The translations under genes were made by a program, and so were the position numbers. A stretch of 64,000 bases of DNA. Origin: Methylocystis sp. Sn-Cys (GTDB lineage Bacteria > Pseudomonadota > Alphaproteobacteria > Rhizobiales > Beijerinckiaceae). Below, piece after piece: positions 1 to 64,000 of the stretch (position 1 is the stretch's first letter; each line of letters opens with the position of its first letter). Under the pieces are notes generated by a model. It had not been told where the DNA came from. It searched no databases and was given only the letters and a program-made list of their open reading frames with translations. The stretch covers positions 186,001 through 250,000 of the forward strand of contig NZ_JAERVJ010000003.1 of the NCBI RefSeq assembly GCF_016745395.1, in the 5' to 3' direction.

Positions 1-205
1 ATATCTGGCTGCCCGTTGTGCGCGCGTCTTTGGCGCGCTTGCGCGTCCGCTTCTTCGGCAGAAACGACAGTTGATCATAGCTGCACTGGGAAGCACGCGA
101 CCGCTCCAGTCCTTGCCAGTAGCTTAGCCGTTTGTTATAGGCTTTCCAGTTCTCAAGCGCGCCAGAATATCTAAGCAGACAAGCGGCCACCAGTCTGCGA
201 GCGAC
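1..205 (-). other. Possible partial reading frame running off the left edge
   Basis: On the minus strand the frame stays open from just after a stop at 206-208 to base 1, about 68 codons. It reads as a fairly protein-like, basic stretch (it includes AYNKRLSYWQGLERSRA and ends in a Lys/Arg-rich segment). I do not recognise the family and see no convincing start codon. It could be the end of a gene lying to the left, a decayed fragment or chance. Confidence 0.2.
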
Positions 206-237
206 TTATTTGTGTCGGTATTTCAAGGACTAAGAAA

Positions 238-504
238 ATGAAAAATGCGGCGTTAAAGTTCTCTTGGGTGATTGTTGCTTTATTTGTCGGCGGATGTGCA
301 ACGTCGGGAAATCCAACTGTCAAGTTCAGCCAGGATGTTTTGAAAAATCCTAACACTGGGCAAGTTGTTGTGTGTGGAGGGCGTATTAACGCTTCAGCAC
401 CCGCGATTTCCAGAAGGGCTTTCGAAGCCACCCATCAAGCGTGCGTCCGCAATGCAAAGGCGGTGGGCTATACGCACGAGTTGCAGGTGACCAGGTGGCC
501 GTGA
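238..504 (+). CDS. Small predicted lipoprotein
   Basis: An 88-residue protein with a basic N-terminus, a hydrophobic segment and a lipobox (VGGC) ending at Cys20, so it should be cleaved by signal peptidase II and lipidated at the cell envelope. The mature part is short (about 69 residues) and contains two further Cys residues. An AAGGA Shine-Dalgarno lies eight bases before the ATG. Base composition is more AT-rich than the neighbouring permease, suggesting a different history. It stands alone, with a palindromic repeat just downstream. I recognise no functional family. Confidence 0.7.
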   Translation: MKNAALKFSWVIVALFVGGCATSGNPTVKFSQDVLKNPNTGQVVVCGGRINASAPAISRRAFEATHQACVRNAKAVGYTHELQVTRWP

Positions 505-519
505 GCTGCCGCTAACAAG

Positions 520-584
520 AACGCTGGTTTTGCTCTGGATTTCCCGATCGCTCGCTTTGCGAGCGTCGAGAATGACACGGAACC
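520..584. repeat. Dispersed palindromic repeat, family D (partial copy)
   Basis: A short element containing the inverted core GATCGCTCGC...GCGAGCGTC next to a GCTGGTTTTGCTCTGGATT arm. Related copies occur at 18900-19018 and 39930-40052, so it is a dispersed intergenic family. It lies between two convergent genes and could act as a transcription stop. Confidence 0.6.
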
Positions 585-595
585 AACCAAGTGGG

Positions 596-2014
596 TTACC
601 CCAGCCCGTGCGCCAGTCGGCTATGGCGTCGACTGTATAAGAAATAAATCGCCAGCCCGATCGCCATCCAAATAAGAAAGCGCTCCCAGGCGATGGCTGG
701 GAGCCTGGATAAAAGCCACAGCGAGAAGGCGACGCCGGCGAGCGGCGTGAAAGGCACGAAAGGCGTGCGGAAGCTTCTCGGCGCGTCCGGCCGGGTTTTG
801 CGCAGCACGATGACGGCGACGCAAATGACCACGAAAGCGGACAGCGTGCCGATATTCACGAGTTCGGCCACTTCCTTGATCGGATAAAGCGCGGCGACGA
901 TCGCCGTCAGCGCGCCGGCGATGAGCGTCGGCCGATAGGGCGTGCGAAAGCGCGGATGCACCACCGCGAACCACTGCGGCAGCAGACCATCGCGGCTCAT
1001 CGCGAACCAGATGCGCGCGCAGCCCAGGAGAAACGCCAGCATCACGCTGGTGATGCCGGCGACGGCGGCGATCGACACGATGAAGGCCACCCAGGGCAGG
1101 CCGATCGAGGCAAAAGCGGCGACGACGGGCGCCGGCGTGTCCAGCGTGTCGAAGCGCGCAATGCCGGTGAGCACCAGCGACATGGCGACATAGAGGGTGA
1201 GCGATATGGCCAGCGACAGCAGCACAGCGCGGGGCAGGTCGCGTTGCGGATGACGCGCTTCTTCCGCCGCCGTCGTCAGCGTATCGTAGCCAAAGACCGC
1301 GAAGAACACGACTGCCGCGCCCTCGGCGACACCCGAGAAGCCGAAGGGCATGAAAGGCCGCCAGTTCTCTAGGCGCACATAGGGCAGGCCAGCGGCGATG
1401 ACGAAGAGCACGGCCGCGACCTTTACAACCACCATCGCCGTGTTGAAACGCGCGCCCCATTCGATGCGCAGCGTCAGCAGCCCAGCGACGCCCAAGGCGC
1501 CGAGCGCCGCGAGAAGATCGACCATATGACCGGGGCCCGTCCCCGCCGCGCCGGCCGCCCAATCGGGAAGGGGAATGCCGAGTTGGGCGAGCAGCGCCTG
1601 CAAATAGCCCGACCAGCCGATGGAGACGACGGCGACGACCAGCGCATATTCGAGCAGCAGGTCCCAGCCGATGATCCAGGCGACCAGCTCGCCGAGCACC
1701 GCATAAGAATAAGTGTAGGCGCTGCCCGCGACCGGAATCAGCCCGGCGAATTCCGCATAGGACAGCGCGGCGGCGGCGCTGGCGACGCCGGCGATCAAAA
1801 AGGACAAGGCGACGGCCGGGCCGGCCTGCGTCGCGGCGACGACGCCGGTCAGCACGAAAATGCCGACGCCAATCAATCCGCCGAGCCCGATGCTGGTGAG
1901 CTGCCACACGCCCAACACGCGGGGGAAGCCGCCTGCGCCGTCGGCTTCCGATCGAAGACGCTCGATGGATTTGGCGCGCGCCAGTTCGCGCAGGCTCATG
2001 CTCGCCCCCTTCAT
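596..2014 (-). CDS. APC-family amino-acid permease (cationic amino-acid transporter type)
   Basis: A 472-residue inner-membrane transporter with about twelve hydrophobic segments. The first helix carries the unwound-helix signature GLGGLIGVGIFVLTG (about residues 43-57) typical of APC-superfamily symporters, followed by the PAVALSFLIAG helix. Length is normal for the YfnA/CAT-like subgroup. Substrate cannot be read from sequence; amino-acid uptake by proton symport is the family expectation. Translation may begin at residue 1 or at Met6. It is a single gene, convergent with the upstream lipoprotein. Confidence 0.85.
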   Translation of the reverse strand: MKGASMSLRELARAKSIERLRSEADGAGGFPRVLGVWQLTSIGLGGLIGVGIFVLTGVVAATQAGPAVALSFLIAGVASAAAALSYAEFAGLIPVAGSAYTYSYAVLGELVAWIIGWDLLLEYALVVAVVSIGWSGYLQALLAQLGIPLPDWAAGAAGTGPGHMVDLLAALGALGVAGLLTLRIEWGARFNTAMVVVKVAAVLFVIAAGLPYVRLENWRPFMPFGFSGVAEGAAVVFFAVFGYDTLTTAAEEARHPQRDLPRAVLLSLAISLTLYVAMSLVLTGIARFDTLDTPAPVVAAFASIGLPWVAFIVSIAAVAGITSVMLAFLLGCARIWFAMSRDGLLPQWFAVVHPRFRTPYRPTLIAGALTAIVAALYPIKEVAELVNIGTLSAFVVICVAVIVLRKTRPDAPRSFRTPFVPFTPLAGVAFSLWLLSRLPAIAWERFLIWMAIGLAIYFLYSRRHSRLAHGLG

Positions 2015-2094
2015 ACCCGAGGCTTCACATAAGCGATCGCGCCAGCGCTGTCATGTTCGACAAAAGAGCGGGCAAAGCCGCCCTTTTGCGCGGC

Positions 2095-2430
2095 TTATTT
2101 TGCTTGCTCGAGATGCATCAGCGCTTCTTCCGCGTGTTTGGTCGCGGCTTCAGCTTTTTTCTCCTTGCCCGTCTCGATGGCCTTTTCGAGATGGGTGATG
2201 CCCTGCTTGATATGCGGGTTCGCCTTTTCCTTCTCGGCCGCTTCGGCGTGTTTCAGCGCTTGTTCGGCGTGGGTGGCGAGCACGTCGCCATGACCCTGCT
2301 TGCCGTGGTCGATCGCCTGCTTGGTATGCGCGATCGCTTCGGAAAGATGGTTTTCCGCAAAGGCCAGTCGTGGCGCGAAGGCCAGTCCGAGCGAAAGGGA
2401 AAGCGCAAGAGCGAAAACTCTGCGGTTCAT
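2095..2430 (-). CDS. SmbP-like small periplasmic metal-binding protein
   Basis: A 111-residue protein with a clear Sec signal peptide ending near AFA (about residue 25). The mature part is almost entirely helical heptad-like sequence with regularly placed His, Glu and Lys, in repeats such as HTKQAIDHGKQGH, HAEQALKHAE and HAEEALMHLE. This pattern matches the small metal-binding protein SmbP of Nitrosomonas, a four-helix periplasmic protein that binds Cu and other divalent metals. A copper-buffering role would suit a copper-rich methylotroph, but that is inference. It has no operon partner. Confidence 0.75.
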   Translation of the reverse strand: MNRRVFALALSLSLGLAFAPRLAFAENHLSEAIAHTKQAIDHGKQGHGDVLATHAEQALKHAEAAEKEKANPHIKQGITHLEKAIETGKEKKAEAATKHAEEALMHLEQAK

Positions 2431-2516
2431 TTGACCGACTCCTCAAATACGTGCCGCAGAAGCGATATGGCGCGCTCGCGTCATCCTTCCAGCGTCGCCC
2501 TTGGCGCCCGCGCGCT

Positions 2517-2918
2517 CTATTGTCTGTCGGCCGCGTAGAGCGCGCAGCTTTCGCCGAATTCGCCGAGGCCATTTTCGAGCAGAGAGGAAAGAAGGGGGAT
2601 GCCGATGAGATAGGCCGAGGTCGAGCCCTGACGCCGGGCGCGCGCCTCACGCACCGCCTCGTTCCAATCCGCCGCTGCATAATCGCCGCGTCCGATCCAG
2701 GTGAGGGCCACGAGCTCAGCCTGTTCGTCTTCGTCCATGGCGTCGATGAAGGAAGCAATTTCGTCACGCACCGTAGCAAAGGCCTCTTCGGTCATGACGC
2801 TCACGAAATTGTCGTCGGTGGCGTTGGAGGCGTCGGCGTCCATGCCTTCGTCCTCGCTTTCGAGTTCGCGCGCTTTGACGACGATGAAGCAAACCTTGTC
2901 GGTATTGATTGTGGGCAT
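2517..2918 (-). CDS. DUF3775 domain protein
   Basis: A 133-residue acidic cytoplasmic protein. It opens with MPTINTDKVCFIVVKARELE and later has SFIDAMDEDEQAELVALTWIGRGDY and STSAYLIGIPLLSSLLENGL, the conserved blocks I associate with DUF3775. The start at 2918 is preferred over an in-frame one seven codons upstream because an AGGA Shine-Dalgarno sits at the right distance and the conserved domain begins there. Function is unknown. It is followed on the same strand by the SmbP-like gene about 90 bases away. Confidence 0.7.
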   Translation of the reverse strand: MPTINTDKVCFIVVKARELESEDEGMDADASNATDDNFVSVMTEEAFATVRDEIASFIDAMDEDEQAELVALTWIGRGDYAAADWNEAVREARARRQGSTSAYLIGIPLLSSLLENGLGEFGESCALYAADRQ

Positions 2919-2939
2919 GGCCGTTCCTCTCCGTTTCAA

Positions 2940-3318
2940 TGCGAGCCGGCGGCTTTACCGTGGCCGCTCTCGCGAGCGGCGCCCTTTGCATATATTCATC
3001 CTGCCCAATTAGACCGGTCTCGAGGCAACAATTTTGCGAGGCGCTCGAGCGCCCTGCGCCTGGGAGAGGCCGCAGGCGGCCTCTGCCGAGCTTATTGCAC
3101 GGCATGGCTGTCTAGAAATCAAGTCATATCCATTCAATCACTTATTGCTGAAGTATATAGTCAAGCTGTTACAGTATATATTTATGAGAAAGAAGTTTGA
3201 TTCTTGTACTATGTATTAACTCTATAATAAACTCGCAAAATAGTCAACTTTTTGCCAACATTATGCCATGAGATCCATGCAATACTTAATTGTTGTAATT
3301 ATTAGGAGTAAAAATGAC
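2940..3318. promoter_or_regulatory. AT-rich intergenic leader upstream of the acyltransferase/diiron pair
   Basis: From about 3115 to 3318 the composition shifts sharply to AT (for example runs such as TATATATTTATGAG and CTATAATAAAC) in an otherwise GC-rich chromosome. I see no convincing gene here. It probably holds the promoter of the downstream pair. The composition break also suggests the left end of a horizontally acquired segment. Confidence 0.5.
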
Positions 3319-4011
3319 ATGATAGCCAGCGACATTCTACCAACATTACGCGTTGTTTCGCTTCCCGGCGCCAACCCGTCGTCTGCTCAATTGAGCGACT
3401 ACAAAAGCGCTTACGCCATGTGGAAGATGGTCTGGTCGGAGACATTCAGGGAGCTGGATGGGCTCGACAAAATGTTCTCGGACGATTTCGCCCGGCAAGA
3501 CGAAATCCTCTGCGTCTTTCGCGGCCCCGTATGTTTGGCGCTGGGCCTCATGCGCTGGCGGGATATCGAGCTCCCGAGCGTGCGCGAGGATTCCTATTTT
3601 CAGATGTGGCCCACGGAAGCCATCGATGGGCTGCGCGCCAATGGCAAAGACATCATCATCTGCTGCAATTTGACAATCCATCCGATGGCGCGGAGCAACT
3701 CCCTCGGGCTGCCGATGAAAGACGTCATGATGGGCCTTCTCATCCAGCGCTTTTTGGAGTCGGGCGCCGACGCCATGACGGGCGCCATGCGCGCCGATCG
3801 CGGCATGCACAAGACGACCTATCGGCTCGGCGCGACGCCTCTGGCGACCGGTTTGGTCCACCACAATTCGCCGGTCGATCTCGTCGCCTTCTTTCCGCAA
3901 AACATGACCGGCGGGGAAGCGGAGGTTGCCCGCGCAGTACGGTACCTCTGGGGCGTCAAGCGGCAACATCCCATCCAAAGGGCTCGATACAAGGGGGCGA
4001 AAAATGCGTGA
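3319..4011 (+). CDS. Possible LuxI/FeeM-like N-acyltransferase (GNAT fold)
   Basis: A 230-residue protein that I place only tentatively. Residues 45-80 (ELDGLDKMFSDDF, then DEILCVFRGPVCLALGLMRW) resemble the acidic patch plus central strand of autoinducer and N-acyl amino-acid synthases. RGMHKTTYRLGATPL (161-175) resembles the GNAT C-terminal substrate strand. Such enzymes move an acyl chain from acyl-ACP to an amine. The start at 3319 is chosen for an AGGAG ten bases upstream; earlier in-frame starts lack one. The stop overlaps the next gene by eight bases, so the two are co-translated. Alternative: an uncharacterised acetyltransferase. Confidence 0.5.
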   Translation: MIASDILPTLRVVSLPGANPSSAQLSDYKSAYAMWKMVWSETFRELDGLDKMFSDDFARQDEILCVFRGPVCLALGLMRWRDIELPSVREDSYFQMWPTEAIDGLRANGKDIIICCNLTIHPMARSNSLGLPMKDVMMGLLIQRFLESGADAMTGAMRADRGMHKTTYRLGATPLATGLVHHNSPVDLVAFFPQNMTGGEAEVARAVRYLWGVKRQHPIQRARYKGAKNA

Positions 4012-4633
4012 AGCGCTCGATGTTCTTCTCAACAACGTGAAAAAAGAAATGTCGGCATGCCCTTGGGAAAATCCCTACGCCTACGCCGATTTTCTCGCGC
4101 AGACCTATTACTACGTCTGCCACTCGACGCGGCTTTTGGGTCTTGCGGCGGGCCTTTGCCGGGTCGACAGAGACCTGCTTCACCGCCGCTTCGTTCAGCA
4201 TATCGGCGAGGAAAAACTGCATGAGCGCCTGGCGTTGAACGATCTGCGCGGCCTGGGGTCGAAGCTCGAGGACTTTCCCGAACATTCCATAACAAAGGCG
4301 TTTTACGAGTCGCAATACTACAAGATCGAGCGCCTCGATCCGACCGCGCTCTTTGGTTACATCCTTCTCCTGGAAGGCGTCGCGGTGTCCGTTTGCCCTG
4401 AAATCTATCAGCGCGTTTTGCGCGCGCACGGCAAGCGCTGCGCCAACTTCTTGAGGGTTCATGTCGAGGAGGACGTCGATCATCTGCCGAAAGCCTTCGC
4501 CCAGCTCGAGGGCCTGTCGGCGAGCCAGAAGAGCGACATTCTGGTAAACATGGCCCAGACCGCCGATCTTTACTGCCAGATCATCTCGCAGGCGGCTCGA
4601 GGCCGGAGCGTCGAGCGCGCGAGGGCGGCTTAG
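4004..4633 (+). CDS. Haem-oxygenase-like diiron protein (iron-containing redox enzyme family)
   Basis: A 209-residue all-helical protein starting at ATG 4004, with a GGGGG ribosome-binding site inside the preceding gene. Candidate metal ligands lie where haem-oxygenase-like diiron oxidases keep them: GEEKLHE (Glu70, His73), Glu124 in LLLEGVA, and HVEEDVDH (His153, Asp157, His160). Members of this superfamily oxidise amino acids, fatty acids or other small substrates with O2. Coupling to the acyltransferase-like gene suggests the two act on the same metabolite, perhaps an acylated amino acid or its precursor. The substrate is unknown. Confidence 0.6.
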   Translation: MREALDVLLNNVKKEMSACPWENPYAYADFLAQTYYYVCHSTRLLGLAAGLCRVDRDLLHRRFVQHIGEEKLHERLALNDLRGLGSKLEDFPEHSITKAFYESQYYKIERLDPTALFGYILLLEGVAVSVCPEIYQRVLRAHGKRCANFLRVHVEEDVDHLPKAFAQLEGLSASQKSDILVNMAQTADLYCQIISQAARGRSVERARAA

Positions 4634-4755
4634 CAATATCGACAAATGCGACGCGCGCGCCCGACGCGCGCGTCGTGAACGCGGCTTCACCGGAGCCCTT
4701 GTCCCCGACCGGCGCGCTTCGCATATAGTGATGGAGAAATTTTGCGGAGCGGCGG

Positions 4756-5871
4756 ATGCGTGTCGGCGCGCCCAGGGAAATCAAGGACAATGAACATCGC
4801 GTCGGCCTGACGCCGTCGTCCGTCGCGGAGCTGGTTCATTCCGGCCACGACGTGCTGATCGAGAAAGGCGCGGGCGCGGGCGCTGGCCTGACGGACGACG
4901 ATTATGCGCTGGCCGGCGCCCGACTCGTCGAAGGCCCGGCGGAGATATTTGCGAGCGCCGAATTGATCGTGAAGGTCAAGGAGCCGCAGCCGAGCGAAAT
5001 CGCGCTGCTGCGGCCGGGAACGGTCCTTTTCACCTATCTGCATCTTGCCGCCGACGCCGCGCTCACGCGGGGCTTGATGCAGAGCGGCGCCAATTGCATC
5101 GCCTATGAAACGGTGACGTCCGCCGGCGGCGGTCTGCCGCTGCTGGCGCCGATGTCGGAAATCGCCGGCCGTCTTGCGCCGCAGGTGGGCGCGCGCTTTC
5201 TCGAAAAAGGCGAGGGCGGGAGAGGCGTGCTGCTCGCTGGCGCGCCGGGCGTTCCATCGGCGGAGGTTCTCGTTCTCGGCGCCGGCAATGTCGGCTTGCA
5301 GGCGGCGGCGATAGCGCTGGGCATGGGCGCGAGCGTGCTCGTCGCGGATCGCAACGTCGAGGCCCTGCGCCGTCTCGAAGCGAGATTCGGGTCGACTGTA
5401 CGGAGCATCTATTCCACCCGCACATCCGTCGCCGAAACAATCAAGCGCGCCGATCTCGTCATCTGCGCCGCGCTGACGCCGGGCGCCCGCGCGCCCATTC
5501 TCGTCACGCGCGACATGTTGCACACGATGAAGCGCGGCGCCGTCATTGTCGACGTCGCCATCGACCAGGGCGGCTGCTGCGAGACCTCGCGCCCGACGAG
5601 CCATTCCGACCCGGTCTATGTCGTCGACGGCGTGGTGCATTACTGCGTGACCAATATGCCGGGCGTCGTGCCGCGCACCTCGACCTTCGCGCTCAACAAC
5701 GCCACTTTGCCTTTCGTCCTCGCGATCGCGAACAAGGGCTGGCGGGCGGCGCTTGCGGACGATCCCCATCTGCGCGCGGGGCTCGACATCTTCGACGGGC
5801 GTGTCGTCTCGGCCCCTGTCGCGGCGGCGCATGAGCTGCCGCTCACGCCATTGCCCGGTGTTTTCTATTGA
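4756..5871 (+). CDS. ald: Alanine dehydrogenase
   Basis: A 371-residue protein matching alanine dehydrogenase over its full length, reversible NAD-dependent conversion of alanine to pyruvate plus ammonium. The N-terminus ([20 protein letters not shown]) carries the conserved pyruvate-binding Arg. KVKEPQ (residues 74-79) holds the conserved catalytic Lys, and FTYLHLA holds the catalytic His. The Rossmann motif is [19 protein letters not shown] near the C-terminus is also typical. In methanotrophs this enzyme can assimilate ammonium. A GC-rich hairpin lies in the gap before it. It appears to be a single-gene unit. Confidence 0.95.
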
Positions 5872-6102
5872 GCGATAGGCCCGATCCCGCGACATCATGG
5901 CGGAGTGGCGGCGTCCGGAGTTCTATGTGATTGTAAGAAATAGACGATACCTTCCTTCGGCTCGCGCGGAGGCGCGGCGCGGCCGGCCAGCCGCTTTCTT
6001 GACCGCCAAAACGCCGATAGACCGAGGCGCGCCGGGTCGTTATGGGCATAGCGCCCAGGCCGCTAAAAGCCGCCGCCCGCGGGAAAACTTCGAGGAGAAA
6101 GC

Positions 6103-8133
6103 ATGACGGTCACGCGCGACGAAGAGCCTGCGGTCGAGGGGCGGAAGGCCCCGCCAGGGATCGAGGCGGCGTCGGAGGCGACGGGGCGCAAGAAGAAATC
6201 CAAGAAGAAGGGCGAGAAGAAAGCCAAGGCGGCGGCCGCCAAGACGCGGGAGACGGCGGCGGAGCCTGCCGCCAGCGCGCCGCGCAAGGAACGGAAGGCC
6301 GAGTCGCGCGCCTCAGAGGCCCGCGCGCAATCGGTGCTGATGCCGCCGATTCCATCGCCGATGACGAGCGCCGAGCTCGAACTCATGGCCGAGAACATGG
6401 CCAAGCTCGTCGACCAGGGCCGCAAGGCCATCGCCGCCGCCATCGGCAATGTCGATGCGGGCGGGCCGCGCAGCGAGCTTGCGGCGAGCGTCGCCGACGC
6501 CACCAAGACGCTGGGCGTCGTCGCGGAATATTGGCTGGCGAAACCCGACCGCGCCGCCGTGGCGCAGGCCGAGCTTTACGGCGGCTTGAGCGAAATCTGG
6601 CGCCAGACCATGCGCCGCTATACGGGCGAGAATGTTCCGCCGATCGTGCCGCCCGATCCCGCCGACAAGCGCTTCGCCTCGCCCGAATGGGAGCAGAATC
6701 CCTTCTTCGATTGGCTGCGCCAATCCTATCTCTATACGTCCCGCTGGGCCGGCGAGATGGTCGACAAGGCCGAGGGGCTCGATCCGCAAACGCGCGCCAA
6801 GGCGGCGTTTTACACGCGGCTGCTGGCGAGCGCGGTGTCGCCGTCGAATTTCGTCGCCACCAATCCCGAGCTGCTGCGCGCGACGATCGAGAACAAGGGC
6901 GAAAACCTGATCCGCGGCCTGAAGATGTTCGCCGAGGACATCAACGCCGGCGGCGGCGTGCTGAAGATTCGCCAGAGCGACGACAGCAAATTCCGTCTCG
7001 GAATCGATCTCGCCAACACGCCCGGCAAGGTCATCTGGCGCAACGATGTGATGGAGCTCATCCAATATTCGCCGACGACCGAGGAGGTCTATGCGCGTCC
7101 GTTGCTGCTCATGCCGCCCTGGATCAATAAGTTCTACGTGCTCGATCTCAACAAGGACAAGAGCTTCGTGCGCTGGGCGGTCGAGCAGGGCTTCACCGTC
7201 TTCATCATCTCCTGGGTCAATCCCGACGAGAGCAAGGCCGAGAAGGGTTTCGAGGCCTATATGCACGAGGGGATTCTCACGGCGCTCGACGTCATCGAGA
7301 AGGCGACGGGCGAGCGCAAGGTGACGGCGGCGGGCTATTGCGTCGGCGGCACGCTGCTGGCGCTGACGCTCGCCTATATGGCGGCGACGGGGGACGACCG
7401 CATCGAGAGCGTCACCTTCTTTGCGACGCAGGTGGATTTCAGCGAGGCGGGCGATCTCCAAATCCTCATCGACGAGGCGCGCATGGCGGCGCTCGACGAG
7501 GCCATGGCGAAGACCGGCTATCTCGAAGGCGTGAAGATGGCCAACGCCTTCAACATGCTGCGGCCGAACGAGCTGATCTGGACCTATGTGGTCAATAATT
7601 ACATGAAGGGCGTCGAGCCCGTGGCCTTCGATCTGCTTTACTGGAACTCGGATTCGACGCGCATTCCGCGCGCCAATCACTCCTTCTATATGCGGAGCTG
7701 CTATCTCGAAAACCGCATCACCCGCGGCGAGATGGTGATGAGCGGCGTGCCGATCAATCTGCGCCTCGTGAAGATTCCCGTCTATTCCGTCGCGACGAAG
7801 GAAGACCACATCGCGCCGGCGCGCTCGGTTTTCCGCGGCGACAAATTCTTCGGCGGCGACGTCACCTATGTGCTCGGGGGCTCGGGCCATATCGCCGGCA
7901 TCATCAATCCGCCGGCGAAGGGCAAATATGGCTATATGACCGGCGGGCCGGTGAAGGGCGGATTCGACGAGTGGGTGGCAGCGGCCGAGGAGCATCCCGG
8001 CTCCTGGTGGCCGCATTGGCTGGAGTGGATCACCGCCCAGGCGCCGCGCAAGGTTCCCGCGCGCGAGCCCGGCGGCGGCAAGCTCGAAATCCTGTGCGAC
8101 GCGCCGGGCGACTATGTGCGCGTGAAGGCGTAA
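6103..8133 (+). CDS. phaC: Class I poly(3-hydroxyalkanoate) synthase with long basic N-terminus
   Basis: A 676-residue polymerase that links hydroxyacyl-CoA units into PHA granules. The lipase-like box GYCVGG contains the catalytic Cys413; Asp568 (KEDHIAP) and His596 (GSGHIAG) complete the triad. The conserved W of WINPPWINKFYVLDL-type sequence is present. Class I enzymes are usually near 590 residues. The extra about 80 residues at the N-terminus are rich in Lys, Ala and Glu. The start is supported by GAGGAG before ATG 6103, so the extension is probably translated. No phaA, phaB or phasin gene is adjacent. Confidence 0.93.
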   Translation: MTVTRDEEPAVEGRKAPPGIEAASEATGRKKKSKKKGEKKAKAAAAKTRETAAEPAASAPRKERKAESRASEARAQSVLMPPIPSPMTSAELELMAENMAKLVDQGRKAIAAAIGNVDAGGPRSELAASVADATKTLGVVAEYWLAKPDRAAVAQAELYGGLSEIWRQTMRRYTGENVPPIVPPDPADKRFASPEWEQNPFFDWLRQSYLYTSRWAGEMVDKAEGLDPQTRAKAAFYTRLLASAVSPSNFVATNPELLRATIENKGENLIRGLKMFAEDINAGGGVLKIRQSDDSKFRLGIDLANTPGKVIWRNDVMELIQYSPTTEEVYARPLLLMPPWINKFYVLDLNKDKSFVRWAVEQGFTVFIISWVNPDESKAEKGFEAYMHEGILTALDVIEKATGERKVTAAGYCVGGTLLALTLAYMAATGDDRIESVTFFATQVDFSEAGDLQILIDEARMAALDEAMAKTGYLEGVKMANAFNMLRPNELIWTYVVNNYMKGVEPVAFDLLYWNSDSTRIPRANHSFYMRSCYLENRITRGEMVMSGVPINLRLVKIPVYSVATKEDHIAPARSVFRGDKFFGGDVTYVLGGSGHIAGIINPPAKGKYGYMTGGPVKGGFDEWVAAAEEHPGSWWPHWLEWITAQAPRKVPAREPGGGKLEILCDAPGDYVRVKA

Positions 8134-8157
8134 TACTGCGAGCGCCGTGGACCTCCG

Positions 8158-8240
8158 CCGTAATTGCGAGCGAAGCGAAGCAATCCAGAGCCGTGATGTG
8201 GCTCTGGATTGCTTCGTCGCGACGCTCCTCGCAATGACGG
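8158..8240. repeat. Palindromic intergenic repeat, family E
   Basis: A hairpin-forming element in which GCGAAGCAATCCAGAGC is mirrored by GCTCTGGATTGCTTCG across a nine-base loop, flanked by ATTGCGAGCG and CGCAATGAC. This is the familiar Rhizobiales dispersed palindrome. It lies between the convergent phaC and a small minus-strand gene and may terminate transcription from both. Confidence 0.75.
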
Positions 8241-8272
8241 CGGTCGCGCCATGTCGGCGTCGCTGTCCGAAT

Positions 8273-8500
8273 TCAAATCGCGTGACCACGGGCGAGATAA
8301 GCGAGCCGCGCGGCCATCCGTTCGATCTCCAGCGGATCATAGTCGGTCGGCAAATCTTCGGGCGGCACGTCGGATTCACTCGTGCGCGTCTCCATGCCAT
8401 CGTCGCCGAAGAAGAAACGGGCGCCGGTGGGGGTGAAGGTCACGATCCATTCGGCGTTTTGTTTTTCGACACGGAAGTCGTCGGTTTTCAGCGCGTTCAT
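8273..8500 (-). CDS. Small hypothetical protein
   Basis: A 75-residue acidic protein starting MNALKTDDFRVEKQNAEW. The ATG at 8500 is chosen because the frame upstream reads into a repeat element. The middle contains FTPTGARFFFGDDG, suggesting a short beta-rich fold, and the C-terminus a small helix (LEIERMAARLAYLA). I recognise no family. It sits between two repeat elements and reads away from hupE. Confidence 0.5.
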   Translation of the reverse strand: MNALKTDDFRVEKQNAEWIVTFTPTGARFFFGDDGMETRTSESDVPPEDLPTDYDPLEIERMAARLAYLARGHAI

Positions 8501-8589
8501 TGCAGCCGCTCCGGTTGGCGGCGGCAGATAGGGCAGGGGGAGCGGCGGGCAAGCTATCCGAATAGCGATCTGGCGTGATCGGCCCCATA

Positions 8590-8715
8590 CCTCCCCTTTA
8601 CGGGGAGGTCGGCGGCCGAAGGCCGACGGGTGGGGTTCAAGCCGCAACGACTCTGGTGGGGCTTTACCCCACCCGTCGCAGCTTCGCTGCGCCACCCTCC
8701 CCGTAAAGGGGAGGG
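8590..8715. repeat. GC-rich inverted repeat, family A
   Basis: The outer arms are CCTCCCCTTTACGGGGAGG at the left and the matching CCCTCCCCGTAAAGGGGAGG at the right. Inside are nested hairpins built from GGCGGCCGAAGGCCG and ACCCCACC / GGTGGGGT segments. Similar copies lie at 48028-48157 and 51371-51493. It abuts the 3' end of the HupE-type gene. Confidence 0.8.
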
Positions 8716-8721
8716 ATTGGC

Positions 8722-9822
8722 TCACGCCCCCGGAATGACCCCGATGCGCTGCAGGAACCAGAAGGCGCCGGCGAGCGCGATCAGGCCCGAGAGGGCGTAG
8801 ACGAGCTTGTCGTGGCGTTTCCCGTCGGTGTGGCGGTCTATGTAGAACAGGATCGGCAGCACCGCCATGACGATGGCGATCTGGCCGGCTTCGACGCCGA
8901 TGTTGAAGGCCGCGAGCGCCGGCACGACCGCCCCTTGCGGCACGCCCATCTCGGTCAGCGCAGAAGCGAAGCCGAAGCCGTGGATGAAGCCGAAGAGAAA
9001 GGTGTTGCGCCAACGCTGATCAACCTTGCGCGACCAGAAATTCTCCGCCGCGACGAAGATGATCGAGGCCGCGATCGCCGCTTCGGTCAGCGTGGACGGC
9101 AAGGTGAAGATGTTCAGCGCCGCGAGCGACAGCGTGATCGAATGCGAGATGGTGAAGGCCGTGACGATCTTCACCACGGGCATGATGCTATGCGCCCAGA
9201 GGATCAGCGCGAAGAGGAAGCAGAGGTGGTCGTAGCCGGTGACGATATGCTCGACGCCCGCCTCGAAAAATTTCACCATGAGCTGGCCGGTCGTCTCCAT
9301 TGGCTGCGAGAGGTCGAGCGGCGGATTTTGCGGATAGAGCATGGTCTCGCCGGCGTTCTCGCCGAAGAGCGAGACGAGGTGCTTACCCTTGGAGCCCTGG
9401 GCGGCGAGAAGCTTGGTCGCGTCGTAGAAGGCCTTGCCGGTCGTCCCCGAGCAGTCGAAGCGCATGACGATCAGGGCGCTGTCCTGGTTCGTCGGGTCTT
9501 CGCCGGCCTTCTCGACCTTGGAGAGGCAGGCGCGGCCAGCCTCGTCGCGCATGGCGACGCGCTTGGCGACGAATTTGCCGATCTCCTCCTCCAGCACGCC
9601 CGGCGGCGAGAGATCGACGCCAGCGCGCTCGTCCATCGTGTCCTGGAACATGCGCTCGAGGTCGGTCGCGAGGAAGCCGACGTCCACCACATAGACGCGG
9701 TTCGCCTGCGGCGTGATCTTGGCGGTGGAAATATCCGGCGTATGCGCCAGCGCCGGCGCGGCAAGTCCGATCCCCATGCAGAAGAGTAGAAGGGCGGCCA
9801 GTTTCCTCCCGAACCCGGTCAT
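8722..9822 (-). CDS. HupE/UreJ-family permease, probably nickel
   Basis: A 366-residue protein with a signal peptide (cleavage near ALA, residue 26), a periplasmic domain of about 150 residues and a C-terminal membrane half with about six helices. The helices carry the HupE/UreJ signatures: GYDHLCFLFALILWAHS, ITAFTISHSITL and GFIHGFGFASAL with conserved metal-binding His residues. The start at 9822 has AGGAA upstream, so the earlier in-frame start is not used. HupE/UreJ proteins move Ni2+ or Co2+. Divergent nikR and the adjacent His-rich TonB receptor support nickel. Confidence 0.82.
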   Translation of the reverse strand: MTGFGRKLAALLLFCMGIGLAAPALAHTPDISTAKITPQANRVYVVDVGFLATDLERMFQDTMDERAGVDLSPPGVLEEEIGKFVAKRVAMRDEAGRACLSKVEKAGEDPTNQDSALIVMRFDCSGTTGKAFYDATKLLAAQGSKGKHLVSLFGENAGETMLYPQNPPLDLSQPMETTGQLMVKFFEAGVEHIVTGYDHLCFLFALILWAHSIMPVVKIVTAFTISHSITLSLAALNIFTLPSTLTEAAIAASIIFVAAENFWSRKVDQRWRNTFLFGFIHGFGFASALTEMGVPQGAVVPALAAFNIGVEAGQIAIVMAVLPILFYIDRHTDGKRHDKLVYALSGLIALAGAFWFLQRIGVIPGA

Positions 9823-9986
9823 CTCGACGTTCCTTTTTGTTATGGTTGGCGCGCACCATGCCAAAGGCGCTTCGCCCCGACAAGGCCAAGTGATAAGGCG
9901 GAGCGAATCGCCCGAGCGTTGCGGCGCAGGGAGGGCGAAGCTAGAAGGCTCGTCGGATGCGGGCGGCGGCCATTGCGGGAAAGACG

Positions 9987-10442
9987 ATGCAGCGCGTGAC
10001 GGTGACGATCGACGACGAGCTGATGAGCGCGCTCGATCTCTACATGGAGGCCGGCGGCCATCGGAACCGCTCGGAAGCCGTGCGCGACCTCGTGCGGGCG
10101 GGGTTGCTCAAAGAGCCCAAGGTTGACGACGAGGCGCGCAATTGCGTGGCCGCGCTCGTCTATGTCTATGACCACGAGACCCGGCAGCTCTCCAAGAAGC
10201 TCGTTCACGACCATCACAGCCACGCCGATATGTCCATCGCGACGCTGCATGTGCATCTCGACGAAGCCAGTTGTCTCGAAGTCTCGCTGCTCAAGGGGCG
10301 GAAATCCGAGGTCGAACATTTCGCGAGCCATCTCATCGGCGAGCGCGGCGTGCGTTATGGGCAGCTTGTCGTGGTTCCCGCGCAGCCCGAGGATGAGAAG
10401 CCGTCTTTGGGGCCCGCCAGCGCGGGCCATGCGCATCGTTGA
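9987..10442 (+). CDS. nikR: Nickel-responsive regulator NikR
   Basis: A 151-residue transcription factor with an N-terminal ribbon-helix-helix (MQRVTVTIDDELMSALDLYM) and a C-terminal ACT-like nickel-sensing domain. The four nickel ligands are present as His77, His88, His90 and Cys96 (TLHVH...C), one position offset from the E. coli set. The conserved family start is Met at 9987; an in-frame ATG ten codons earlier is possible. It is divergent from the HupE-type gene and upstream of the TonB receptor, so it probably represses both when nickel is plentiful. Confidence 0.93.
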   Translation: MQRVTVTIDDELMSALDLYMEAGGHRNRSEAVRDLVRAGLLKEPKVDDEARNCVAALVYVYDHETRQLSKKLVHDHHSHADMSIATLHVHLDEASCLEVSLLKGRKSEVEHFASHLIGERGVRYGQLVVVPAQPEDEKPSLGPASAGHAHR

Positions 10443-10473
10443 TTTTTGCAACGCTGTATTTCTGTTGCAAAAA
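10443..10473. promoter_or_regulatory. Perfect inverted repeat, candidate NikR operator
   Basis: TTTTTGCAAC and GTTGCAAAAA form a perfect ten-base inverted repeat with an eleven-base spacer. It begins directly after the nikR stop and lies about 107 bases before the TonB receptor start. The wide-spaced dyad has the general form of a NikR site, though it does not match the E. coli GTATGA half-site. It lacks a T-tract of its own, so a terminator is less likely. Confidence 0.5.
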
Positions 10474-10579
10474 TGTGACGTGATCCTCAATTTGGTTGCG
10501 GCGTCATTGACAGCCTGAACTTGGCGTAAGAAACTTTTAAAAAAAGATCACACGCATAAAGTTTGACTGGGGGAGGCTA

Positions 10580-13009
10580 ATGAAGCACCGTCTCACGTCC
10601 GTCTCTGTCTTCGCTATAGGGGCGGCTCTCGGCGTTTCTTCGGCCCATGCGCAACAGGCGTTGCCGACGATCACCATCGGCCATACCCATGCCGTTTCCC
10701 ATACGCATGGCGGCAAGACGCACACCCACGAGGTTTACCACACCCATGTCGTGCCGGCGCCGCGTTTGACCGTCGCTCAGCCGGCGCCCGCCGCGCCGGC
10801 CGGCCCTACGCCGCCGCCGATCACCTCCTCGAGCGAGAAATTCTTCACCGGCAAGGAAGTCAATTCCATCCCCTTCGCGCGTCCGGGCGAGGCTCTGGAG
10901 ATCGTGCCCGGGCTCGCGGTCACCCAGCACTCGGGCGAGGGCAAGGCGAATCAGTATTATCTACGCGGCTTCAACCTCGATCACGGCAGCGACCTCGCGC
11001 TCTATCTCGATGGCATGCCGCTCAACATGCGCACGCATGGCCACGGGCAGGGCTATGCGGACGCCAATTTCATGATCCCCGAGCTGCTCGGCTATGTGCT
11101 CGCCCGCAAGGGGCCCTATGACGCGCAGGACGGCGATTTCTCCTCGGCCGGCTCGATCTATCTCCAATACAAAGACAAGATCGACAAGGGCTTCTATCAG
11201 GTCACCGGCGGCAGCTTCGGCTATGGCCGCGCGCTCGCCATTGCGCCCTATAAGGATTTTGCCGGCGGCTCGGCCTATGGCGCCGTCGAATCTCAATATT
11301 ACAACGGGCCCTGGGAGCGCGGCGACAATCTGCGCCGCATCAACAGCGTGTTTCGCTGGCAGCGCGGCACGCAGGAAGACGGCGCGGCGGTCACCTTCAT
11401 GGGCTACGCCAACCGCTGGTATTCGACGGATCAAATCCCCGAGCGGGCGGTCAATAGCGGGCTTCTCTCGCTTTGGGGCACGTTGAACCCGACGGACGGC
11501 GGCGACACCACCCGCTTCTCACTCTCGGGCCGATGGAGTCAGACTGAGGGCAATCATTCGAGCCGCGTCGAAGCCTATGTCGTGCGCTCCACGCTCGATC
11601 TCTACAACGACTTCACTTATTTCCTATCGAACCAGAATCTGGGCGACCAGTTCCGCCAGTTCGACCGGCGCTGGATGGCGGGCGTCAATGCGCAGCACAG
11701 TATCAAATGGGACAGTTTCGGCCTGCCGGTCGAGACGCGCATCGGCCTCCAGGGCCGCTATGACGATATTCGCCTCGGCTTGCAGAACGCGTTCCGCCGC
11801 ACGCCCTTCGAGACGGTCCGCAACGACGGCGTGGGCGAGGGCAGCATCAGCTTCTGGACCGATACGACCGTGCGTTGGACGCCCTGGCTGAAAACGGTCA
11901 CGGGCGGGCGCTTCGATTATTTCAACGCCAACGTCAATTCGCTGCAGTCGCTCTGGGGCTCTCCTGTCGTTGCGACGAGCGCGGGCCTGCCCGCCTTTCT
12001 CTGGACCGGGCCCTTCAACAGCGGCTCGAAAGACTCGGCCCTCTTCAGCCCCAAAGCCTCGATCATCCTCGGGCCCTGGGCGAAGACGGAGCTCTTCGCC
12101 AACTACGGCGAAGGCTTCCATTCGACCGACGCGCGCGGGACGGTGCAGCGTTTCTCGACCTCGGAGCTCTCGGACCAGGATAGTTTCTCGGTTGTCGCGC
12201 CCATTCCGCTGCTGGTGAAGTCGCGGGGCGCCGAGATTGGCGCGCGCACCAAATTCATCGAGGGTCTCGATTCGAGCGTCAGCTTCTTCTGGCTCAATCT
12301 CGACTCCGAGAACCAATTCGAAGGCGACAGCGGCACGACGATATACGGCCGTCCGAGCCGCCGCTACGGCGTCGAAATCGCCAACCATTACCGTCCCGTG
12401 TCTTGGATCAATTTCGACGGCGACGTCGCGCTGGTGCATGCGCGCTATCGCGGCTTCGACACAGGCCAGGCGCTGGCCTACGCCGATCTGCTGACGCCGG
12501 AGGCTCTCCCTTACGGAACCTTTCTCGGCAATGCGCCCGGCAATTATCTGCAAAATTCAGTCGCCATAACGGCCATGGGCGGACTGGAGATCGGCGAGGC
12601 GACGGGCTGGTTCGGGGCGATCAAATATCGCTACATCGGCCCCCGCCCGCTGACCGAGGACGGCTATCTGAAGTCGCCGGCGACGGGCACGGTCAACGCC
12701 AGGCTCGGCTATCGCTGGGCGGACGGCTGGCGCCTGCAGCTCGACGCCTTCAACATCTTCAATTCGCGCTCCGACCAGATCACCTATGGCTATGGCTCGC
12801 TGCTGCCGAGCGATCCTCTCTACGGCCAGTGCCGCGCGGGCGTCGCGCCGAGCGCGGTCTGCGGCGTCGGCGTGATGGATCGCCATTTCAAGCCCGTGGA
12901 GCCGCCGGCGGTGCGCGTGACCTTCTCGGGGCCGCTGAACTTCGACGGCGGGCCGGTGACGACGCTGCCGAATTTCGCCGAGCCGTTCCGGGCGTTTGCG
13001 AAGAACTGA
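10580..13009 (+). CDS. TonB-dependent receptor with His-rich N-terminus (nickel/cobalt type)
   Basis: An 809-residue outer-membrane receptor. A signal peptide ends near AHA (about residue 23). Residues about 34-57 are strikingly His-rich (GHTHAVSHTHGGKTHTHEVY), an expected metal-catching tail. The plug domain follows (ALEIVPGLAVTQHSGEGKANQYYLRGFNLDHGSDLALYLDGMP style), then the beta-barrel, ending in a Phe-containing C-terminus. GGGGGAGG precedes the ATG. Position next to nikR and the HupE-type permease argues for nickel uptake across the outer membrane, with the permease completing import. Confidence 0.88.
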   Translation: MKHRLTSVSVFAIGAALGVSSAHAQQALPTITIGHTHAVSHTHGGKTHTHEVYHTHVVPAPRLTVAQPAPAAPAGPTPPPITSSSEKFFTGKEVNSIPFARPGEALEIVPGLAVTQHSGEGKANQYYLRGFNLDHGSDLALYLDGMPLNMRTHGHGQGYADANFMIPELLGYVLARKGPYDAQDGDFSSAGSIYLQYKDKIDKGFYQVTGGSFGYGRALAIAPYKDFAGGSAYGAVESQYYNGPWERGDNLRRINSVFRWQRGTQEDGAAVTFMGYANRWYSTDQIPERAVNSGLLSLWGTLNPTDGGDTTRFSLSGRWSQTEGNHSSRVEAYVVRSTLDLYNDFTYFLSNQNLGDQFRQFDRRWMAGVNAQHSIKWDSFGLPVETRIGLQGRYDDIRLGLQNAFRRTPFETVRNDGVGEGSISFWTDTTVRWTPWLKTVTGGRFDYFNANVNSLQSLWGSPVVATSAGLPAFLWTGPFNSGSKDSALFSPKASIILGPWAKTELFANYGEGFHSTDARGTVQRFSTSELSDQDSFSVVAPIPLLVKSRGAEIGARTKFIEGLDSSVSFFWLNLDSENQFEGDSGTTIYGRPSRRYGVEIANHYRPVSWINFDGDVALVHARYRGFDTGQALAYADLLTPEALPYGTFLGNAPGNYLQNSVAITAMGGLEIGEATGWFGAIKYRYIGPRPLTEDGYLKSPATGTVNARLGYRWADGWRLQLDAFNIFNSRSDQITYGYGSLLPSDPLYGQCRAGVAPSAVCGVGVMDRHFKPVEPPAVRVTFSGPLNFDGGPVTTLPNFAEPFRAFAKN

Positions 13010-13019
13010 GGGTTGCATA

Positions 13020-13048
13020 TTGATTTCAGGAATTGATTTCATGAAATC
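13020..13048. promoter_or_regulatory. Candidate operator of the Xre/RES module
   Basis: GATTTCATGAAATC (13035-13048) is a perfect 14-base palindrome. Its left part, TTGATTTCA, is also present as a direct repeat at 13020-13028, fourteen bases away. It lies 37 bases before the antitoxin start, where autoregulation by the Xre antitoxin would be expected. Confidence 0.55.
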
Positions 13049-13084
13049 CTTGGCCATATGATGTTCCCCGGATCGGAGCGGAAA

Positions 13085-13423
13085 ATGGCCACGGCAGTTG
13101 CAAAAATCATCGACCACCTTCGGGAGGACGGCGGCCTTCAGGGGAAGGACATCGCCAATATTGTCGAGGTTTCTCCCGCCACGGTCTCCCGCTGGTCCAG
13201 CGGCAAGGCGACGCCGGATTTACGCACCCAGACGGTCATCGCCGAATTGCGCTACGTGGTCGACAGGCTTGGGGATTTCTATACGCCCGAGGAGACGCGC
13301 CTCTGGCTGCATACGCCGCATCCGCTACTTAAGGGCGAGCGGGCGATCGATCTGATTAACGCCGGCCGCACCCAAGAAGTGCTCGCCGTGATCGAGGCTT
13401 TGGACTCCGGCGCCTATGTCTGA
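13085..13423 (+). CDS. Xre/MbcA/ParS-type antitoxin
   Basis: A 112-residue protein with an N-terminal helix-turn-helix (DIANIVEVSPATVSRWSSGK) and a C-terminal MbcA/ParS/Xre toxin-binding region (WLHTPHPLLKGERAIDLINAGRTQEVLAVIEAL). The latter is the hallmark of antitoxins paired with RES toxins. The ATG at 13085 has GGAG at good spacing; the upstream in-frame start is less likely. Its end overlaps the toxin gene by eight bases. It should neutralise the toxin and repress the operon through the palindrome upstream. Confidence 0.85.
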   Translation: MATAVAKIIDHLREDGGLQGKDIANIVEVSPATVSRWSSGKATPDLRTQTVIAELRYVVDRLGDFYTPEETRLWLHTPHPLLKGERAIDLINAGRTQEVLAVIEALDSGAYV

Positions 13424-13979
13424 GTCGCGGCGCGCCCGCGACATCACGCTTCTCGACGCTATCGACGCTTTCAAGCGAGAACCCTTTGCCCAGCCGGTCT
13501 GGCGGATATGCCGTGAGGGACGAGACCCGACGCTCGGCTCCGCCTCGAATAGCCGTTGGTGTAACGGGGCCTTTGACGTCCTCTATACGTCGCTCGAACG
13601 CGACGGCGCGCTGGCTGAAATCCATGCGCTTCTGAGCCTTCAGCCCGTTTTTCCGTCCAAGCTCGTTTCATACGCTCACAGACTGAAGGTCGAGGCCCGG
13701 GAGACGCTGCGCATCGCCGATCTTCCGACGCTCGCCGCGCTTGGCGTCGACGTCGCGCGCTATCGCGAGCGTGATTACGCCCGCACGCAGGAGGTCGCTG
13801 ACGCCGCTTATTTCCTGGGTTTCGACGGGTTGGTGGCGCCGAGCGCCCGCTGGGACTGCCTCAACGCCATGCTTTTCACCGATCGGAGCGCGCCGGGGGC
13901 CATAATCCTGGAGGAGTCCGAGCCACAGCCTGTGGATTGGCGCGCCTGGCGCGAGAGCAGAACCAAAAGTGGCGCTTAA
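13416..13979 (+). CDS. RES-domain toxin (NAD+ phosphorylase type)
   Basis: A 187-residue protein with the RES signature residues in order: Arg30 (VWRIC), Tyr57 (VLYTSLE), Glu68 (ALAEIHA) and Ser143 (VAPSARW). Characterised RES toxins such as MbcT degrade cellular NAD+. It overlaps the 3' end of the Xre antitoxin gene, the standard order. The module sits between the nickel receptor and dnaG, and nothing looks truncated, so it is probably functional. Confidence 0.87.
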   Translation: MSESRRARDITLLDAIDAFKREPFAQPVWRICREGRDPTLGSASNSRWCNGAFDVLYTSLERDGALAEIHALLSLQPVFPSKLVSYAHRLKVEARETLRIADLPTLAALGVDVARYRERDYARTQEVADAAYFLGFDGLVAPSARWDCLNAMLFTDRSAPGAIILEESEPQPVDWRAWRESRTKSGA

Positions 13980-14008
13980 ATCGACGCCCTTCGTGCTAAA
14001 CCCCCCTC

Positions 14009-15919
14009 ATGCGCTTCTCTCCCTCCTTCCTCGACGAAATCCGGGCGCGCGTGCCCGTCTCCGAGGTGGTGCGCTATAAGGTGAAGCTGAAGAAGCAGGG
14101 GCGCGAGTGGCGCGGGCTCTCGCCCTTCAACGCCGAGAAGACGCCTTCCTTTTACGTCAACGACCAGAAAATGCGCTGGTTCGATTTCTCGGCCGGCAAG
14201 AGTGGCGACATCTTCGATTTTCTTACCGAATCCGAAGGGGCCTCTTTCCCCGAGGCTGTCGAGCGATTGGCGGCCATGGCGGGCCTGCCTATGCCGCTCG
14301 AAACGAACGAGCAGCGGGTCGAGGAGCAAAAGCGCGCAACGCTGCAAGAGGTTTCGGATTGGGCGGCCGAGTTCTTCCAAAAGCAGCTCGCGGGCCCTGC
14401 CGGGCGCGAGGCGCGCGCCTATCTCGACCGCCGGCAAGTTTCCGCCGCCTCGCGCGAAAAATTCCGCCTCGGCTTCGCGCCGGCCGAACGCCATGCGCTG
14501 CGCGACTATCTCGCGGGCAAGGGCGCGACGGTCGAGATTATGATCGAGGCCGGGCTCCTCATCCATGGCGACGATATTCCGGTTCCCTACGACCGTTTCC
14601 GCAACCGCGTAATGTTCCCGATCTGCGACCGGGGCGGGCGGGTCATCGCTTTCGGCGGGCGCGCCATGGAGGCGGACGCGCAGGCGAAGTATTTGAACTC
14701 CCCGGAGACGCCGCTCTTCCATAAAGGAGCCACGCTCTACAATCTCCACAATGCCCGCAAAGCCGCCCATGACGCGGGGACGGTCATCGCCGTCGAGGGC
14801 TATATGGACGTCATCGCCCTCACGGCGGCCGGGTTCGCGCATGCCGTCGCGCCGCTCGGCACCGCGCTGACGCCCGAACAATGCAATCTCCTGTGGCGCA
14901 TGGCCGAGGAGCCCATCCTCTGTTTCGACGGCGACAAGGCGGGGCTCAAGGCGGCCTTCCGCGCGGTCGATACGGCGCTGCCGCTCATTGGTCCCGGCAA
15001 GACGCTGCGCTTCGTGCTGCTGCCGGACGGGCAAGACCCGGACGAATTATTGCGCGCCGGCGGCCCGGGCGCCGTGCAGCAGGCGGTGAGCCAGACCTTG
15101 CCGCTCGTCGATTTGCTCTGGATGCGCGAGACCGAGGGCGTCGCCCTCGATACGCCCGAGCGTCGGGCCGGGCTCGAACGGCGCTTGCGCGAGATCACCG
15201 GCCAGATCGGCGATGAAACTTTGCGCCGCTACTACGGCGAGGAATTGCGCGACCGCCTCGGCCGTCTTTTCGGCCGCGCGCCCGCGGCGCCGGCCAGGGG
15301 GCGCGATTTTACGCCGCGGCGCGGCCGTCCCCCCTTCCGTCCCGGCGCGGCGGAGGCGGGGCCAGTCCGGATCAGCCAGTCGCTCGCCAATTCCCCGCTC
15401 TTTCGCGGCGTCAAGCCGGCGATCGCGCCGCGCGACGCCCTGATTCTGCTCATTTTGATGAATCACCCGGACGTGCTCGCCGCCCAGGTCGAAGAAGTGG
15501 CGGGGCTGGAGTTTGCCTCGAACGAGGCCGCCGCCCTGCGCGACGCCTTCGTGCGCTGGACCGAAACCGGCGGCGGCGAACGCGCCGATCTGATGCAACA
15601 CCTTGAAGAGTCTGGTCTTGGCGGCGTCGCGTCGCGGCTCGAGGGCATGGTCGCGCATGCCGCGCTCTGGAGCGTGCGGCCGGAGGCCTCGCCCGCCGAC
15701 GCCGCAGAGAGCCTGCGTCAGGCTTTGGTCTTGCATCGCCGTTTCTGGGCGCTAAATAAGGAGCTTCGCGCGGTGGAAGCCCGACTGGCGGCGAACTCCA
15801 GCGAGCAAGATTTAGCGCGCCTGAGGGATATTCAAACGCAACTCTCCGCGCTAGATGGCGCGGAAGCGGCTCTGGAGGGGTTCGGCGCCTCTTCGGGCCG
15901 TTCGACGCGCTCGCTTTGA
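14009..15919 (+). CDS. dnaG: DNA primase DnaG, zinc ligands absent
   Basis: A 636-residue replicative primase that makes RNA primers at the fork. The N-terminal CHC2-type domain aligns (GLSPFNAEKTPSFYVNDQKMRWFDFSAGKSGDIFDF, residues about 37-72), but the usual Cys and His ligands are replaced by Ser, Asn, Asp and Ala, so it should not bind zinc. The Toprim domain follows with VIAVEGYMDVIAL and CFDGDKAG. The C-terminal helicase-binding region is present. Several alphaproteobacterial lineages share this loss. It lies about 200 bases upstream of rpoD, the classic macromolecular-synthesis order. Confidence 0.94.
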   Translation: MRFSPSFLDEIRARVPVSEVVRYKVKLKKQGREWRGLSPFNAEKTPSFYVNDQKMRWFDFSAGKSGDIFDFLTESEGASFPEAVERLAAMAGLPMPLETNEQRVEEQKRATLQEVSDWAAEFFQKQLAGPAGREARAYLDRRQVSAASREKFRLGFAPAERHALRDYLAGKGATVEIMIEAGLLIHGDDIPVPYDRFRNRVMFPICDRGGRVIAFGGRAMEADAQAKYLNSPETPLFHKGATLYNLHNARKAAHDAGTVIAVEGYMDVIALTAAGFAHAVAPLGTALTPEQCNLLWRMAEEPILCFDGDKAGLKAAFRAVDTALPLIGPGKTLRFVLLPDGQDPDELLRAGGPGAVQQAVSQTLPLVDLLWMRETEGVALDTPERRAGLERRLREITGQIGDETLRRYYGEELRDRLGRLFGRAPAAPARGRDFTPRRGRPPFRPGAAEAGPVRISQSLANSPLFRGVKPAIAPRDALILLILMNHPDVLAAQVEEVAGLEFASNEAAALRDAFVRWTETGGGERADLMQHLEESGLGGVASRLEGMVAHAALWSVRPEASPADAAESLRQALVLHRRFWALNKELRAVEARLAANSSEQDLARLRDIQTQLSALDGAEAALEGFGASSGRSTRSL

Positions 15920-16123
15920 CTTTCTGGACCCAGCGCGCAATTTGAGTGTGGTTAGCGGGACTTTAAGACCCCGCGCGGAATGTGGAATACGAGCCGGCGC
16001 CTGGGCTTTTGGCGCGCCGGGCAGGGGAAAGCCGGAGTTCGCGACCTCCGGCTCGATCGACAGATACGAGGCCTGGCCAGCAGCCCCATGAGGCGCTGCG
16101 GTCGGGAGCGTGTGGAGCTGTGT

Positions 16124-18142
<2,019 letters not shown>

Positions 18143-18163
18143 GTCCCAGTTAGGGAAGATAAT

Positions 18164-18220
18164 GCGAGCCTGAAGGCTCGCGGTCCAGAGGCGCCCAGGA
18201 CCGCGAGCCTTCAGGCTCGC
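18164..18220. repeat. Perfect hairpin repeat, family C, possible rpoD terminator
   Basis: GCGAGCCTGAAGGCTCGC plus GGTCC is mirrored perfectly across an eleven-base loop, giving a 23-base-pair stem. The same arms occur in reversed order at 45607-45662. It starts 22 bases after the rpoD stop and may terminate transcription, although no T-run follows. Confidence 0.75.
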
Positions 18221-18274
18221 CACATTTAGAAAAACCACGCCGTCCTGGCGCGCGGCGTGTTATCATCCTGCGCC

Positions 18275-18886
18275 ATGAACCCACATCTGCGACCAGAGGC
18301 TTTGCCTCTCGTCACCCAGGCCGCCGACGGCATGCTCCGGCGGCGCTTCAGCGTGGGCGAGATCGAGGCGATGGTCCGCGTCGGCATCATCGACGCGGAC
18401 GAGCGCTTCGAGCTGATCGGCGGGGACGTCGTGCCCATGTCGCCAAAAGGCGCCCGGCATGAGTGGATCAAAATTGAGCTCAACCGTTTCTTTCAAAGAG
18501 TGGCGCCGCAGCATTTGACCGTCGCGCCGGAGACAATGCTGCGTCTCGACGCCTCAACCTTCGTCGAGCCCGATTTCTGCGTCTTTCGGCGCGACCTCGA
18601 TTTGAGCGCGCTCGACGGAGCGGCGGTTTTGCTTGCGATCGAGGTCGCGGATTCGAGCCTGAATTACGACAAGGGCCGCAAGATCGGCATTTACGCCGCC
18701 TATGGCATTCGAGAAGTCTGGGTCGTCGACGCCCTGCGAGCGACGATCTGGGTTCATCGCCATTTGGGGGCGGCAGGCTATGCGGAAATTATAGAGGCGC
18801 CGGCGAGCGCGGTGGTAACGCCGATGCTTGCGCCCGAGCTTGCTGTCCGCTTGGCGGATTTGGGCGTCGGCCCGGTTTCGGTTTGA
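18275..18886 (+). CDS. Uma2-family (DUF820) putative endonuclease
   Basis: A 203-residue protein of the Uma2/DUF820 family, which has a restriction-endonuclease-like fold. Visible blocks are FSVGEIEAMVRVGII, ERFELIGGDVVPMSP, FVEPDFCVFRRD (acidic catalytic Asp), AIEVADSSLNYDKGRKIGIYAAYGIREVWVVD (Glu and Lys of the PD-ExK-like core). ATG 18275 is chosen over a GTG 18 bases earlier. Members are abundant in cyanobacteria and some proteobacteria and their biological role is unclear. It is followed by a family D repeat. Confidence 0.78.
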   Translation: MNPHLRPEALPLVTQAADGMLRRRFSVGEIEAMVRVGIIDADERFELIGGDVVPMSPKGARHEWIKIELNRFFQRVAPQHLTVAPETMLRLDASTFVEPDFCVFRRDLDLSALDGAAVLLAIEVADSSLNYDKGRKIGIYAAYGIREVWVVDALRATIWVHRHLGAAGYAEIIEAPASAVVTPMLAPELAVRLADLGVGPVSV

Positions 18887-18899
18887 TACGAGATCCGCT

Positions 18900-19018
18900 T
18901 GATCGGTTCGGTGTCATTCCCGACGCTCGCGAAGCGAGCGATCGGAAATTCAGAACCAAACCAGCGCTTTTGTGGCTCTGGATTCCCGATCGCGCTGCGC
19001 GCGTCGGGAATGACAAGG
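18900..19018. repeat. Dispersed palindromic repeat, family D
   Basis: Two facing modules: TCATTCCCGACGCTCGCGAA / GCGAGCGATCGG, then CCAGCGC...GGCTCTGGATTCCCGATCGC ending GTCGGGAATGACA. The ends are inverted copies of each other. Related elements occur at 520-584 and 39930-40052. Confidence 0.7.
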
Positions 19019-19096
19019 CCGAATGCGAGCTGTTCAAACGGTAACGGTGTGAGTGCCCGTCCGACCGTCGAGCCGTGAACACGGCGCGATTTCGAT

Positions 19097-19306
19097 TCAG
19101 GCGTCGATATACTCGGCGACTGCGGCTGGAGCCGGAACCGGAAGCCCGTCCGCTTCGAGCCCCTCGATGTGGAAACGAATGGCGTCGCGGATCTCTTGCT
19201 TAATCTCTTCCAGCGTGGCGCCCGTGGCGATGCAACCGGGCAAATCTGGGACGTAGGCGGAGAAATTACCGGCTGCTTTTTCAATGACGATAGCGTAGCG
19301 CATCAT
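19097..19306 (-). CDS. HicB-like antitoxin, without a HicA partner
   Basis: A 69-residue protein with the HicB fold signature: MRYAIVIEKAAGNFSAYVPDLPGCIATGATLEEIKQEIRDAI. Two ATGs are adjacent at 19301-19306 with AAAGGAC upstream. HicB neutralises the HicA mRNA interferase, which is normally encoded just upstream. Here the upstream space contains only a terminator hairpin and the end of an unrelated gene, so this is an orphan. It lacks the C-terminal DNA-binding domain found in longer HicB proteins. Confidence 0.8.
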   Translation of the reverse strand: MMRYAIVIEKAAGNFSAYVPDLPGCIATGATLEEIKQEIRDAIRFHIEGLEADGLPVPAPAAVAEYIDA

Positions 19307-19342
19307 TTTTTGTCCTTTATCCCCGTCGTACCCTGCTAGAAA

Positions 19343-19368
19343 AAAGCCCGGCTCAAGGGCCGGGCTTT
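19343..19368 (-). terminator. Rho-independent terminator
   Basis: AAAGCCCGGC and GCCGGGCTTT form a perfect ten-base-pair stem with a six-base loop, followed on the minus strand by a T-run. It would stop transcripts of the 316-residue gene before hicB and could work in both directions. Confidence 0.85.
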
Positions 19369-19391
19369 CTGATAGATAAACGGTAACTAGC

Positions 19392-20342
19392 TCAGTTCTT
19401 TGTGGCAGAGCGCCGAGCTTTTTTCAAAAAAACGTCGATGTAGGCGCTTAGGTCCTCAACGCTGTCTGCTGACAAGTTCTCAGGAAAACGAATTGTAACG
19501 TCCCCTTCTTGCAATGCGAACTTTTCTTCGCGCTCTCCGAGAGCAGGAGCCGCTGGGTTTGCACTAGCGAGATGTGTCGCCGGCTTAGGTGGAGCCGCTC
19601 CTGCGGTATGATCCGAACCTTGCGCGATAACCTTAACTTCATTCATCGGGATGCCTGTTTGGCTCTCCGCTACCCATAGCCATTGGCGGTCTTCTGAAAC
19701 GCCGACGACTGTAGCCGGGTTCCTAAACTGATCGACACCCCCGCTAGTCCACTGAACAACGTCGCCGACCTTAGCATTTGGACCTTTCGCGGCGAGCGCG
19801 GGCTCGCTCCTATCTTCTTTCTTATCATCAACGCCCGTTTTTGCGAATCCTATCGTATCATCAAAGACGCGTAGAAAGCTTCGCGCGCCCTCTTCTGTGA
19901 AGCCTCTCTCTACATGCAGTTCGCTTATGCATATTCCGTCGGCGGGACGGCCCCCTTTCCAGATCTCTGCATATTCGGCGATAAGCTTCGGGCGGGTCGC
20001 CGCTTCCTGCAATGCGGCGTCCTTTGCACCCGGTCGTTGATCCTGAAGCGCCCGGAAGCCAAGATCTGAAATCTTGAATTTACGTGAGTCACCAGATCCT
20101 TGATCCTCAATGAGCCCGAAGGCAATAAGCGCCCCGATCGTCTGCAATGTCGCACTGCTTTTGGCGGCAAGCCCCCACGCAGCGGCGACGTCTGCGGTTC
20201 GAGCCTCATGCCTCTTCGCATGCAGGTATAGTTCTCCGGCTCGTTCCAGGGCCTTCGGGAGCCCGATGTATGGGAAAGAGGGGCTACGCTCTTTCTTGTT
20301 TGCAGGAGACGCCGCAGCGGAGCCGACCTTATCGTCTGCCAT
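19392..20342 (-). CDS. Hypothetical protein with winged-helix-like N-terminus
   Basis: A 316-residue soluble protein that I cannot name. Residues about 25-100 look like a winged helix (AADVAAAWGLAAKSSATLQTIGALIAFGLI, then RKFKISDLGFRALQ). The middle region (about 190-235) resembles a short beta-barrel (GDVVQWTSGGVDQFRNPATVVGV). The C-terminus returns to a helical tail. AAGG lies upstream of ATG 20342. Codon use is less GC-biased than its neighbours. A palindrome at 20389 probably controls it. The setting next to IS remnants suggests mobile-element cargo. Confidence 0.55.
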   Translation of the reverse strand: MADDKVGSAAASPANKKERSPSFPYIGLPKALERAGELYLHAKRHEARTADVAAAWGLAAKSSATLQTIGALIAFGLIEDQGSGDSRKFKISDLGFRALQDQRPGAKDAALQEAATRPKLIAEYAEIWKGGRPADGICISELHVERGFTEEGARSFLRVFDDTIGFAKTGVDDKKEDRSEPALAAKGPNAKVGDVVQWTSGGVDQFRNPATVVGVSEDRQWLWVAESQTGIPMNEVKVIAQGSDHTAGAAPPKPATHLASANPAAPALGEREEKFALQEGDVTIRFPENLSADSVEDLSAYIDVFLKKARRSATKN

Positions 20343-20388
20343 CTGATAAACCTTTCGCCGAGCCGCGTGAAATTGGCTGATTGCTTAT

Positions 20389-20404
20389 CTGATAGCACTA
20401 TCAG
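20389..20404. promoter_or_regulatory. Palindromic operator candidate
   Basis: CTGATAG and CTATCAG face each other across two bases. The site lies 47 bases before the 316-residue gene on one strand and seven bases before a good -35 box on the other, so one regulator could control both directions. Confidence 0.5.
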
Positions 20405-20410
20405 TCCTGA

Positions 20411-20439
20411 TTGACAAGATTCCGACGTGGCCGTAACAT
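20411..20439 (+). promoter_or_regulatory. Sigma-70 type promoter
   Basis: TTGACA (20411-20416), a 17-base spacer and TAACAT (20434-20439) form a near-consensus promoter. The predicted transcript starts a few bases before a strong GGAGGAG ribosome-binding site and a short reading frame. Confidence 0.55.
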
Positions 20440-20460
20440 AAGAATCAGATTGGAGGAGTG

Positions 20461-20517
20461 ATGGTCAGACGTGTTCAGCCCCGCCGCCGTCCCGCCCGGT
20501 GCCGCAGGGGCTACTAA
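20461..20517 (+). CDS. Putative 18-residue Arg-rich peptide
   Basis: A very short frame (MVRRVQPRRRPARCRRGY) with an excellent Shine-Dalgarno (GGAGGAG at 20452-20458) just downstream of a good promoter. Seven or more of its 18 residues are Arg. It ends directly at a strong hairpin. It could be a leader peptide whose translation affects the hairpin, or a small basic protein. No homologue is known to me. Confidence 0.35.
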   Translation: MVRRVQPRRRPARCRRGY

Positions 20518-20521
20518 CGAA

Positions 20522-20556
20522 GAAGGCCGCACCCGCGCCAACGGGTAACGGCCTTC
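20522..20556 (+). promoter_or_regulatory. Structured RNA hairpin between two short frames
   Basis: GAAGGCCG pairs with CGGCCTTC and an inner ACCCG pairs with CGGGT, leaving a six-base loop. No T-run follows, so it is more likely an attenuator-like or stabilising structure than a terminator. It starts five bases after the stop of the 18-residue frame. Confidence 0.45.
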
Positions 20557-20667
20557 GTGGTGGCAAAGCAACCGGGTGGTTAGGCCACGATTCCTGCGCA
20601 CACTGCACCGCAAGAATCGCACGTCTGCCGCCCACCTTGCAACTCCTTTCTATGAGAGGGGTGGATC

Positions 20668-20763
20668 ATGGCTAAACGAGCCTGCCATAGCGTGCGCGCC
20701 TATACGCGTATCCGCTTTGGCCGCCTTGAGCATGTCAGCGCCCATTCACGCTGCTGCGGTTAG
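20668..20763 (+). CDS. Putative 31-residue Cys/His peptide
   Basis: A short frame with a GAGAGGGG ribosome-binding site. The product is basic and has Cys6, His7, His22, His26, Cys29 and Cys30, an arrangement that could bind a metal ion such as zinc. It shares the promoter at 20411 with the 18-residue frame and is followed within 35 bases by a strong terminator, so a self-contained transcription unit is likely. I know no homologue. A decayed reading frame overlaps it on the other strand. Confidence 0.4.
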   Translation: MAKRACHSVRAYTRIRFGRLEHVSAHSRCCG

Positions 20764-20974
20764 GACTTTCGTCTGATTGACGCTTAGAGCGTTGTGGCCG
20801 CCGCTGGGGTTCCTGCGGCGGTTTTTTCGTTTTCGCACGCTGGATGCTTTCCTCAACCTCTGTCAGGTCAGTCTGAAGCGCGCGGGCTAGAAACTCCCCA
20901 AAGGCCATATCTAGCCTCAGGGGCGGTTTAGTTTTCTTCTTCTCGCGATCAGCGCCCTGCAGGTCAGTGGGCCC
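20735..20974 (-). pseudogene. Remnant of a small DUF-like gene, 5' end lost
   Basis: An open minus-strand frame without a start codon reads KKKTKPPLRLDMAFGEFLAR and ends after a Pro/Arg/Lys-rich tail. The RLDMxFxExL pattern is typical of small Rhizobiales proteins of plasmid or phage origin. The 5' end meets the IS1595 remnant, which suggests truncation by insertion or deletion. Confidence 0.35.
20798..20827 (+). terminator. Rho-independent terminator
   Basis: CCGCCGC and GCGGCGG form a seven-base-pair stem with a ten-base loop, followed by six T. It closes the tiny transcription unit that begins at 20411. Confidence 0.85.
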
Positions 20975-21060
20975 TCAACGCAAGGCGCTTTAGGAGCGCC
21001 CAGACGCTTTCGATCGTGTTGGTGTTAACGAAGCCGCCGAACTCATTTATATGTCCCTAG
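20964..21060 (-). mobile_element. IS1595-family transposase remnant
   Basis: Translation of the minus strand gives HINEFGGFVNTNTIESVWALLKR before a stop. The NTNTIESVWALLKR block is the conserved C-terminal core of IS1595 (ISXO2-like) transposases. Only about 30 codons remain, with no inverted repeats that I can define, so this is a decayed insertion sequence rather than an active one. Confidence 0.75.
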
Positions 21061-21079
21061 AAGAATCCAGGCTTACCGG

Positions 21080-22351
21080 CTAGCTCCGCATCTTCTCCCT
21101 CGTCTCCGGCATCGTCGCATAAACAACCAGCGACACGAAAATCGCCGCGCTCGCATACCAATAGAACCAGCTCTCATGGCCCTGCGTCTTGAACCACAGC
21201 GCCACATATTCCGCCGAGCCGCCGAACACCGAGACGGTGGCGGCATAGGGCAAAGCGACGCCGGTCACGCGGATCGCAGCGGGGAAGAGTTCGGCCTTCA
21301 CCACCGCATTGATCGACGTGTAGAGCCCGACGATCAGCCAAGCCACGCAGATGAGGCCGAAGGCTGTCCAGGCATTGCGCGCGTCTTGAATGGCTGTCAG
21401 TAGCGGCGCGGTGCAGAGCGTTCCAAGGAGGCCGAAGGCGATGAGCATGGGGCGGCGTCCGATCCGGTCGGAGAGCGCCCCATAGATCGGTTGCAGTAGG
21501 AGCGCGAAAAGCAGAGAGCCAGCCGAAATCCATGTGGTCTCGGCAGCGCTCAGCCCCGCCGAGAGCTTGAGGAACTTCTGCATATAAGTCGTATAGACAT
21601 AGAAAGCGATCGTGCCGCCCAGCGTCAGCCCCACCACTGTAGCCGTCTCGCGTTTATGCGAGAGCAGCGCGTGTAGCGAGCCGCGCGTCTTCTCCGCGCG
21701 CGCCGCTTCGAAAGCGGCGGTTTCGACAAGATCGCGGCGCATCAGCAGAGCGACGATGGCGAGAAGCGCGCCGATGGCGAAAGGAATGCGCCAGCCCCAT
21801 GCGCGCAGCGCATGGTCGTCGAGCAAGACATTCTGCAGCACGAGCAGCACCACAAGGGCGAGGAGCTGTCCCGCAATCATCGTGACATATTGGAAGCTCG
21901 CGTAGAAACCACGCTTTTCCGGCGTCGCCGTCTCCGCGAGATAGGTGGCGCTCGACCCATATTCGCCGCCCAGACTCGCGCCCTGCAGCAGCCGCGCGAA
22001 CAGCAGCAGCGCCGGCGCCGCCGCGCCGATCGTGGCGTAGGTCGGCGCAAAGGCGATGATGAGCGAGCCTGCGCACATCAGAAGCACGGAGAGCATCAAA
22101 GCCGCGCGCCTGCCACGCCCGTCGCCAATGCGCCCGAAAATATAGGCGCCGATGGGCCGCATGAAAAAGCCGAGCGCGAAGACGCCCGAAGCTGAAAGCA
22201 TCTGCGCCACGGGATCGTCGCCGGGAAAGAAAGCGTCGGCGAAATAGAGGGAGAACGCCGAATAGACGTAGAAGTCGAACCACTCCACCAGATTGCCGAT
22301 CGAGCCAACGAGAATGGCGCGGATGCGCGCTTTGTCGTCGGCGCCGAGCAT
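21080..22351 (-). CDS. MHS-family MFS transporter (KgtP-like)
   Basis: A 423-residue inner-membrane symporter with about twelve helices. It opens with GSIGNLVEWFDFYVYSAFSLYFA, the metabolite:H+ symporter signature, and has the MFS motif GRIGDGRGRRAAL between helices 2 and 3, LLQGASLGGEYGSSATYLAE, and GALSDRIGRRPML in the second half. These match the alpha-ketoglutarate permease subgroup, though substrate is inferred. Its ATG overlaps the stop of the DUF1345 gene by one base, so it is the third gene of an ispA-led operon. Confidence 0.87.
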   Translation of the reverse strand: MLGADDKARIRAILVGSIGNLVEWFDFYVYSAFSLYFADAFFPGDDPVAQMLSASGVFALGFFMRPIGAYIFGRIGDGRGRRAALMLSVLLMCAGSLIIAFAPTYATIGAAAPALLLFARLLQGASLGGEYGSSATYLAETATPEKRGFYASFQYVTMIAGQLLALVVLLVLQNVLLDDHALRAWGWRIPFAIGALLAIVALLMRRDLVETAAFEAARAEKTRGSLHALLSHKRETATVVGLTLGGTIAFYVYTTYMQKFLKLSAGLSAAETTWISAGSLLFALLLQPIYGALSDRIGRRPMLIAFGLLGTLCTAPLLTAIQDARNAWTAFGLICVAWLIVGLYTSINAVVKAELFPAAIRVTGVALPYAATVSVFGGSAEYVALWFKTQGHESWFYWYASAAIFVSLVVYATMPETREKMRS

Positions 22352-23100
22352 CAGACGAATTGGCTCGCAATATTCACCATCAAAGCGAGGATGGTGGTGT
22401 TGAAGAAAAACGAGACGACGCCATGCACGAGCGCCACGGCCCGCATCGGCCGCGAGCAGATGTTCACGTCGGCGGTCTGGCAGGCGACGCCAATGACGTA
22501 AGAGAAATAGAGGAAGTCGATATAGTGCGGCGCGGGCGTGTTCGGGAAGTTCAGGCCGCCGCGCGACGGCGAGGCGCTATCCGACGCATGGGCTTCTTCA
22601 CTGTAATATTCGTGGGCGTAATGGAATGCGAAAATCAGATGCATGAAGGTCCATGAGGCGACGACGGTTGTCACCGCCAACGCAATATGCGCGCCTTTTT
22701 CGTCGGCGAAGAGCATCTTCGACTGCCCAAGCTCTGCGATGATGGCTCCGATCGCCACGAAAGTTGTCGTGGCGGTGAGGAAAAGCACCGCGCTGCGGCC
22801 TTCGTCGGAAAGCTGGGCGCGGCGGCGGATCGACTCATGCGTCGCGCGTAGAAGGATCCGCGCCGCGGTGAGGAGATAGAGCAGCACGGCGATATCCCAG
22901 CCGATCAGCGCGCGCGTCACGAGCGCAAATTCGGTTGGAAGCCAGTCGATGGCGACCTCGGCTCGATCGATCGCTTGCGGGATGGCAAGCCCGGCGGCGG
23001 CGCCGATCGCGCCGCAGACGGCAAGCCTGTCGTGCGCGCGCAGCACTCGCCACGGCGCGAGAAATGGCGACCGGCGCGGCTTCGTTTCGCGCGCGGGCAT
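22351..23100 (-). CDS. DUF1345 membrane protein
   Basis: A 249-residue membrane protein of the DUF1345 family with about five to six helices. Recognisable blocks are RRRAQLSDEGRSAVLFLTATTTFVAIGAI, WTFMHLIFAFHYAHEYY and NTPAPHYIDFLYFSYVIGVACQTADV, ending with FFFNTTILALMVNIAS. Function is unknown. It lies six bases after ispA and overlaps the MHS transporter start by one base. Co-transcription is therefore very likely, but no functional link to isoprenoid synthesis is apparent. Confidence 0.82.
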   Translation of the reverse strand: MPARETKPRRSPFLAPWRVLRAHDRLAVCGAIGAAAGLAIPQAIDRAEVAIDWLPTEFALVTRALIGWDIAVLLYLLTAARILLRATHESIRRRAQLSDEGRSAVLFLTATTTFVAIGAIIAELGQSKMLFADEKGAHIALAVTTVVASWTFMHLIFAFHYAHEYYSEEAHASDSASPSRGGLNFPNTPAPHYIDFLYFSYVIGVACQTADVNICSRPMRAVALVHGVVSFFFNTTILALMVNIASQFV

Positions 23101-23106
23101 GTCGTT

Positions 23107-24039
23107 TCAATTGCGCCGTGCGGCGACGAAGCGAGCGGCTTCGGCGAGGATTTCGGTTTTTTCCGCCAGCCCGGTGTCGGCGAGCGCGGTTGTCGCTTCT
23201 TTCACGAGCGTATCGCAGCGCGCCTTTGCGCCGTCCAATCCCAGAAGTCCGACCAGCGTCGCCTTGCCGCGTTCGGCGTCCTTGCCGGCGCGCTTGCCGA
23301 GCGCGGCGCTGTCGCCTTCGGCGTCGAGAATGTCGTCGGCGACCTGGAACGCCGCGCCGAGCGCCTTGCCGTAACGGGTGAGCGCCGACGCCTGCGCGGC
23401 TGTCGCGCCGCCGAGAATGGCGCCGGCGTCGACGGCGAAGCGCAGCAGCGCGCCCGTCTTCATGGCCTGCATCTGCAGCGTCTCTTCGATGGTCAGAGGC
23501 ACGGCCGCCGTCTCGGCCGCGAGGTCCAGCGCCTGGCCCCCAACCATGCCGCCGAGGCCGGCGGCGCGGGCGAGCGCCAGCACCAAGGCGGCGCGCAGAG
23601 CAGCGTCGGCGTGGGTCGCGGGATCAGCCACGACGTCGAAGGCGTAGGTCAGCAAGCCGTCGCCGGCGAGAATGGCGGCCGCTTCGTCGAAGGCCTTATG
23701 CGCGGTGGGGCGGCCGCGGCGCAGATCGTCGTCGTCCATCGCCGGGAGGTCGTCATGGACGAGCGAGTAGCAGTGGATCATCTCAAGCGCGCAGGCCGTG
23801 CGCAGCGCGCTCGCGCCTTCGACGCCAAAGAGGCGCGCGCTCTCGATGACGAGAAACGGCCGCAGCCGCTTGCCGCCGCCCAGCGTCGAATAGCGCATCG
23901 CCTCCAGCAGGCGCGCAGGGCGGGTGATTTCGTCTGGCAGCGCCGCCGGGCCGAGCAAGGCGTCGAGCGCGGCTTCCGTCGCTTCGGCGGCGGAATCCAG
24001 GCGGCGGCGAAACTCTTCGGCGCGGTGGGCGGCGTCCAT
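23107..24039 (-). CDS. ispA: Short-chain polyprenyl diphosphate synthase
   Basis: A 310-residue trans-prenyltransferase that condenses IPP with allylic diphosphates, most likely forming farnesyl or geranylgeranyl diphosphate. The first Asp-rich motif is DDLPAMDDDD with the preceding HCYSLVH, GGGKRLRP binds IPP, and the second Asp-rich motif is VADDILD. AAAGGA lies before the ATG. It leads an operon with the DUF1345 and MHS genes. Product length cannot be fixed from sequence alone. No dxs gene is adjacent. Confidence 0.9.
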   Translation of the reverse strand: MDAAHRAEEFRRRLDSAAEATEAALDALLGPAALPDEITRPARLLEAMRYSTLGGGKRLRPFLVIESARLFGVEGASALRTACALEMIHCYSLVHDDLPAMDDDDLRRGRPTAHKAFDEAAAILAGDGLLTYAFDVVADPATHADAALRAALVLALARAAGLGGMVGGQALDLAAETAAVPLTIEETLQMQAMKTGALLRFAVDAGAILGGATAAQASALTRYGKALGAAFQVADDILDAEGDSAALGKRAGKDAERGKATLVGLLGLDGAKARCDTLVKEATTALADTGLAEKTEILAEAARFVAARRN

Positions 24040-24427
24040 TGGCTATCCTTTGCAACTTAAGGGGTGCGCCCCTGCTACCAAATTTGGCTGGCGAGCCCAA
24101 GCCCTCCGCCCAAGCCAACCGAGGCGGTCGCCGCCGCAAAGGCGCCCGAAAGGCCAAGTTAGAATGGCCCCCGGCGGAAACAAACGGCCTGTTGTATTTT
24201 CGCGACAGCGACGCGCGGAGCTTTTCTTTAGTCTCCCGTCGCGCCAGAGGCATCGCTGGCGCGTCACCCGCGCGGCGGGTCGATCGAAATGTCGCCAAGC
24301 TGCGCGGCGGGTTCCTGGGCGTTTGCGTCGAAGACTCGGTTTCGCCGAAGAGTTCAAAACTTGGTTTTGGCGACGACTTGGGGCCGCCGCGCGAGGCGCG
24401 CGCGGTCATTCCCGAAAGGAGACGGAT
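24040..24427. other. Intergenic region between ispA and a small lipoprotein gene
   Basis: About 390 bases between divergent genes. I see no convincing coding frame or RNA. It should contain both promoters. An AAAGGAG ribosome-binding site lies at its right end before the lipoprotein ATG. Confidence 0.4.
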
Positions 24428-24715
24428 ATGAAAAAGATTCTGCTGCTGACGGCGGCGATCGTTGCGGCGCCGCTTGCCGGCTGCAACTCGCCCACCGACC
24501 GCGCGCTTGGCGGCGCGGCGATCGGCGGCCTGGGCGGCGCCGGCATCGGCGCGCTGGCCTCGGGCGGAAGCGCCACCGGCACGCTGGCGGGCGCGGCGAT
24601 TGGCGCGGGCACGGGCGCGCTTGTGGGCGCGGCGACGGCTCCGGCGCCGCGCTGCGCCAAATGGGGCTATGATTATTACGGCCAGCGCGTCTGCGTCGCC
24701 TATTATAACCAGTAA
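24428..24715 (+). CDS. Small glycine-zipper lipoprotein
   Basis: A 95-residue protein starting MKKILLLTAAIVAAPLAGCN, with a lipobox ending at Cys19. The centre is a Gly/Ala-rich hydrophobic stretch (GGAAIGGLGGAGIGALASGG and GAAIGAGTGALVGAAT) typical of glycine-zipper outer-membrane lipoproteins. The short C-terminus (CAKWGYDYYGQRVCVAYY) has two Cys and many Tyr residues. ATG 24428 is chosen because AAAGGAG precedes it and the lipoprotein signal begins there. Such proteins are often envelope-stress related, but the role here is unknown. Confidence 0.8.
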   Translation: MKKILLLTAAIVAAPLAGCNSPTDRALGGAAIGGLGGAGIGALASGGSATGTLAGAAIGAGTGALVGAATAPAPRCAKWGYDYYGQRVCVAYYNQ

Positions 24716-24856
24716 TTCTAGGCTCCCGGAATTGCTGGGGGTTAAATGGCTTAGCCATCGCACCTCTAGCCGGGCAAAGCTTCACTATTAGGGCGCACGC
24801 TCGCCTCGGCGGCGCTCAAAAGTCGGGGCAGCGCAGAAGAAAACTGCCAAGGATGG

Positions 24857-24884
24857 GAAAACAGGCTCCCCGGAGCCTGTTTTC
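24857..24884. terminator. Bidirectional terminator-like hairpin
   Basis: GAAAACAGGCTCC and GGAGCCTGTTTTC form a perfect 13-base-pair stem with a two-base loop, carrying an A-run on one side and a T-run on the other. It probably ends transcription of the upstream lipoprotein gene. Confidence 0.75.
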
Positions 24885-24954
24885 GATGCAGACTTCAACC
24901 CCGCAGAGGCGTCTACAAGCTCGTTGCTCCTCGACCCAGCGGGGTTCCGATCCA

Positions 24955-25455
24955 ATGCAATCCGACTTCGAAGACACATCTCGCTATTCGCCTGAAGCCG
25001 TCCCTCGTTACCGTTGGTCGTTTGAGCGCCGTTGGGGCGACGGGCCGTTGCTTTGCTGGATCGGGCTGAACCCAAGCACGGGCGACGCAACGCATCGTCC
25101 TCGCCCGACATTGCGCAAGGTCATGGGTTTGGCCGGGAAGCTTGGCCTGCACGGCGTTGTCGTGGTGAATCTGTTCGCCTACCGCGCAACAAATCCGCGC
25201 GACCTGATTGCCGCCGCCAAGCATCTGGACATCGTGGGGGCCGACAACGACACAGCTATTTACGAGGCTGTCGCCCGCTCGAAAACAACGCTCGCCGCGT
25301 GGGGGGTGCACGGCCACCTACAGGGCCGGGGCGCTCAGGTGGCGGCCATGGTCCAGGATATGGTTTGCCTCGGCGTCACGTGGCGCGGCGAGCCCCGTCA
25401 CCCGCTTTACACCCCACGTGACGCCGCTTTGAGGCCATATCAGCGCAAGGGCTAA
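24955..25455 (+). CDS. DUF1643 protein
   Basis: A 166-residue soluble protein with DUF1643 features: YRWSFERRWGDGPLLCWIGLNPSTGDATHRPRPTLRKV, then VVVNLFAYRATNPRDL and GVHGHLQGRGAQV. The upstream frame is open but lacks similarity, so I place the start at ATG 24955; no strong ribosome-binding site is visible, leaving this uncertain. DUF1643 proteins are frequently seen on prophages and other mobile elements. Biochemical function is unknown. Confidence 0.75.
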   Translation: MQSDFEDTSRYSPEAVPRYRWSFERRWGDGPLLCWIGLNPSTGDATHRPRPTLRKVMGLAGKLGLHGVVVVNLFAYRATNPRDLIAAAKHLDIVGADNDTAIYEAVARSKTTLAAWGVHGHLQGRGAQVAAMVQDMVCLGVTWRGEPRHPLYTPRDAALRPYQRKG

Positions 25456-25512
25456 TCGAATTCAGAGGCGACCTTGGCGGCCGATCTTTCCTCGGTCAGC
25501 GGCCTACCGCCT

Positions 25513-25932
25513 TTATCCGTTTGGCCACAGGAATTGCGAAAGGCCCGGAATAGGGTCCGTCATCACGCGCAGCTTCTCCTTGCCGATGATGAGCTCCGCG
25601 CCGCCGAAAATCTCATGGGCGAGGCGCTTGAGTTGATCCGCCGAGAGGCCGAGCGCCGAAAGCTCGGAGGTCAGCGCAAGCATATCGCCCTTGGCGCCGC
25701 CCATCAGCCCGCCCATCCCGCCGAGCACGCCGCTCAGCAGGCTCTTCTTGCGCGGCGCCGCCTCGGCCTCGGCGATGGCCGCTCGCGAGCCGGGAACGCC
25801 GTCGATCAATTCGTCGGCGGGGCCGTGCGGATAGCGCTTGAGGAGGAAGCCGAAGACGTTGCCGACCGCAAGACGCGCAATGGCGGGGTCGGTCCCGACG
25901 GAATTGGCGATATGGGCAATCCACTGGTCCAT
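25513..25932 (-). CDS. Hypothetical helical protein
   Basis: A 139-residue protein starting MDQWIAHIANSVGTDPAIARLAVGNVFGFLLKRYPHGPADELIDGVPG, a helical arrangement reminiscent of DUF2267/DUF2780-like small proteins. A Gly/Met-rich loop (GVLGGMGGLMGGAKGDM) separates it from a C-terminal helix pair. GGAG precedes ATG 25932. The family resemblance is only by eye. It follows the isoaspartyl peptidase gene on the same strand, about 70 bases away. Confidence 0.55.
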   Translation of the reverse strand: MDQWIAHIANSVGTDPAIARLAVGNVFGFLLKRYPHGPADELIDGVPGSRAAIAEAEAAPRKKSLLSGVLGGMGGLMGGAKGDMLALTSELSALGLSADQLKRLAHEIFGGAELIIGKEKLRVMTDPIPGLSQFLWPNG

Positions 25933-26004
25933 AAAACTCTCCAAGATCGACAGTCTGGGAGCCTTCTCGCGTGTCGAGGCAGGAGGCGCAACCATCGGGC
26001 TGGA

Positions 26005-26904
26005 TCAGCCTGCGGCGACGGAGATCTTGCCGTTCTCGAAAGAGGCCCTGAGCATTCCCGGGGTCGAATAGGCGGCGCCGCATCCGCCGTTGCGATCAAC
26101 GATGATAAGGCCGCCCGAGCCTTTCACTTTTCTCACGAGATAGGCAATCGCAGCCGTTGCCGCGTCCGTCGCGGTCATGCCTTGCGTCTCGACAAAGAGA
26201 GAAGCAATGCGCGCCAGCGAGGTGCGCAGGAATTGCTCCCCGATCCCCGTGCAGGAAATCGCGCAGGAGTCGTTATCGGCGAAGACGCCCGCGCCGATCA
26301 CCGGCGAATCGCCGATCCGGCCGAACATTTGATTGACGAGGCCGCCCGTCGAGGTCGCCGCCGCGACATTGCCGGCTTTGTCGCGCGCCACCGCGCCGAC
26401 AGTTCCGAGCTTGCCGTCCTCTGTTGCAGCGTGATCGAGCGTCGTTGCGCTGCGCGCCTTCGCGCGGGCGAGCTGCGCTTGCCTCTCGGGCGTGAGAAAA
26501 TAGGCGTCTTCTTCAAAGACCGCGCCCTGGTCGCGGCCGAAGCGTTCGGCGCCTTCGCCAATGAGAAAGACGTGCGGCGTCCGTTCCATCACGAGCCGGG
26601 CGAGCAGGACCGGATTGCGCACGCGTCTGACGCCAGCAACGGCGCCGGCCGATAAGCCGCGTCCATCCATGACCGATGCGTCGCAATAGACGGCGCCATC
26701 CGCGTTGAGCACAGAGCCACGGCCAGCGTTGAAGAGCGGATCGTCTTCGAGCAGGCGCACACACTCTGTCACAGCGTCAAGCGCGGAAGCGCCTTTTGTC
26801 AGCATGTCGGCGCCGGTTTCGACAATGGCGCGCAGCGAGGGAGCGAAGCGCTCGGGCGCGCCTATGGCGCCGGCGCCGCCATGGATCATCAGTGAGCAGC
26901 TCAT
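26005..26904 (-). CDS. Isoaspartyl peptidase / plant-type L-asparaginase
   Basis: A 299-residue Ntn-hydrolase precursor. Autocleavage should occur before Thr168 in DGKLGTVGAVA, giving alpha and beta chains, and the freed Thr is the nucleophile. Other family blocks are IHGGAGAI at the N-terminus, FNAGRGSVLNADG, and STGGLVNQMFGRIGDSPVIGAGVFADN with the substrate Arg. It removes isoaspartyl residues from dipeptides or deamidates asparagine. The start at 26904 is set by the conserved N-terminus. No gene partner suggests a specific pathway. Confidence 0.92.
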   Translation of the reverse strand: MSCSLMIHGGAGAIGAPERFAPSLRAIVETGADMLTKGASALDAVTECVRLLEDDPLFNAGRGSVLNADGAVYCDASVMDGRGLSAGAVAGVRRVRNPVLLARLVMERTPHVFLIGEGAERFGRDQGAVFEEDAYFLTPERQAQLARAKARSATTLDHAATEDGKLGTVGAVARDKAGNVAAATSTGGLVNQMFGRIGDSPVIGAGVFADNDSCAISCTGIGEQFLRTSLARIASLFVETQGMTATDAATAAIAYLVRKVKGSGGLIIVDRNGGCGAAYSTPGMLRASFENGKISVAAG

Positions 26905-27018
26905 GTCGTAAGAATGGCGTCTCCTGCGCCGCCCGGCAACGCCGGATACTCGCGTTCGCAAGTTTTACGACATGGCGCTAGCGAGGACGGGCGCTAGCGA
27001 GGATGGGCGCTCGCGCGT

Positions 27019-27915
27019 TCAGTCGCTGGGATAGTCTTCGGGCTCCACCACCGCGCCATGCGGAGCAAGGGGCGTATATCGACCATGCTTGGCGCGGCCC
27101 TGCCTCCTTATCTCGCGCGGCGATGCGCCGAAGCGTTTTTTGAAGCAGCGATTGAAGTGGGATTGGTCCGAGAAGCCGACCTGATAGGCGATGTCTCCAA
27201 TGCGGCTCGTATCGAAACAGGAAGAATTCAGCATGCGGAGGGCGGCGGTCAGACGAAGCTCCTGCAAGCGTTCCGAAAATGATTTTCCGCTTTGCTTGAG
27301 AAGCGCATGCACATATCGAACGGTGATCGACAGGTTCCGCGCCACCCTCCTCGGTGAGAGCTGCGGGTCTGTGTAGTTCCTCTGAATTTCCCTTAAAATG
27401 TTGCTCATATGCTTCGCGGGCAAGCCCGTCAGCCCGGGTGGCGCCGTCCGATCCTCGCAGGCGTTCAGCAGGTAGGAAACGCTGTCGATCACAAATAACT
27501 TCAGCGTCGAATCGATCAAACGACTGGTTTTTTCGTCGATTTCCTCGTTCTTGACGCATGTGTCCAAAATACCGTCGGTGACGCTGTCGAGCAGTCTCAA
27601 CAGGCAGGCGATTTCATTGTCGGACGCGGCAGGGTCGTATTTCTTGTGGTAGGCATGCTGTCTGGATTTGTTTTTGTCCTCGACGCCGATCACCCGATAC
27701 AGACAGGAGGTCCGCGTCCCCGCCAGGCGGCTTCTCTCCGCGCTCACGATCCGGCTCAGATCAGTTGATAAATGCACGAGCTTCGCTTCTGGATGTAAGG
27801 CGGAAACGTACCAGATGCGGTTCTTTGCGGATGACGGAGGCAGGTTGTCGCACAGCTCCGCTTCTCCTCGCGCAATGAAGAAATCCCCATTGGTGGCTTT
27901 GCTGAAATAATTCAT
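27019..27915 (-). CDS. AraC-family transcriptional regulator
   Basis: A 298-residue regulator. The C-terminal about 100 residues hold two helix-turn-helix motifs, with LSPRRVARNLSITVRYVHALLKQSGKSF and the family signature IGDIAYQVGFSDQSHFNRCFKKRFGASPREIRR. The N-terminal 180 residues form a ligand or dimerisation domain resembling the AraC-binding-like domain of ActS/FeaR types. Base composition is a little lower in GC than the surroundings. A second AraC gene lies upstream on the same strand with 410 bases between. Its target is unknown. Confidence 0.87.
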   Translation of the reverse strand: MNYFSKATNGDFFIARGEAELCDNLPPSSAKNRIWYVSALHPEAKLVHLSTDLSRIVSAERSRLAGTRTSCLYRVIGVEDKNKSRQHAYHKKYDPAASDNEIACLLRLLDSVTDGILDTCVKNEEIDEKTSRLIDSTLKLFVIDSVSYLLNACEDRTAPPGLTGLPAKHMSNILREIQRNYTDPQLSPRRVARNLSITVRYVHALLKQSGKSFSERLQELRLTAALRMLNSSCFDTSRIGDIAYQVGFSDQSHFNRCFKKRFGASPREIRRQGRAKHGRYTPLAPHGAVVEPEDYPSD

Positions 27916-28325
27916 CGTTATGTCCGCCGTCTATTGCCGCGCTCCGCGGTAAAATGTCGACGCGCCACGCCCCGCCAGGGCGGGGTCGGAAAAATCCGGG
28001 CGACGTCCTTCTCCATAGGAGAACGAGATGTCGGAGCGGCATTGACCTGTCTCAAGATTAAATGTGTAGATAAGGCTCAGGTCAAGAGAATTATAATAGT
28101 AAACAGCTTGGATGCGTCCTTTATTTGTTTATCTGACGTATACATTGATTGTGAACGCGGCGATTAATATTTTGTTTTGGCCCGCGAATGTATCTGTATT
28201 TGAGTTTTCCTCGGGACGGGACGTGCTTGTGCTGTCGCCGGCTCTCTTTGACAATGGCCTGTGCGAGCGCCGGCGCGCGAGGCTACAAATAGCGGCGCTG
28301 GCCCGATTGGGCTTCCACGCTCATC
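27916..28325. other. AT-rich intergenic region between two AraC genes
   Basis: About 410 bases with noticeably lower GC from 28050 to 28220. A compact CCCCGCC/GGCGGGG hairpin lies near 27970. Short frames exist, but none has a ribosome-binding site plus good codon use. The promoter of the downstream AraC gene is expected here. Confidence 0.4.
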
Positions 28326-29144
28326 TCATTTGGGATCGTCGGTCGATTGCGTTGTTCGTGCGATCCGCCGACCATCGGAGGCCGCTTTGCCAAAGGTCCT
28401 CCGATACGCGTGAGCAAAGTGGGCCGAGTCGAAAAAGCCCGATGCGTGTGCGGCCTCGGTGAGAGAGGCCCCCTCGGCGACTTGACGCCAGACGCCGCGC
28501 AGCCTGCTCCAGGCGCGATACCGACGAAACGGAACGCCGATCTGTCGCGTAAACAGGTGCTGAAAGCGAGAGGCGGATAATCCAACCCTCCGCGCAAGAT
28601 CGTCCACCGGCGTCAGGTCGGCGTAATGCGCGTGGAGCAAATCGACTGCGGCGGAAAGACGGGGGTCGATGAGCTCTGCATTCGATGTTTCCCTTGCAAA
28701 CATCGTTATGTCTGACAGCGCATCTTCAAGCCATTGCACGCTCGATGAGTCTTCATAAAACGAGCGGAACAGCGGGATTTCGGCCGAGTCGCCGATCAGG
28801 GCGCGGTTGGTCTCCGAAAAATTGCGAAGAAGCGGAGACAGAACCCCCGACGCGCCCAAATTCGGCTCCAAATAGAGAGCGGCGAAAGGCTCTCCGGCAA
28901 AATCCAATTCATGCGAGACGCCAGGGGGAATGATTGCGGCGCGGCACGTAAGCCAAGGGCCGCCTTGCAAGCGCAAACGAAACTTCCCGTAAAGGCCGGC
29001 CAAAAGAACCGGCGCGCCCCCCTGGTGATCGCCGAGGTAGGCTGTGGCGCCGGCCCAGAAGGCGCAGCCCCTCCCGACGTGCAGAATTGGCGCTGGCTGC
29101 TCCACTCCCGCAGCACGTTTATACAAGCGCGTCGCATCCGCCAT
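28326..29144 (-). CDS. AraC-family transcriptional regulator
   Basis: A 272-residue regulator with a cupin-like N-terminus (GAPVLLAGLYGKFRLRLQGG, ACRAAIIPPGVSHELDFAG) and a C-terminal AraC domain (DDLARRVGLSASRFQHLFTRQIGVPFRRYRAWSRLR, AAHASGFFDSAHFAHAYRRTFG). It is divergent from a four-helix membrane protein gene 62 bases away, which is the most likely target. The cupin-type sensing domain suggests a small-molecule inducer. It has no sequence similarity to the neighbouring AraC protein beyond the DNA-binding domain. Confidence 0.87.
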   Translation of the reverse strand: MADATRLYKRAAGVEQPAPILHVGRGCAFWAGATAYLGDHQGGAPVLLAGLYGKFRLRLQGGPWLTCRAAIIPPGVSHELDFAGEPFAALYLEPNLGASGVLSPLLRNFSETNRALIGDSAEIPLFRSFYEDSSSVQWLEDALSDITMFARETSNAELIDPRLSAAVDLLHAHYADLTPVDDLARRVGLSASRFQHLFTRQIGVPFRRYRAWSRLRGVWRQVAEGASLTEAAHASGFFDSAHFAHAYRRTFGKAASDGRRIARTTQSTDDPK

Positions 29145-29206
29145 CGATAATCTCCTCAGATCGCAATTCGACGCTGAAACGCGTCGTCATTTAAAGAAGG
29201 CCAAAA

Positions 29207-29689
29207 ATGCGGATTACTTTTCTTTTAGCGTTTGCCGGCCTGTTGCTGGCAATCGCCCTTACGATCGCCTGGGTTTTGGCGGTAACGCTGTTCTTCCCGC
29301 ACGGGCAACTCGCAGGGCTCATTGTCGATCGCAACAGTCTCATCAGATCGCATATAGACTACCTGATGATGGCCCAATTCATATTTCTCTTTGCGCTGCT
29401 TTTCCGGCAGTATTCGATCACTCCGCCGTGGTGGGTGATGGGCGCTAGCTGTTATGGCGCTTTCTTCAATCCCCTAGGATTTCTGAAGTGGGCGCTAATT
29501 GCGAAGCCCCCTGCAGACGCGCCGCCGATCGAGCCTCATTTCTCGCTTCAGGGAGCGGCGACTTTCACCTGCACGACGGTCGGATTTCTCGCAGCCGTCG
29601 TGCTCATAATCGGAGCTGCATGGCGATCATCAAAGGCCAGGAGCGAGGCTTTCGCATCGCAAGCCCGCGCGGACGCCAGCGCTATTTAA
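29207..29689 (+). CDS. Hypothetical four-helix membrane protein
   Basis: A 160-residue protein with four hydrophobic segments (about residues 5-29, 50-68, 75-95 and 117-138), so a small inner-membrane protein. The centre has HIDYLMMAQFIFLFALLFRQ and FFNPLGFLKWALIAKP. An AAAGAAGG-type site lies before the ATG. I recognise no family, although the layout recalls small hydrophobic proteins such as those near styrene or aldehyde responsive loci. Divergent position to a cupin-type AraC gene suggests it is regulated by that protein. Confidence 0.6.
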   Translation: MRITFLLAFAGLLLAIALTIAWVLAVTLFFPHGQLAGLIVDRNSLIRSHIDYLMMAQFIFLFALLFRQYSITPPWWVMGASCYGAFFNPLGFLKWALIAKPPADAPPIEPHFSLQGAATFTCTTVGFLAAVVLIIGAAWRSSKARSEAFASQARADASAI

Positions 29690-29719
29690 ACCCGTCCGCC
29701 GCCGGCCAAAGGACCCGCT

Positions 29720-31360
29720 CTAATTCGCGGGTCTGCCCGGCGGCATGGGCGCCGCTTCGTAATCGGGCGGCAGCAGAAGCGGCGTTTGCCCGGCCGGCGT
29801 GGGCAGCGTCAGTTGATCGGCCGGCGGCGGGGTTTCGGCGGGTAGAAGATTGCCCCAATCGGTGCGGTTCATCATGCCGGCCTGCATGATCTCCGGCACG
29901 ATCGGCTTGCCATTGCGAATTTCCCAACCGCCGCCGAGAGCCTTGTAGAGGGCGACAAGATTGGTGGCGATGTTCGAGCGCGTGTCAGCGAGCCGGTTAC
30001 GCTCCTCGAGCAATCGCGTCTGCGCGTCGAGCACGCGCTGAAAATTTTCGGCGCCCTCGCGATATTGGATGAAGGAAAGCTCGACGGCGCGCTCCGCGGC
30101 TTTCACCGAATTTTGCAGACTGGCGGCGCGTTGCTGCGCCTTCAGGAAGCCGATGAGCGCGTCCTCGACCTCGCGGGCGGCTTTGAGCACCGTATCTTCG
30201 TAATTGACCAGCGCCTGCTGGAAGCGCGCGTCCTGCGCCCGGATATTGTTGGCGATGCGGCCATAGTTGAGAAGCGACCAGCGAAAGCTCGGTCCGGTCG
30301 ACAGGAAAAGACTGCCGGGCGCGAAGATTTTGCCTAAATCCGAGGCCTGCACGCCGATCTCGCCGAAGAGGAAGAAGCGCGGATAGAGATCGGCTTCCGC
30401 AATGCCGATGCGCGCGCTCTCGGCGGCCGCGTTCATCTCGGCCCTGCGGAGGTCCGGCCGGCGCCGTAGCAACTCCGCCGGCAGGCCGACGGCGACGCGC
30501 GGCGAGGCGGAGGGGATTTGCCGTGGCCCTTGCAGCAATTTATCCACGCCGCCCGGCGGTCGGCCGAGCAGCACGCTCAACGCATTCTTGGCGCGCTGCA
30601 GACCCGTCTCCAAATCGGGAATGCTGGCGATCGTATTTTCGAGCAGAGCGCGCTGCTGGGCGACGTCGAGCTCGGACGTTGCGCCCGCGCGGAAGCGCGC
30701 TTCGGCGATCTGCAGGCCCTCTTTCTGGAGCCGCACGTTCTCGCGCGCGATCTCGATAAACCTTTCGAAAGTGCGTACGCTGACATAGCTGCGCGCGACT
30801 TCCGCCGTGAGAGAAACGAGCGCATTGTCGTAATCGGCGATCGCGCTCGACATTTGGGCTTCCGCCGCCTCGACATTGCGGCGGTAGCGGCCCCAGAAAT
30901 CGATCTCCCAGCTCGCGTCGAAGCCGATCGAATAATCGGCGAAGGCGTGCGTCGGCAGGCTGGCTCTATTCGCGGCCTGTTCGCTGATCTTGTTCCAGGT
31001 CGCGGCGCCATTGCCCTCCTGCTGCTGCGGGAAGAGCTGGCCGATGGCGACGCCGAGCTGGGCGCGCGCTTCGAGAATACGCAGCCCGGCGATCTGCACG
31101 GGCAGGTTCTGCTCGGCGGCGAGATGGACGAGCCGATCGAGCGCCGGATCCTTGAAGGTCCGCCACCAATTGCTCATCACTTGTTTATTGGAAACGCGCT
31201 TGTCGCTCTTTTCGATCCAATTGTCCTGGACCGAGGCTTCCGGCGGCTGGAAATCCGGGCCGACCGCGCAGCCGCTGATTGCGAACGCCAGGCCCATCGC
31301 AGAAAGGGCGCTTCCGACGAAAGTAGCCGACGGCCGCGGCTTTTTCTTTGCGCGCATCAT
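29720..31360 (-). CDS. NodT-type outer membrane factor of an efflux system
   Basis: A 546-residue TolC-like lipoprotein. The signal and lipobox are at the start (LAFAISGCAVGPDF, Cys about residue 31). NodT-family blocks follow: WWRTFKDPALDRLVHLA, IGFDASWEIDFWGRYRRNVEAAEAQ, GLPAELLRRRPDLRRAE and QYREGAENFQRVLDAQTRLLEERN. It forms the outer-membrane exit duct. Its first ATG overlaps the stop of the ABC-2 permease gene, so translation is coupled. It is the last gene of a HlyD-RbbA-permease-OMF operon. A long proline-rich tail ends the protein. Confidence 0.92.
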   Translation of the reverse strand: MMRAKKKPRPSATFVGSALSAMGLAFAISGCAVGPDFQPPEASVQDNWIEKSDKRVSNKQVMSNWWRTFKDPALDRLVHLAAEQNLPVQIAGLRILEARAQLGVAIGQLFPQQQEGNGAATWNKISEQAANRASLPTHAFADYSIGFDASWEIDFWGRYRRNVEAAEAQMSSAIADYDNALVSLTAEVARSYVSVRTFERFIEIARENVRLQKEGLQIAEARFRAGATSELDVAQQRALLENTIASIPDLETGLQRAKNALSVLLGRPPGGVDKLLQGPRQIPSASPRVAVGLPAELLRRRPDLRRAEMNAAAESARIGIAEADLYPRFFLFGEIGVQASDLGKIFAPGSLFLSTGPSFRWSLLNYGRIANNIRAQDARFQQALVNYEDTVLKAAREVEDALIGFLKAQQRAASLQNSVKAAERAVELSFIQYREGAENFQRVLDAQTRLLEERNRLADTRSNIATNLVALYKALGGGWEIRNGKPIVPEIMQAGMMNRTDWGNLLPAETPPPADQLTLPTPAGQTPLLLPPDYEAAPMPPGRPAN

Positions 31361-32481
31361 TTCGTCACCGTGATGGATTTTCGAAACAGCGAGAGGCTGT
31401 AGCTGAAAAAGGCCAGGCCGATCGCCGCGACCATGACAAATTGCGGCCAGACGGCGCTCAAGCCGCCGCCGCGATAGATGATCTTCTGCGAGAAGCTGAC
31501 GAAGTGCCGCGACGGCAGAAAGACGGTGATGTATTGCAGCCACACCGGCTGGCTTTCGACCGGCGTGTTGCCGCCCGAAAGCAATTCCAGCACGACGACC
31601 ACGAGAATGATGAGCAGCGCGAATTGCGCCATGGAGCGTGAGATCGTGCCGAGGAAGATGCCGAGCGCGGTGGCGAAGAAAAGATAGAGCCCGACGCCGG
31701 AGAACCATAAGGCCACCGAGCCCGCGAAGGGAACCTCCAGCGCCTTCATCACGATGAGATAGAGCGACGCCCCTGTGGCGAAGAGGATCACGAGACTGTT
31801 CGCCCAGACCTTCGCCATCGCGATCTCGAAGGCGGTGAGCGGCATGACGAGGAGATGCTCCAGCGTCCCATGCTCGCGTTCGCGGATCACCGCCGCCCCG
31901 GTGAGAATGATGGTCAATATGGTGATCTCATTGATGATGCCGACAATGCTTGCGAACCATGCGGTGACGCCGTTCGGGTTGAACAGGCGGCGAATGACGA
32001 GGTCGATGGGTTGGGGCGTCGCGCCGCTGGCGCGGCTGAAGAAGGACGTGATGCGCTGATTGACGATATTCTTGATATAGCCGGCGCCGATCGACGCCTG
32101 CTGCATGGCGGTGGCGTCGATGCTGAGCTGAATATCGGGATGGCGTCCGGCGCTGAGATCCGACTGGAAACGCGGTGGAATCGACAAAACGAACATATAG
32201 CGGCCCTCGTCCATCGCCGGCTCCGCCTCATCGGCGGTGATCATTTCCGGCTCCTGGAAGCGCGGCGGATAAAAGGCGTTCATCAGCTCTTTGGAGAGCG
32301 CCGAGTGGTCTTCGTCCACGAAAGCGATGGAGGCGTTATTCACCTCGCTCGACGTGCCGGTGGCCTGCGCATAGATCGAGCCCGTGAAAGCATAGGCGAC
32401 GAAGAAGAGCATGACGGAGTCGCTGGCGAGGCTGCGAAGCTCCTTCAATCCGAGCCAGAAAATATTGAGCAGCGACTTCAT
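31357..32481 (-). CDS. ABC-2 type permease (YhhJ-like)
   Basis: A 374-residue membrane protein with one N-terminal helix, a large periplasmic domain (about residues 45-175) and five C-terminal helices, the standard ABC-2 exporter design. The EREHGTLEHLLVMPL motif is diagnostic. GGAG precedes ATG 32481, which is two bases after the RbbA-type stop. In Enterobacteria YhhJ is found with RbbA/YhiH and a HlyD protein (YhiI) in the same order, so a tripartite exporter of unknown substrate is likely. Confidence 0.9.
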   Translation of the reverse strand: MKSLLNIFWLGLKELRSLASDSVMLFFVAYAFTGSIYAQATGTSSEVNNASIAFVDEDHSALSKELMNAFYPPRFQEPEMITADEAEPAMDEGRYMFVLSIPPRFQSDLSAGRHPDIQLSIDATAMQQASIGAGYIKNIVNQRITSFFSRASGATPQPIDLVIRRLFNPNGVTAWFASIVGIINEITILTIILTGAAVIREREHGTLEHLLVMPLTAFEIAMAKVWANSLVILFATGASLYLIVMKALEVPFAGSVALWFSGVGLYLFFATALGIFLGTISRSMAQFALLIILVVVVLELLSGGNTPVESQPVWLQYITVFLPSRHFVSFSQKIIYRGGGLSAVWPQFVMVAAIGLAFFSYSLSLFRKSITVTK

Positions 32482-32483
32482 CG

Positions 32484-35264
32484 CTACTTCTCCTGCTTTC
32501 TGAGTCCGAGCGTGCTCACGGTCCAGAGAACGGGGATGCAGCAGGCGAGGAAGATCACGTCGCGCATCAGGAGATCGGCGCCCAGCCCCTTGGTGAAGGC
32601 GCCGGTGCTCGCATGCATGTAGTAGCTGGTGGGCCAGATCGAGCCGATGATCTTGGCGTTGCCGGCGAGCGTCGAAACCGGCTGCAACATGCCGGAGAAT
32701 TGGATCGTGGGCAGCAGCGTGACGATGGCGGTGATGAAGACCGCCGCCACCTGGCTGCTCACGAAGGTCGAGATCACGAGGCCGATGCCGGTCGTCGAGG
32801 TGACATAGAGCAGGGTGCACAGGGTGAGCATCAGAAAGCTCCCCTTGATCGGTATGCCGAATACGGTGACCGCCATGGCGACGAGGATGAAATAATTGAG
32901 CATGCCGATGGCGATATAGGGAAGCTGCTTGCCGAGCAGATATTCGATCCGCCGCGTCGGCGTGACGTAGAAATTGATGATCGAGCCGAGCTCCTTCTCG
33001 CGCACCACGCTGATCGCCATCAGAATGGCGGGGATCAGGATCAGCAGGATCGGCGGGACGCTCGGGACCATCGCATAGACGCTCTCGAACGTCGGATTAT
33101 ACATGTAGCGTTCCTGAAAATTCGCGCTGTATTTTTGCGGCTTCAGATCGAGCCCGTTGGCGGGATCGCGCAGCGCCGTGCTCTGCACATTCTGCACATA
33201 TTGCGACACTGTCTCGCCGCGAAACGTATTGGCGCCGTCGACCTGGGCCATCACCTCGGGCCGCGCGCCTTTGCGCAGATCCCGTCCGAAACGGGGCGGA
33301 ATTTCCAGGACCAGCGATATGTCGTCGGCTTGCAGCCGCTTCAGCGCCTGCTCGGCGGACTCCACCGCCGGCGTTTCGACGAAATAGCGCGGCGTTCCCC
33401 GGAACTCGTCGAGATAGGCGCGGCTCTCGAAAGATTGGTCGTGATCGAAGGTCGCGTAACGGACATGCTCGACATCCGTCGTGATGCCGAAACCGAACAC
33501 GAGCATCAGCAAAGCCGAGCCGACGAAAGCAAAGGCGAGGCGAACCGGGTCGCGCAGGATTTGCATGGCCTCATTGGCGCTATAGGCGCGCATGCGCTCG
33601 AGCCGCAGCGCAATGCCGGAGAGAGGGGGCGGCGTTTTCTTTTCTTGGCTCTCACCCGCGGATGTGGCGGCGGCCTCGCTCTTGCCCGCTGCGCCCGCGC
33701 CGATTGCGTCTTCCATATAGCCGATGAAGGCTTCCTCCAGCGTTGCGGCCCTGCGCGCTTCGATGAGCTTCTGCGGCGCGTCGCAGGCGAGCACCTTGCC
33801 GGCGTTCATGAGCGAGATACGGTCGCAGCGCATCGCCTCGTTCATGAAGTGGGTGGTGACGAAAATCGTCACGCCCTGATTGCGCGACAAATCGATCAGC
33901 AGTTCCCAGAAGCTGTCGCGCGCGACCGGATCGACGCCGGAGGTCGGCTCGTCGAGAATGAGGAGCGGCGGATCGTGTAGAACTGCGACGGCGAGCGACA
34001 GGCGCTGGCGCAGGCCCATGGGCAAATCGCCAGCAAGCGCGTCCATATAGGGGCCGAGGCCGAATTTCTCGACGAGAGTGTCGATGCGCGCACGCGCCGT
34101 TTCATCGGGGATATGATAGAGCTTCGCGTCGAGCAGGAGGTTCTGACGCACGGTCAGTTCGCCATAGAGCGAAAAGGCCTGCGTCATATAGCCGATATTG
34201 TTGCGCACCTCGATGCTGCCGGCTTCGACAGACTGGCCGAACAGCGTCGCTGTCCCTTCCGTTGGCGGCAGCAGGCCGGTGAGCATCTTCATCGTCGTCG
34301 ATTTGCCGCAGCCATTCGAGCCGAGGAAGCCGAAGATTTCGCCGCGCTCGATGGTGAGCGTCACATGGTCGACCGCGACGAAATCGCCGAAGCGGCGCGT
34401 CAATCCTTTTGCGTCGATCGCGATGTCCGTCTTGCCTGCCGGGCGCGGCGGAATCGTCAGATCGACATGCCCCGTGCGCTTTTCTTCCGGCAGAAGCTGG
34501 ATGAAGCATTTCTCCAGATCGCTGACGCCCGTGCGCGCCATCAGCTCGGCGGGCGCGCCGGTTGCGAGCACCTTGCCCGCGTCCATGGCGACGATCCAAT
34601 CCCATTGCTGGGCTTCGTCCATATAGGCCGTCGAGATGATGACGCTCATCGACGGACGGCTGGCGCGGATGTCGTCGATCAGGCTCCAGAATTGGCGGCG
34701 CGACAGCGGATCGACGCCGGTCGTGGGCTCGTCGAGTATGAGCAGGTCCGGCTCGTGCACCAGCGCGCCGCACAGGCCCACTTTCTGCTTCATGCCGCCA
34801 GAGAGCTTGCCGGCCGGACGATCAGGGAAGGGGCCGAGACCCGTGGCGTCGAGAAGCTCTTTGACTTTGTTCGCGCGCTCCTGCTTCGCGAGCCCGAAGA
34901 GCCGCGCCATGAAGTCGACGTTCTCTTGCACGCTCAGCTCGAAATAAAGATTCTTGCCGAGGCCCTGCGGCATATAGGCGATTCGCGGGCAGGCCTCGCG
35001 GCGGTGGCGCGCGTCGGACATATCGCCGCCGAGCGCGATCACCTTGCCTTGCTGAATCTGCTTCGAGCCAGCGATCAACGCCAGCAGAGTCGATTTGCCA
35101 ACGCCATCGGGACCGATCACCCCGACCATGCGGCCTGACGGGATCTCGAGTGACAGATTATCCACGGCGACCGTCGCGCCATAACGATGGGTGACGCTCT
35201 CGATCGAGACGACGGCGCCCGGCGTTTCAGTCTTTGTGGCGGAGAGCGGCGGCTCTGTGCTCAT
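32484..35264 (-). CDS. rbbA: RbbA-type ABC transporter, two ATPases fused to permease
   Basis: A 926-residue fusion. NBD1 has Walker A GPDGVGKST (about residue 50), signature LSGGMKQK and Walker B LLILDEPT. NBD2 has GSNGCGKST, a less usual signature LPMGLRQRLS, and LLILDEPTSG. Residues about 560-926 form an ABC-2 permease with EKELGSIINFYVTPTRR. The E. coli homologue was called ribosome-associated ATPase RbbA, but operon context (HlyD upstream, permease and outer-membrane factor downstream) fits drug or metabolite export. It follows the HlyD gene by 48 bases. Confidence 0.92.
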   Translation of the reverse strand: MSTEPPLSATKTETPGAVVSIESVTHRYGATVAVDNLSLEIPSGRMVGVIGPDGVGKSTLLALIAGSKQIQQGKVIALGGDMSDARHRREACPRIAYMPQGLGKNLYFELSVQENVDFMARLFGLAKQERANKVKELLDATGLGPFPDRPAGKLSGGMKQKVGLCGALVHEPDLLILDEPTTGVDPLSRRQFWSLIDDIRASRPSMSVIISTAYMDEAQQWDWIVAMDAGKVLATGAPAELMARTGVSDLEKCFIQLLPEEKRTGHVDLTIPPRPAGKTDIAIDAKGLTRRFGDFVAVDHVTLTIERGEIFGFLGSNGCGKSTTMKMLTGLLPPTEGTATLFGQSVEAGSIEVRNNIGYMTQAFSLYGELTVRQNLLLDAKLYHIPDETARARIDTLVEKFGLGPYMDALAGDLPMGLRQRLSLAVAVLHDPPLLILDEPTSGVDPVARDSFWELLIDLSRNQGVTIFVTTHFMNEAMRCDRISLMNAGKVLACDAPQKLIEARRAATLEEAFIGYMEDAIGAGAAGKSEAAATSAGESQEKKTPPPLSGIALRLERMRAYSANEAMQILRDPVRLAFAFVGSALLMLVFGFGITTDVEHVRYATFDHDQSFESRAYLDEFRGTPRYFVETPAVESAEQALKRLQADDISLVLEIPPRFGRDLRKGARPEVMAQVDGANTFRGETVSQYVQNVQSTALRDPANGLDLKPQKYSANFQERYMYNPTFESVYAMVPSVPPILLILIPAILMAISVVREKELGSIINFYVTPTRRIEYLLGKQLPYIAIGMLNYFILVAMAVTVFGIPIKGSFLMLTLCTLLYVTSTTGIGLVISTFVSSQVAAVFITAIVTLLPTIQFSGMLQPVSTLAGNAKIIGSIWPTSYYMHASTGAFTKGLGADLLMRDVIFLACCIPVLWTVSTLGLRKQEK

Positions 35265-35312
35265 GGTCTCCGAGCTTCTGCGCGCGTGTCGGTTGGGCGC
35301 ATCAGCGCCGGC

Positions 35313-36341
35313 TCACTGGCCGTTCTCTTTGGCGGCGGCCGCCTTGCCATTGGTCTCGGGCGGCTCCAGCGTCTTCTGCAGCCACGACGGCCACTCGACG
35401 GAATCGTCGAGCTTCACATAGCCGACCCCGCGCACGCCGGTTTTCAAATATTCGATGAAAGCCGAGACCGTCTTCTCCGGCACTTTGATCTTGACGCGGA
35501 ACATCAGCTTCTCACGCTCGCTGCGCGTCTCGACCTGCTTGGGCGTGAATTGCGCTTCCGGCGAGACGAAGCTCACATAGCCTGCGACAGTGCGGCCCTC
35601 GACATGATCCGGGACGATGCGCGCTTGCGCGCCGAGCCTCACGCGCGCCGCGTCGGCGGCGGGAAGATAGATTTCCATATAGACGTCTTGGAGATTGACC
35701 AGCGTCATCGCCTTGCCGCCGGCCGCGAGAACTTCGCCCACCTCCGCGAGCTTGTAGAGCACGCGCCCGAGCACCGGCGAGCGCAGCGTCGCGTCGTCGA
35801 TTCGCGTCTGGATCGTCGCGACCTTCGCCTGCGCGACGGCGACCTCCTGCAGGATCGTGCGCAACTTGGCTTCTTCTTCCTGAAGACTGGCGGTCGTGGT
35901 CTTCAGTTGCGTATTGCGCACATCGAGCTCACGCTGGGAGCCAGCGCGCTGGGCGACGAGATTCTTGCTGCGAACGACCTCTACTTTTGCAAGCTCGATC
36001 TGCGCCTTGATGCGCTCGATCGTCGCCTTCTCAACCGCTTCTTTTTCCTGAGTGGCGACGACATTGAGCTTGGCTTCCTCGAGCTGCGCTTCAATCGTAT
36101 TGGTGTCCATCAGGACGCAAATGTCGCCGGGCTTGACGAGGTCGCCTTCCTGAAAGCGGATTTCCTTGACCCGCAAGGATTCCTTCGGCGAGATGTCGAC
36201 GAGCTTGGCCTCGACGCGCCCATTGCCGGACGCAATGCCCGCGGGCAGCGCATTCTGCCGGCTAAGCCAATATTGATAACCAAAATAGCCGCCGATGCCG
36301 ACGACAGCCGCGACGATGATCAAAGTGGTTCTTCGAGACAT
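35313..36341 (-). CDS. HlyD-family membrane fusion protein
   Basis: A 342-residue periplasmic adaptor anchored by one N-terminal helix (TTLIIVAAVVGIGGYFGYQYWL). Blocks follow in order: the lipoyl half (GNGRVEAKLVDISPKESLRVKEIRFQEGDLVKPGD), a long coiled-coil hairpin rich in Glu and Lys (about residues 85-190), the second lipoyl half (RSPVLGRVLYKLAEVGEVLAAGG), and a beta-barrel. The start at Met 36341 is preferred because the hydrophobic anchor begins there. It is the first gene of the export operon and links the ABC permease to the NodT-type duct. Confidence 0.88.
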   Translation of the reverse strand: MSRRTTLIIVAAVVGIGGYFGYQYWLSRQNALPAGIASGNGRVEAKLVDISPKESLRVKEIRFQEGDLVKPGDICVLMDTNTIEAQLEEAKLNVVATQEKEAVEKATIERIKAQIELAKVEVVRSKNLVAQRAGSQRELDVRNTQLKTTTASLQEEEAKLRTILQEVAVAQAKVATIQTRIDDATLRSPVLGRVLYKLAEVGEVLAAGGKAMTLVNLQDVYMEIYLPAADAARVRLGAQARIVPDHVEGRTVAGYVSFVSPEAQFTPKQVETRSEREKLMFRVKIKVPEKTVSAFIEYLKTGVRGVGYVKLDDSVEWPSWLQKTLEPPETNGKAAAAKENGQ

Positions 36342-36460
36342 CGGAGCAAATTCCCCGGCCGCCGCCACAACGGAGCGATTCCATCCGCGAGCGGAACACT
36401 AGCATTTTTTCGGCGGGAGCAGGGCCATTGGCGCCCTTGTTCACAGGAGATGGCGAAGCG

Positions 36461-37636
36461 TCATCCGGCGCTCAGGATCTCCCAGGCGCTTTTCGCGATT
36501 TCGAGTTCCTCATTGGTTTTTATGACAAAAACGGCCACGCGGGACCGCGCGGCGGAAATTCTTTGCTCTCCCGTTTGATTCGCGGCCGGGTCGAGCGCGA
36601 CGCCGAGCCAGGCGCAGCCTTCGCAGACCTCCGCGCGGGTTTCTTTGTCGTTCTCGCCAATTCCGCCGGTAAAGACGATGGCGTCGAGCCCGCCGAGCGC
36701 CGCGGCGAGCGAGCCGATCTCGCGCAGGATGCGATAGACGAAAAGCGCGGTCGCTTCCCGCGCCGCGGGCTCGGATGAAGCGCGCAGCGTTCGCATGTCG
36801 GAGGATATGCCGGAGACGCCGAGGAGCCCCGATTTGCGATAGATCAAATCCTCGATCTCGCGCGGGCCGAAACCGTATTGGTCGATCATATGCAGCAGCA
36901 CGCCGGGATCGATCGAACCGCAGCGCGTGCCCATCATCAGCCCGTCGACGGCGGTGAATCCCATGGTGCTCGCGACGCTGCGTCCGTCCTTTACCGCGCA
37001 GAGGCTCGCGCCATTGCCCAGATGCGCAATGATGACGCGGCCCTTCGCGATCTCGGGCGCGATCTCTCTCAATCGGCCCGTCACATATTGATAGGAGATG
37101 CCGTGAAAGCCGTAACGTCTGACGCCCGCTTCCGAATATTTCCGGGGAATCGCGAAAGCCTGGGCGATCGGCGGCTGAACGCGATGGAAGGCCGTGTCGA
37201 AACAGGCGACCTGCGGCAGGTTGGGATGCTCGGCGTGCATGGCGCGGATGACCGCAAGATTATGCGGCTGATGCAGCGGCGCGAGTGGAATGAAGGACGC
37301 AAGCCTGTCGGCGATGTTCCCGGTCACGATCAAGGGCGCGGCGAAATCCGGCCCGCCGTGCACGACCCGATGGCCTATGATGGAGATGTCCTTGCCGTCG
37401 AGCCAGTCTGCGGCGATGCGCATCATTGTTCTTGTGGCGGCGGCGTGGTCGAAGCCTTCGGGCGGCGGGCTTTCCGTCAAAAGCGTTTCTCCGGCCGCGT
37501 TCGAGAGCCTGGCGCGCGGCGTCGCGCCAATGCCTTCGACGAGCCCCTTGAGCCGCAATCGAGGCGCGGCCGCCGCGTCGAAGACCGCGAATTTTATGCT
37601 GGAGGAGCCGGCGTTGACGACGGCGATGCTGGACAT
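36461..37636 (-). CDS. ackA: Acetate kinase
   Basis: A 391-residue enzyme interconverting acetate plus ATP with acetyl phosphate. The ASKHA signature starts the protein (VVNAGSSSIKFAVFD). Also present are GHRVVHGGPDF, VACFDTAFH, YGFHGISYQYV, HLGNGASLCA, DGLMMGTRCGSIDPG and FTGGIGENDKETR. Length is normal. No phosphotransacetylase or phosphoketolase gene is adjacent, so it stands as a single unit. In methylotrophs it may act with phosphoketolase or in fermentation. Confidence 0.95.
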   Translation of the reverse strand: MSSIAVVNAGSSSIKFAVFDAAAAPRLRLKGLVEGIGATPRARLSNAAGETLLTESPPPEGFDHAAATRTMMRIAADWLDGKDISIIGHRVVHGGPDFAAPLIVTGNIADRLASFIPLAPLHQPHNLAVIRAMHAEHPNLPQVACFDTAFHRVQPPIAQAFAIPRKYSEAGVRRYGFHGISYQYVTGRLREIAPEIAKGRVIIAHLGNGASLCAVKDGRSVASTMGFTAVDGLMMGTRCGSIDPGVLLHMIDQYGFGPREIEDLIYRKSGLLGVSGISSDMRTLRASSEPAAREATALFVYRILREIGSLAAALGGLDAIVFTGGIGENDKETRAEVCEGCAWLGVALDPAANQTGEQRISAARSRVAVFVIKTNEELEIAKSAWEILSAG

Positions 37637-37909
37637 GTCGTTGATCCGCTACGGCGACGATAGGAGAGTCGCCGTCAGTATACGCCGCGTCGACGCCGGG
37701 GTCCGCCGTAAAACCGCTCTCCGGCTGGTTTTATGGGTCGGCACGCGGGCGCGCTGTCTTCATGGCGCATAGCCCCTCGCAGCGCGCGAACGTATGCGCC
37801 CGCATCTTCGTGTCGCCGCCCGGCTTGGATCGTCATGAAACATATGCGTCGGCGTGAATATGTCGGGGCTGGAACCCGGCGCATTCGAGGGCCGCGCGCT
37901 GGCCACATG

Positions 37910-38623
37910 CTAACTCACGGCGGCGCTCTGCGGCTCTCGCTGCGCGGCAAGCGGTAAAGCCGCCAGGTTTTCGCCGAGCGGATCGAGGCCCAAAGCGTTC
38001 ATTTTGAAGTAAAGCACCTTGGCGCCCGCCGCATTGGTTCGCTCGTGCCAGATCGTGGAGCCCCAGAAAACGATCAAATCGCCTGGCCGCGTGTCTATCG
38101 TCACCGGGTCTACGCCCCTCAACGCGTTTTCGGGTTTCTCGCTTTCGGAAAGCGAAGCGAGGAATTCGTCGTAGCTGTCGAAGGTGTTTTCGCTACGCTC
38201 GTGATAGGGATAAAGAATGAGACGCGAGGCGGCTCCGACCTCCAGCGGAACGCCGATCGAGAGTTGCGTTCCGTGCCTGTCCTTGTGCGGCGGCGGGTTT
38301 TGCGGCGCGTCCTCACGATAGACTTTCAAATGCCGTTCCGAGATGATGAGATCCGTGTAGGGCAGCCCGGTCAATCGGCCGATCGTCTCGACGAATTCCG
38401 CGACGGCTTCTCGCTGCTCGGGGAACGTAAAGAGATATTCCTGCTTGAGACGCCGCTTCGAGCGGGAGATGTCGCCGCCGCTGATGCAGCGCTCGATCTG
38501 CGCCTTCGCATAGTCGAGGAACTCGGTGTGCATTCCTTGTTTGACGACGATAAAACCATTCGCGGCGAAATCATCCGCGTACGCGCTCAAATTGTCCCGC
38601 CACGATCCGAACAGTTTCATCAT
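37910..38623 (-). CDS. Phytanoyl-CoA dioxygenase-like 2OG-Fe(II) oxygenase
   Basis: A 237-residue predicted non-haem iron oxygenase. Metal ligands are suggested by HKD (PPPHKDRHG) and the distal His in GSTIWHERTNAAG. The jelly-roll strand QLSIGVPL and GDLIVFWGST fit the PhyH superfamily. ATG 38623 is used because the extension to 38686 lacks a ribosome-binding site and is Arg-rich. It is divergent from an ATP-grasp gene 198 bases away. The substrate is unknown; context suggests tailoring of a small molecule or peptide. Confidence 0.72.
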   Translation of the reverse strand: MMKLFGSWRDNLSAYADDFAANGFIVVKQGMHTEFLDYAKAQIERCISGGDISRSKRRLKQEYLFTFPEQREAVAEFVETIGRLTGLPYTDLIISERHLKVYREDAPQNPPPHKDRHGTQLSIGVPLEVGAASRLILYPYHERSENTFDSYDEFLASLSESEKPENALRGVDPVTIDTRPGDLIVFWGSTIWHERTNAAGAKVLYFKMNALGLDPLGENLAALPLAAQREPQSAAVS

Positions 38624-38821
38624 AGCTCGAGCCCTCTTGCGACAGCGAATTGCTCGCACAAGCCGTCGCGCAAAGGAACGGGTCATGATGCGTAATTCGT
38701 TTTTGCCGTGCGCTACTCCTCGAAGCGCCTTTTCTCAGAAGGTCGGAGGCGTAATTATAAGGCGCTCGAGAACGTACAGGCGGCGGGGTGTTTGGAGAAG
38801 CCCTGTGATTTTGGAGGCAGA

Positions 38822-39892
38822 ATGATTTTGCGCGGGGCTTACCTTATTCGCCGGTTTCTCACTTCAGCTCGCCGTAACGAAAAACAGGCGCAGGCGGACA
38901 GGATTCGCGATCAGTTCTATGAGCAATGCTGGCGAGAGGCGGCTCAATCGTGTGGCGGAGAATTTGCGCGCATCGGGGAAGGCGTTTCCCGGATTACCCA
39001 CAAGATCGTCCGCCGGCCGATTTTTGTGGACCGAAACTTGAACGTGCTCGACAGTCACGCCGCGGTTCAGGCAACGGATGACAAGCCGGCGACCTACCGG
39101 CTGGTTCGAGAACTCGGGGCGCCTGTTCCAGACCACGTCGTGCTGCGCGCCGATGCGCACAAGGCGGCTTTGGAGTTCATTCAGTCCCACGGCGGATCGT
39201 TCGTTGTAAAACCGGCGTCGGGAACCGCGGGCGGCGTCGGGGTGACGTCGAATGTTCGCACTGCGTCGGAGCTGAGACATGCAATGGCGTGGGCTGGGGC
39301 TTATTGCTCCCGCGTGCTCGTTGAGCGCCAAATCGAAGGAGACACATACCGGCTCCTTTATTTGAATGGCAATCTCTTGGATTGCGTGCTGCGAATGTCG
39401 CCGAGTCTCGTGGGCGACGGAACCTCGACTGTCCGAAAGCTGGTCGAAGAGGAGAATCGTTTGCGGCTTTCCGAGGGGTTCAAACGCAGCCAATCCCTTC
39501 TGAAGATCGACCGGGACATGAAAGCGACGCTCGCCGCGCAAGGGCTCGGCCTGAACTCTGTCCCGACAGACGGTCAGAAGTTCATGATCAAGCATGTCGC
39601 CAACGACAATTCCGCAAACGAGAATGTGTCGATGATCGATAGTGTGGCGGTGTCGACGATCGAAATCGGCCAACATATTGCAGCGATATTCGGCCTGAAA
39701 TTGGTGGGTCTGGATATAATGACGCCGGATATCAGCAAGCCTCTCGGGGAAGCGCATGGCGCAGTCATAGACATAAATGGCGATCCGGGTTTCTACTATC
39801 ACTATTACAAGGACAGCGGGCGGATCGCCCTTGCCGAACATATTCTGACCGAGGTGATAAAAGCGGCCGAGAGCGACGTTTGTCCGGCGTGA
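38822..39892 (+). CDS. ATP-grasp ligase, cyanophycin-synthetase-like
   Basis: A 356-residue ligase with the ATP-grasp fold. Visible parts are the ATP-binding Lys loop (GGSFVVKPASGTAGGVGVTSN), the central VLVERQIEGDTYRLLYLNGNLLDCVLRMSP, and the Mg-binding end GLDIMTP...GAVIDINGDPG. The sequence resembles the ATP-grasp half of cyanophycin synthetase rather than a complete CphA, which is near 900 residues and has a Mur-ligase domain. GGAGGCAG precedes ATG 38822. It would join a carboxylate to an amine. The neighbouring oxygenase and methyltransferase suggest a small biosynthetic locus. Confidence 0.8.
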   Translation: MILRGAYLIRRFLTSARRNEKQAQADRIRDQFYEQCWREAAQSCGGEFARIGEGVSRITHKIVRRPIFVDRNLNVLDSHAAVQATDDKPATYRLVRELGAPVPDHVVLRADAHKAALEFIQSHGGSFVVKPASGTAGGVGVTSNVRTASELRHAMAWAGAYCSRVLVERQIEGDTYRLLYLNGNLLDCVLRMSPSLVGDGTSTVRKLVEEENRLRLSEGFKRSQSLLKIDRDMKATLAAQGLGLNSVPTDGQKFMIKHVANDNSANENVSMIDSVAVSTIEIGQHIAAIFGLKLVGLDIMTPDISKPLGEAHGAVIDINGDPGFYYHYYKDSGRIALAEHILTEVIKAAESDVCPA

Positions 39893-39929
39893 TCGGTTCG
39901 CGATTGAACAGTTCGCTTGGGGCTTTTTC

Positions 39930-40052
39930 ATCATTCCCGGCGGGCCGAAAGCCCGACCGGGAATTTAGCGCCGCAAAAGCGCTGGTTCGGCGCTGGATTC
40001 CCCGTCGCTCGCTCGAGCGAGCGTCGGGGTGACGTCGAACCAATGGAGCGGA
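39930..40052. repeat. Dispersed palindromic repeat, family D
   Basis: Composed of TCATTCCCGGCGGGCC...GGCCC-like and GCTGGTTCGGCGCTGGATTC arms followed by CGTCGCTCGCTCGAGCGAGCG, a perfect palindrome. Related to the elements at 520-584 and 18900-19018. It lies between the convergent ATP-grasp and FkbM genes. Confidence 0.7.
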
Positions 40053-40131
40053 TCTCGTATCAGCCCGTCGCGGGGCGTGTCAGCCCATCGCGGGGAAAGA
40101 CAAAGTGATGCATTGCCGGGCGTGCATTCCC

Positions 40132-40893
40132 TCACGCCGCTTCCCTTGCGCTGGCGGGATTCGCGACGCTCTCGCCGAGCTGAGACAGGAGACAAAGTGT
40201 GTCGAACTCGAGCTCGCTGAAGCGATAGCCTTCCTTCAGGAGCCTGCGGTAGAGCTTCTCGAGCGTCGCGCGCGTCGAGTGGCAATGTTCGAAATGAATG
40301 ATTTGCGGCTTCACGCCGCAATCGAGGAATTGGTCGACGATCTCGACGTCATAGCCTTGGACGTCGGTCAACAGCACATCGACCGACTCTATGCCGTGCT
40401 TTCGAAGCAGGGAGCGAACCGATAGACAGGGTACCTCGATCGACCGCGTCTCAGCGTCGAAATCGTGCACCGCGCGCTGCAATGCGTCTTTCTTGAGGCT
40501 TGCGAAGACCGTCAGGTTCGCCGAGCCATCCGGCGAGTCTGCGACATGCAGCTTTGCGACGCCGTCGACGTCGCCGATCGCCGCATTTTCGAAAGAGAGC
40601 TGCGGTTCGAAGGCGTAGTTTTGCTTGAGGCTTTCGAAGACCCGCCGCTGGGGTTCGACAAGCAGGCCGCGCCAGTGATGTTTCAGCACGAAGCGACGAA
40701 GCGGATCGTCCTTGATCCCGTCATTGGCTCCGATCTGCACGAAAGAAAAGCCTGGCCGGTTCGTCGACGCCTGGATCAGAGCCAGCTCCAGGAAATCGAT
40801 CGGCGCCTCCATTCGCCGTTTGATTGGCGAGAGCCGGTAGCCACAGCGCCCGAGACCCTTCTGAACGAGTGATTTAATTTTGCTCACGATCAT
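40132..40893 (-). CDS. FkbM-family methyltransferase
   Basis: A 253-residue SAM-dependent enzyme of the FkbM/Methyltransf_21 family. FVQIGANDGIKDDPLRRFV is the SAM-binding loop, LLVEPQRRVFESLKQNY the next conserved block, and LLTDVQGYDVEIVDQFLDCGVKPQIIHFEHCH the family C-terminal motif. FkbM proteins O-methylate sugars or polyketides. Here it lies convergent with the ATP-grasp gene, so it may belong to the same tailoring island or be a stand-alone glycan enzyme. The next gene upstream is a tRNA. Confidence 0.87.
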   Translation of the reverse strand: MIVSKIKSLVQKGLGRCGYRLSPIKRRMEAPIDFLELALIQASTNRPGFSFVQIGANDGIKDDPLRRFVLKHHWRGLLVEPQRRVFESLKQNYAFEPQLSFENAAIGDVDGVAKLHVADSPDGSANLTVFASLKKDALQRAVHDFDAETRSIEVPCLSVRSLLRKHGIESVDVLLTDVQGYDVEIVDQFLDCGVKPQIIHFEHCHSTRATLEKLYRRLLKEGYRFSELEFDTLCLLSQLGESVANPASAREAA

Positions 40894-41142
40894 TTGTCCG
40901 ATCCTCCGGGACGGATCAGACTATTGTCGTCGGCGCTTCGGACAAGCGAGATTCAGGGGTAGCTCGATTGATCCATGCTGACCCGCCGCCGATTAAGACT
41001 GGGGCCACGTCCATCTGTCGTTGCTGGATGGTTCGTTGCGCCTGCCACGATGGGCTATTACGGATACGAGGGAGGGCTCGCCGCCCGTGCGCCACGCGGT
41101 CCTAGGCTTAAGTCATCAGCGATATAAGCCTATGATTTTTAA

Positions 41143-41218
<76 letters not shown>

Positions 41219-41330
41219 GTCCGGCGGGCTCACGCCCTCGGAACGAGGGTGCGAATAACAAATGCCGGCGCCCCTGTCCAGCGCCGTCTTGCGTCCGCCG
41301 TCAAATTTCTGTCGTGCGGGGACTTATCCC

Positions 41331-43110
<1,780 letters not shown>

Positions 43111-43119
43111 GGCGGCGTC

Positions 43120-44145
43120 TCAATGGGGGCGTGAGGCGCGCCCCCATAAAAAGGCGCCCGTCAGCAAGCCCAGCCCCGCCATAATGGCGCCGCCGCGCAA
43201 ATGCGCCGGATCGACCGCCATAATGTGATCCTTCGACCTTTGCGTAAAGCGGCCGCGCGGACCATGATCCCGGTGGTCGGGGCCGATGAGCTCGTCCGGG
43301 TCTCCCGGTAAAACCGGGTCGTTGGAGAGCTGCTTCTCGTAAGCGTTCCACGCGAGATAGTGGTCGAGAAAGCCCGGCGCGACCATCTGCCCGACAATCG
43401 ACTGCACGGTCGGCGCGCCAAGCCACAATTCGCGCGGCGCGCGCCGGGCCTGCGCCGCCTCGACAATCGCTTGCGCGATGGCTTCCGGTTCATAGACGGT
43501 CCCGATCGGCTGGTGCCGCTTTGCAAAATGCGTATGCGACCAGTCGAATTGCGGCGTGTTCACGCCGGGAAGCTGGGCCATGGTGAGGCGGATGTTGCTG
43601 CGATCGTGAATAAGCTCGGCGCGCAGCGAATCGGTGAAGCCGCGGATCGCGAATTTCGCTGCGCAATAGGCCGATTGCAGCGGGATGGCGCGATAGGAGA
43701 GGGCGGAGCCAATCTGAATAATGTGGCCCGCGTCGCGCTGGCGCATGTGCCTCAGCGCCGCGAGCGTCCCGTGAACGTAACCGAGGAAAGTCGCTTCCAT
43801 CACGCGGCGATATTCCTCAGGGGTAACCATATCGACGGGGGCGACGACCGTTTCCATGGCGTCATTCACCCAGACGTGAATGTGACCCCAGCGCGCGACG
43901 ACCGCTTCCGCCGCGGCGAAGACGTCGTCGGCTTTGGAGACATCCGCCAGAAGCTCGAAGGGCTGGCCGCCCGCATGGGCGACGTCGTGATAGGCGCCGT
44001 CCAGGCCCTCCGGGCTTCGAGCCAGGAGAGCAACGCGATAGCCGCAGCGCGCGAAGGCGACGGCTACCGCGCGGCCGATTCCTGCCGAGGCGCCGGTGAC
44101 GACCGCGACGGGGGCTTCCTCATTCGGGGCAGACTCTCGTGACAT
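43120..44145 (-). CDS. Short-chain dehydrogenase/reductase with C-terminal extension
   Basis: A 341-residue SDR. The cofactor motif is TGASAGIGRAVA (residues 17-28), the catalytic Ser is in IQIGSALSYRA, and YCAAK is the catalytic Tyr-Lys pair. The classical domain ends near residue 250. The remaining about 90 residues include a Lys/Arg-rich linker and a short hydrophobic C-terminal segment (GGAIMAGLGLLTGAFLWG), suggesting membrane association. GGAG precedes the ATG. The substrate is unknown. It is convergent with mdh. Confidence 0.87.
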   Translation of the reverse strand: MSRESAPNEEAPVAVVTGASAGIGRAVAVAFARCGYRVALLARSPEGLDGAYHDVAHAGGQPFELLADVSKADDVFAAAEAVVARWGHIHVWVNDAMETVVAPVDMVTPEEYRRVMEATFLGYVHGTLAALRHMRQRDAGHIIQIGSALSYRAIPLQSAYCAAKFAIRGFTDSLRAELIHDRSNIRLTMAQLPGVNTPQFDWSHTHFAKRHQPIGTVYEPEAIAQAIVEAAQARRAPRELWLGAPTVQSIVGQMVAPGFLDHYLAWNAYEKQLSNDPVLPGDPDELIGPDHRDHGPRGRFTQRSKDHIMAVDPAHLRGGAIMAGLGLLTGAFLWGRASRPH

Positions 44146-44229
44146 GGGGCCACTCCATTCAGCCGCCCGCGACAGACATGTGAGACGCGCGCCGCGCGCG
44201 GCAACAGGCGCGGCGCTTTTTCGGCGCCC

Positions 44230-45501
44230 CTACCGATTTTCCGATGTTTCCGTTTTCTGCTGGACGGCGCGGGGCTCGGCGCGTTCGGGGCCATAGGGCG
44301 CGAGCGGCACCTTGAGGCAGACGCTTTGCGCCGGCAGCACTTCGCGCCAGTCCTTGATGAGCTGCTTATAGGCTTTTCCGACCGCTCTGGGCTTGCGGTC
44401 GAGATCATAGAGACCAAGCGGATTCACCCTGCCGCGCGCTTCGCGCAAGGCAATGTCCCAGTCGATCTGGTCGATCAGCGAATACCATGTGAAGCCGACG
44501 ATCGGCATGCCGGAGTTTCTGACGCGCAGCACATTCGCCCATTCCTTGCGAAGCCAGCGCACAGCCTCGTCGCAGCACGGGCCTTCGCTGGTGTTGGTTT
44601 CCGTATGCATCACCGGCAGGCCGTAGCGCTCGTAATATTGGCGCGTGATCTCGTTGTAGCCGAAGATCTCGCCGGAGGAGGCGGTCTTGCCGTCCTTCGT
44701 CACGGTGTGCTCGTTGCGCCAATAGTAGTCGTTGCCCATGATGCAATGGCTCTTGAGATGCTCGCGCATGAAGAAGTCATATTCGTCGACGCTCATTCCG
44801 TTATCCATGAGGAAACGGAACATCTCCGAGTTGACGCGCCGGCCGTAATTGAGGTCGAGCGAGAGAAAACGCCGCTCGTTCAGCCGCTCGGCGTGATCGA
44901 GCGATTGCGGATTTTCTGCATGGAAATACTCAGTCGATTCGCTCTGGATGAAGATCGCGTCCGGCCGCACGGCGAGGATGGCGTGCATGGCGAGCACATT
45001 TGCTTTCACAATGTGCTTGAGCGCCGTGACGAAGCCGCGATCGGTCGTGAGCTGCTCGTTCCACCAGCCGTAAGCGGCGGAGTAGGTGGCGCAGACGAAC
45101 ATCTCATTGACGGGCGTATAGAGCTGCACGGCGGGGAAGCGCTTGGCGAAGGCGCGGGCGTAGCAAGCGAAGAGCTCGGGGAAGTCCGGGTTCTGAAAAT
45201 TGCCGATCCAATCCGGCACACCGAAATGGCAGAGATCGGTGATCGGAATCACACCACGTTTCTCGAGATCGCCGAAGGTCAGATCGGCGAAGCTCCAGTC
45301 GTAGCGGTCGGGGCCCAGCCAGGTAATATGCAGCGGTACGCCGTAGCGCAGCGTTTTGACGCCGAGATCCTGGGTGAGATCGAAATCCTCCCGCCAGCGG
45401 CGATAATGGTCGCAGATTTCCATCTCGTCGATTCGCTTGCGGCCATTGTCGATCGTCGGGCTGCTGTTCTCGATCCCCGTGCTGAACATGAAATGCGTCA
45501 T
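44230..45501 (-). CDS. Glycoside hydrolase family 1-like enzyme
   Basis: A 423-residue TIM-barrel protein with GH1 features. The acid/base Glu133 lies in YTPVNEM, and the candidate nucleophile Glu301 in VMHTETNTSEG. Additional blocks are RYGVPLHITWLGPDRYDW at the N-terminus and GFTWYSLIDQIDWD near the C-terminus. It lacks a signal peptide, so acts in the cytoplasm. The TETNTSEG nucleophile strand departs from the usual ENG, so the substrate may be atypical. Possible roles are beta-glucoside or glycan turnover. Confidence 0.78.
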   Translation of the reverse strand: MTHFMFSTGIENSSPTIDNGRKRIDEMEICDHYRRWREDFDLTQDLGVKTLRYGVPLHITWLGPDRYDWSFADLTFGDLEKRGVIPITDLCHFGVPDWIGNFQNPDFPELFACYARAFAKRFPAVQLYTPVNEMFVCATYSAAYGWWNEQLTTDRGFVTALKHIVKANVLAMHAILAVRPDAIFIQSESTEYFHAENPQSLDHAERLNERRFLSLDLNYGRRVNSEMFRFLMDNGMSVDEYDFFMREHLKSHCIMGNDYYWRNEHTVTKDGKTASSGEIFGYNEITRQYYERYGLPVMHTETNTSEGPCCDEAVRWLRKEWANVLRVRNSGMPIVGFTWYSLIDQIDWDIALREARGRVNPLGLYDLDRKPRAVGKAYKQLIKDWREVLPAQSVCLKVPLAPYGPERAEPRAVQQKTETSENR

Positions 45502-45573
45502 CGCGCGCCTCGCCGACCGCCGCCCAGACGATTAGCTATGGGAGACGCTGCGGACGGAAAGGCGCGATCAAAC

Positions 45574-45606
45574 AGGAAAACCCTGCCGCCCGAGGCGACA
45601 GGGTTT
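45574..45606 (-). terminator. Terminator-like hairpin after rpmB
   Basis: On the minus strand AAACCCTG pairs with CAGGGTTT around an inner CGCC/GGCG stem, followed by a T-rich stretch (TTTTCCTGTTT). It would end transcription of rpmB after the family C repeat. Confidence 0.7.
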
Positions 45607-45662
45607 GGACCGCGAGCCTTCAGGCTCGCAATTCAGGGAGCGAGCCTGAAGGCTCGCGGTCC
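45607..45662. repeat. Perfect hairpin repeat, family C
   Basis: GGACCGCGAGCCTTCAGGC and its mirror flank a short AT-containing loop. It is the same arm sequence as the element after rpoD (18164-18220) but with the arms exchanged, as expected for a mobile or gene-converted palindrome. It starts 13 bases after the rpmB stop. Confidence 0.75.
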
Positions 45663-45674
45663 GTTTCCGGAAGA

Positions 45675-45971
45675 TCAAGCCGTCGCGGCGGCGGCCTGCT
45701 TCTTCTCGATCTCACGCTTGAGCACGCGGGCGCCCTGCGACAGCTCCTCGTCGCGCGCCTTGGCCAGGAAGGCGTCGAGGCCGCCGCGATGCTCGACCGA
45801 GCGCAGCGCCGCAGCCGAGATGCGCAGGCGCACCGAGCGGGCGAGGACGTCGGAGGCGAGCGTCACATTGACGAGATTGGGCAGGAAACGCGTGCGCGTT
45901 TTGCGATTGGAGTGGCTGACGAGATTGCCCGTCTGCACGCCCTTGCCGGTCAGCTCGCAACGCCGGGACAT
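45675..45971 (-). CDS. rpmB: 50S ribosomal protein L28
   Basis: A 98-residue ribosomal protein starting [29 protein letters not shown], with the L28 core [40 protein letters not shown]. The start is set by this conserved N-terminus; an upstream in-frame extension is not homologous. The length and the Lys-rich C-terminal tail are normal for alphaproteobacteria. It is a single gene here, not paired with rpmG. Confidence 0.96.
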
Positions 45972-46360
45972 TGAACTTCCTTTCGAACCGTTTAGTGCTT
46001 CCAAACGCCGAGAGAGCCAGAGGCCCAGTTTCCACCGGCGATGGGGGAAAACGACAAAAAAGCTCGTCACTCCCGCGCCGAGCCCTGTTCGCGAGCCTTA
46101 TAAGAGCAAAGCCCGCCGAGCGTCAACCGGGCCAAGCGCATTGCTTTGCGGCGGCGCACATGGCGTTCCGCGGCGCCATATTCGCCTCTGGACATTGGCT
46201 TCGTTCTGGGCTCTAAGCCTGTCGGCTCCGGGGGTGAGGCGCGCCAGCGCTTATCTTGCCCGGATAAACTTGAGAAATCGACAGCGCCGGCGCCTGTCCT
46301 TCAGACGCGCCCGCCTCGCCAGGGCGCCGGGCCATAATGACAAAGGTTGGGGATCTTCCT
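45972..46360. other. Divergent intergenic region rpmB/mtdB
   Basis: About 390 bases without a convincing gene. It should contain the rpmB promoter on one strand and the mtdB promoter on the other. Several short frames cross it, but codon use and start signals do not support them. Confidence 0.4.
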
Positions 46361-47251
46361 ATGGCCAAAGCAATTCTGCATATGCTCAGCACCTTGAAGC
46401 ATATGAGTCCGTTCGACGTGAACATGGCCCTCGACGCCGGCTATGACGCCGCCATTCCCTACACCAATGTCACGCTCGACGAGGTCACCGCGCTGGTGCA
46501 GGACGCCATGTTCTCCCGCGCCCCCTCCGCCGCGCTGAAGACGGGCATTTTCTTCGCCGGCCGCGACGCGGTTCTCGCGCTCGACATGCTGGAAGCGGCC
46601 AAGAAGGCGCTGCTCAAGCCCTTCGAAATTTCGCTCTTCGCCGACCCCTATGGCTCCTTCACCACCGCCGGCGCGATGGTCGCCTGCACCGAGAAAGTGC
46701 TGAAGGACAAGAAGCAGCGCGACCTCAAGGGCGCCAAGATCGTCATCTACGGCGCGACGGGCGTCGTCGGCTATTCCTCCGCGGTGATCGCGGCGCTCGA
46801 AGGCGCCGAGGTGACGATCGTCGGCTATAGCGGCCTCGAGCGCGTCACGGTCCAGGCCGAGGAGATGAACAAGCGCTTCAACATCAAGGTGGCCCCGGCC
46901 GACGGCAGCACCCAGGATCTCGTGCGCGCGCTGCTGCTCGATCATGAGATCGCGCTCTGCTGCGCCCGCGCCGGCGTGCAGGTGCTCTCGAAGGCGGACC
47001 TCTCCGCGGCCAGCAATCTGCTCATCGCCGCCGACGTCAACGCGGTGCCGCCGCTCGGCGTCGAGGGCCTGGGCCTGCACGACAATGGCGTCGTGATCTC
47101 GGAGCATGGCGCGCTCGGCATCGGCGCGCTCGCCATCGGCAATGTGAAATACGGCGCTGAATCGGGCCTTTTCAAGCAGATGGTCACCTCCGACAAGCCG
47201 CTCTGCCTCGATTTCCGCCACGCTTTCGCTCTGGCGCGCGAGCTCGTTTAA
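46361..47251 (+). CDS. mtdB: NAD(P)-dependent methylene-H4MPT dehydrogenase
   Basis: A 296-residue enzyme oxidising methylene-H4MPT to methenyl-H4MPT in formaldehyde oxidation. The N-terminus MAKAILHMLSTLKHMSPFDVNMALDAGYD is characteristic of MtdB. The Rossmann motif is IYGATGVVGYSSAV. The ATG at 46361 is chosen by this conserved start, although an in-frame ATG lies 24 bases earlier. The next gene is fae, 172 bases downstream, the common gene order in methylotrophs with H4MPT. It marks this organism as using the H4MPT-linked C1 pathway. Confidence 0.95.
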   Translation: MAKAILHMLSTLKHMSPFDVNMALDAGYDAAIPYTNVTLDEVTALVQDAMFSRAPSAALKTGIFFAGRDAVLALDMLEAAKKALLKPFEISLFADPYGSFTTAGAMVACTEKVLKDKKQRDLKGAKIVIYGATGVVGYSSAVIAALEGAEVTIVGYSGLERVTVQAEEMNKRFNIKVAPADGSTQDLVRALLLDHEIALCCARAGVQVLSKADLSAASNLLIAADVNAVPPLGVEGLGLHDNGVVISEHGALGIGALAIGNVKYGAESGLFKQMVTSDKPLCLDFRHAFALARELV

Positions 47252-47423
47252 CATACCGCGCGTCCGCGGATTTTCCGCCTTGGCAAGGACGCGCGAAACT
47301 GATTGAGTGCGCGCCGCGGAAGGGCCCGCGGCGCTTCTCAAGGCCGGCGCAATTTTGCGCACGGCCCTTTCCGAAACGCCTGCCTTTCAGGCAGGGCGTA
47401 GGTTTCTTCGAAAGGAAACGCAC

Positions 47424-47933
47424 ATGGCCAAGATCACCAAGATGCTGGTCGGCGAGTCGCTCGTCGGCGAGGGTAACGAAGTCGCTCACATCGACCTCAT
47501 CCTGGGCCCGCGCGGCTCGGCCGCCGAGCTCGCTTTCGCGAACGCTCTCGTCAACAACAAGGACGGCTTCACGACCCTTCTCGCGGTTGTCGCGCCGAAC
47601 CTGCTCTGCAAGCCCAACACGATCCTCTTCAACAAGGTCACCATCAAGGGCGCCAAGCAGGCCGTCCAGATGTTCGGCCCGGCTCAGCACGGTGTCGCCA
47701 AGGCCGTCGCCGATGCGGTCGCCGAAGGCATCATCCCGGTCGAGGAAGCTGACGACCTCTTCATCTCCGTCGGCGTGTTCATCCACTGGGACGCCAACGA
47801 CGACAAGAAGATCCAGGACTACAACTATCAGGCCACCAAGGAAGCCATCGCCCGCGCCGTCGCCGGCGAGCCGAAGGCCGCCGAAGTCGTCGCCAAGCGC
47901 AACGACGCCAAGCACCCCTTCGCTCCGAACTGA
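47424..47933 (+). CDS. fae: Formaldehyde-activating enzyme
   Basis: A 169-residue protein nearly identical in layout to methylotroph Fae, which condenses formaldehyde with H4MPT. Blocks are [74 protein letters not shown] and [21 protein letters not shown] precedes the ATG. Codon use is strongly biased to the common GC-ending codons, expected for a very abundant protein. A rho-independent terminator follows within 25 bases. Confidence 0.97.
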
Positions 47934-47956
47934 GTTCGAGCCAAGGCTTGGAATTG

Positions 47957-47983
47957 AAGGGGAGCCGATGGCTCCCCTTTTTT
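47957..47983 (+). terminator. Rho-independent terminator of fae
   Basis: AAGGGGAGCC and GGCTCCCCTT form a perfect ten-base-pair stem with a three-base loop, followed by a T-run. It lies 24 bases after the fae stop. Confidence 0.92.
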
Positions 47984-48027
47984 GTTGTTTGGAGCCGCGG
48001 GCGTAGCGGATGCCGGGCGTGAGCTAT

Positions 48028-48157
48028 CCCTCCCCTTTACGGGTAGGGTGGCCCCGCCGAAAGGCGGGGTCGGGTGGGGCCCAGCCCCAACCACTCTCGT
48101 TGCTGCGCGGACCCCACCCGGCGGCCTTTGGCCGCCGACCTCCCCGTAAAGGGGAGG
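48028..48157. repeat. GC-rich inverted repeat, family A
   Basis: CCCTCCCCTTTACGGGTAGGG on the left is mirrored by CCTCCCCGTAAAGGGGAGG on the right, with nested GGCCCCGCCGAAAGGCGGGG and GGCGGCCTTTGGCCGCC hairpins inside. It separates fae from the MfnF-like gene. Confidence 0.8.
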
Positions 48158-48193
48158 TATGGGCGCCCCCATCCTCCGCAGAGAATTTTAAAC

Positions 48194-49222
48194 ATGACCG
48201 CGATCATCGGCTGGGACATCGGCGGCGCCCATGTGAAGGCGGCGCGCGCGGAGAATGGGCGGCTCGTCGCCGTGACGCAGCGCGCCTGTGCGCCGCATCT
48301 TGGCCTGGCGCATCTCGAGGCGCCGATCCACGAGACGCTAAGAGAGCTGGGACCGGCGGCGCATCACCGCGTGACGATGACAGCCGAGCTGTCGGACGCC
48401 TTCGAGAATCGCGCGAGCGGCGTCGTTTCAGTAGCGGCCATCGCGGCGCGAGAGATCGTCGGCGATACGCTTTTCTACGCTGGCGCCCGCGGTTTCGTGG
48501 CGCGCGCGCAAATCCGTGAGGCGGCGGAGGCCGTGGCCTCCGCCAATTGGCGCGCCAGCGCGGAGCTTGTCGCGCAGCATTGCGCCGAAGCGCTTTTCAT
48601 CGACATGGGCTCGACAACGACCGATCTCGTTCCGATTCGCGGCGGCCGCGTCTGCGCGCTGGGCGCGACGGACGCCGAGCGGCTCGTGAGCGGCGAGCTT
48701 TGCTATGCTGGGTTTTCGCGCGGCGCGCCCCAGGCCTATGCCACGCGGGCGCCGATCAGCGGCCGATGGACGCCGCTCGTCAACGAAGCTTTCGCGTCGA
48801 TGGCCGATGTTCGGCGGGTCCTTGGCGATTTGCCGGAAGGAGACTGCGGCGCGGATTTGTCGCCGACAGCCGATGGCAGGCCGAAGACGGTTGCGGCGTC
48901 TCACGCGCGTCTCGCGCGCCTCGTCGGTCTCGACGCCGGGCAGCTCACGCCATTGCAGGGGCGCGCGCTTGCGGCGCATTTCTCACGCGCGCAGATGCGC
49001 GCGATAGAGGATCAGATCGCTCTGCTGGTTTCCCGCGAAGCCGTCGCGCCCGATGCGCCCGTCATCGGCGCCGGCGTCGGCCGCGCGCTTGTCGCGCGTC
49101 TCGCGCAGGCGCAGGGCCGCGCCTATCGGGATTTTGCCGAATTCATCGCCGCATCAGACGAGCTGCGCGCGCTAGCCGCTAATTGCGCGCCAGCAGCGGC
49201 GCTGGCGCTTCTTTCGGTTTGA
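48194..49222 (+). CDS. H4MPT-linked C1 pathway protein, MfnF-like (hydantoinase/oxoprolinase fold)
   Basis: A 342-residue protein starting MTAIIGWDIGGAHVKAARAENG, an ASKHA-type nucleotide-binding loop, with MGSTTTDLVPIRGG as a second phosphate loop and GAGVGRALVARLA near the end. This is the family of archaeal MfnF, which joins the furan and tyramine-glutamate halves of methanofuran. In methylotrophs the homologue is found among the archaeal-like C1 genes, and here it follows mtdB and fae. The start is supported by the conserved N-terminus. The assignment of reaction is by family. Confidence 0.85.
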   Translation: MTAIIGWDIGGAHVKAARAENGRLVAVTQRACAPHLGLAHLEAPIHETLRELGPAAHHRVTMTAELSDAFENRASGVVSVAAIAAREIVGDTLFYAGARGFVARAQIREAAEAVASANWRASAELVAQHCAEALFIDMGSTTTDLVPIRGGRVCALGATDAERLVSGELCYAGFSRGAPQAYATRAPISGRWTPLVNEAFASMADVRRVLGDLPEGDCGADLSPTADGRPKTVAASHARLARLVGLDAGQLTPLQGRALAAHFSRAQMRAIEDQIALLVSREAVAPDAPVIGAGVGRALVARLAQAQGRAYRDFAEFIAASDELRALAANCAPAAALALLSV

Positions 49223-49231
49223 TCCGCCTCC

Positions 49232-49345
49232 CTGTCCCTCCCCCGCTTCACGGGAGAGGGGACGCTCGCGATCGGCATTCGTGATGAAGGCCTCGGTCTA
49301 CTCCCTCTCCCGCGTCAGCGGGGGAGGGTTGGGGAGGGGGCCGCC
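49232..49345. repeat. GC-rich repeat, family B
   Basis: Contains CCCCGCTTCACGGGAGAGGGGAC and the inverted CTCCCTCTCCCGCG...CGGGGGAGGG arms. Related copies are at 54165-54290 and 57453-57557. It overlaps the end of the DUF447 gene on the other strand, supplying its last codons and stop. Confidence 0.75.
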
Positions 49346-49908
49346 GCAGCTTTCGTCAAGTGCGCGGCGATCTTCTGCATCACCATCTCCCAGGCCTCGC
49401 GCTCGTCCTCTCCGGCCGTCTTGTCGATCGCGATCTTGAGATAAGCGATCTCGCTGTCGATCTTCTCGCGCGAGAGCCTATCGAGCCGCGTTGCGAGAAT
49501 CGCCGCCTCCAACACAGCGGCGCGCGCGCGATTCATGCCGAGAAACGGACGATGCGATTCCGTGTGCTGCACGCGGCAAAAGAAGCGTGGGCGCACGGCG
49601 TCCTCTTCGACGCGCTCCACTTCGAGCGCCGCATGCGCGAGCGCCGCCGACAAGCGCGGCGCTGGCCAGCCAGTCACATCCGTCAAAGGAAAATTACGCA
49701 CGCCCGTCACAAGGCTCGCGAAGATGCGCGCGTTATCGGTGAAGCTCGCCGTGAGCTTCCCATTGCGTTCAAGATTGCTCAGCGTCGTAGAAGGGCGGAA
49801 GGGCGCGGCGATCCAATAGCCGCCTTCCTCGATCAATCCGAGCGGCGCCACATGCGGCTGGCCTTCTGCCGTCAGCGTAGTGACGACGCATTCATGAATC
49901 AGAGGCAT
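49315..49908 (-). CDS. DUF447-family C1 cluster protein
   Basis: A 197-residue protein of the DUF447 family, which has a flavin-reductase-like split barrel (MPLIHECVVTTLTAEGQPHVAPLGLIEEGGYWIAAPFRPS). It is found with H4MPT genes in archaea and methylotrophs; the reaction is not established. ATG 49908 lies inside the end of the DHPS-related gene (17-base overlap), so the two are coupled. The last residues (APSPTLPR) and the stop are read from a family B repeat, meaning the natural C-terminus has been altered. Confidence 0.8.
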   Translation of the reverse strand: MPLIHECVVTTLTAEGQPHVAPLGLIEEGGYWIAAPFRPSTTLSNLERNGKLTASFTDNARIFASLVTGVRNFPLTDVTGWPAPRLSAALAHAALEVERVEEDAVRPRFFCRVQHTESHRPFLGMNRARAAVLEAAILATRLDRLSREKIDSEIAYLKIAIDKTAGEDEREAWEMVMQKIAAHLTKAAAAPSPTLPR

Positions 49909-51310
49909 TGCCTTTTTCCTCGCGGGCCTTGCGCATGGTGTGTCCCATCTCTTTGAAGCGGGCCGCGTCTTCTTCATCCTTGTCGATGGCGGCGCCGAAA
50001 TCGAGCGGCTCGTCCTGGCGGTAGCGCTTGCCAAGTTTGAAGGCGAGCTCCGCCTTCATCAGCTCCGCGCCGAGATAGAAGGCATGCGCGCCGTCTTGCG
50101 CCACGTTCAAATGCGGAAAGAGCGACATGGCGTCGGTCTCGACACAGTGGAAATTCTTGGCGAAGACATGCACGCCGTCGCGCGTGACATCTATGCGGAA
50201 GTTCACGTCGCGCAATTCGCGGGCAAGTTCGGCGATCTCTTCCGGCGTCGCCGAATAGGGGCGCTTGTCGTGCACTTGCAGCAGCGCGTCGCTGTAGCCT
50301 TTTGGCAAAGCGCGATCGGCGCGCGCCGCATACATCAGGCGCCGCGCCGCGTCGTGCTCCTGTAGCGTGCGGCGCGTATGCGGGCTCACCTGCACGGTGA
50401 GAAGATGGCGGATATTCAGCTCCGAGCAAATGCCGAGCATGGCCGCCGTGACGCCCGCCGAATCGGCGTCGGTCAATTCGGTGAGATTGCCCGTGCCCAT
50501 CATGATCTCGGCGTCGGGTTCGCGCGCGCGGATTTCGACGTAACGCGCAATCGAGGCTGCGAAGCCGAAGTGAATGGGATCGAGAATCGGATCGAGAATG
50601 AAGTCGATGCCGCGATGTCTTGCGATGCGCGCGGCGCGTTGCAGCGAATCGAGATCGCCATGCGGGCGCGGCACGAGGATCGGCACGAGCGGCGAATTGT
50701 CGGGCAGGATCGAGAGCGTTTCTTCGTCAAGGCTCAAGAGATGATCGACGCCGGCCTTGGCGGCGCGCGTCAGCTCCGCGACGCTCGCGGAATCGACCGA
50801 GACCTTGAAGCCTTCCGATTTCAGCGCTGCGATCGTTTCTTCCATATGGTCGAAGGGCGTATCCGGCAGGCAGCCGAGGTCGATCACATCGGCGCCGGCG
50901 CGTCGAAGCTCGCGCGCCTTGGCGACCACCTCTGCGACGCTCATCTTCGAGGCGTCGACGATCTCGGCGAAGATGCGCATGTCGTGGCGCGAGAGATCGG
51001 GCTTCGCGCCGCCGCGGCCCAGAAACGCAGGAAGGTCGGCGACCTCCTCCGGCCCGCGCTCGAAGGGCACGCCGAAGCGCTGCGAAAGCGTATCGAGATC
51101 GGCTCGGCAGCGGCCCGGCACGATGACGCGGTCGGCCTCGACGGGGCGGGGCAGGCGGCGCTCGATGATCTCTTGCGTCATCAGCGCCGCGACCTTCACC
51201 CCGATATTGTGGATACGCCAGTCCCGCGCCGCCTCGCCGAAGCCGGCGACCATCCGCTCCAGACGCGGATAGGCCAGATGTCCGGTAAGAAACAGCAGGC
51301 GCTCGCTCAT
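49892..51310 (-). CDS. Dihydropteroate synthase-related protein of the H4MPT locus (DUF6513)
   Basis: A 472-residue protein with a central pterin-binding TIM-barrel (ADVIDLGCLPDTPFD, KVSVDSASVAEL, FILDPILDPIHFGF) related to dihydropteroate synthase but with its own N-terminal domain (RLLFLTGHLAYPRLERMVAGFG) and C-terminal domain. This arrangement is known from archaea and methylotrophs with H4MPT and is thought to help build the methanopterin skeleton. The precise reaction is unproven. It overlaps the DUF447 gene downstream, while a 500-base repeat array separates it from the flavoprotein gene upstream. Confidence 0.85.
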   Translation of the reverse strand: MSERLLFLTGHLAYPRLERMVAGFGEAARDWRIHNIGVKVAALMTQEIIERRLPRPVEADRVIVPGRCRADLDTLSQRFGVPFERGPEEVADLPAFLGRGGAKPDLSRHDMRIFAEIVDASKMSVAEVVAKARELRRAGADVIDLGCLPDTPFDHMEETIAALKSEGFKVSVDSASVAELTRAAKAGVDHLLSLDEETLSILPDNSPLVPILVPRPHGDLDSLQRAARIARHRGIDFILDPILDPIHFGFAASIARYVEIRAREPDAEIMMGTGNLTELTDADSAGVTAAMLGICSELNIRHLLTVQVSPHTRRTLQEHDAARRLMYAARADRALPKGYSDALLQVHDKRPYSATPEEIAELARELRDVNFRIDVTRDGVHVFAKNFHCVETDAMSLFPHLNVAQDGAHAFYLGAELMKAELAFKLGKRYRQDEPLDFGAAIDKDEEDAARFKEMGHTMRKAREEKGNASDS

Positions 51311-51370
51311 GCTTGGGCTTTCTTGGCAGAGTTTCCTGGCGTCACGCTTGGTCGCTGGGCGTGAGCGTAT

Positions 51371-51493
51371 CCCTCCCCTTTACGGGGAGGGTGGCGCGCG
51401 AAGCGCGACGGCTGGGGTCAGCCCCAACCACTGTCGTAGCGGCTCGAGCCCCACCCGGCGGCCTTCGGCCGCCGACCTCCCCGTAAAGGGGAG
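51371..51493. repeat. GC-rich inverted repeat, family A
   Basis: CCCTCCCCTTTACGGGGAGGG faces CCTCCCCGTAAAGGGGAGG with an internal GCGCGAAGCGCG and GGCGGCCTTCGGCCGCC hairpin. It is the first member of a stacked repeat block between two C1 genes. Confidence 0.8.
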
Positions 51494-51563
51494 GTAAGGG
51501 GATCAACCACGCCAGATCGCCATTTGCCCAACTACCTTACGATCCGATTTAACATGAAGTAGG

Positions 51564-51620
51564 GGCCTTACCCCACCCCGGCCTGCTTTGCAGGCCGACC
51601 CTCCCGCTGGAAGGGGGATC
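51564..51620. repeat. Partial family A-like repeat
   Basis: GGCCTTACCCCACCCCGGCC, a GCCTGCTTTGCAGGC hairpin, then GACCCTCCCGCTGGAAGGGGGA. It resembles half of the family A/B layout and abuts the next element. Confidence 0.55.
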
Positions 51621-51632
51621 ACATATCTCGGG

Positions 51633-51797
51633 GCCGTCATGGCCGGGCTCGTCCCGGCCACCCACGCCGTGCAGTTGCCAGAGCGCGCGGGGGCGGATGA
51701 GTTTACGGCCTCGCAATCCCCGCATGTCCGACAGCGCGTCCCGAGGCAGGCCGTATCCCTCGGCGTGGATGGCCGGGACAAGCCCGGCCATGACGGC
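51633..51797. mobile_element. MITE-like element with 34-base terminal inverted repeats, family F
   Basis: The left end begins GCCGTCATGGCCGGGCTCGT and the right end is its inverted copy over 34 bases with two mismatches (51633-51666 against 51764-51797). The 97-base interior has no gene. The size, terminal repeats and lack of coding fit a non-autonomous mobile or gene-converted palindromic element common in Rhizobiales genomes. It stands 21 bases from the end of the flavoprotein gene. Confidence 0.75.
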
Positions 51798-51818
51798 GGC
51801 GCAACACCAAGGATCGAG

Positions 51819-52379
51819 TCAGCTCTGCCCCGTCAGCTCGCGCTTGCGCCGCTCCACAGCCTCCTGCAGCGCGGCGAGGCTTTCGGCGACCTGCGTCGCC
51901 TCGAAGGATTTCAGCCGGTCGGTGTTCTCCAGATCGATGCGGCGCGGATAGACCATCACCATGCCCTTGGGGGCGCGGGTCTCCAGCTCCGGCGCGGTGT
52001 CGCAGGCGAAGACAATGGTCGGCACGCGGCATTTGCCGGCCTGCGCGAAGACGTTTGTCGCAAGATTGTCCGAGATGCCGGCGACGGCCTTGGCGACCGT
52101 GTTCGAGGTCGCGGGCGCGACAACCAGCGTGTGATAGACGTTGTAGTAGAAGTTGCCGACCGGCGCGGCGCTTGCGGTCGTGTCCTTGAAGATGCGGATC
52201 GTGTCCGGCAGATCGAGGTCGTGCTTATACATCCGCACGACTTCCGCCGCCGCCTTGCTGACGAACAGGTCGCAATGGTCGAGGCCGCGGATCATCTCGA
52301 GACATTCCGTGAAGAAATGGCCCGAGCCCGTGAGCGCCCATCCCCAACGCGGCGAAACGACGTCTTTCTTTTTTGTCAT
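51819..52379 (-). CDS. AfpA/DmrB-like flavoprotein of the H4MPT locus
   Basis: A 186-residue flavoprotein. The FMN-binding fold is shown by WGWALTGSGHFFTECLEMI, then NFYYNVYHTLVVAPATSNTVAKAVAGISDNLATNVFAQAGK. The family includes archaeal flavoprotein AfpA and bacterial DmrB-type dihydromethanopterin reductases, which perform the last step of H4MPT synthesis. The gene's ATG overlaps the stop of the MfnE-like gene by four bases, so they are co-translated. Whether it reduces dihydromethanopterin here is inferred from context. Confidence 0.8.
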   Translation of the reverse strand: MTKKKDVVSPRWGWALTGSGHFFTECLEMIRGLDHCDLFVSKAAAEVVRMYKHDLDLPDTIRIFKDTTASAAPVGNFYYNVYHTLVVAPATSNTVAKAVAGISDNLATNVFAQAGKCRVPTIVFACDTAPELETRAPKGMVMVYPRRIDLENTDRLKSFEATQVAESLAALQEAVERRKRELTGQS

Positions 52380-53011
52380 GAAGCGATCTTCTGTGTTGCG
52401 GAAGCGACAGGCGCGCCGGGCAGGGCGCCGCTGGCCATGAGCGCGCCCGCATTGGCGAGCGCGCGTGGGCCGGCGACATTGACGGGCATGCCGTCGACAT
52501 AGTCACGAAAAGCCGGATCCACAATGCCGGCGGAGGCGATGCTTTCCAAAGCAGAATCGGCGCCGATATCGACGCTTTTGATCAGTAATAAGGCGCCTGC
52601 GCCTGTTTGCCGCGCGAGCCAGGCGGCGAGGCTATCCGAGGTGACGTCCCAGCCGGGCGCGATGTCGCGCGCCGCGCCGACCATCTTTGCGGCGCGCCAC
52701 AAAGCGATCTGGCCGCGCCGATGCGCCGCGTCGATCTCCTCGCGGGTCGCCGCGAGGGTAAGGCCGTAGAGGTCGGCAAGCGCCAGCGCATATTGCTCCA
52801 TGGCGAGAACAGCCATGGCGTGCGCGGCTTCTTCGGAAAACTTGAGCTTCGGCTGCGCGGCGCGCACGGCGTCGGCGAAGGGGCCGCCGCCGCAAACGAG
52901 CGTCAGCCGATGCGGCCAGCGCGCGAGCGCCTCGATCCAGCGCGCGAGATGGGGCGAGTCGTGGAGACTGCCGCCGATCTTCGCGACGAGGAGGGGCGCG
53001 CGCGTTGTCAT
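52376..53011 (-). CDS. MfnE-like amino-acid-kinase-family protein
   Basis: A 211-residue kinase of the amino-acid-kinase fold. VAKIGGSLHDS is the phosphate-binding start, LVCGGGPFADAVR the second loop, and GWDVTSDSLAAWLA the C-terminal substrate block. Archaeal MfnE phosphorylates aminomethylfuranmethyl phosphate during methanofuran synthesis. Position one base after the MfnB-FolB fusion gene and overlapping the flavoprotein gene by four bases makes the same role likely here. Confidence 0.83.
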   Translation of the reverse strand: MTTRAPLLVAKIGGSLHDSPHLARWIEALARWPHRLTLVCGGGPFADAVRAAQPKLKFSEEAAHAMAVLAMEQYALALADLYGLTLAATREEIDAAHRRGQIALWRAAKMVGAARDIAPGWDVTSDSLAAWLARQTGAGALLLIKSVDIGADSALESIASAGIVDPAFRDYVDGMPVNVAGPRALANAGALMASGALPGAPVASATQKIAS

Positions 53012-53012
53012 A

Positions 53013-54128
53013 TCAATCCGGCACAGCGCGTTTATGGTCGTGGCGCTCGCGGCGGATTTTCACGCCGACGGCGCCGGGCGCGACGTCGAGCTTCTCGACC
53101 TGCACGGTCACCGCGCGCACGCGCTCATGCAACAGCACGCTTTCGGCGAGGCGCTCGGCGATCGTTTCCACCATCGCGACATGGCCGCTCGCCAGGATCA
53201 TTTTGATCGCGTCCATGATGACGTCGTAGGAGAACACCGCGCGCATATCGTCGGAGATTTCGGCGCGCGTCACCTCGGCGTCCACATTGAAGCGCACGCG
53301 CTGCGTATGGCCATATTCATGCGCATAGGCGCCGACTTCCATGGGCAGCACATAGTCGTGCAGGAAGACGCAATCCGTGTCGTCGACGCCCGGCGGCTGG
53401 ATGAAGCCGCGGGCGATGAGCGCCCATTCGGCCGCCATTTCCTCGACGACGTCGGGGCGCGTCGGGATGAGGTCGCGGATCAGCGCCACGGCGGCGGCGG
53501 AGAGCGCGCCCTGCCGATCGCCTTGCTCGCAGAGCGCGCCGCGAAAGCCGATGACGTCGGCGCCGGTGACGAGAAGACGCGGCACGTCCGGCGGCTCCAG
53601 CGCGCCGGCGAGGCCCGCCGCCAACCGCAGCTCGTGGCAGCTCGCGGCGAATTCGGAAAGCGCGCCGACCGTCATGATGTCGATCAAACGGCCGTTGTTC
53701 TTATGCGCCGTGTCGAGCATGGCGCCGTGGAAGCCGGCCTTGGCCAGCGCCGGCAGCCGCGAGAAATCCGGATGCAGATCGGCAAAGAGCACGGCGACGA
53801 GCTTCACGCGCTTGGCGATCGGCGCGAGGGCGGCGATGATCTCGTCGGCGTCGGGCGTCGAGGGCAGCGCGAATTTTACATATTCGACGCCGGTCTCGAT
53901 CGCTTCCTCGAAGGCTTGGCGGGCGTGTGCGGCGTCATGCGGGAGATCCACCACGGCGCTGACCGGGCGCCGGCCCGCCACAGCGGCGACGATCTCCTTG
54001 ATCTGCGCCAAAGACAGCGCGCCCAGCGCGCCGCGGACGGGGTCCTTGCAGTCGATGATGTCGGCGCCATAGGCGAGGGCGGTCTCCGCCTCCTCTCGCG
54101 ACAGAACGCTGGCCAACATCAGTGTCAT
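53013..54128 (-). CDS. MfnB (furan phosphate synthase) fused to a FolB-like domain
   Basis: A 371-residue two-domain protein. Residues 1-about 240 match MfnB (DUF556): MTLMLASVLSREEAETALAYGADIIDCKDPVRGALGALS, with Schiff-base Lys28, then YVKFALPS and GFHGAMLDTAHK. MfnB makes the furan ring of methanofuran from two glyceraldehyde-3-phosphate. Residues about 255-371 resemble dihydroneopterin aldolase FolB (CVFLHDYVLPMEVGAYAHEYGHTQRVRFNVDAEV...MVETIAERLAESVL), a pterin-forming enzyme. The fusion joins one enzyme of each cofactor. It is the first gene of the minus-strand arm. Confidence 0.87.
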   Translation of the reverse strand: MTLMLASVLSREEAETALAYGADIIDCKDPVRGALGALSLAQIKEIVAAVAGRRPVSAVVDLPHDAAHARQAFEEAIETGVEYVKFALPSTPDADEIIAALAPIAKRVKLVAVLFADLHPDFSRLPALAKAGFHGAMLDTAHKNNGRLIDIMTVGALSEFAASCHELRLAAGLAGALEPPDVPRLLVTGADVIGFRGALCEQGDRQGALSAAAVALIRDLIPTRPDVVEEMAAEWALIARGFIQPPGVDDTDCVFLHDYVLPMEVGAYAHEYGHTQRVRFNVDAEVTRAEISDDMRAVFSYDVIMDAIKMILASGHVAMVETIAERLAESVLLHERVRAVTVQVEKLDVAPGAVGVKIRRERHDHKRAVPD

Positions 54129-54164
54129 TTATTCAGGCTCCAGGAGAAACTCATCGCGCAGTTT

Positions 54165-54290
54165 TCTCCCTCTCCCGCTTGCGGGAGAGGGTGGCCCCTG
54201 CGTGAGCAGGGGTCGAGTGAGGGCCCGCCCTCATCCGTCACCGCTTCGCGGTGGCGCCTTCTCCCGCAAGCGGGAGAAGGAAGAATTCCG
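54165..54290. repeat. GC-rich repeat, family B
   Basis: CTCCCTCTCCCGCTTGCGGGAGAGGG, CCCCTGCGTGAGCAGGGG, and CTTCTCCCGCAAGCGGGAGAAGG form three consecutive hairpins between folC and the MfnB-FolB gene. Confidence 0.78.
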
Positions 54291-54345
54291 CGCGGGACGG
54301 ATTCTCCATATACGCTCTTGTCACTTCTGTGAATTGCCGCGCTGG

Positions 54346-55656
54346 CTACTCGATCTGCGACCCATTGGCCGAGAGCACCGCCGCCGCAAGATACAGCGAA
54401 CCGGCGATCAGCACGCGCGGCGGCTGATCGAAGCTGTGCGAGGCGAGGATTTGCAGCGCTTCCTCGGCATTATTGGCGTGCGCCGCCACAGGAATGCCTT
54501 CGGCCCTGGCGAGCGCGGCGACTTCCTCGGGCGGCCAGCTCTTATGCTCGCCCTCCACCGGCACGGCGACCATCTCGCGCGCGAGGCCCGCGAAATGGCG
54601 TAGCAAGGCGCGGACGTCCTTGGTGGTCTGCGCGCCGCAGATCAGCGCCAGCGGGCGAGGCGCGCGGTCGTGGAACTCGGCCATCGCTTCGGCCAGCACG
54701 CGCCCGCCGTCGTCATTGTGGCCGCCGTCGAGCCAGACTTCCGCATTGGCGGGCGCAAGATCGACGATATGGCCGCGCACCAGCCGTTGGAGCCGCGCCG
54801 GCCATTCGGCGCGGGTGAGGCCGGCCTCGATGGCGGCGGTCGGCAGATCGGGCGCGACGGCGCGCAGCGCGGCGATGGCGTTGGCGGCGTTCTGATGCTG
54901 GTGGCGTCCGGGGAGGCGGGGCAAGGGCAGATCGAGCAGCCCGCGCTCATCCTCGAAAACGAGCCTGCCATTTTCCTCGCGGACGTAGAAATCCTGCCCG
55001 GCGACACAGAGCGGGGCGCCGACGCGGCGGGCTTCGCGCTCCAGCACCCTCTCGGCCCCCTCCGGCTGGAAGCCGATGATGGCGGGGGCGCCGCGTTTGA
55101 AAATGCCCGCCTTTTCATAGGCGATCTTTTCGACGCTATCGCCAAGGAACTCCATGTGGTCGAGCGAGACGGAAGTGACGATCGCCGCCTTGGGAGTCTT
55201 GATGACGTTGGTCGCGTCGTAGCGCCCGCCGAGCCCGGTTTCGAGCAGCAGCCAGTCGGCAGGCGTGTCTGCGAAGAGGGAGAAGGCCGCCGCCGTCGTC
55301 ACCTCGAAGAAGGTGATGGGCTGGCCGCCGTTGACCTCCTCGCAGCGCTCCAGAATGGCGTTGAGGCGCGCGTCGTCGACGAGCTTGCCGCCGCCCTCCG
55401 CGCCGAGCCGGATGCGCTCATTGAAGCGGATGAGATGCGGCGAGGTATAGACATGCACGCGCTGCCCGGCGGCCTCCAGCATGGCGCGCAGAAAGGCGAT
55501 GGTCGAGCCCTTGCCATTGGTTCCGGCGACGTGGATCGTCGGCGGCAGACGCAGGTCAGGGCGCCCGAGCGCCTCCAGCAGCCGCTCGGTGCGACCGAGC
55601 GACAGGTCGATTTTCTTCGGATGGAGTGTGAGCAGCCGCGACAGGATCGCGTCCAT
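54346..55656 (-). CDS. folC: Bifunctional folylpolyglutamate/dihydrofolate synthase
   Basis: A 436-residue Mur-ligase-family enzyme that adds glutamate to dihydropteroate and to folates. The P-loop is IHVAGTNGKGSTIAFLRAM, followed by TSPHLIRFNERIR, LLLETGLGGRYDATNV, TSVSLDHMEFLGDSVEKIAYEKAGIFK and VWLDGGHNDDGG. It ends the trpA-accD-folC gene string, a conserved alphaproteobacterial order. The adjacent H4MPT locus raises the chance that it also glutamylates C1 cofactors, but nothing in the sequence shows this. Confidence 0.94.
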   Translation of the reverse strand: MDAILSRLLTLHPKKIDLSLGRTERLLEALGRPDLRLPPTIHVAGTNGKGSTIAFLRAMLEAAGQRVHVYTSPHLIRFNERIRLGAEGGGKLVDDARLNAILERCEEVNGGQPITFFEVTTAAAFSLFADTPADWLLLETGLGGRYDATNVIKTPKAAIVTSVSLDHMEFLGDSVEKIAYEKAGIFKRGAPAIIGFQPEGAERVLEREARRVGAPLCVAGQDFYVREENGRLVFEDERGLLDLPLPRLPGRHQHQNAANAIAALRAVAPDLPTAAIEAGLTRAEWPARLQRLVRGHIVDLAPANAEVWLDGGHNDDGGRVLAEAMAEFHDRAPRPLALICGAQTTKDVRALLRHFAGLAREMVAVPVEGEHKSWPPEEVAALARAEGIPVAAHANNAEEALQILASHSFDQPPRVLIAGSLYLAAAVLSANGSQIE

Positions 55657-55677
55657 TGCCGTCGCGCCTTTCGTAAA

Positions 55678-56541
55678 TCAGGCGGCCCGGCGGGGCGGCG
55701 TCTTGGTGAGAAGGCCGCACAGGCGCCCGAGCGTCTCGCGCATCTCCTGACGCGCCACCACCATGTCGACCATGCCGTGATCGCGCAAATATTCGGCGCG
55801 CTGGAAGCCTTCGGGCAGCTTCTCGCGAATGGTCTGCTCGATGACGCGGGCGCCGGCGAATCCGATAATGGCGCCGGGCTCGGCGATCTGCACGTCGCCG
55901 AGCATGGCGTAGGAGGCGGTGACGCCGCCCGTGGTCGGATTGGTGAGCACCACGATATAGGGCAGGCGCGCGTCGCGCAGGCGCTGCACGGCGATGGTCG
56001 TGCGCGGCATCTGCATCAGCGAGAACATGCCTTCCTGCATGCGGGCGCCGCCGGAGGCGGTGAAGATGATGAAGGGCGTGCGCTTGGCGAGCGCATGGTC
56101 GATGCCCGCGACAATCGCCTCGCCGGCCGCCATGCCGAGCGAGCCGCCGAGGAAGTCGAAATCCTGCACGGCGGCGGTGACCTGCGATCCGTTGAGCTTG
56201 CCGGTCGCCAGCGTCACGGCGTCCGGCGCGCCGGTCTTGACGCGATATTCCTTCAGTTTGTCGACATAGCGTTTGATGTCGCGAAACTTTAAGGGGTCAA
56301 TCGGCGCTTCCGGAGTCGGCAGCAGCTCCAATTCGCCATTGTCGAAGAGGTTGGTCAAGCGCACGTCGACCGGGCAGCGCATGTGATAGCCCGAACTCGG
56401 CACGACATAGAGATTGGCCTCGATGTCCTTATGGAAGACGAGCTGGCCGCTCTCGGGGCATTTGACCCAAAGATTTTCCGGCGCCTCGCGTTTGATGAGG
56501 GCTTTGATCTTCGGCGGAACGACGTTGGAATACCAGTTCAT
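55678..56541 (-). CDS. accD: Acetyl-CoA carboxylase carboxyltransferase beta subunit, zinc-less
   Basis: A 287-residue subunit that transfers carboxyl from biotin to acetyl-CoA. The crotonase-like core is intact ([71 protein letters not shown]). The N-terminal zinc ribbon, normally with four Cys, reads [15 protein letters not shown]...[14 protein letters not shown], leaving only one Cys of the set. Other Rhizobiales have the same change. Its ATG overlaps the trpA stop (ATGA), so the two are translationally coupled. Confidence 0.94.
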
Positions 56542-57428
56542 GCCCAAAGCCTCTTGAGCCAGGAAAATACGCCGCCGTTTTTGGCCGGGGCCCCGCCGGC
56601 CGGCGCCCGCGCGCTGCGCACGCCGGCCGCGATGCTCGCGACGAGCGAGGTCACGGCCTCGACGCTCTTTTCCGTCGCCTTGCCGCCCTCGTCCAGCGAC
56701 GCCTTCAAAGCGTCGACCAGCGCCGAGCCAACCACGACGCCGTCCGCATAGCGGGCGATCTCGGCGGCGTTCTGAGCGTTTTTGACGCCGAAGCCCACCG
56801 CGATCGGCAGCTTCGTATGTCCCTTGATCCGTTTCACGGCCTCGCTCACGCCGGCGTAATCCGCGAGCGCCGCGCCGGTGATGCCGGTCAGCGACACATA
56901 ATAGACGAAGCCTGAGGTGTTTGCGAGCACCTTGGGCAAGCGCTTGTCGTCGGTCGTGGGGGTGGCGAGGCGGATAAAGTTCAGCCCCGCGTTGCGCGCC
57001 GGGATGCACAGCTCGGCGTCCTCCTCCGGGGGCAGATCGACGACGATCAGCCCGTCCACGCCCGCCGCCTTGGCGTCGGCGAGGAATTTATCGACGCCGT
57101 AGACATAGATCGGATTGTAATAGCCCATTAGCACGATGGGGGTGGCGTTGTCGCCGGCGCGGAAATCCTTGACGAGCTGCAGCGTCCCTTTCACGGTCAT
57201 GCCGGCCTTGAGCGCCCTGAGCCCCGCCGCCTGGATCGCCGGGCCGTCGGCCATGGGGTCGGTGAAGGGCATGCCCAGCTCGATGACGTCGGCGCCGGCG
57301 GCGGGCAGCGCCTTGAGGATGTCGAGCGAGGTCACGGGGCCAGGGTCGCCCGCCATCACGAAAGTCACGAGAGCGGCGCGCCCTTCGGATTTCAGGGCGG
57401 CGAAACGGTCGTCGATACGGGTGGACAT
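56538..57428 (-). CDS. trpA: Tryptophan synthase alpha subunit
   Basis: A 296-residue TIM-barrel enzyme that cleaves indole-3-glycerol phosphate. [36 protein letters not shown] (with catalytic Glu), [17 protein letters not shown] (catalytic Asp) and [28 protein letters not shown] are present. The C-terminus is extended by about 20 residues rich in Ala, Gly and Lys. Upstream there is no trpB, only a VapBC module and Kup genes, while accD follows with an overlap. The partner trpB must be elsewhere. Confidence 0.95.
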
Positions 57429-57452
57429 ATTGGCGGCGATCTCTCGGTTCCC

Positions 57453-57557
57453 CCCTTCTCCTGCCGGAGAAGGCGCCGCGCGGAGGCGCGGCCGATGCGG
57501 GCTCTCACCCGGCCCCAGCTCACGCTGGGGCCACTCTCTCCCGCAAGCGGGAGAGGA
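57453..57557. repeat. GC-rich repeat, family B
   Basis: CCTTCTCCTGCCGGAGAAGG, GCCCCAGCTCACGCTGGGGC and CTCTCCCGCAAGCGGGAGAG form three hairpins between trpA and vapC. The order and motifs match the copies at 49232 and 54165. Confidence 0.78.
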
Positions 57558-57606
57558 GAGAGCGTGGGTGCTGATTATTCCGTGGCCAGCGTTCCGTCCA
57601 CCCTCT

Positions 57607-58023
57607 TTATGAATCCCTCGTCCAATCCACGACTTTCATGATCGGGGCGAGTTTCAGAAGCGCGGCGTCGTTGGTGACGAGGACAGCGCCAGCGGCGCGC
57701 GCGTGGGCGGCGATCAGCATGTCCATGTTCGTAAGAGACAAACCTTTCGCCGCGGGATCGCAACGAAGCAGCGCGTATTCCGCCGCCGCTTCCGATGTCC
57801 ACGGGAGAATCGCGACATGCGAGAGGAAATTCTCGACCAGACGTGCGAGGTTCGTGGCGTGAGCCGTTTTGGCGACGCCGAAACGAAGTTCCGCCTCTGT
57901 CAACACCGAGACGCTGAGGTCTGCGGGCGGCGTCTTTTCCAGATGGCGCTTTAGCGGCTCAGACGCCTTGCGGATGATAAAGCTCGATATATTGGTATCG
58001 AGCATGAAGTTGGGCTCGCGCAT
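57607..58023 (-). CDS. vapC: VapC-type PIN-domain toxin
   Basis: A 138-residue ribonuclease of the PIN family. Conserved acidic residues are in [11 protein letters not shown] (Asp9), [13 protein letters not shown] (Glu43) and [14 protein letters not shown] (Asp), with [12 protein letters not shown] holding the last Asp. VapC toxins cut tRNA or rRNA. The gene follows the antitoxin by eight bases. It appears complete. The module sits between kup and trpA, where trpB would be expected in related genomes. Confidence 0.85.
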
Positions 58024-58031
58024 CAGGCTAA

Positions 58032-58274
58032 TCAGGGAAAGTCGCGCGTCGGCGGCGGACTGGCGTCCCTGTCTGTCAGGAAATCCGAGGGCACTTCGGT
58101 TTCCGACGCAAGCTCGAAGAAATCCTCCCAGCTCGTCGGGCGTCTCGAAAGAATGACATCGCCGGTGACTTCGTCTCGACGGATGAAGACTTCTTCACCC
58201 TCGAACCGATATTTCGCAGGCAAACGAACGGCCTGGCTGCGGCCGTTCATAAAGAGTTTGGCTGTATCGGTCAT
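58032..58274 (-). CDS. vapB: VapB-type antitoxin
   Basis: An 80-residue protein with an AbrB/MazE-like swapped-hairpin DNA-binding domain ([43 protein letters not shown]) and an acidic C-terminus ([18 protein letters not shown]) that should wrap around VapC. It is upstream of and co-transcribed with vapC, and a palindrome 15 bases before its start is the expected autoregulatory site. Confidence 0.87.
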
Positions 58275-58288
58275 TGACGCGCCCCGAG

Positions 58289-58304
58289 CTATACCAGAGT
58301 ATAG
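58289..58304. promoter_or_regulatory. Candidate VapBC operator
   Basis: CTATAC and GTATAG face each other across four bases, a perfect 16-base dyad 14 bases upstream of vapB. It also lies 25 bases after the kup stop. Confidence 0.6.
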
Positions 58305-58328
58305 ATCGGATTCGATCCTCAGACAAGC

Positions 58329-60251
58329 CTAGATCGTCACCTGCGCCCCAAGCTCCACGACGCGATCCGACGGGATCGAGAAGAAGTTTGTGGCGTTCGC
58401 CGATTGCTTGGTGAGGGCCACATAGAGCTTGTCCTGCCAGGGCGGCATCTCCGAGGACGGGCTTTCTTTGATTGTCCGCCGGCCGAGGAAGAAGCTCGTG
58501 GTCATGATGTCATATTTGTAGCCCGCCTTGCGCATCAGGGCGAGCGCCGCGGGCACGCGCGGGCTTTCCATGAAGCCGAAATGCAGAATGGCCAGATCGA
58601 AATCGTTCGAGATTTTCGTCAGCTCGAAGCGCTTGTGCGGCGGCACGCGCGGGCAGTTTTCCGTGCGCACGCACAGGATCAGCACGCGCTCGTGCAGCAC
58701 TTTGTTGTGCTTGATATTGTGCATGAGCGCGGTCGGCGCGACATTGGGGTCGTTGGTAAGGAAGATCGCCGTGCCCGGCGCGCGCATCGGCTTCGATTTC
58801 TCGAGCATCGGGATGAGCTCGGTCAGCGGAATCGAGTCGCGGTGAGTCTTTTCGGTGAGTAGCCGCGTGCCGCGCACCCATGTCCACATCACGATCATCG
58901 AACAGGCGCCGAGCGCCAGAGGCACCCAACCGCCCTCCACGATCTTGAGGAGATTGGCGGCGAGGAAGGCGAGATCGACGGTGAGGAAGGAGGCGATCAC
59001 GCCGACGCTCAACCACAGCGGCCATTTCCACTCGCGCCAGACGACGATGAAGGCGAGGCTGGTCGTCACCACCATCGTGCCCGTGACCGCAATGCCATAG
59101 GCCGAGGCGAGCGCCGAGGAGCTGCGGAAGACGATGACGAGCAGCAGCACGCCCAGCAGCAGCAGCCGGTTGACGCGCCCGATATAGATCTGCCCTTCCT
59201 GCGCTTCCGACGTGTGGGTGATTTCGAGGCGCGGCAGCAGGCCGAGCTGGATCGCCTGACGCACGATCGAAAAGGCGCCGGTGATCACCGCCTGGCTGGC
59301 GATGATGGTCGCGACCGTCGAGAGCAGAACGAGCGGCAGCAGCGCCCAATCGGGCGCGAGCAGGAAGAAGGGATTACTGACCGCTTCCGGATTCGACAGA
59401 ATGAGCGCGCCCTGGCCGAGATAGTTCAGCAGCAGCGCCGGCAGCACGAAGCCGAGCCAGGCGGCCTGAATGGGAAAGCGCCCGAAATGGCCCATATCGG
59501 CATAGAGCGCCTCGGCGCCCGTCACGCCGAGAAACACCGAGCCGAGGATCGCGAAGCCGAGCCAGCCGTGGTTGAGCAGGAAGCTCACGCCGCTGCGCGG
59601 ATCGAAAGCCCAGAGCACCTGTGGCGCGTCGCCGATATGCATGGCGCCCAACGCGCCAATAGCGGCGAAAAAGACGACCATGATCGGGCCGAAGAGCGTC
59701 GCGACGCGTGCCGTGCCATGGCTCTGCACCCAGAATAGGGTGATGAGGATGAACAGCGTAATCGGCAGCACATAATCGCTGAAGCGATGGGTGACGAGCT
59801 CGAGACCCTCGACCGCCGACAGAACCGAGATGGCCGGGGTGATGATGGCGTCGCCCGAGAAGAGCGCCGCGCCGGCGACGCCTAATAGGAAGATCGCGAG
59901 CGAACGCCCGCCGACGGAGGATTCGGCGAGCGCCATCAGCGACAGCGTGCCGCCTTCGCCGCGGTTGTCGGCGCGCATCAGGAAGAGGACGTATTTCAGC
60001 GTGACCGTGAAGACGAGCGCGAGAATGAGGAGCGAGATCGCGCCGATCACCGCCTCCTGGGTCAACGCGTCGGCCTTCACGCTATGCGAGAGCGACTCGC
60101 GCAAGGCGTAGAGCGGGCTCGTCCCAATGTCGCCGTAAACGACGCCGATGGAGCCCAGGATCAGCGCGGCGGTCGACTGTTTTGCGTGCTCGGCGCCTTC
60201 TGCGCCGGCCGGTTCAGATGCGCCCGCGCCGATCTGCATATGCTTGGTCAT
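58329..60251 (-). CDS. kup: Kup potassium transporter (copy 1)
   Basis: A 640-residue KUP/HAK-family K+:H+ symporter. Twelve helices begin with ALILGSIGVVYGDIGTSPLYALRES, the family signature. ADNRGEGGTLSLMAL, SGDAIITPAISVLSAVEGLELV, LGVTGAEALYADMGHFGR and NYLGQGALIL are typical. The cytoplasmic C-terminal domain ends YVALTKQSANATNFFSIPSDRVVELGAQVTI. It lies 24 bases after kup copy 2, so the pair is one operon. Proteins of this type maintain K+ uptake at low pH or under osmotic stress. Confidence 0.95.
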   Translation of the reverse strand: MTKHMQIGAGASEPAGAEGAEHAKQSTAALILGSIGVVYGDIGTSPLYALRESLSHSVKADALTQEAVIGAISLLILALVFTVTLKYVLFLMRADNRGEGGTLSLMALAESSVGGRSLAIFLLGVAGAALFSGDAIITPAISVLSAVEGLELVTHRFSDYVLPITLFILITLFWVQSHGTARVATLFGPIMVVFFAAIGALGAMHIGDAPQVLWAFDPRSGVSFLLNHGWLGFAILGSVFLGVTGAEALYADMGHFGRFPIQAAWLGFVLPALLLNYLGQGALILSNPEAVSNPFFLLAPDWALLPLVLLSTVATIIASQAVITGAFSIVRQAIQLGLLPRLEITHTSEAQEGQIYIGRVNRLLLLGVLLLVIVFRSSSALASAYGIAVTGTMVVTTSLAFIVVWREWKWPLWLSVGVIASFLTVDLAFLAANLLKIVEGGWVPLALGACSMIVMWTWVRGTRLLTEKTHRDSIPLTELIPMLEKSKPMRAPGTAIFLTNDPNVAPTALMHNIKHNKVLHERVLILCVRTENCPRVPPHKRFELTKISNDFDLAILHFGFMESPRVPAALALMRKAGYKYDIMTTSFFLGRRTIKESPSSEMPPWQDKLYVALTKQSANATNFFSIPSDRVVELGAQVTI

Positions 60252-60275
60252 TTACCGTCTCCGATAAAAAGCGGA

Positions 60276-62231
60276 TCAGATGGTTAATTGCGCGCCGAGC
60301 TCGACGACCCGGTCGGACGGAATGGAGAAGAAGTCCGTGGCGTTCGCGGACTGTTTTGTCAGAGTGACGTAAAGCTTGTCTTGCCAGGCCGGCATTTCGG
60401 AGGCGGGGCTTTCCTTGATGGTGCGCCGGCCGAGGAAGAAGCTCGTGGTCATGATGTCATATTTGAACCCCGCCCTGCGCATGGCGGCGAGCGCGGCAGG
60501 GACGCGGGGGCTCTCCATGAAGCCGAAATGCAGGATCGCCTTGGAGAAATCTTCCGAGAGGCTCGTCAGCTCGTAGCGTTTTTCCGGCGCGACGCGCGGG
60601 CGGTTTTCGGTTTTGACCGAAATGATCAGCACGCGCTCGTGGAGCACTTTGTTGTGCTTCAGATTATGCAGCAGCGCCGCCGGCGCGACATTGGGATCGC
60701 TGGTGAGAAAGACCGCCATGCCCGGAACGCGGGTGGGCTTCGACTTCCGCATCATGGCGATGAGATCCATGATGGGGATCGAGTCGCGGCTCGTTTTCTC
60801 GGCGAGGAGGCGCGTGCCGCGCACCCAGGTCCACATCACGATCATCGACGCGGCGGCAAGCGCGATCGGCGCCCAGCCGCCTTCGCCGACCTTCAGAAGA
60901 TTGGCGGCGAGGAAGGTGAGATCGACCGAGAGGAAGGCGCAGACGACGAGCGCCGTGAGCCACACCGGCCAGCCCCATTTTTTCCACACGACGAAGAAGG
61001 CGAGGGCGGTGTCGACGACCATCGAGCCAGTCACCGCGATGCCGTAAGCGGAGGCCAGCTCGGAGGAGCCGCGAAACGTCACGACCAGCAGCAGCACGCC
61101 GATCAAGAGCAGGCGGTTTATCCGGCCGATATAGATCTGCCCTTCCTGCGTCGCGGAGGTATGGGTGATTTCGAGACGCGGCAGAAGGCCAAGCTGGACA
61201 GCCTGACGCGCGATCGAAAAAGCGCCGGTGATGACGGCTTGGCTGGCGATCACGGTCGCGAGGGTCGAGAGGATCACGAGCGGCAGCAGCGCCCATTCGG
61301 GCGCAAGCAGGAAGAAGGGATTGGCGATCGCCTCGGGGCGCGACAGGATCAGCGCGCCTTGGCCGAGATAATTGAGCAGCAGGGCCGGCAGGATGAAGCT
61401 GAGCCAGGCGACGCGGATCGGGCGGCGCCCGAAATGTCCCATGTCGGCGTAGAGCGCCTCGGCGCCGGTGACGCCGAGAAAGACGGAGCCGAGCACCGCA
61501 AAGCCGAGCCAGCCGTGCTCGGCAAAGAATGTGAGGCCCAGCGCCGGATTGAAGGCCGCCAGCACCTGAGGCGCGTCTTGAATATGCGCCGCCCCCAGCC
61601 CGCCGATGGTGACGAAGAACACCATCATCACGGGGCCGAAGAACGCCGCGACCCGCGCCGTGCCGTGACTCTGCGCCCAGAATAACGTCACCAGGATGAA
61701 GATCGTTATCGGCACCACGAAGTCACTGAAACGATGCGTGACAAGCCGCAGTCCTTCGATCGCCGACATGACGGAAATCGCGGGCGTAATGATGGCGTCG
61801 CCGGAAAACAGCGCCGCGCCGGCGACGCCGAGCAGAAACACGAAGAGGGGCTTGCCGCCGACAGACGATTGCGCCAGCGCCATGAGCGACAGCGTGCCGC
61901 CTTCGCCGCGGTTGTCCGCCCGCATCAGGAAGACGACGTATTTGATGGTGACCGTGAAGATCAGCGCGAAAATCAACAGCGAGAGCGCGCCGATGACGGC
62001 CTCTTCGGTCAAAATATCGGCTTCCACAATATGCGCGAGCGACTCCCGCAAGGCGTAAAGCGGGCTGGTGCCGATATCGCCGTAAACGACGCCGATCGAG
62101 CCGAGGATAAGGCCGATGAGTCCGCCTTTAGGCTGTTCATGCGCGTGTTCCGACGGGGCCTCTTGCGGCGCGCCGGGAGGCTGTTTGGTCGGCGGGACCT
62201 TTCGTATTTCCGCGCCCGATTGTTGCGTCAT
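60276..62231 (-). CDS. kup: Kup potassium transporter (copy 2)
   Basis: A 651-residue paralogue of the next gene; by eye around three quarters of positions are identical, including the final SANATDFFSIPSDRVVELGAQLTI. The first 40 residues are different, being Pro/Gln/Glu-rich (MTQQSGAEIRKVPPTKQPPG). ATG 62231 is chosen since the conserved family N-terminus follows and the upstream frame is not homologous. All KUP signatures listed for copy 1 are present, so both are probably active. The pair arose by tandem duplication. Confidence 0.95.
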   Translation of the reverse strand: MTQQSGAEIRKVPPTKQPPGAPQEAPSEHAHEQPKGGLIGLILGSIGVVYGDIGTSPLYALRESLAHIVEADILTEEAVIGALSLLIFALIFTVTIKYVVFLMRADNRGEGGTLSLMALAQSSVGGKPLFVFLLGVAGAALFSGDAIITPAISVMSAIEGLRLVTHRFSDFVVPITIFILVTLFWAQSHGTARVAAFFGPVMMVFFVTIGGLGAAHIQDAPQVLAAFNPALGLTFFAEHGWLGFAVLGSVFLGVTGAEALYADMGHFGRRPIRVAWLSFILPALLLNYLGQGALILSRPEAIANPFFLLAPEWALLPLVILSTLATVIASQAVITGAFSIARQAVQLGLLPRLEITHTSATQEGQIYIGRINRLLLIGVLLLVVTFRGSSELASAYGIAVTGSMVVDTALAFFVVWKKWGWPVWLTALVVCAFLSVDLTFLAANLLKVGEGGWAPIALAAASMIVMWTWVRGTRLLAEKTSRDSIPIMDLIAMMRKSKPTRVPGMAVFLTSDPNVAPAALLHNLKHNKVLHERVLIISVKTENRPRVAPEKRYELTSLSEDFSKAILHFGFMESPRVPAALAAMRRAGFKYDIMTTSFFLGRRTIKESPASEMPAWQDKLYVTLTKQSANATDFFSIPSDRVVELGAQLTI

Positions 62232-62476
62232 GAAAACGTCCCTTCGGGAAAGCGGATATAGCGCGCAGCGCGCCGCGCCGGGAGTGGCTCGACCACGAGC
62301 TTCGGACAAACGCAACCTCGGCCCTTCCAGCGCGAGATGTTTCTCCTTCCCGCGAAGGGCGCCGCGATATACGCCCTTTTGTTGTCGAAGAGAAGGCTTA
62401 GTTTCGCCGTGCGAAAGGGCCCCTTGCGGGGGGAGGCGCCGGCGCGCAACTTGGCGTCGCGACAAGAGGATCGTCG

Positions 62477-63268
62477 ATGAAAGATAAGCATGGCCCCGGC
62501 TTCGCCGCCGCCGTCGGATCGGTGTCCGTCCACACCATTCATACGGATGCCGCCGGTCTGGAGGCCGGGCTCACGACGCTTCCTGGCGGCGCCCCCGCTT
62601 ATTTCGCGAGGCCCCAGGGCGGCGAAAGCCTGCCGGTTGTCCTCGTCGCCGAGGAGATATTCGGCCTGCACGAACATATTTGCGACGTTGTGCGACGCCT
62701 CGCCAAGCTCGGCTTTTTTGCGATCGCGCCGGATTACCTCGTGCGCTATGGCGACCCCATGGCGGCGCCCGACATCGACGCGCTTCGCATGATCGCCGCC
62801 AAGGTCCCTGACACGGAAGCGATGACGATCTTCGACGAAGCCCTGGCTTTCGCCATGGGCAAGGGCGCCGATGCGGCGCGCGCCGCCGTCACGGGCTTCT
62901 GCTGGGGCGCCCGCATAGCCTGGCTCTACGCCGCGCATAATCGGGCGCTTTCGGCTTGCGTTCCCTGGTACGGGCGCCTCGATGGCGCGCATACCGCCGT
63001 GCAGCCGCGCTGGCCGATCGACATTGCCGGCGAGATCGAGGTTCCAACGCTCGGGCTTTATGGCGGCGACGATCCGTCCATCCCGCGCGACGTCATCGCG
63101 CAAATGCAGGACAGGCTCGCAGCGGCCGGCGCGCCGGCGGAGATCATCGTCTATGACGACGCGCCGCATGGCTTTTTTGCCGACTATCGGCCGAGCTATC
63201 GCGAGAAGGACGCGCATGACGCCTGGGGGCGCATGCGCGCCTTTTTGCGGGCGCAGGGCGTGGGCTAG
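62477..63268 (+). CDS. Dienelactone hydrolase-family protein
   Basis: A 263-residue alpha/beta hydrolase. The nucleophile is Cys142 in GFCWGAR, the acid is in YGGDDPSIP (about Asp198-199) and the base is His231 in DDAPHGFF, the Cys-Asp-His triad of dienelactone hydrolases. PAYFARPQGGESLPVVLVAEEIFGLHEHICDVVRRLAKLGF is also typical. It has no signal peptide and no aromatic-degradation neighbours, so a general carboxyl-ester role is likely. AGAGGA precedes the ATG. It is divergent from the kup operon. Confidence 0.9.
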   Translation: MKDKHGPGFAAAVGSVSVHTIHTDAAGLEAGLTTLPGGAPAYFARPQGGESLPVVLVAEEIFGLHEHICDVVRRLAKLGFFAIAPDYLVRYGDPMAAPDIDALRMIAAKVPDTEAMTIFDEALAFAMGKGADAARAAVTGFCWGARIAWLYAAHNRALSACVPWYGRLDGAHTAVQPRWPIDIAGEIEVPTLGLYGGDDPSIPRDVIAQMQDRLAAAGAPAEIIVYDDAPHGFFADYRPSYREKDAHDAWGRMRAFLRAQGVG

Positions 63269-63402
63269 CCGAGATGGGCGCGCATTGCGCTGAGCCATTT
63301 TCGCCTTGCGGGCGGGTTCGCAATCCGGCAATTAAGACGTTTGACGCGAATTGGGTCGCGCGAGCGGCAACACGCGACGAAGCTTATCGCGGGAGCAGGA
63401 AT

Positions 63403-64000
63403 TTGGCAGGGACCGTTCGGCCCGCTTATGCGGGCCCAGGTCTGGGGGCGGCTGGCCATGCGGCGCGGGCGCAGGCGGCGTTGACGGCTGACCCGGCCGG
63501 CGACGATCACGCGGCGCATGGCAACGGCCACACCTACGCCGCGCTCGATCTCGGCACCAATAATTGCCGCCTGCTGATCGCCCGGCCGGAACGGCGCGCC
63601 CGCCGGCGCGCCAATGAATTTCTGCGAATCATCGACGCCTTTTCGCGCATCGTGCGCCTCGGCGAGGGCCTGGGCCGCGCCGGCCGCATCAGCGAGGCCG
63701 CCATCGAACGCACCATCGTCGCGCTGGAAATCTGCCGGGACAAGATGGAGGCCCGCGGCGTCACGCGCGCGCGGCTCGTCGCCACCCAGGCCTGCCGCGG
63801 CGCCGCCAATGGCGAGGAATTCGTCGCCCGGGTGCGCGAGCGCACCGGCCTCGAGCTGGAGGTGATCGACCGGGAGACGGAGGCGCGCTTCGCGGCGCGC
63901 GGCTGCGGCTCGCTCGCCGATCCGCAGGCGGCGAGCGTGCTGCTTTTCGATATCGGCGGGGGATCGACCGAGCTCGTCTGGCTGACGCGCGCGCCGGCCG
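63403..64000 (+). CDS. Ppx/GppA-family phosphatase, truncated by the window edge
   Basis: The frame continues past base 64000. Visible are YAALDLGTNNCRLLIARP (ASKHA phosphate loop), FSRIVRLGEGLGRAGRIS, ARLVATQACRGAANGEEFV and LLFDIGGGSTELVWL, the Ppx/GppA signatures. These enzymes remove phosphate from polyphosphate or pppGpp. No ATG is suitable: TTG at 63403 with AGGA just upstream or TTG at 63481 are candidates, so the start is uncertain. Preceding gene is the dienelactone hydrolase, same strand. Confidence 0.85.
   Translation, partial: MAGTVRPAYAGPGLGAAGHAARAQAALTADPAGDDHAAHGNGHTYAALDLGTNNCRLLIARPERRARRRANEFLRIIDAFSRIVRLGEGLGRAGRISEAAIERTIVALEICRDKMEARGVTRARLVATQACRGAANGEEFVARVRERTGLELEVIDRETEARFAARGCGSLADPQAASVLLFDIGGGSTELVWLTRAPA

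Follow-up and report, generated by a model that had tools for sequence, protein, structure and literature searches.

Comparative evidence for a conserved micro-protein gene and a structured leader RNA in the relic of an IS1595-family transposon from Methylocystis

Introduction

What do two very short reading frames encode when they lie among closely spaced signals for transcription and translation, and to what kind of element do they belong? The question is raised by a segment of the window, the stretch of 64,000 nucleotides of Methylocystis DNA analyzed here, which lies in a genome of 4.02 Mb; the segment is flanked on one side by a gene for a HicB-like antitoxin (19097-19306) and on the other by a transporter-like gene (21080-22351). 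A first-pass annotation, made from the letters alone, had described a palindrome, a promoter, two frames, a hairpin and a terminator, and had considered a leader-regulated small protein, a bacteriocin-like peptide or an sRNA. All of these signals are present at the positions it gave (Table 1), and its view that so ordered a set is unlikely by chance agrees with the conservation of the longer frame, the covariation of the leader and the recurrence in relatives of an upstream start codon with its Shine-Dalgarno sequence (SD).

Results

The sigma-70-like promoter, with its TTGACA (20411-20416) and TAACAT (20434-20439) boxes, was the sole promoter-like site found in 20340-20900, when 0.2 such sites were expected from shuffles of that sequence, and similar TTGAC boxes, read by eye, stand upstream of several relatives' leaders. 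The terminator was not listed by our scan of the same interval because its 10-nt loop exceeds the limits of the scan. The palindrome could possibly serve as an operator between the divergent genes.

Table 1. Features of the segment and its surroundings (positions in the window)
Feature	Position	Strand	Evidence
Inserted islet, decayed IS1595-family transposon relic	~19324-21070 (ends approximate)	none	comparison with same-species genome G164
Divergent 316-aa protein, predicted N-terminal winged-helix domain (partner family A)	19392-20342	-	homologues, AlphaFold, Foldseek
Palindrome CTGATAGCACTATCAG	20389-20404	none	sequence; between the divergent genes
Sigma-70-like promoter, TTGACA-17-TAACAT	20411-20439	+	promoter scan
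uORF, 18 codons, MVRRVQPRRRPARCRRGY	20461-20517 (ATG 20461 to TAA 20517)	+	recurrence of start and SD
Leader helix P1, GCCCC/GGGGC	20478-20511	+	covariation; four core pairs 97% paired
Leader helix P2 (hairpin), GAAGGCCG/CGGCCTTC	20522-20556	+	two-sided changes at 5/8 pairs
Leader helix P3, GGGTGG/CCGCCC, inner stem CGATTCCTGCG/CGCAAGAATCG	20574-20633	+	outer stem 96%, inner stem 60% paired
Helix P4, predicted to cover the 31-aa gene's ribosome-binding site	20642-20662	+	class-A leaders
31-residue micro-protein gene, MAKRACHSVRAYTRIRFGRLEHVSAHSRCCG, phrog_21154 family	20668-20763	+	homologues, third-position bias, AlphaFold
Remnant of small 'KKPP' ORF	20792-20941	-	tblastn 2e-7
Intrinsic terminator, CCGCCGC, 10-nt loop, GCGGCGG, T6	20798-20827 (hairpin 20798-20821)	+	by eye
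Two IS1595 transposase fragments (gene start and NTIESVWALLKR segment)	20945-21025	-	blastn with L069 and L079; internal deletion

Sequence comparison indicates that the 31-codon frame, whose ribosome-binding site is GAGAGGGG, is a real gene conserved as a protein. The first-pass annotation had suggested searching for conservation of this peptide, and a search that covered relatives, 85,000 species genomes and viral contigs returned a conserved family with more than 60 relatives in Proteobacteria, phages and plasmids (49 of the 397 family genomes, 66 genome loci and 21 viral loci). Its members are proteins of 25-50 residues that share the pattern V-x-x-Y-x-R-x-R-F-G-R-x-E-x-V-x-x-H-x-R, with eight residues invariant in 71 sequences. 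Among pairs identical at 12 or more of 17 core residues, the differences at codon positions 1, 2 and 3 numbered 10575, 7051 and 27639, respectively, that is, 61% at the third position. Since the frame is under codon-level selection, the proposal of an sRNA alone is not supported.

The family corresponds to the profile phrog_21154, which was matched by 10/10 members tested (E down to 1e-9) and by the window peptide over residues 8-29 (E 3.6e-7). The earlier statement that the peptides match no family is therefore correct for Pfam, NCBIfam and Rfam, where the 31-residue peptide had no match, as it had none in PADLOC, but it does not hold for phrog_21154. This profile was built from phages and has no function attached, and its description lacks the transposon context, the leader RNA and the Cys-pair subgroup that we found; our literature search returned no paper that mentions it. 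With the window peptide alone as query, tblastn of phages and plasmids matched only M. rosea pGW6_1. The peptide family and its transposon context are variants, not previously described, of known kinds.

With 71 relatives as input, AlphaFold predicted four short strands (pLDDT 89) for the peptide, which is basic (7 Arg/Lys against 1 Glu). Solved structures gave no sequence match, and Foldseek no credible one (best E 5). Furthermore, an N-terminal and a C-terminal Cys co-occur in the family: 35 of the 44 members with the first also have the second, against 2 of the 58 without it (Fisher test, 1e-16 with no correction for shared descent and 6e-5 in a reduced set). Such a pattern would be expected if a disulfide or a metal joins the two ends of the peptide. 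A separate set of members (e.g. L094, L095, L128 and L131) ends in QLSFDF/QLTLF-like tails that resemble beta-clamp-binding motifs.

Upstream of the peptide gene, covariation among relatives argues for a conserved structured RNA in the leaders of class A. This leader is about 230 nt long and has four stem-loops, three of them with covariation and the last predicted to cover the ribosome-binding site; this structure is shown for the leaders that accompany partner family A, those of phage and plasmid members being of other kinds. Over 15 leaders of the same type, 83.6% of the cells in P1 and P2 were paired, with 14 two-sided changes, a level reached by none of 500 shuffles (0/500), and sliding the helices lowered pairing to 31-59%. 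For P3, 73% pairing was found against at most 46% in slid controls, and its outer and inner stems together had two-sided changes at 8 pairs. ATCGCA, considered as a free-standing motif, was rejected, as it forms the 3' side of the inner stem of P3. The folding of the window leader itself is only modestly more stable than that of its shuffles (z = -2.57; 3/200 as stable), so the case for structure rests on the relatives.

The SD lies within the 3' arm of the P4 hairpin in 14 of the 15 class-A leaders. Sequestration of the SD as a property of the whole family was rejected: pooled over 97 leaders of all classes, SD pairing was 0.64 against 0.61 in shuffles (P = 0.13), and the window leader fell below its own shuffles in this test. 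We therefore claim SD covering for class-A leaders only. A covariance model of P1-P2 from the 15 leaders retrieved 11 family genomes at E < 1e-10, with the peptide downstream in all, and its weaker matches included Rhodobacterales (Paracoccus-type) loci outside the training set with the same spacing to the peptide; the weak matches L202-L204 were dismissed for having no peptide downstream. In Rfam the window matched only a tRNA elsewhere, and the leader region reached at best 21.3 bits against a gathering score of 45. The leader RNA, as well as its combination with the peptide and the transposon, appears to be undescribed.

The ATG of the upstream frame (uORF) is preceded by GGAGGAG, and 12 of the 15 leaders have a start codon with an SD in the same frame with respect to P1, when 0.81 are expected in shuffled sequence; the two other frames had such a pair in 1 and 3 leaders. 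This excess led us to drop the idea that the uORF is an artefact of the GC-rich hairpin. The uORF codons had no third-position bias, the amino-acid sequence they encode is unconserved, and the length of the uORF in relatives runs from 3 to more than 30 codons. The act of translation, rather than its product, thus appears to be selected, and such variation in length means that a single stalling codon cannot be the sensor. Of the two tiny peptides of the first-pass annotation, only the 31-residue one stands as a gene, since for the 18-residue product it is the initiation site and frame that are conserved; synonymous-biased conservation, whose absence from both frames was to count against the annotation, was likewise found in the longer frame and is lacking in the shorter.

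The gene divergent from the peptide has a homologue in 24 loci (the window and one duplicate counted), nearly always in the same divergent arrangement. Its product had no Pfam match; the AlphaFold model (pLDDT 85) gave weak Foldseek matches to winged-helix DNA binders (E 0.02-0.1, probability up to 0.99-1.0). In 11 other loci the upstream gene encodes instead a protein of about 180 aa, weakly HARE-HTH-like in the member tested. Among the recurring neighbours of the peptide, which are winged-helix or HARE-like genes and a transposase, there is no exporter or immunity gene of the kind expected beside a bacteriocin.

In 15 loci an IS1595 transposase gene converges on the peptide gene at 241-342 nt downstream of the peptide start and is often preceded by a small ORF with the pattern EPPL.L.M.F.EAL.RF...P.EV.ESI.R.K.KKPP ('KKPP' ORF). 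This ORF, at about 3935-4120 (-) in L071, lies just before the transposase and did not match Pfam; in the window its 3' end overlaps with the terminator of the peptide gene. The transposase of the relatives matched PF12762 (7.7e-46) and PF12760 (3.6e-13; N-terminal zinc ribbon), and in eight relatives (L071, L077, L079, L128, L123, L136, L054 and L059) the element is bounded by inverted repeats with the pattern GG...TATATAC...TG and by exact 8-bp duplications. GG-starting inverted repeats and 8-bp duplications are the signature of the IS1595 family (PMC8101967), so the relatives share with this family (ISXO2-like transposase) the zinc ribbon, the repeats and the target duplications. Its members usually have a single transposase gene (PMC8101967), whereas the elements found here add two to three passenger genes and a regulatory RNA: between the inverted repeats, intact relatives hold the divergent winged-helix gene, the leader-peptide unit, the small ORF and the transposase. 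This arrangement indicates that the leader-peptide unit is cargo of IS1595-family transposons, and that the divergent gene and the downstream relic form one element with it, two points which the first-pass annotation had missed. Our literature search found no description of IS1595 cargo of such a kind.

Unlike these relatives, the window copy lacks the ends and most of the transposase. It retains the winged-helix gene, the leader, the peptide and the terminator, the small ORF and the transposase being present as fragments only. In the same-species genome G164 the flanks (window 18240-19323 and from 21071) lie 9 bp apart, which makes the islet of ~1.75 kb a strain-specific decayed insertion; no inverted repeats and no target duplication were found in the window copy, and comparison with the empty site gives no clean duplication. 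By sequence criteria, then, the window copy is a relic and not a working IS1595 member, and consequently it may no longer be expressed. Elsewhere in the window genome, G000:C8:726636-727064 (L165) matches the IS1595 transposase with an uninterrupted 308-aa frame and is a possible source of transposase in trans. Additionally, a high-copy repeat of ~165 bp, partly palindromic, occupies window 18881-19056 and has many further matches at ~80-90% identity, with 24 each in the window genome and in the same-species relative.

Discussion

Our comparisons suggest, with moderate confidence, that the segment represents the cargo-bearing half of a decayed IS1595-family transposon and encodes a basic 31-residue micro-protein, and that translation attenuation probably gates the synthesis of this protein. 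The first-pass proposal of a leader-regulated small protein finds good support in the comparative evidence, namely a conserved peptide family, a covarying leader, a conserved uORF start and an SD that falls within a predicted hairpin. In such a scheme the transcript would begin near 20446, and the conserved anatomy suggests that the divergent winged-helix protein would set transcription, perhaps via the palindrome. The same anatomy is consistent with a resting state in which P4 masks the SD ahead of the 31-aa frame and translation is low, while loading or stalling of ribosomes on the uORF would open P1 and P2, shift the downstream fold and free the SD. As for the peptide, our guess is that its most likely target is a nucleic acid, or machinery that acts on nucleic acids, and that such binding would serve the mobile element.

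A uORF controlling the occlusion of the next ribosome-binding site has been described for toiL-topAI of E. coli (PMC12121999), and by analogy the window-type leader may work in a similar way. Like toiL-topAI and the erm leaders, it has a uORF with its own SD, a long structured leader and the main ribosome-binding site in a predicted hairpin; it differs in that the uORF sequence is unconserved and the main gene is a 31-codon gene of a mobile element. If the leader senses translation stress, the cargo of a transposon would be wired to the ribosomes of its host. In addition, the locus brings together a widespread family of 25-50-residue proteins that annotation mostly passes over, an RNA that Rfam lacks and cargo carried by IS1595 transposons, three little-charted subjects which can be tested together.

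A bolder reading, which we hold as tentative and rather doubtful, is that these parts form a new kind of regulatory module of mobile elements, in which a stress-sensing leader with its uORF would release a folded protein of fewer than 35 residues, paired with an exchangeable winged-helix regulator. The protein would then be a sheet, possibly closed by a metal or a disulfide, and the module, having spread among transposons, temperate phages and plasmids, would inhibit or reprogram the host or rival elements.

Other explanations give the peptide or its leader a different role. It seems unlikely that the unit is a module for addiction or host inhibition, with the peptide as a type I-like toxin, a structured leader that silences its mRNA, and the uORF in the role that mok has in hok/mok. 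Residence in mobile elements, a self-occluding structured leader, a uORF and a very short ORF that has its own promoter and terminator would all fit a toxin, and there is precedent in toiL, which controls a toxin-antitoxin operon (PMC12121999). However, the peptide is basic and predicted to form a beta sheet, where most type I toxins form a helix in the membrane, it has no hydrophobic transmembrane segment such as theirs, and 20340-20900 holds no minus-strand promoter-like site that could drive an antisense RNA.

Somewhat less credible is autogenous control, for which the ribosomal proteins, which repress their own translation, are the model: the Arg-rich mini-sheet would bind its own leader and repress its own translation, its main target being other RNA or DNA. 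A basic sheet peptide and a conserved structured leader found only ahead of it are in line with this idea, but other family members keep the peptide without a class-A leader, so that leader binding cannot be a family-wide function.

We consider it improbable that the peptide is a replication-fork helper which anchors the element at the beta sliding clamp in the manner of many transposases. Transposases bind the clamp via a C-terminal Q-L-x-L-F motif (PMC4549789), and QLSFDF-like tails end 22 of the 103 distinct members; nevertheless, position 4 of the tail is mostly F, not L, and the tail is absent from the window peptide and from most transposon-borne members. Lastly, a non-coding RNA or a chance array of signals with no protein made from the 31-codon frame, which a strongly folded RNA with promoter and terminator might suggest, is very hard to credit and was rejected, given the conservation of the protein across phyla, the third-position bias and the relatives with the same peptide behind a different leader.

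Whatever the peptide does, members in lambdoid E. coli prophages and enterobacterial plasmids make its function open to study in laboratory strains. In the lambdoid phage vB_SosS_Oslo a member (L157:3956-4081) lies beside cI, in the position of rex, and the corresponding stretch (L190, about 3250-3400) recurs in prophages of E. coli O157:H7; a match to this stretch was found in 246 of 5426 E. coli genomes. The single record viewed lists no gene for the member. A further phage subgroup (L138, L144, L150 and L096:3989-4087), of the form RWRFGREEHV...RRWPNQLSFSF, is found on the opposite strand between structural genes, in a moron-like manner. On enterobacterial plasmids the members (L159:4971-5066, L160:4971-5066, L162, L163 and L164) are unannotated, and in five of six plasmids examined a convergent gene for an AAA family ATPase ends ~40-50 bp away from them. 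Hosts of plasmids with both the peptide and the ATPase are Klebsiella, E. coli, Enterobacter, Pantoea and Serratia, and the two plasmid ATPases that were scanned belong to AAA_13 and match the PADLOC candidate defence system PDC-S06, with a weaker match to the anticodon nuclease PrrC.
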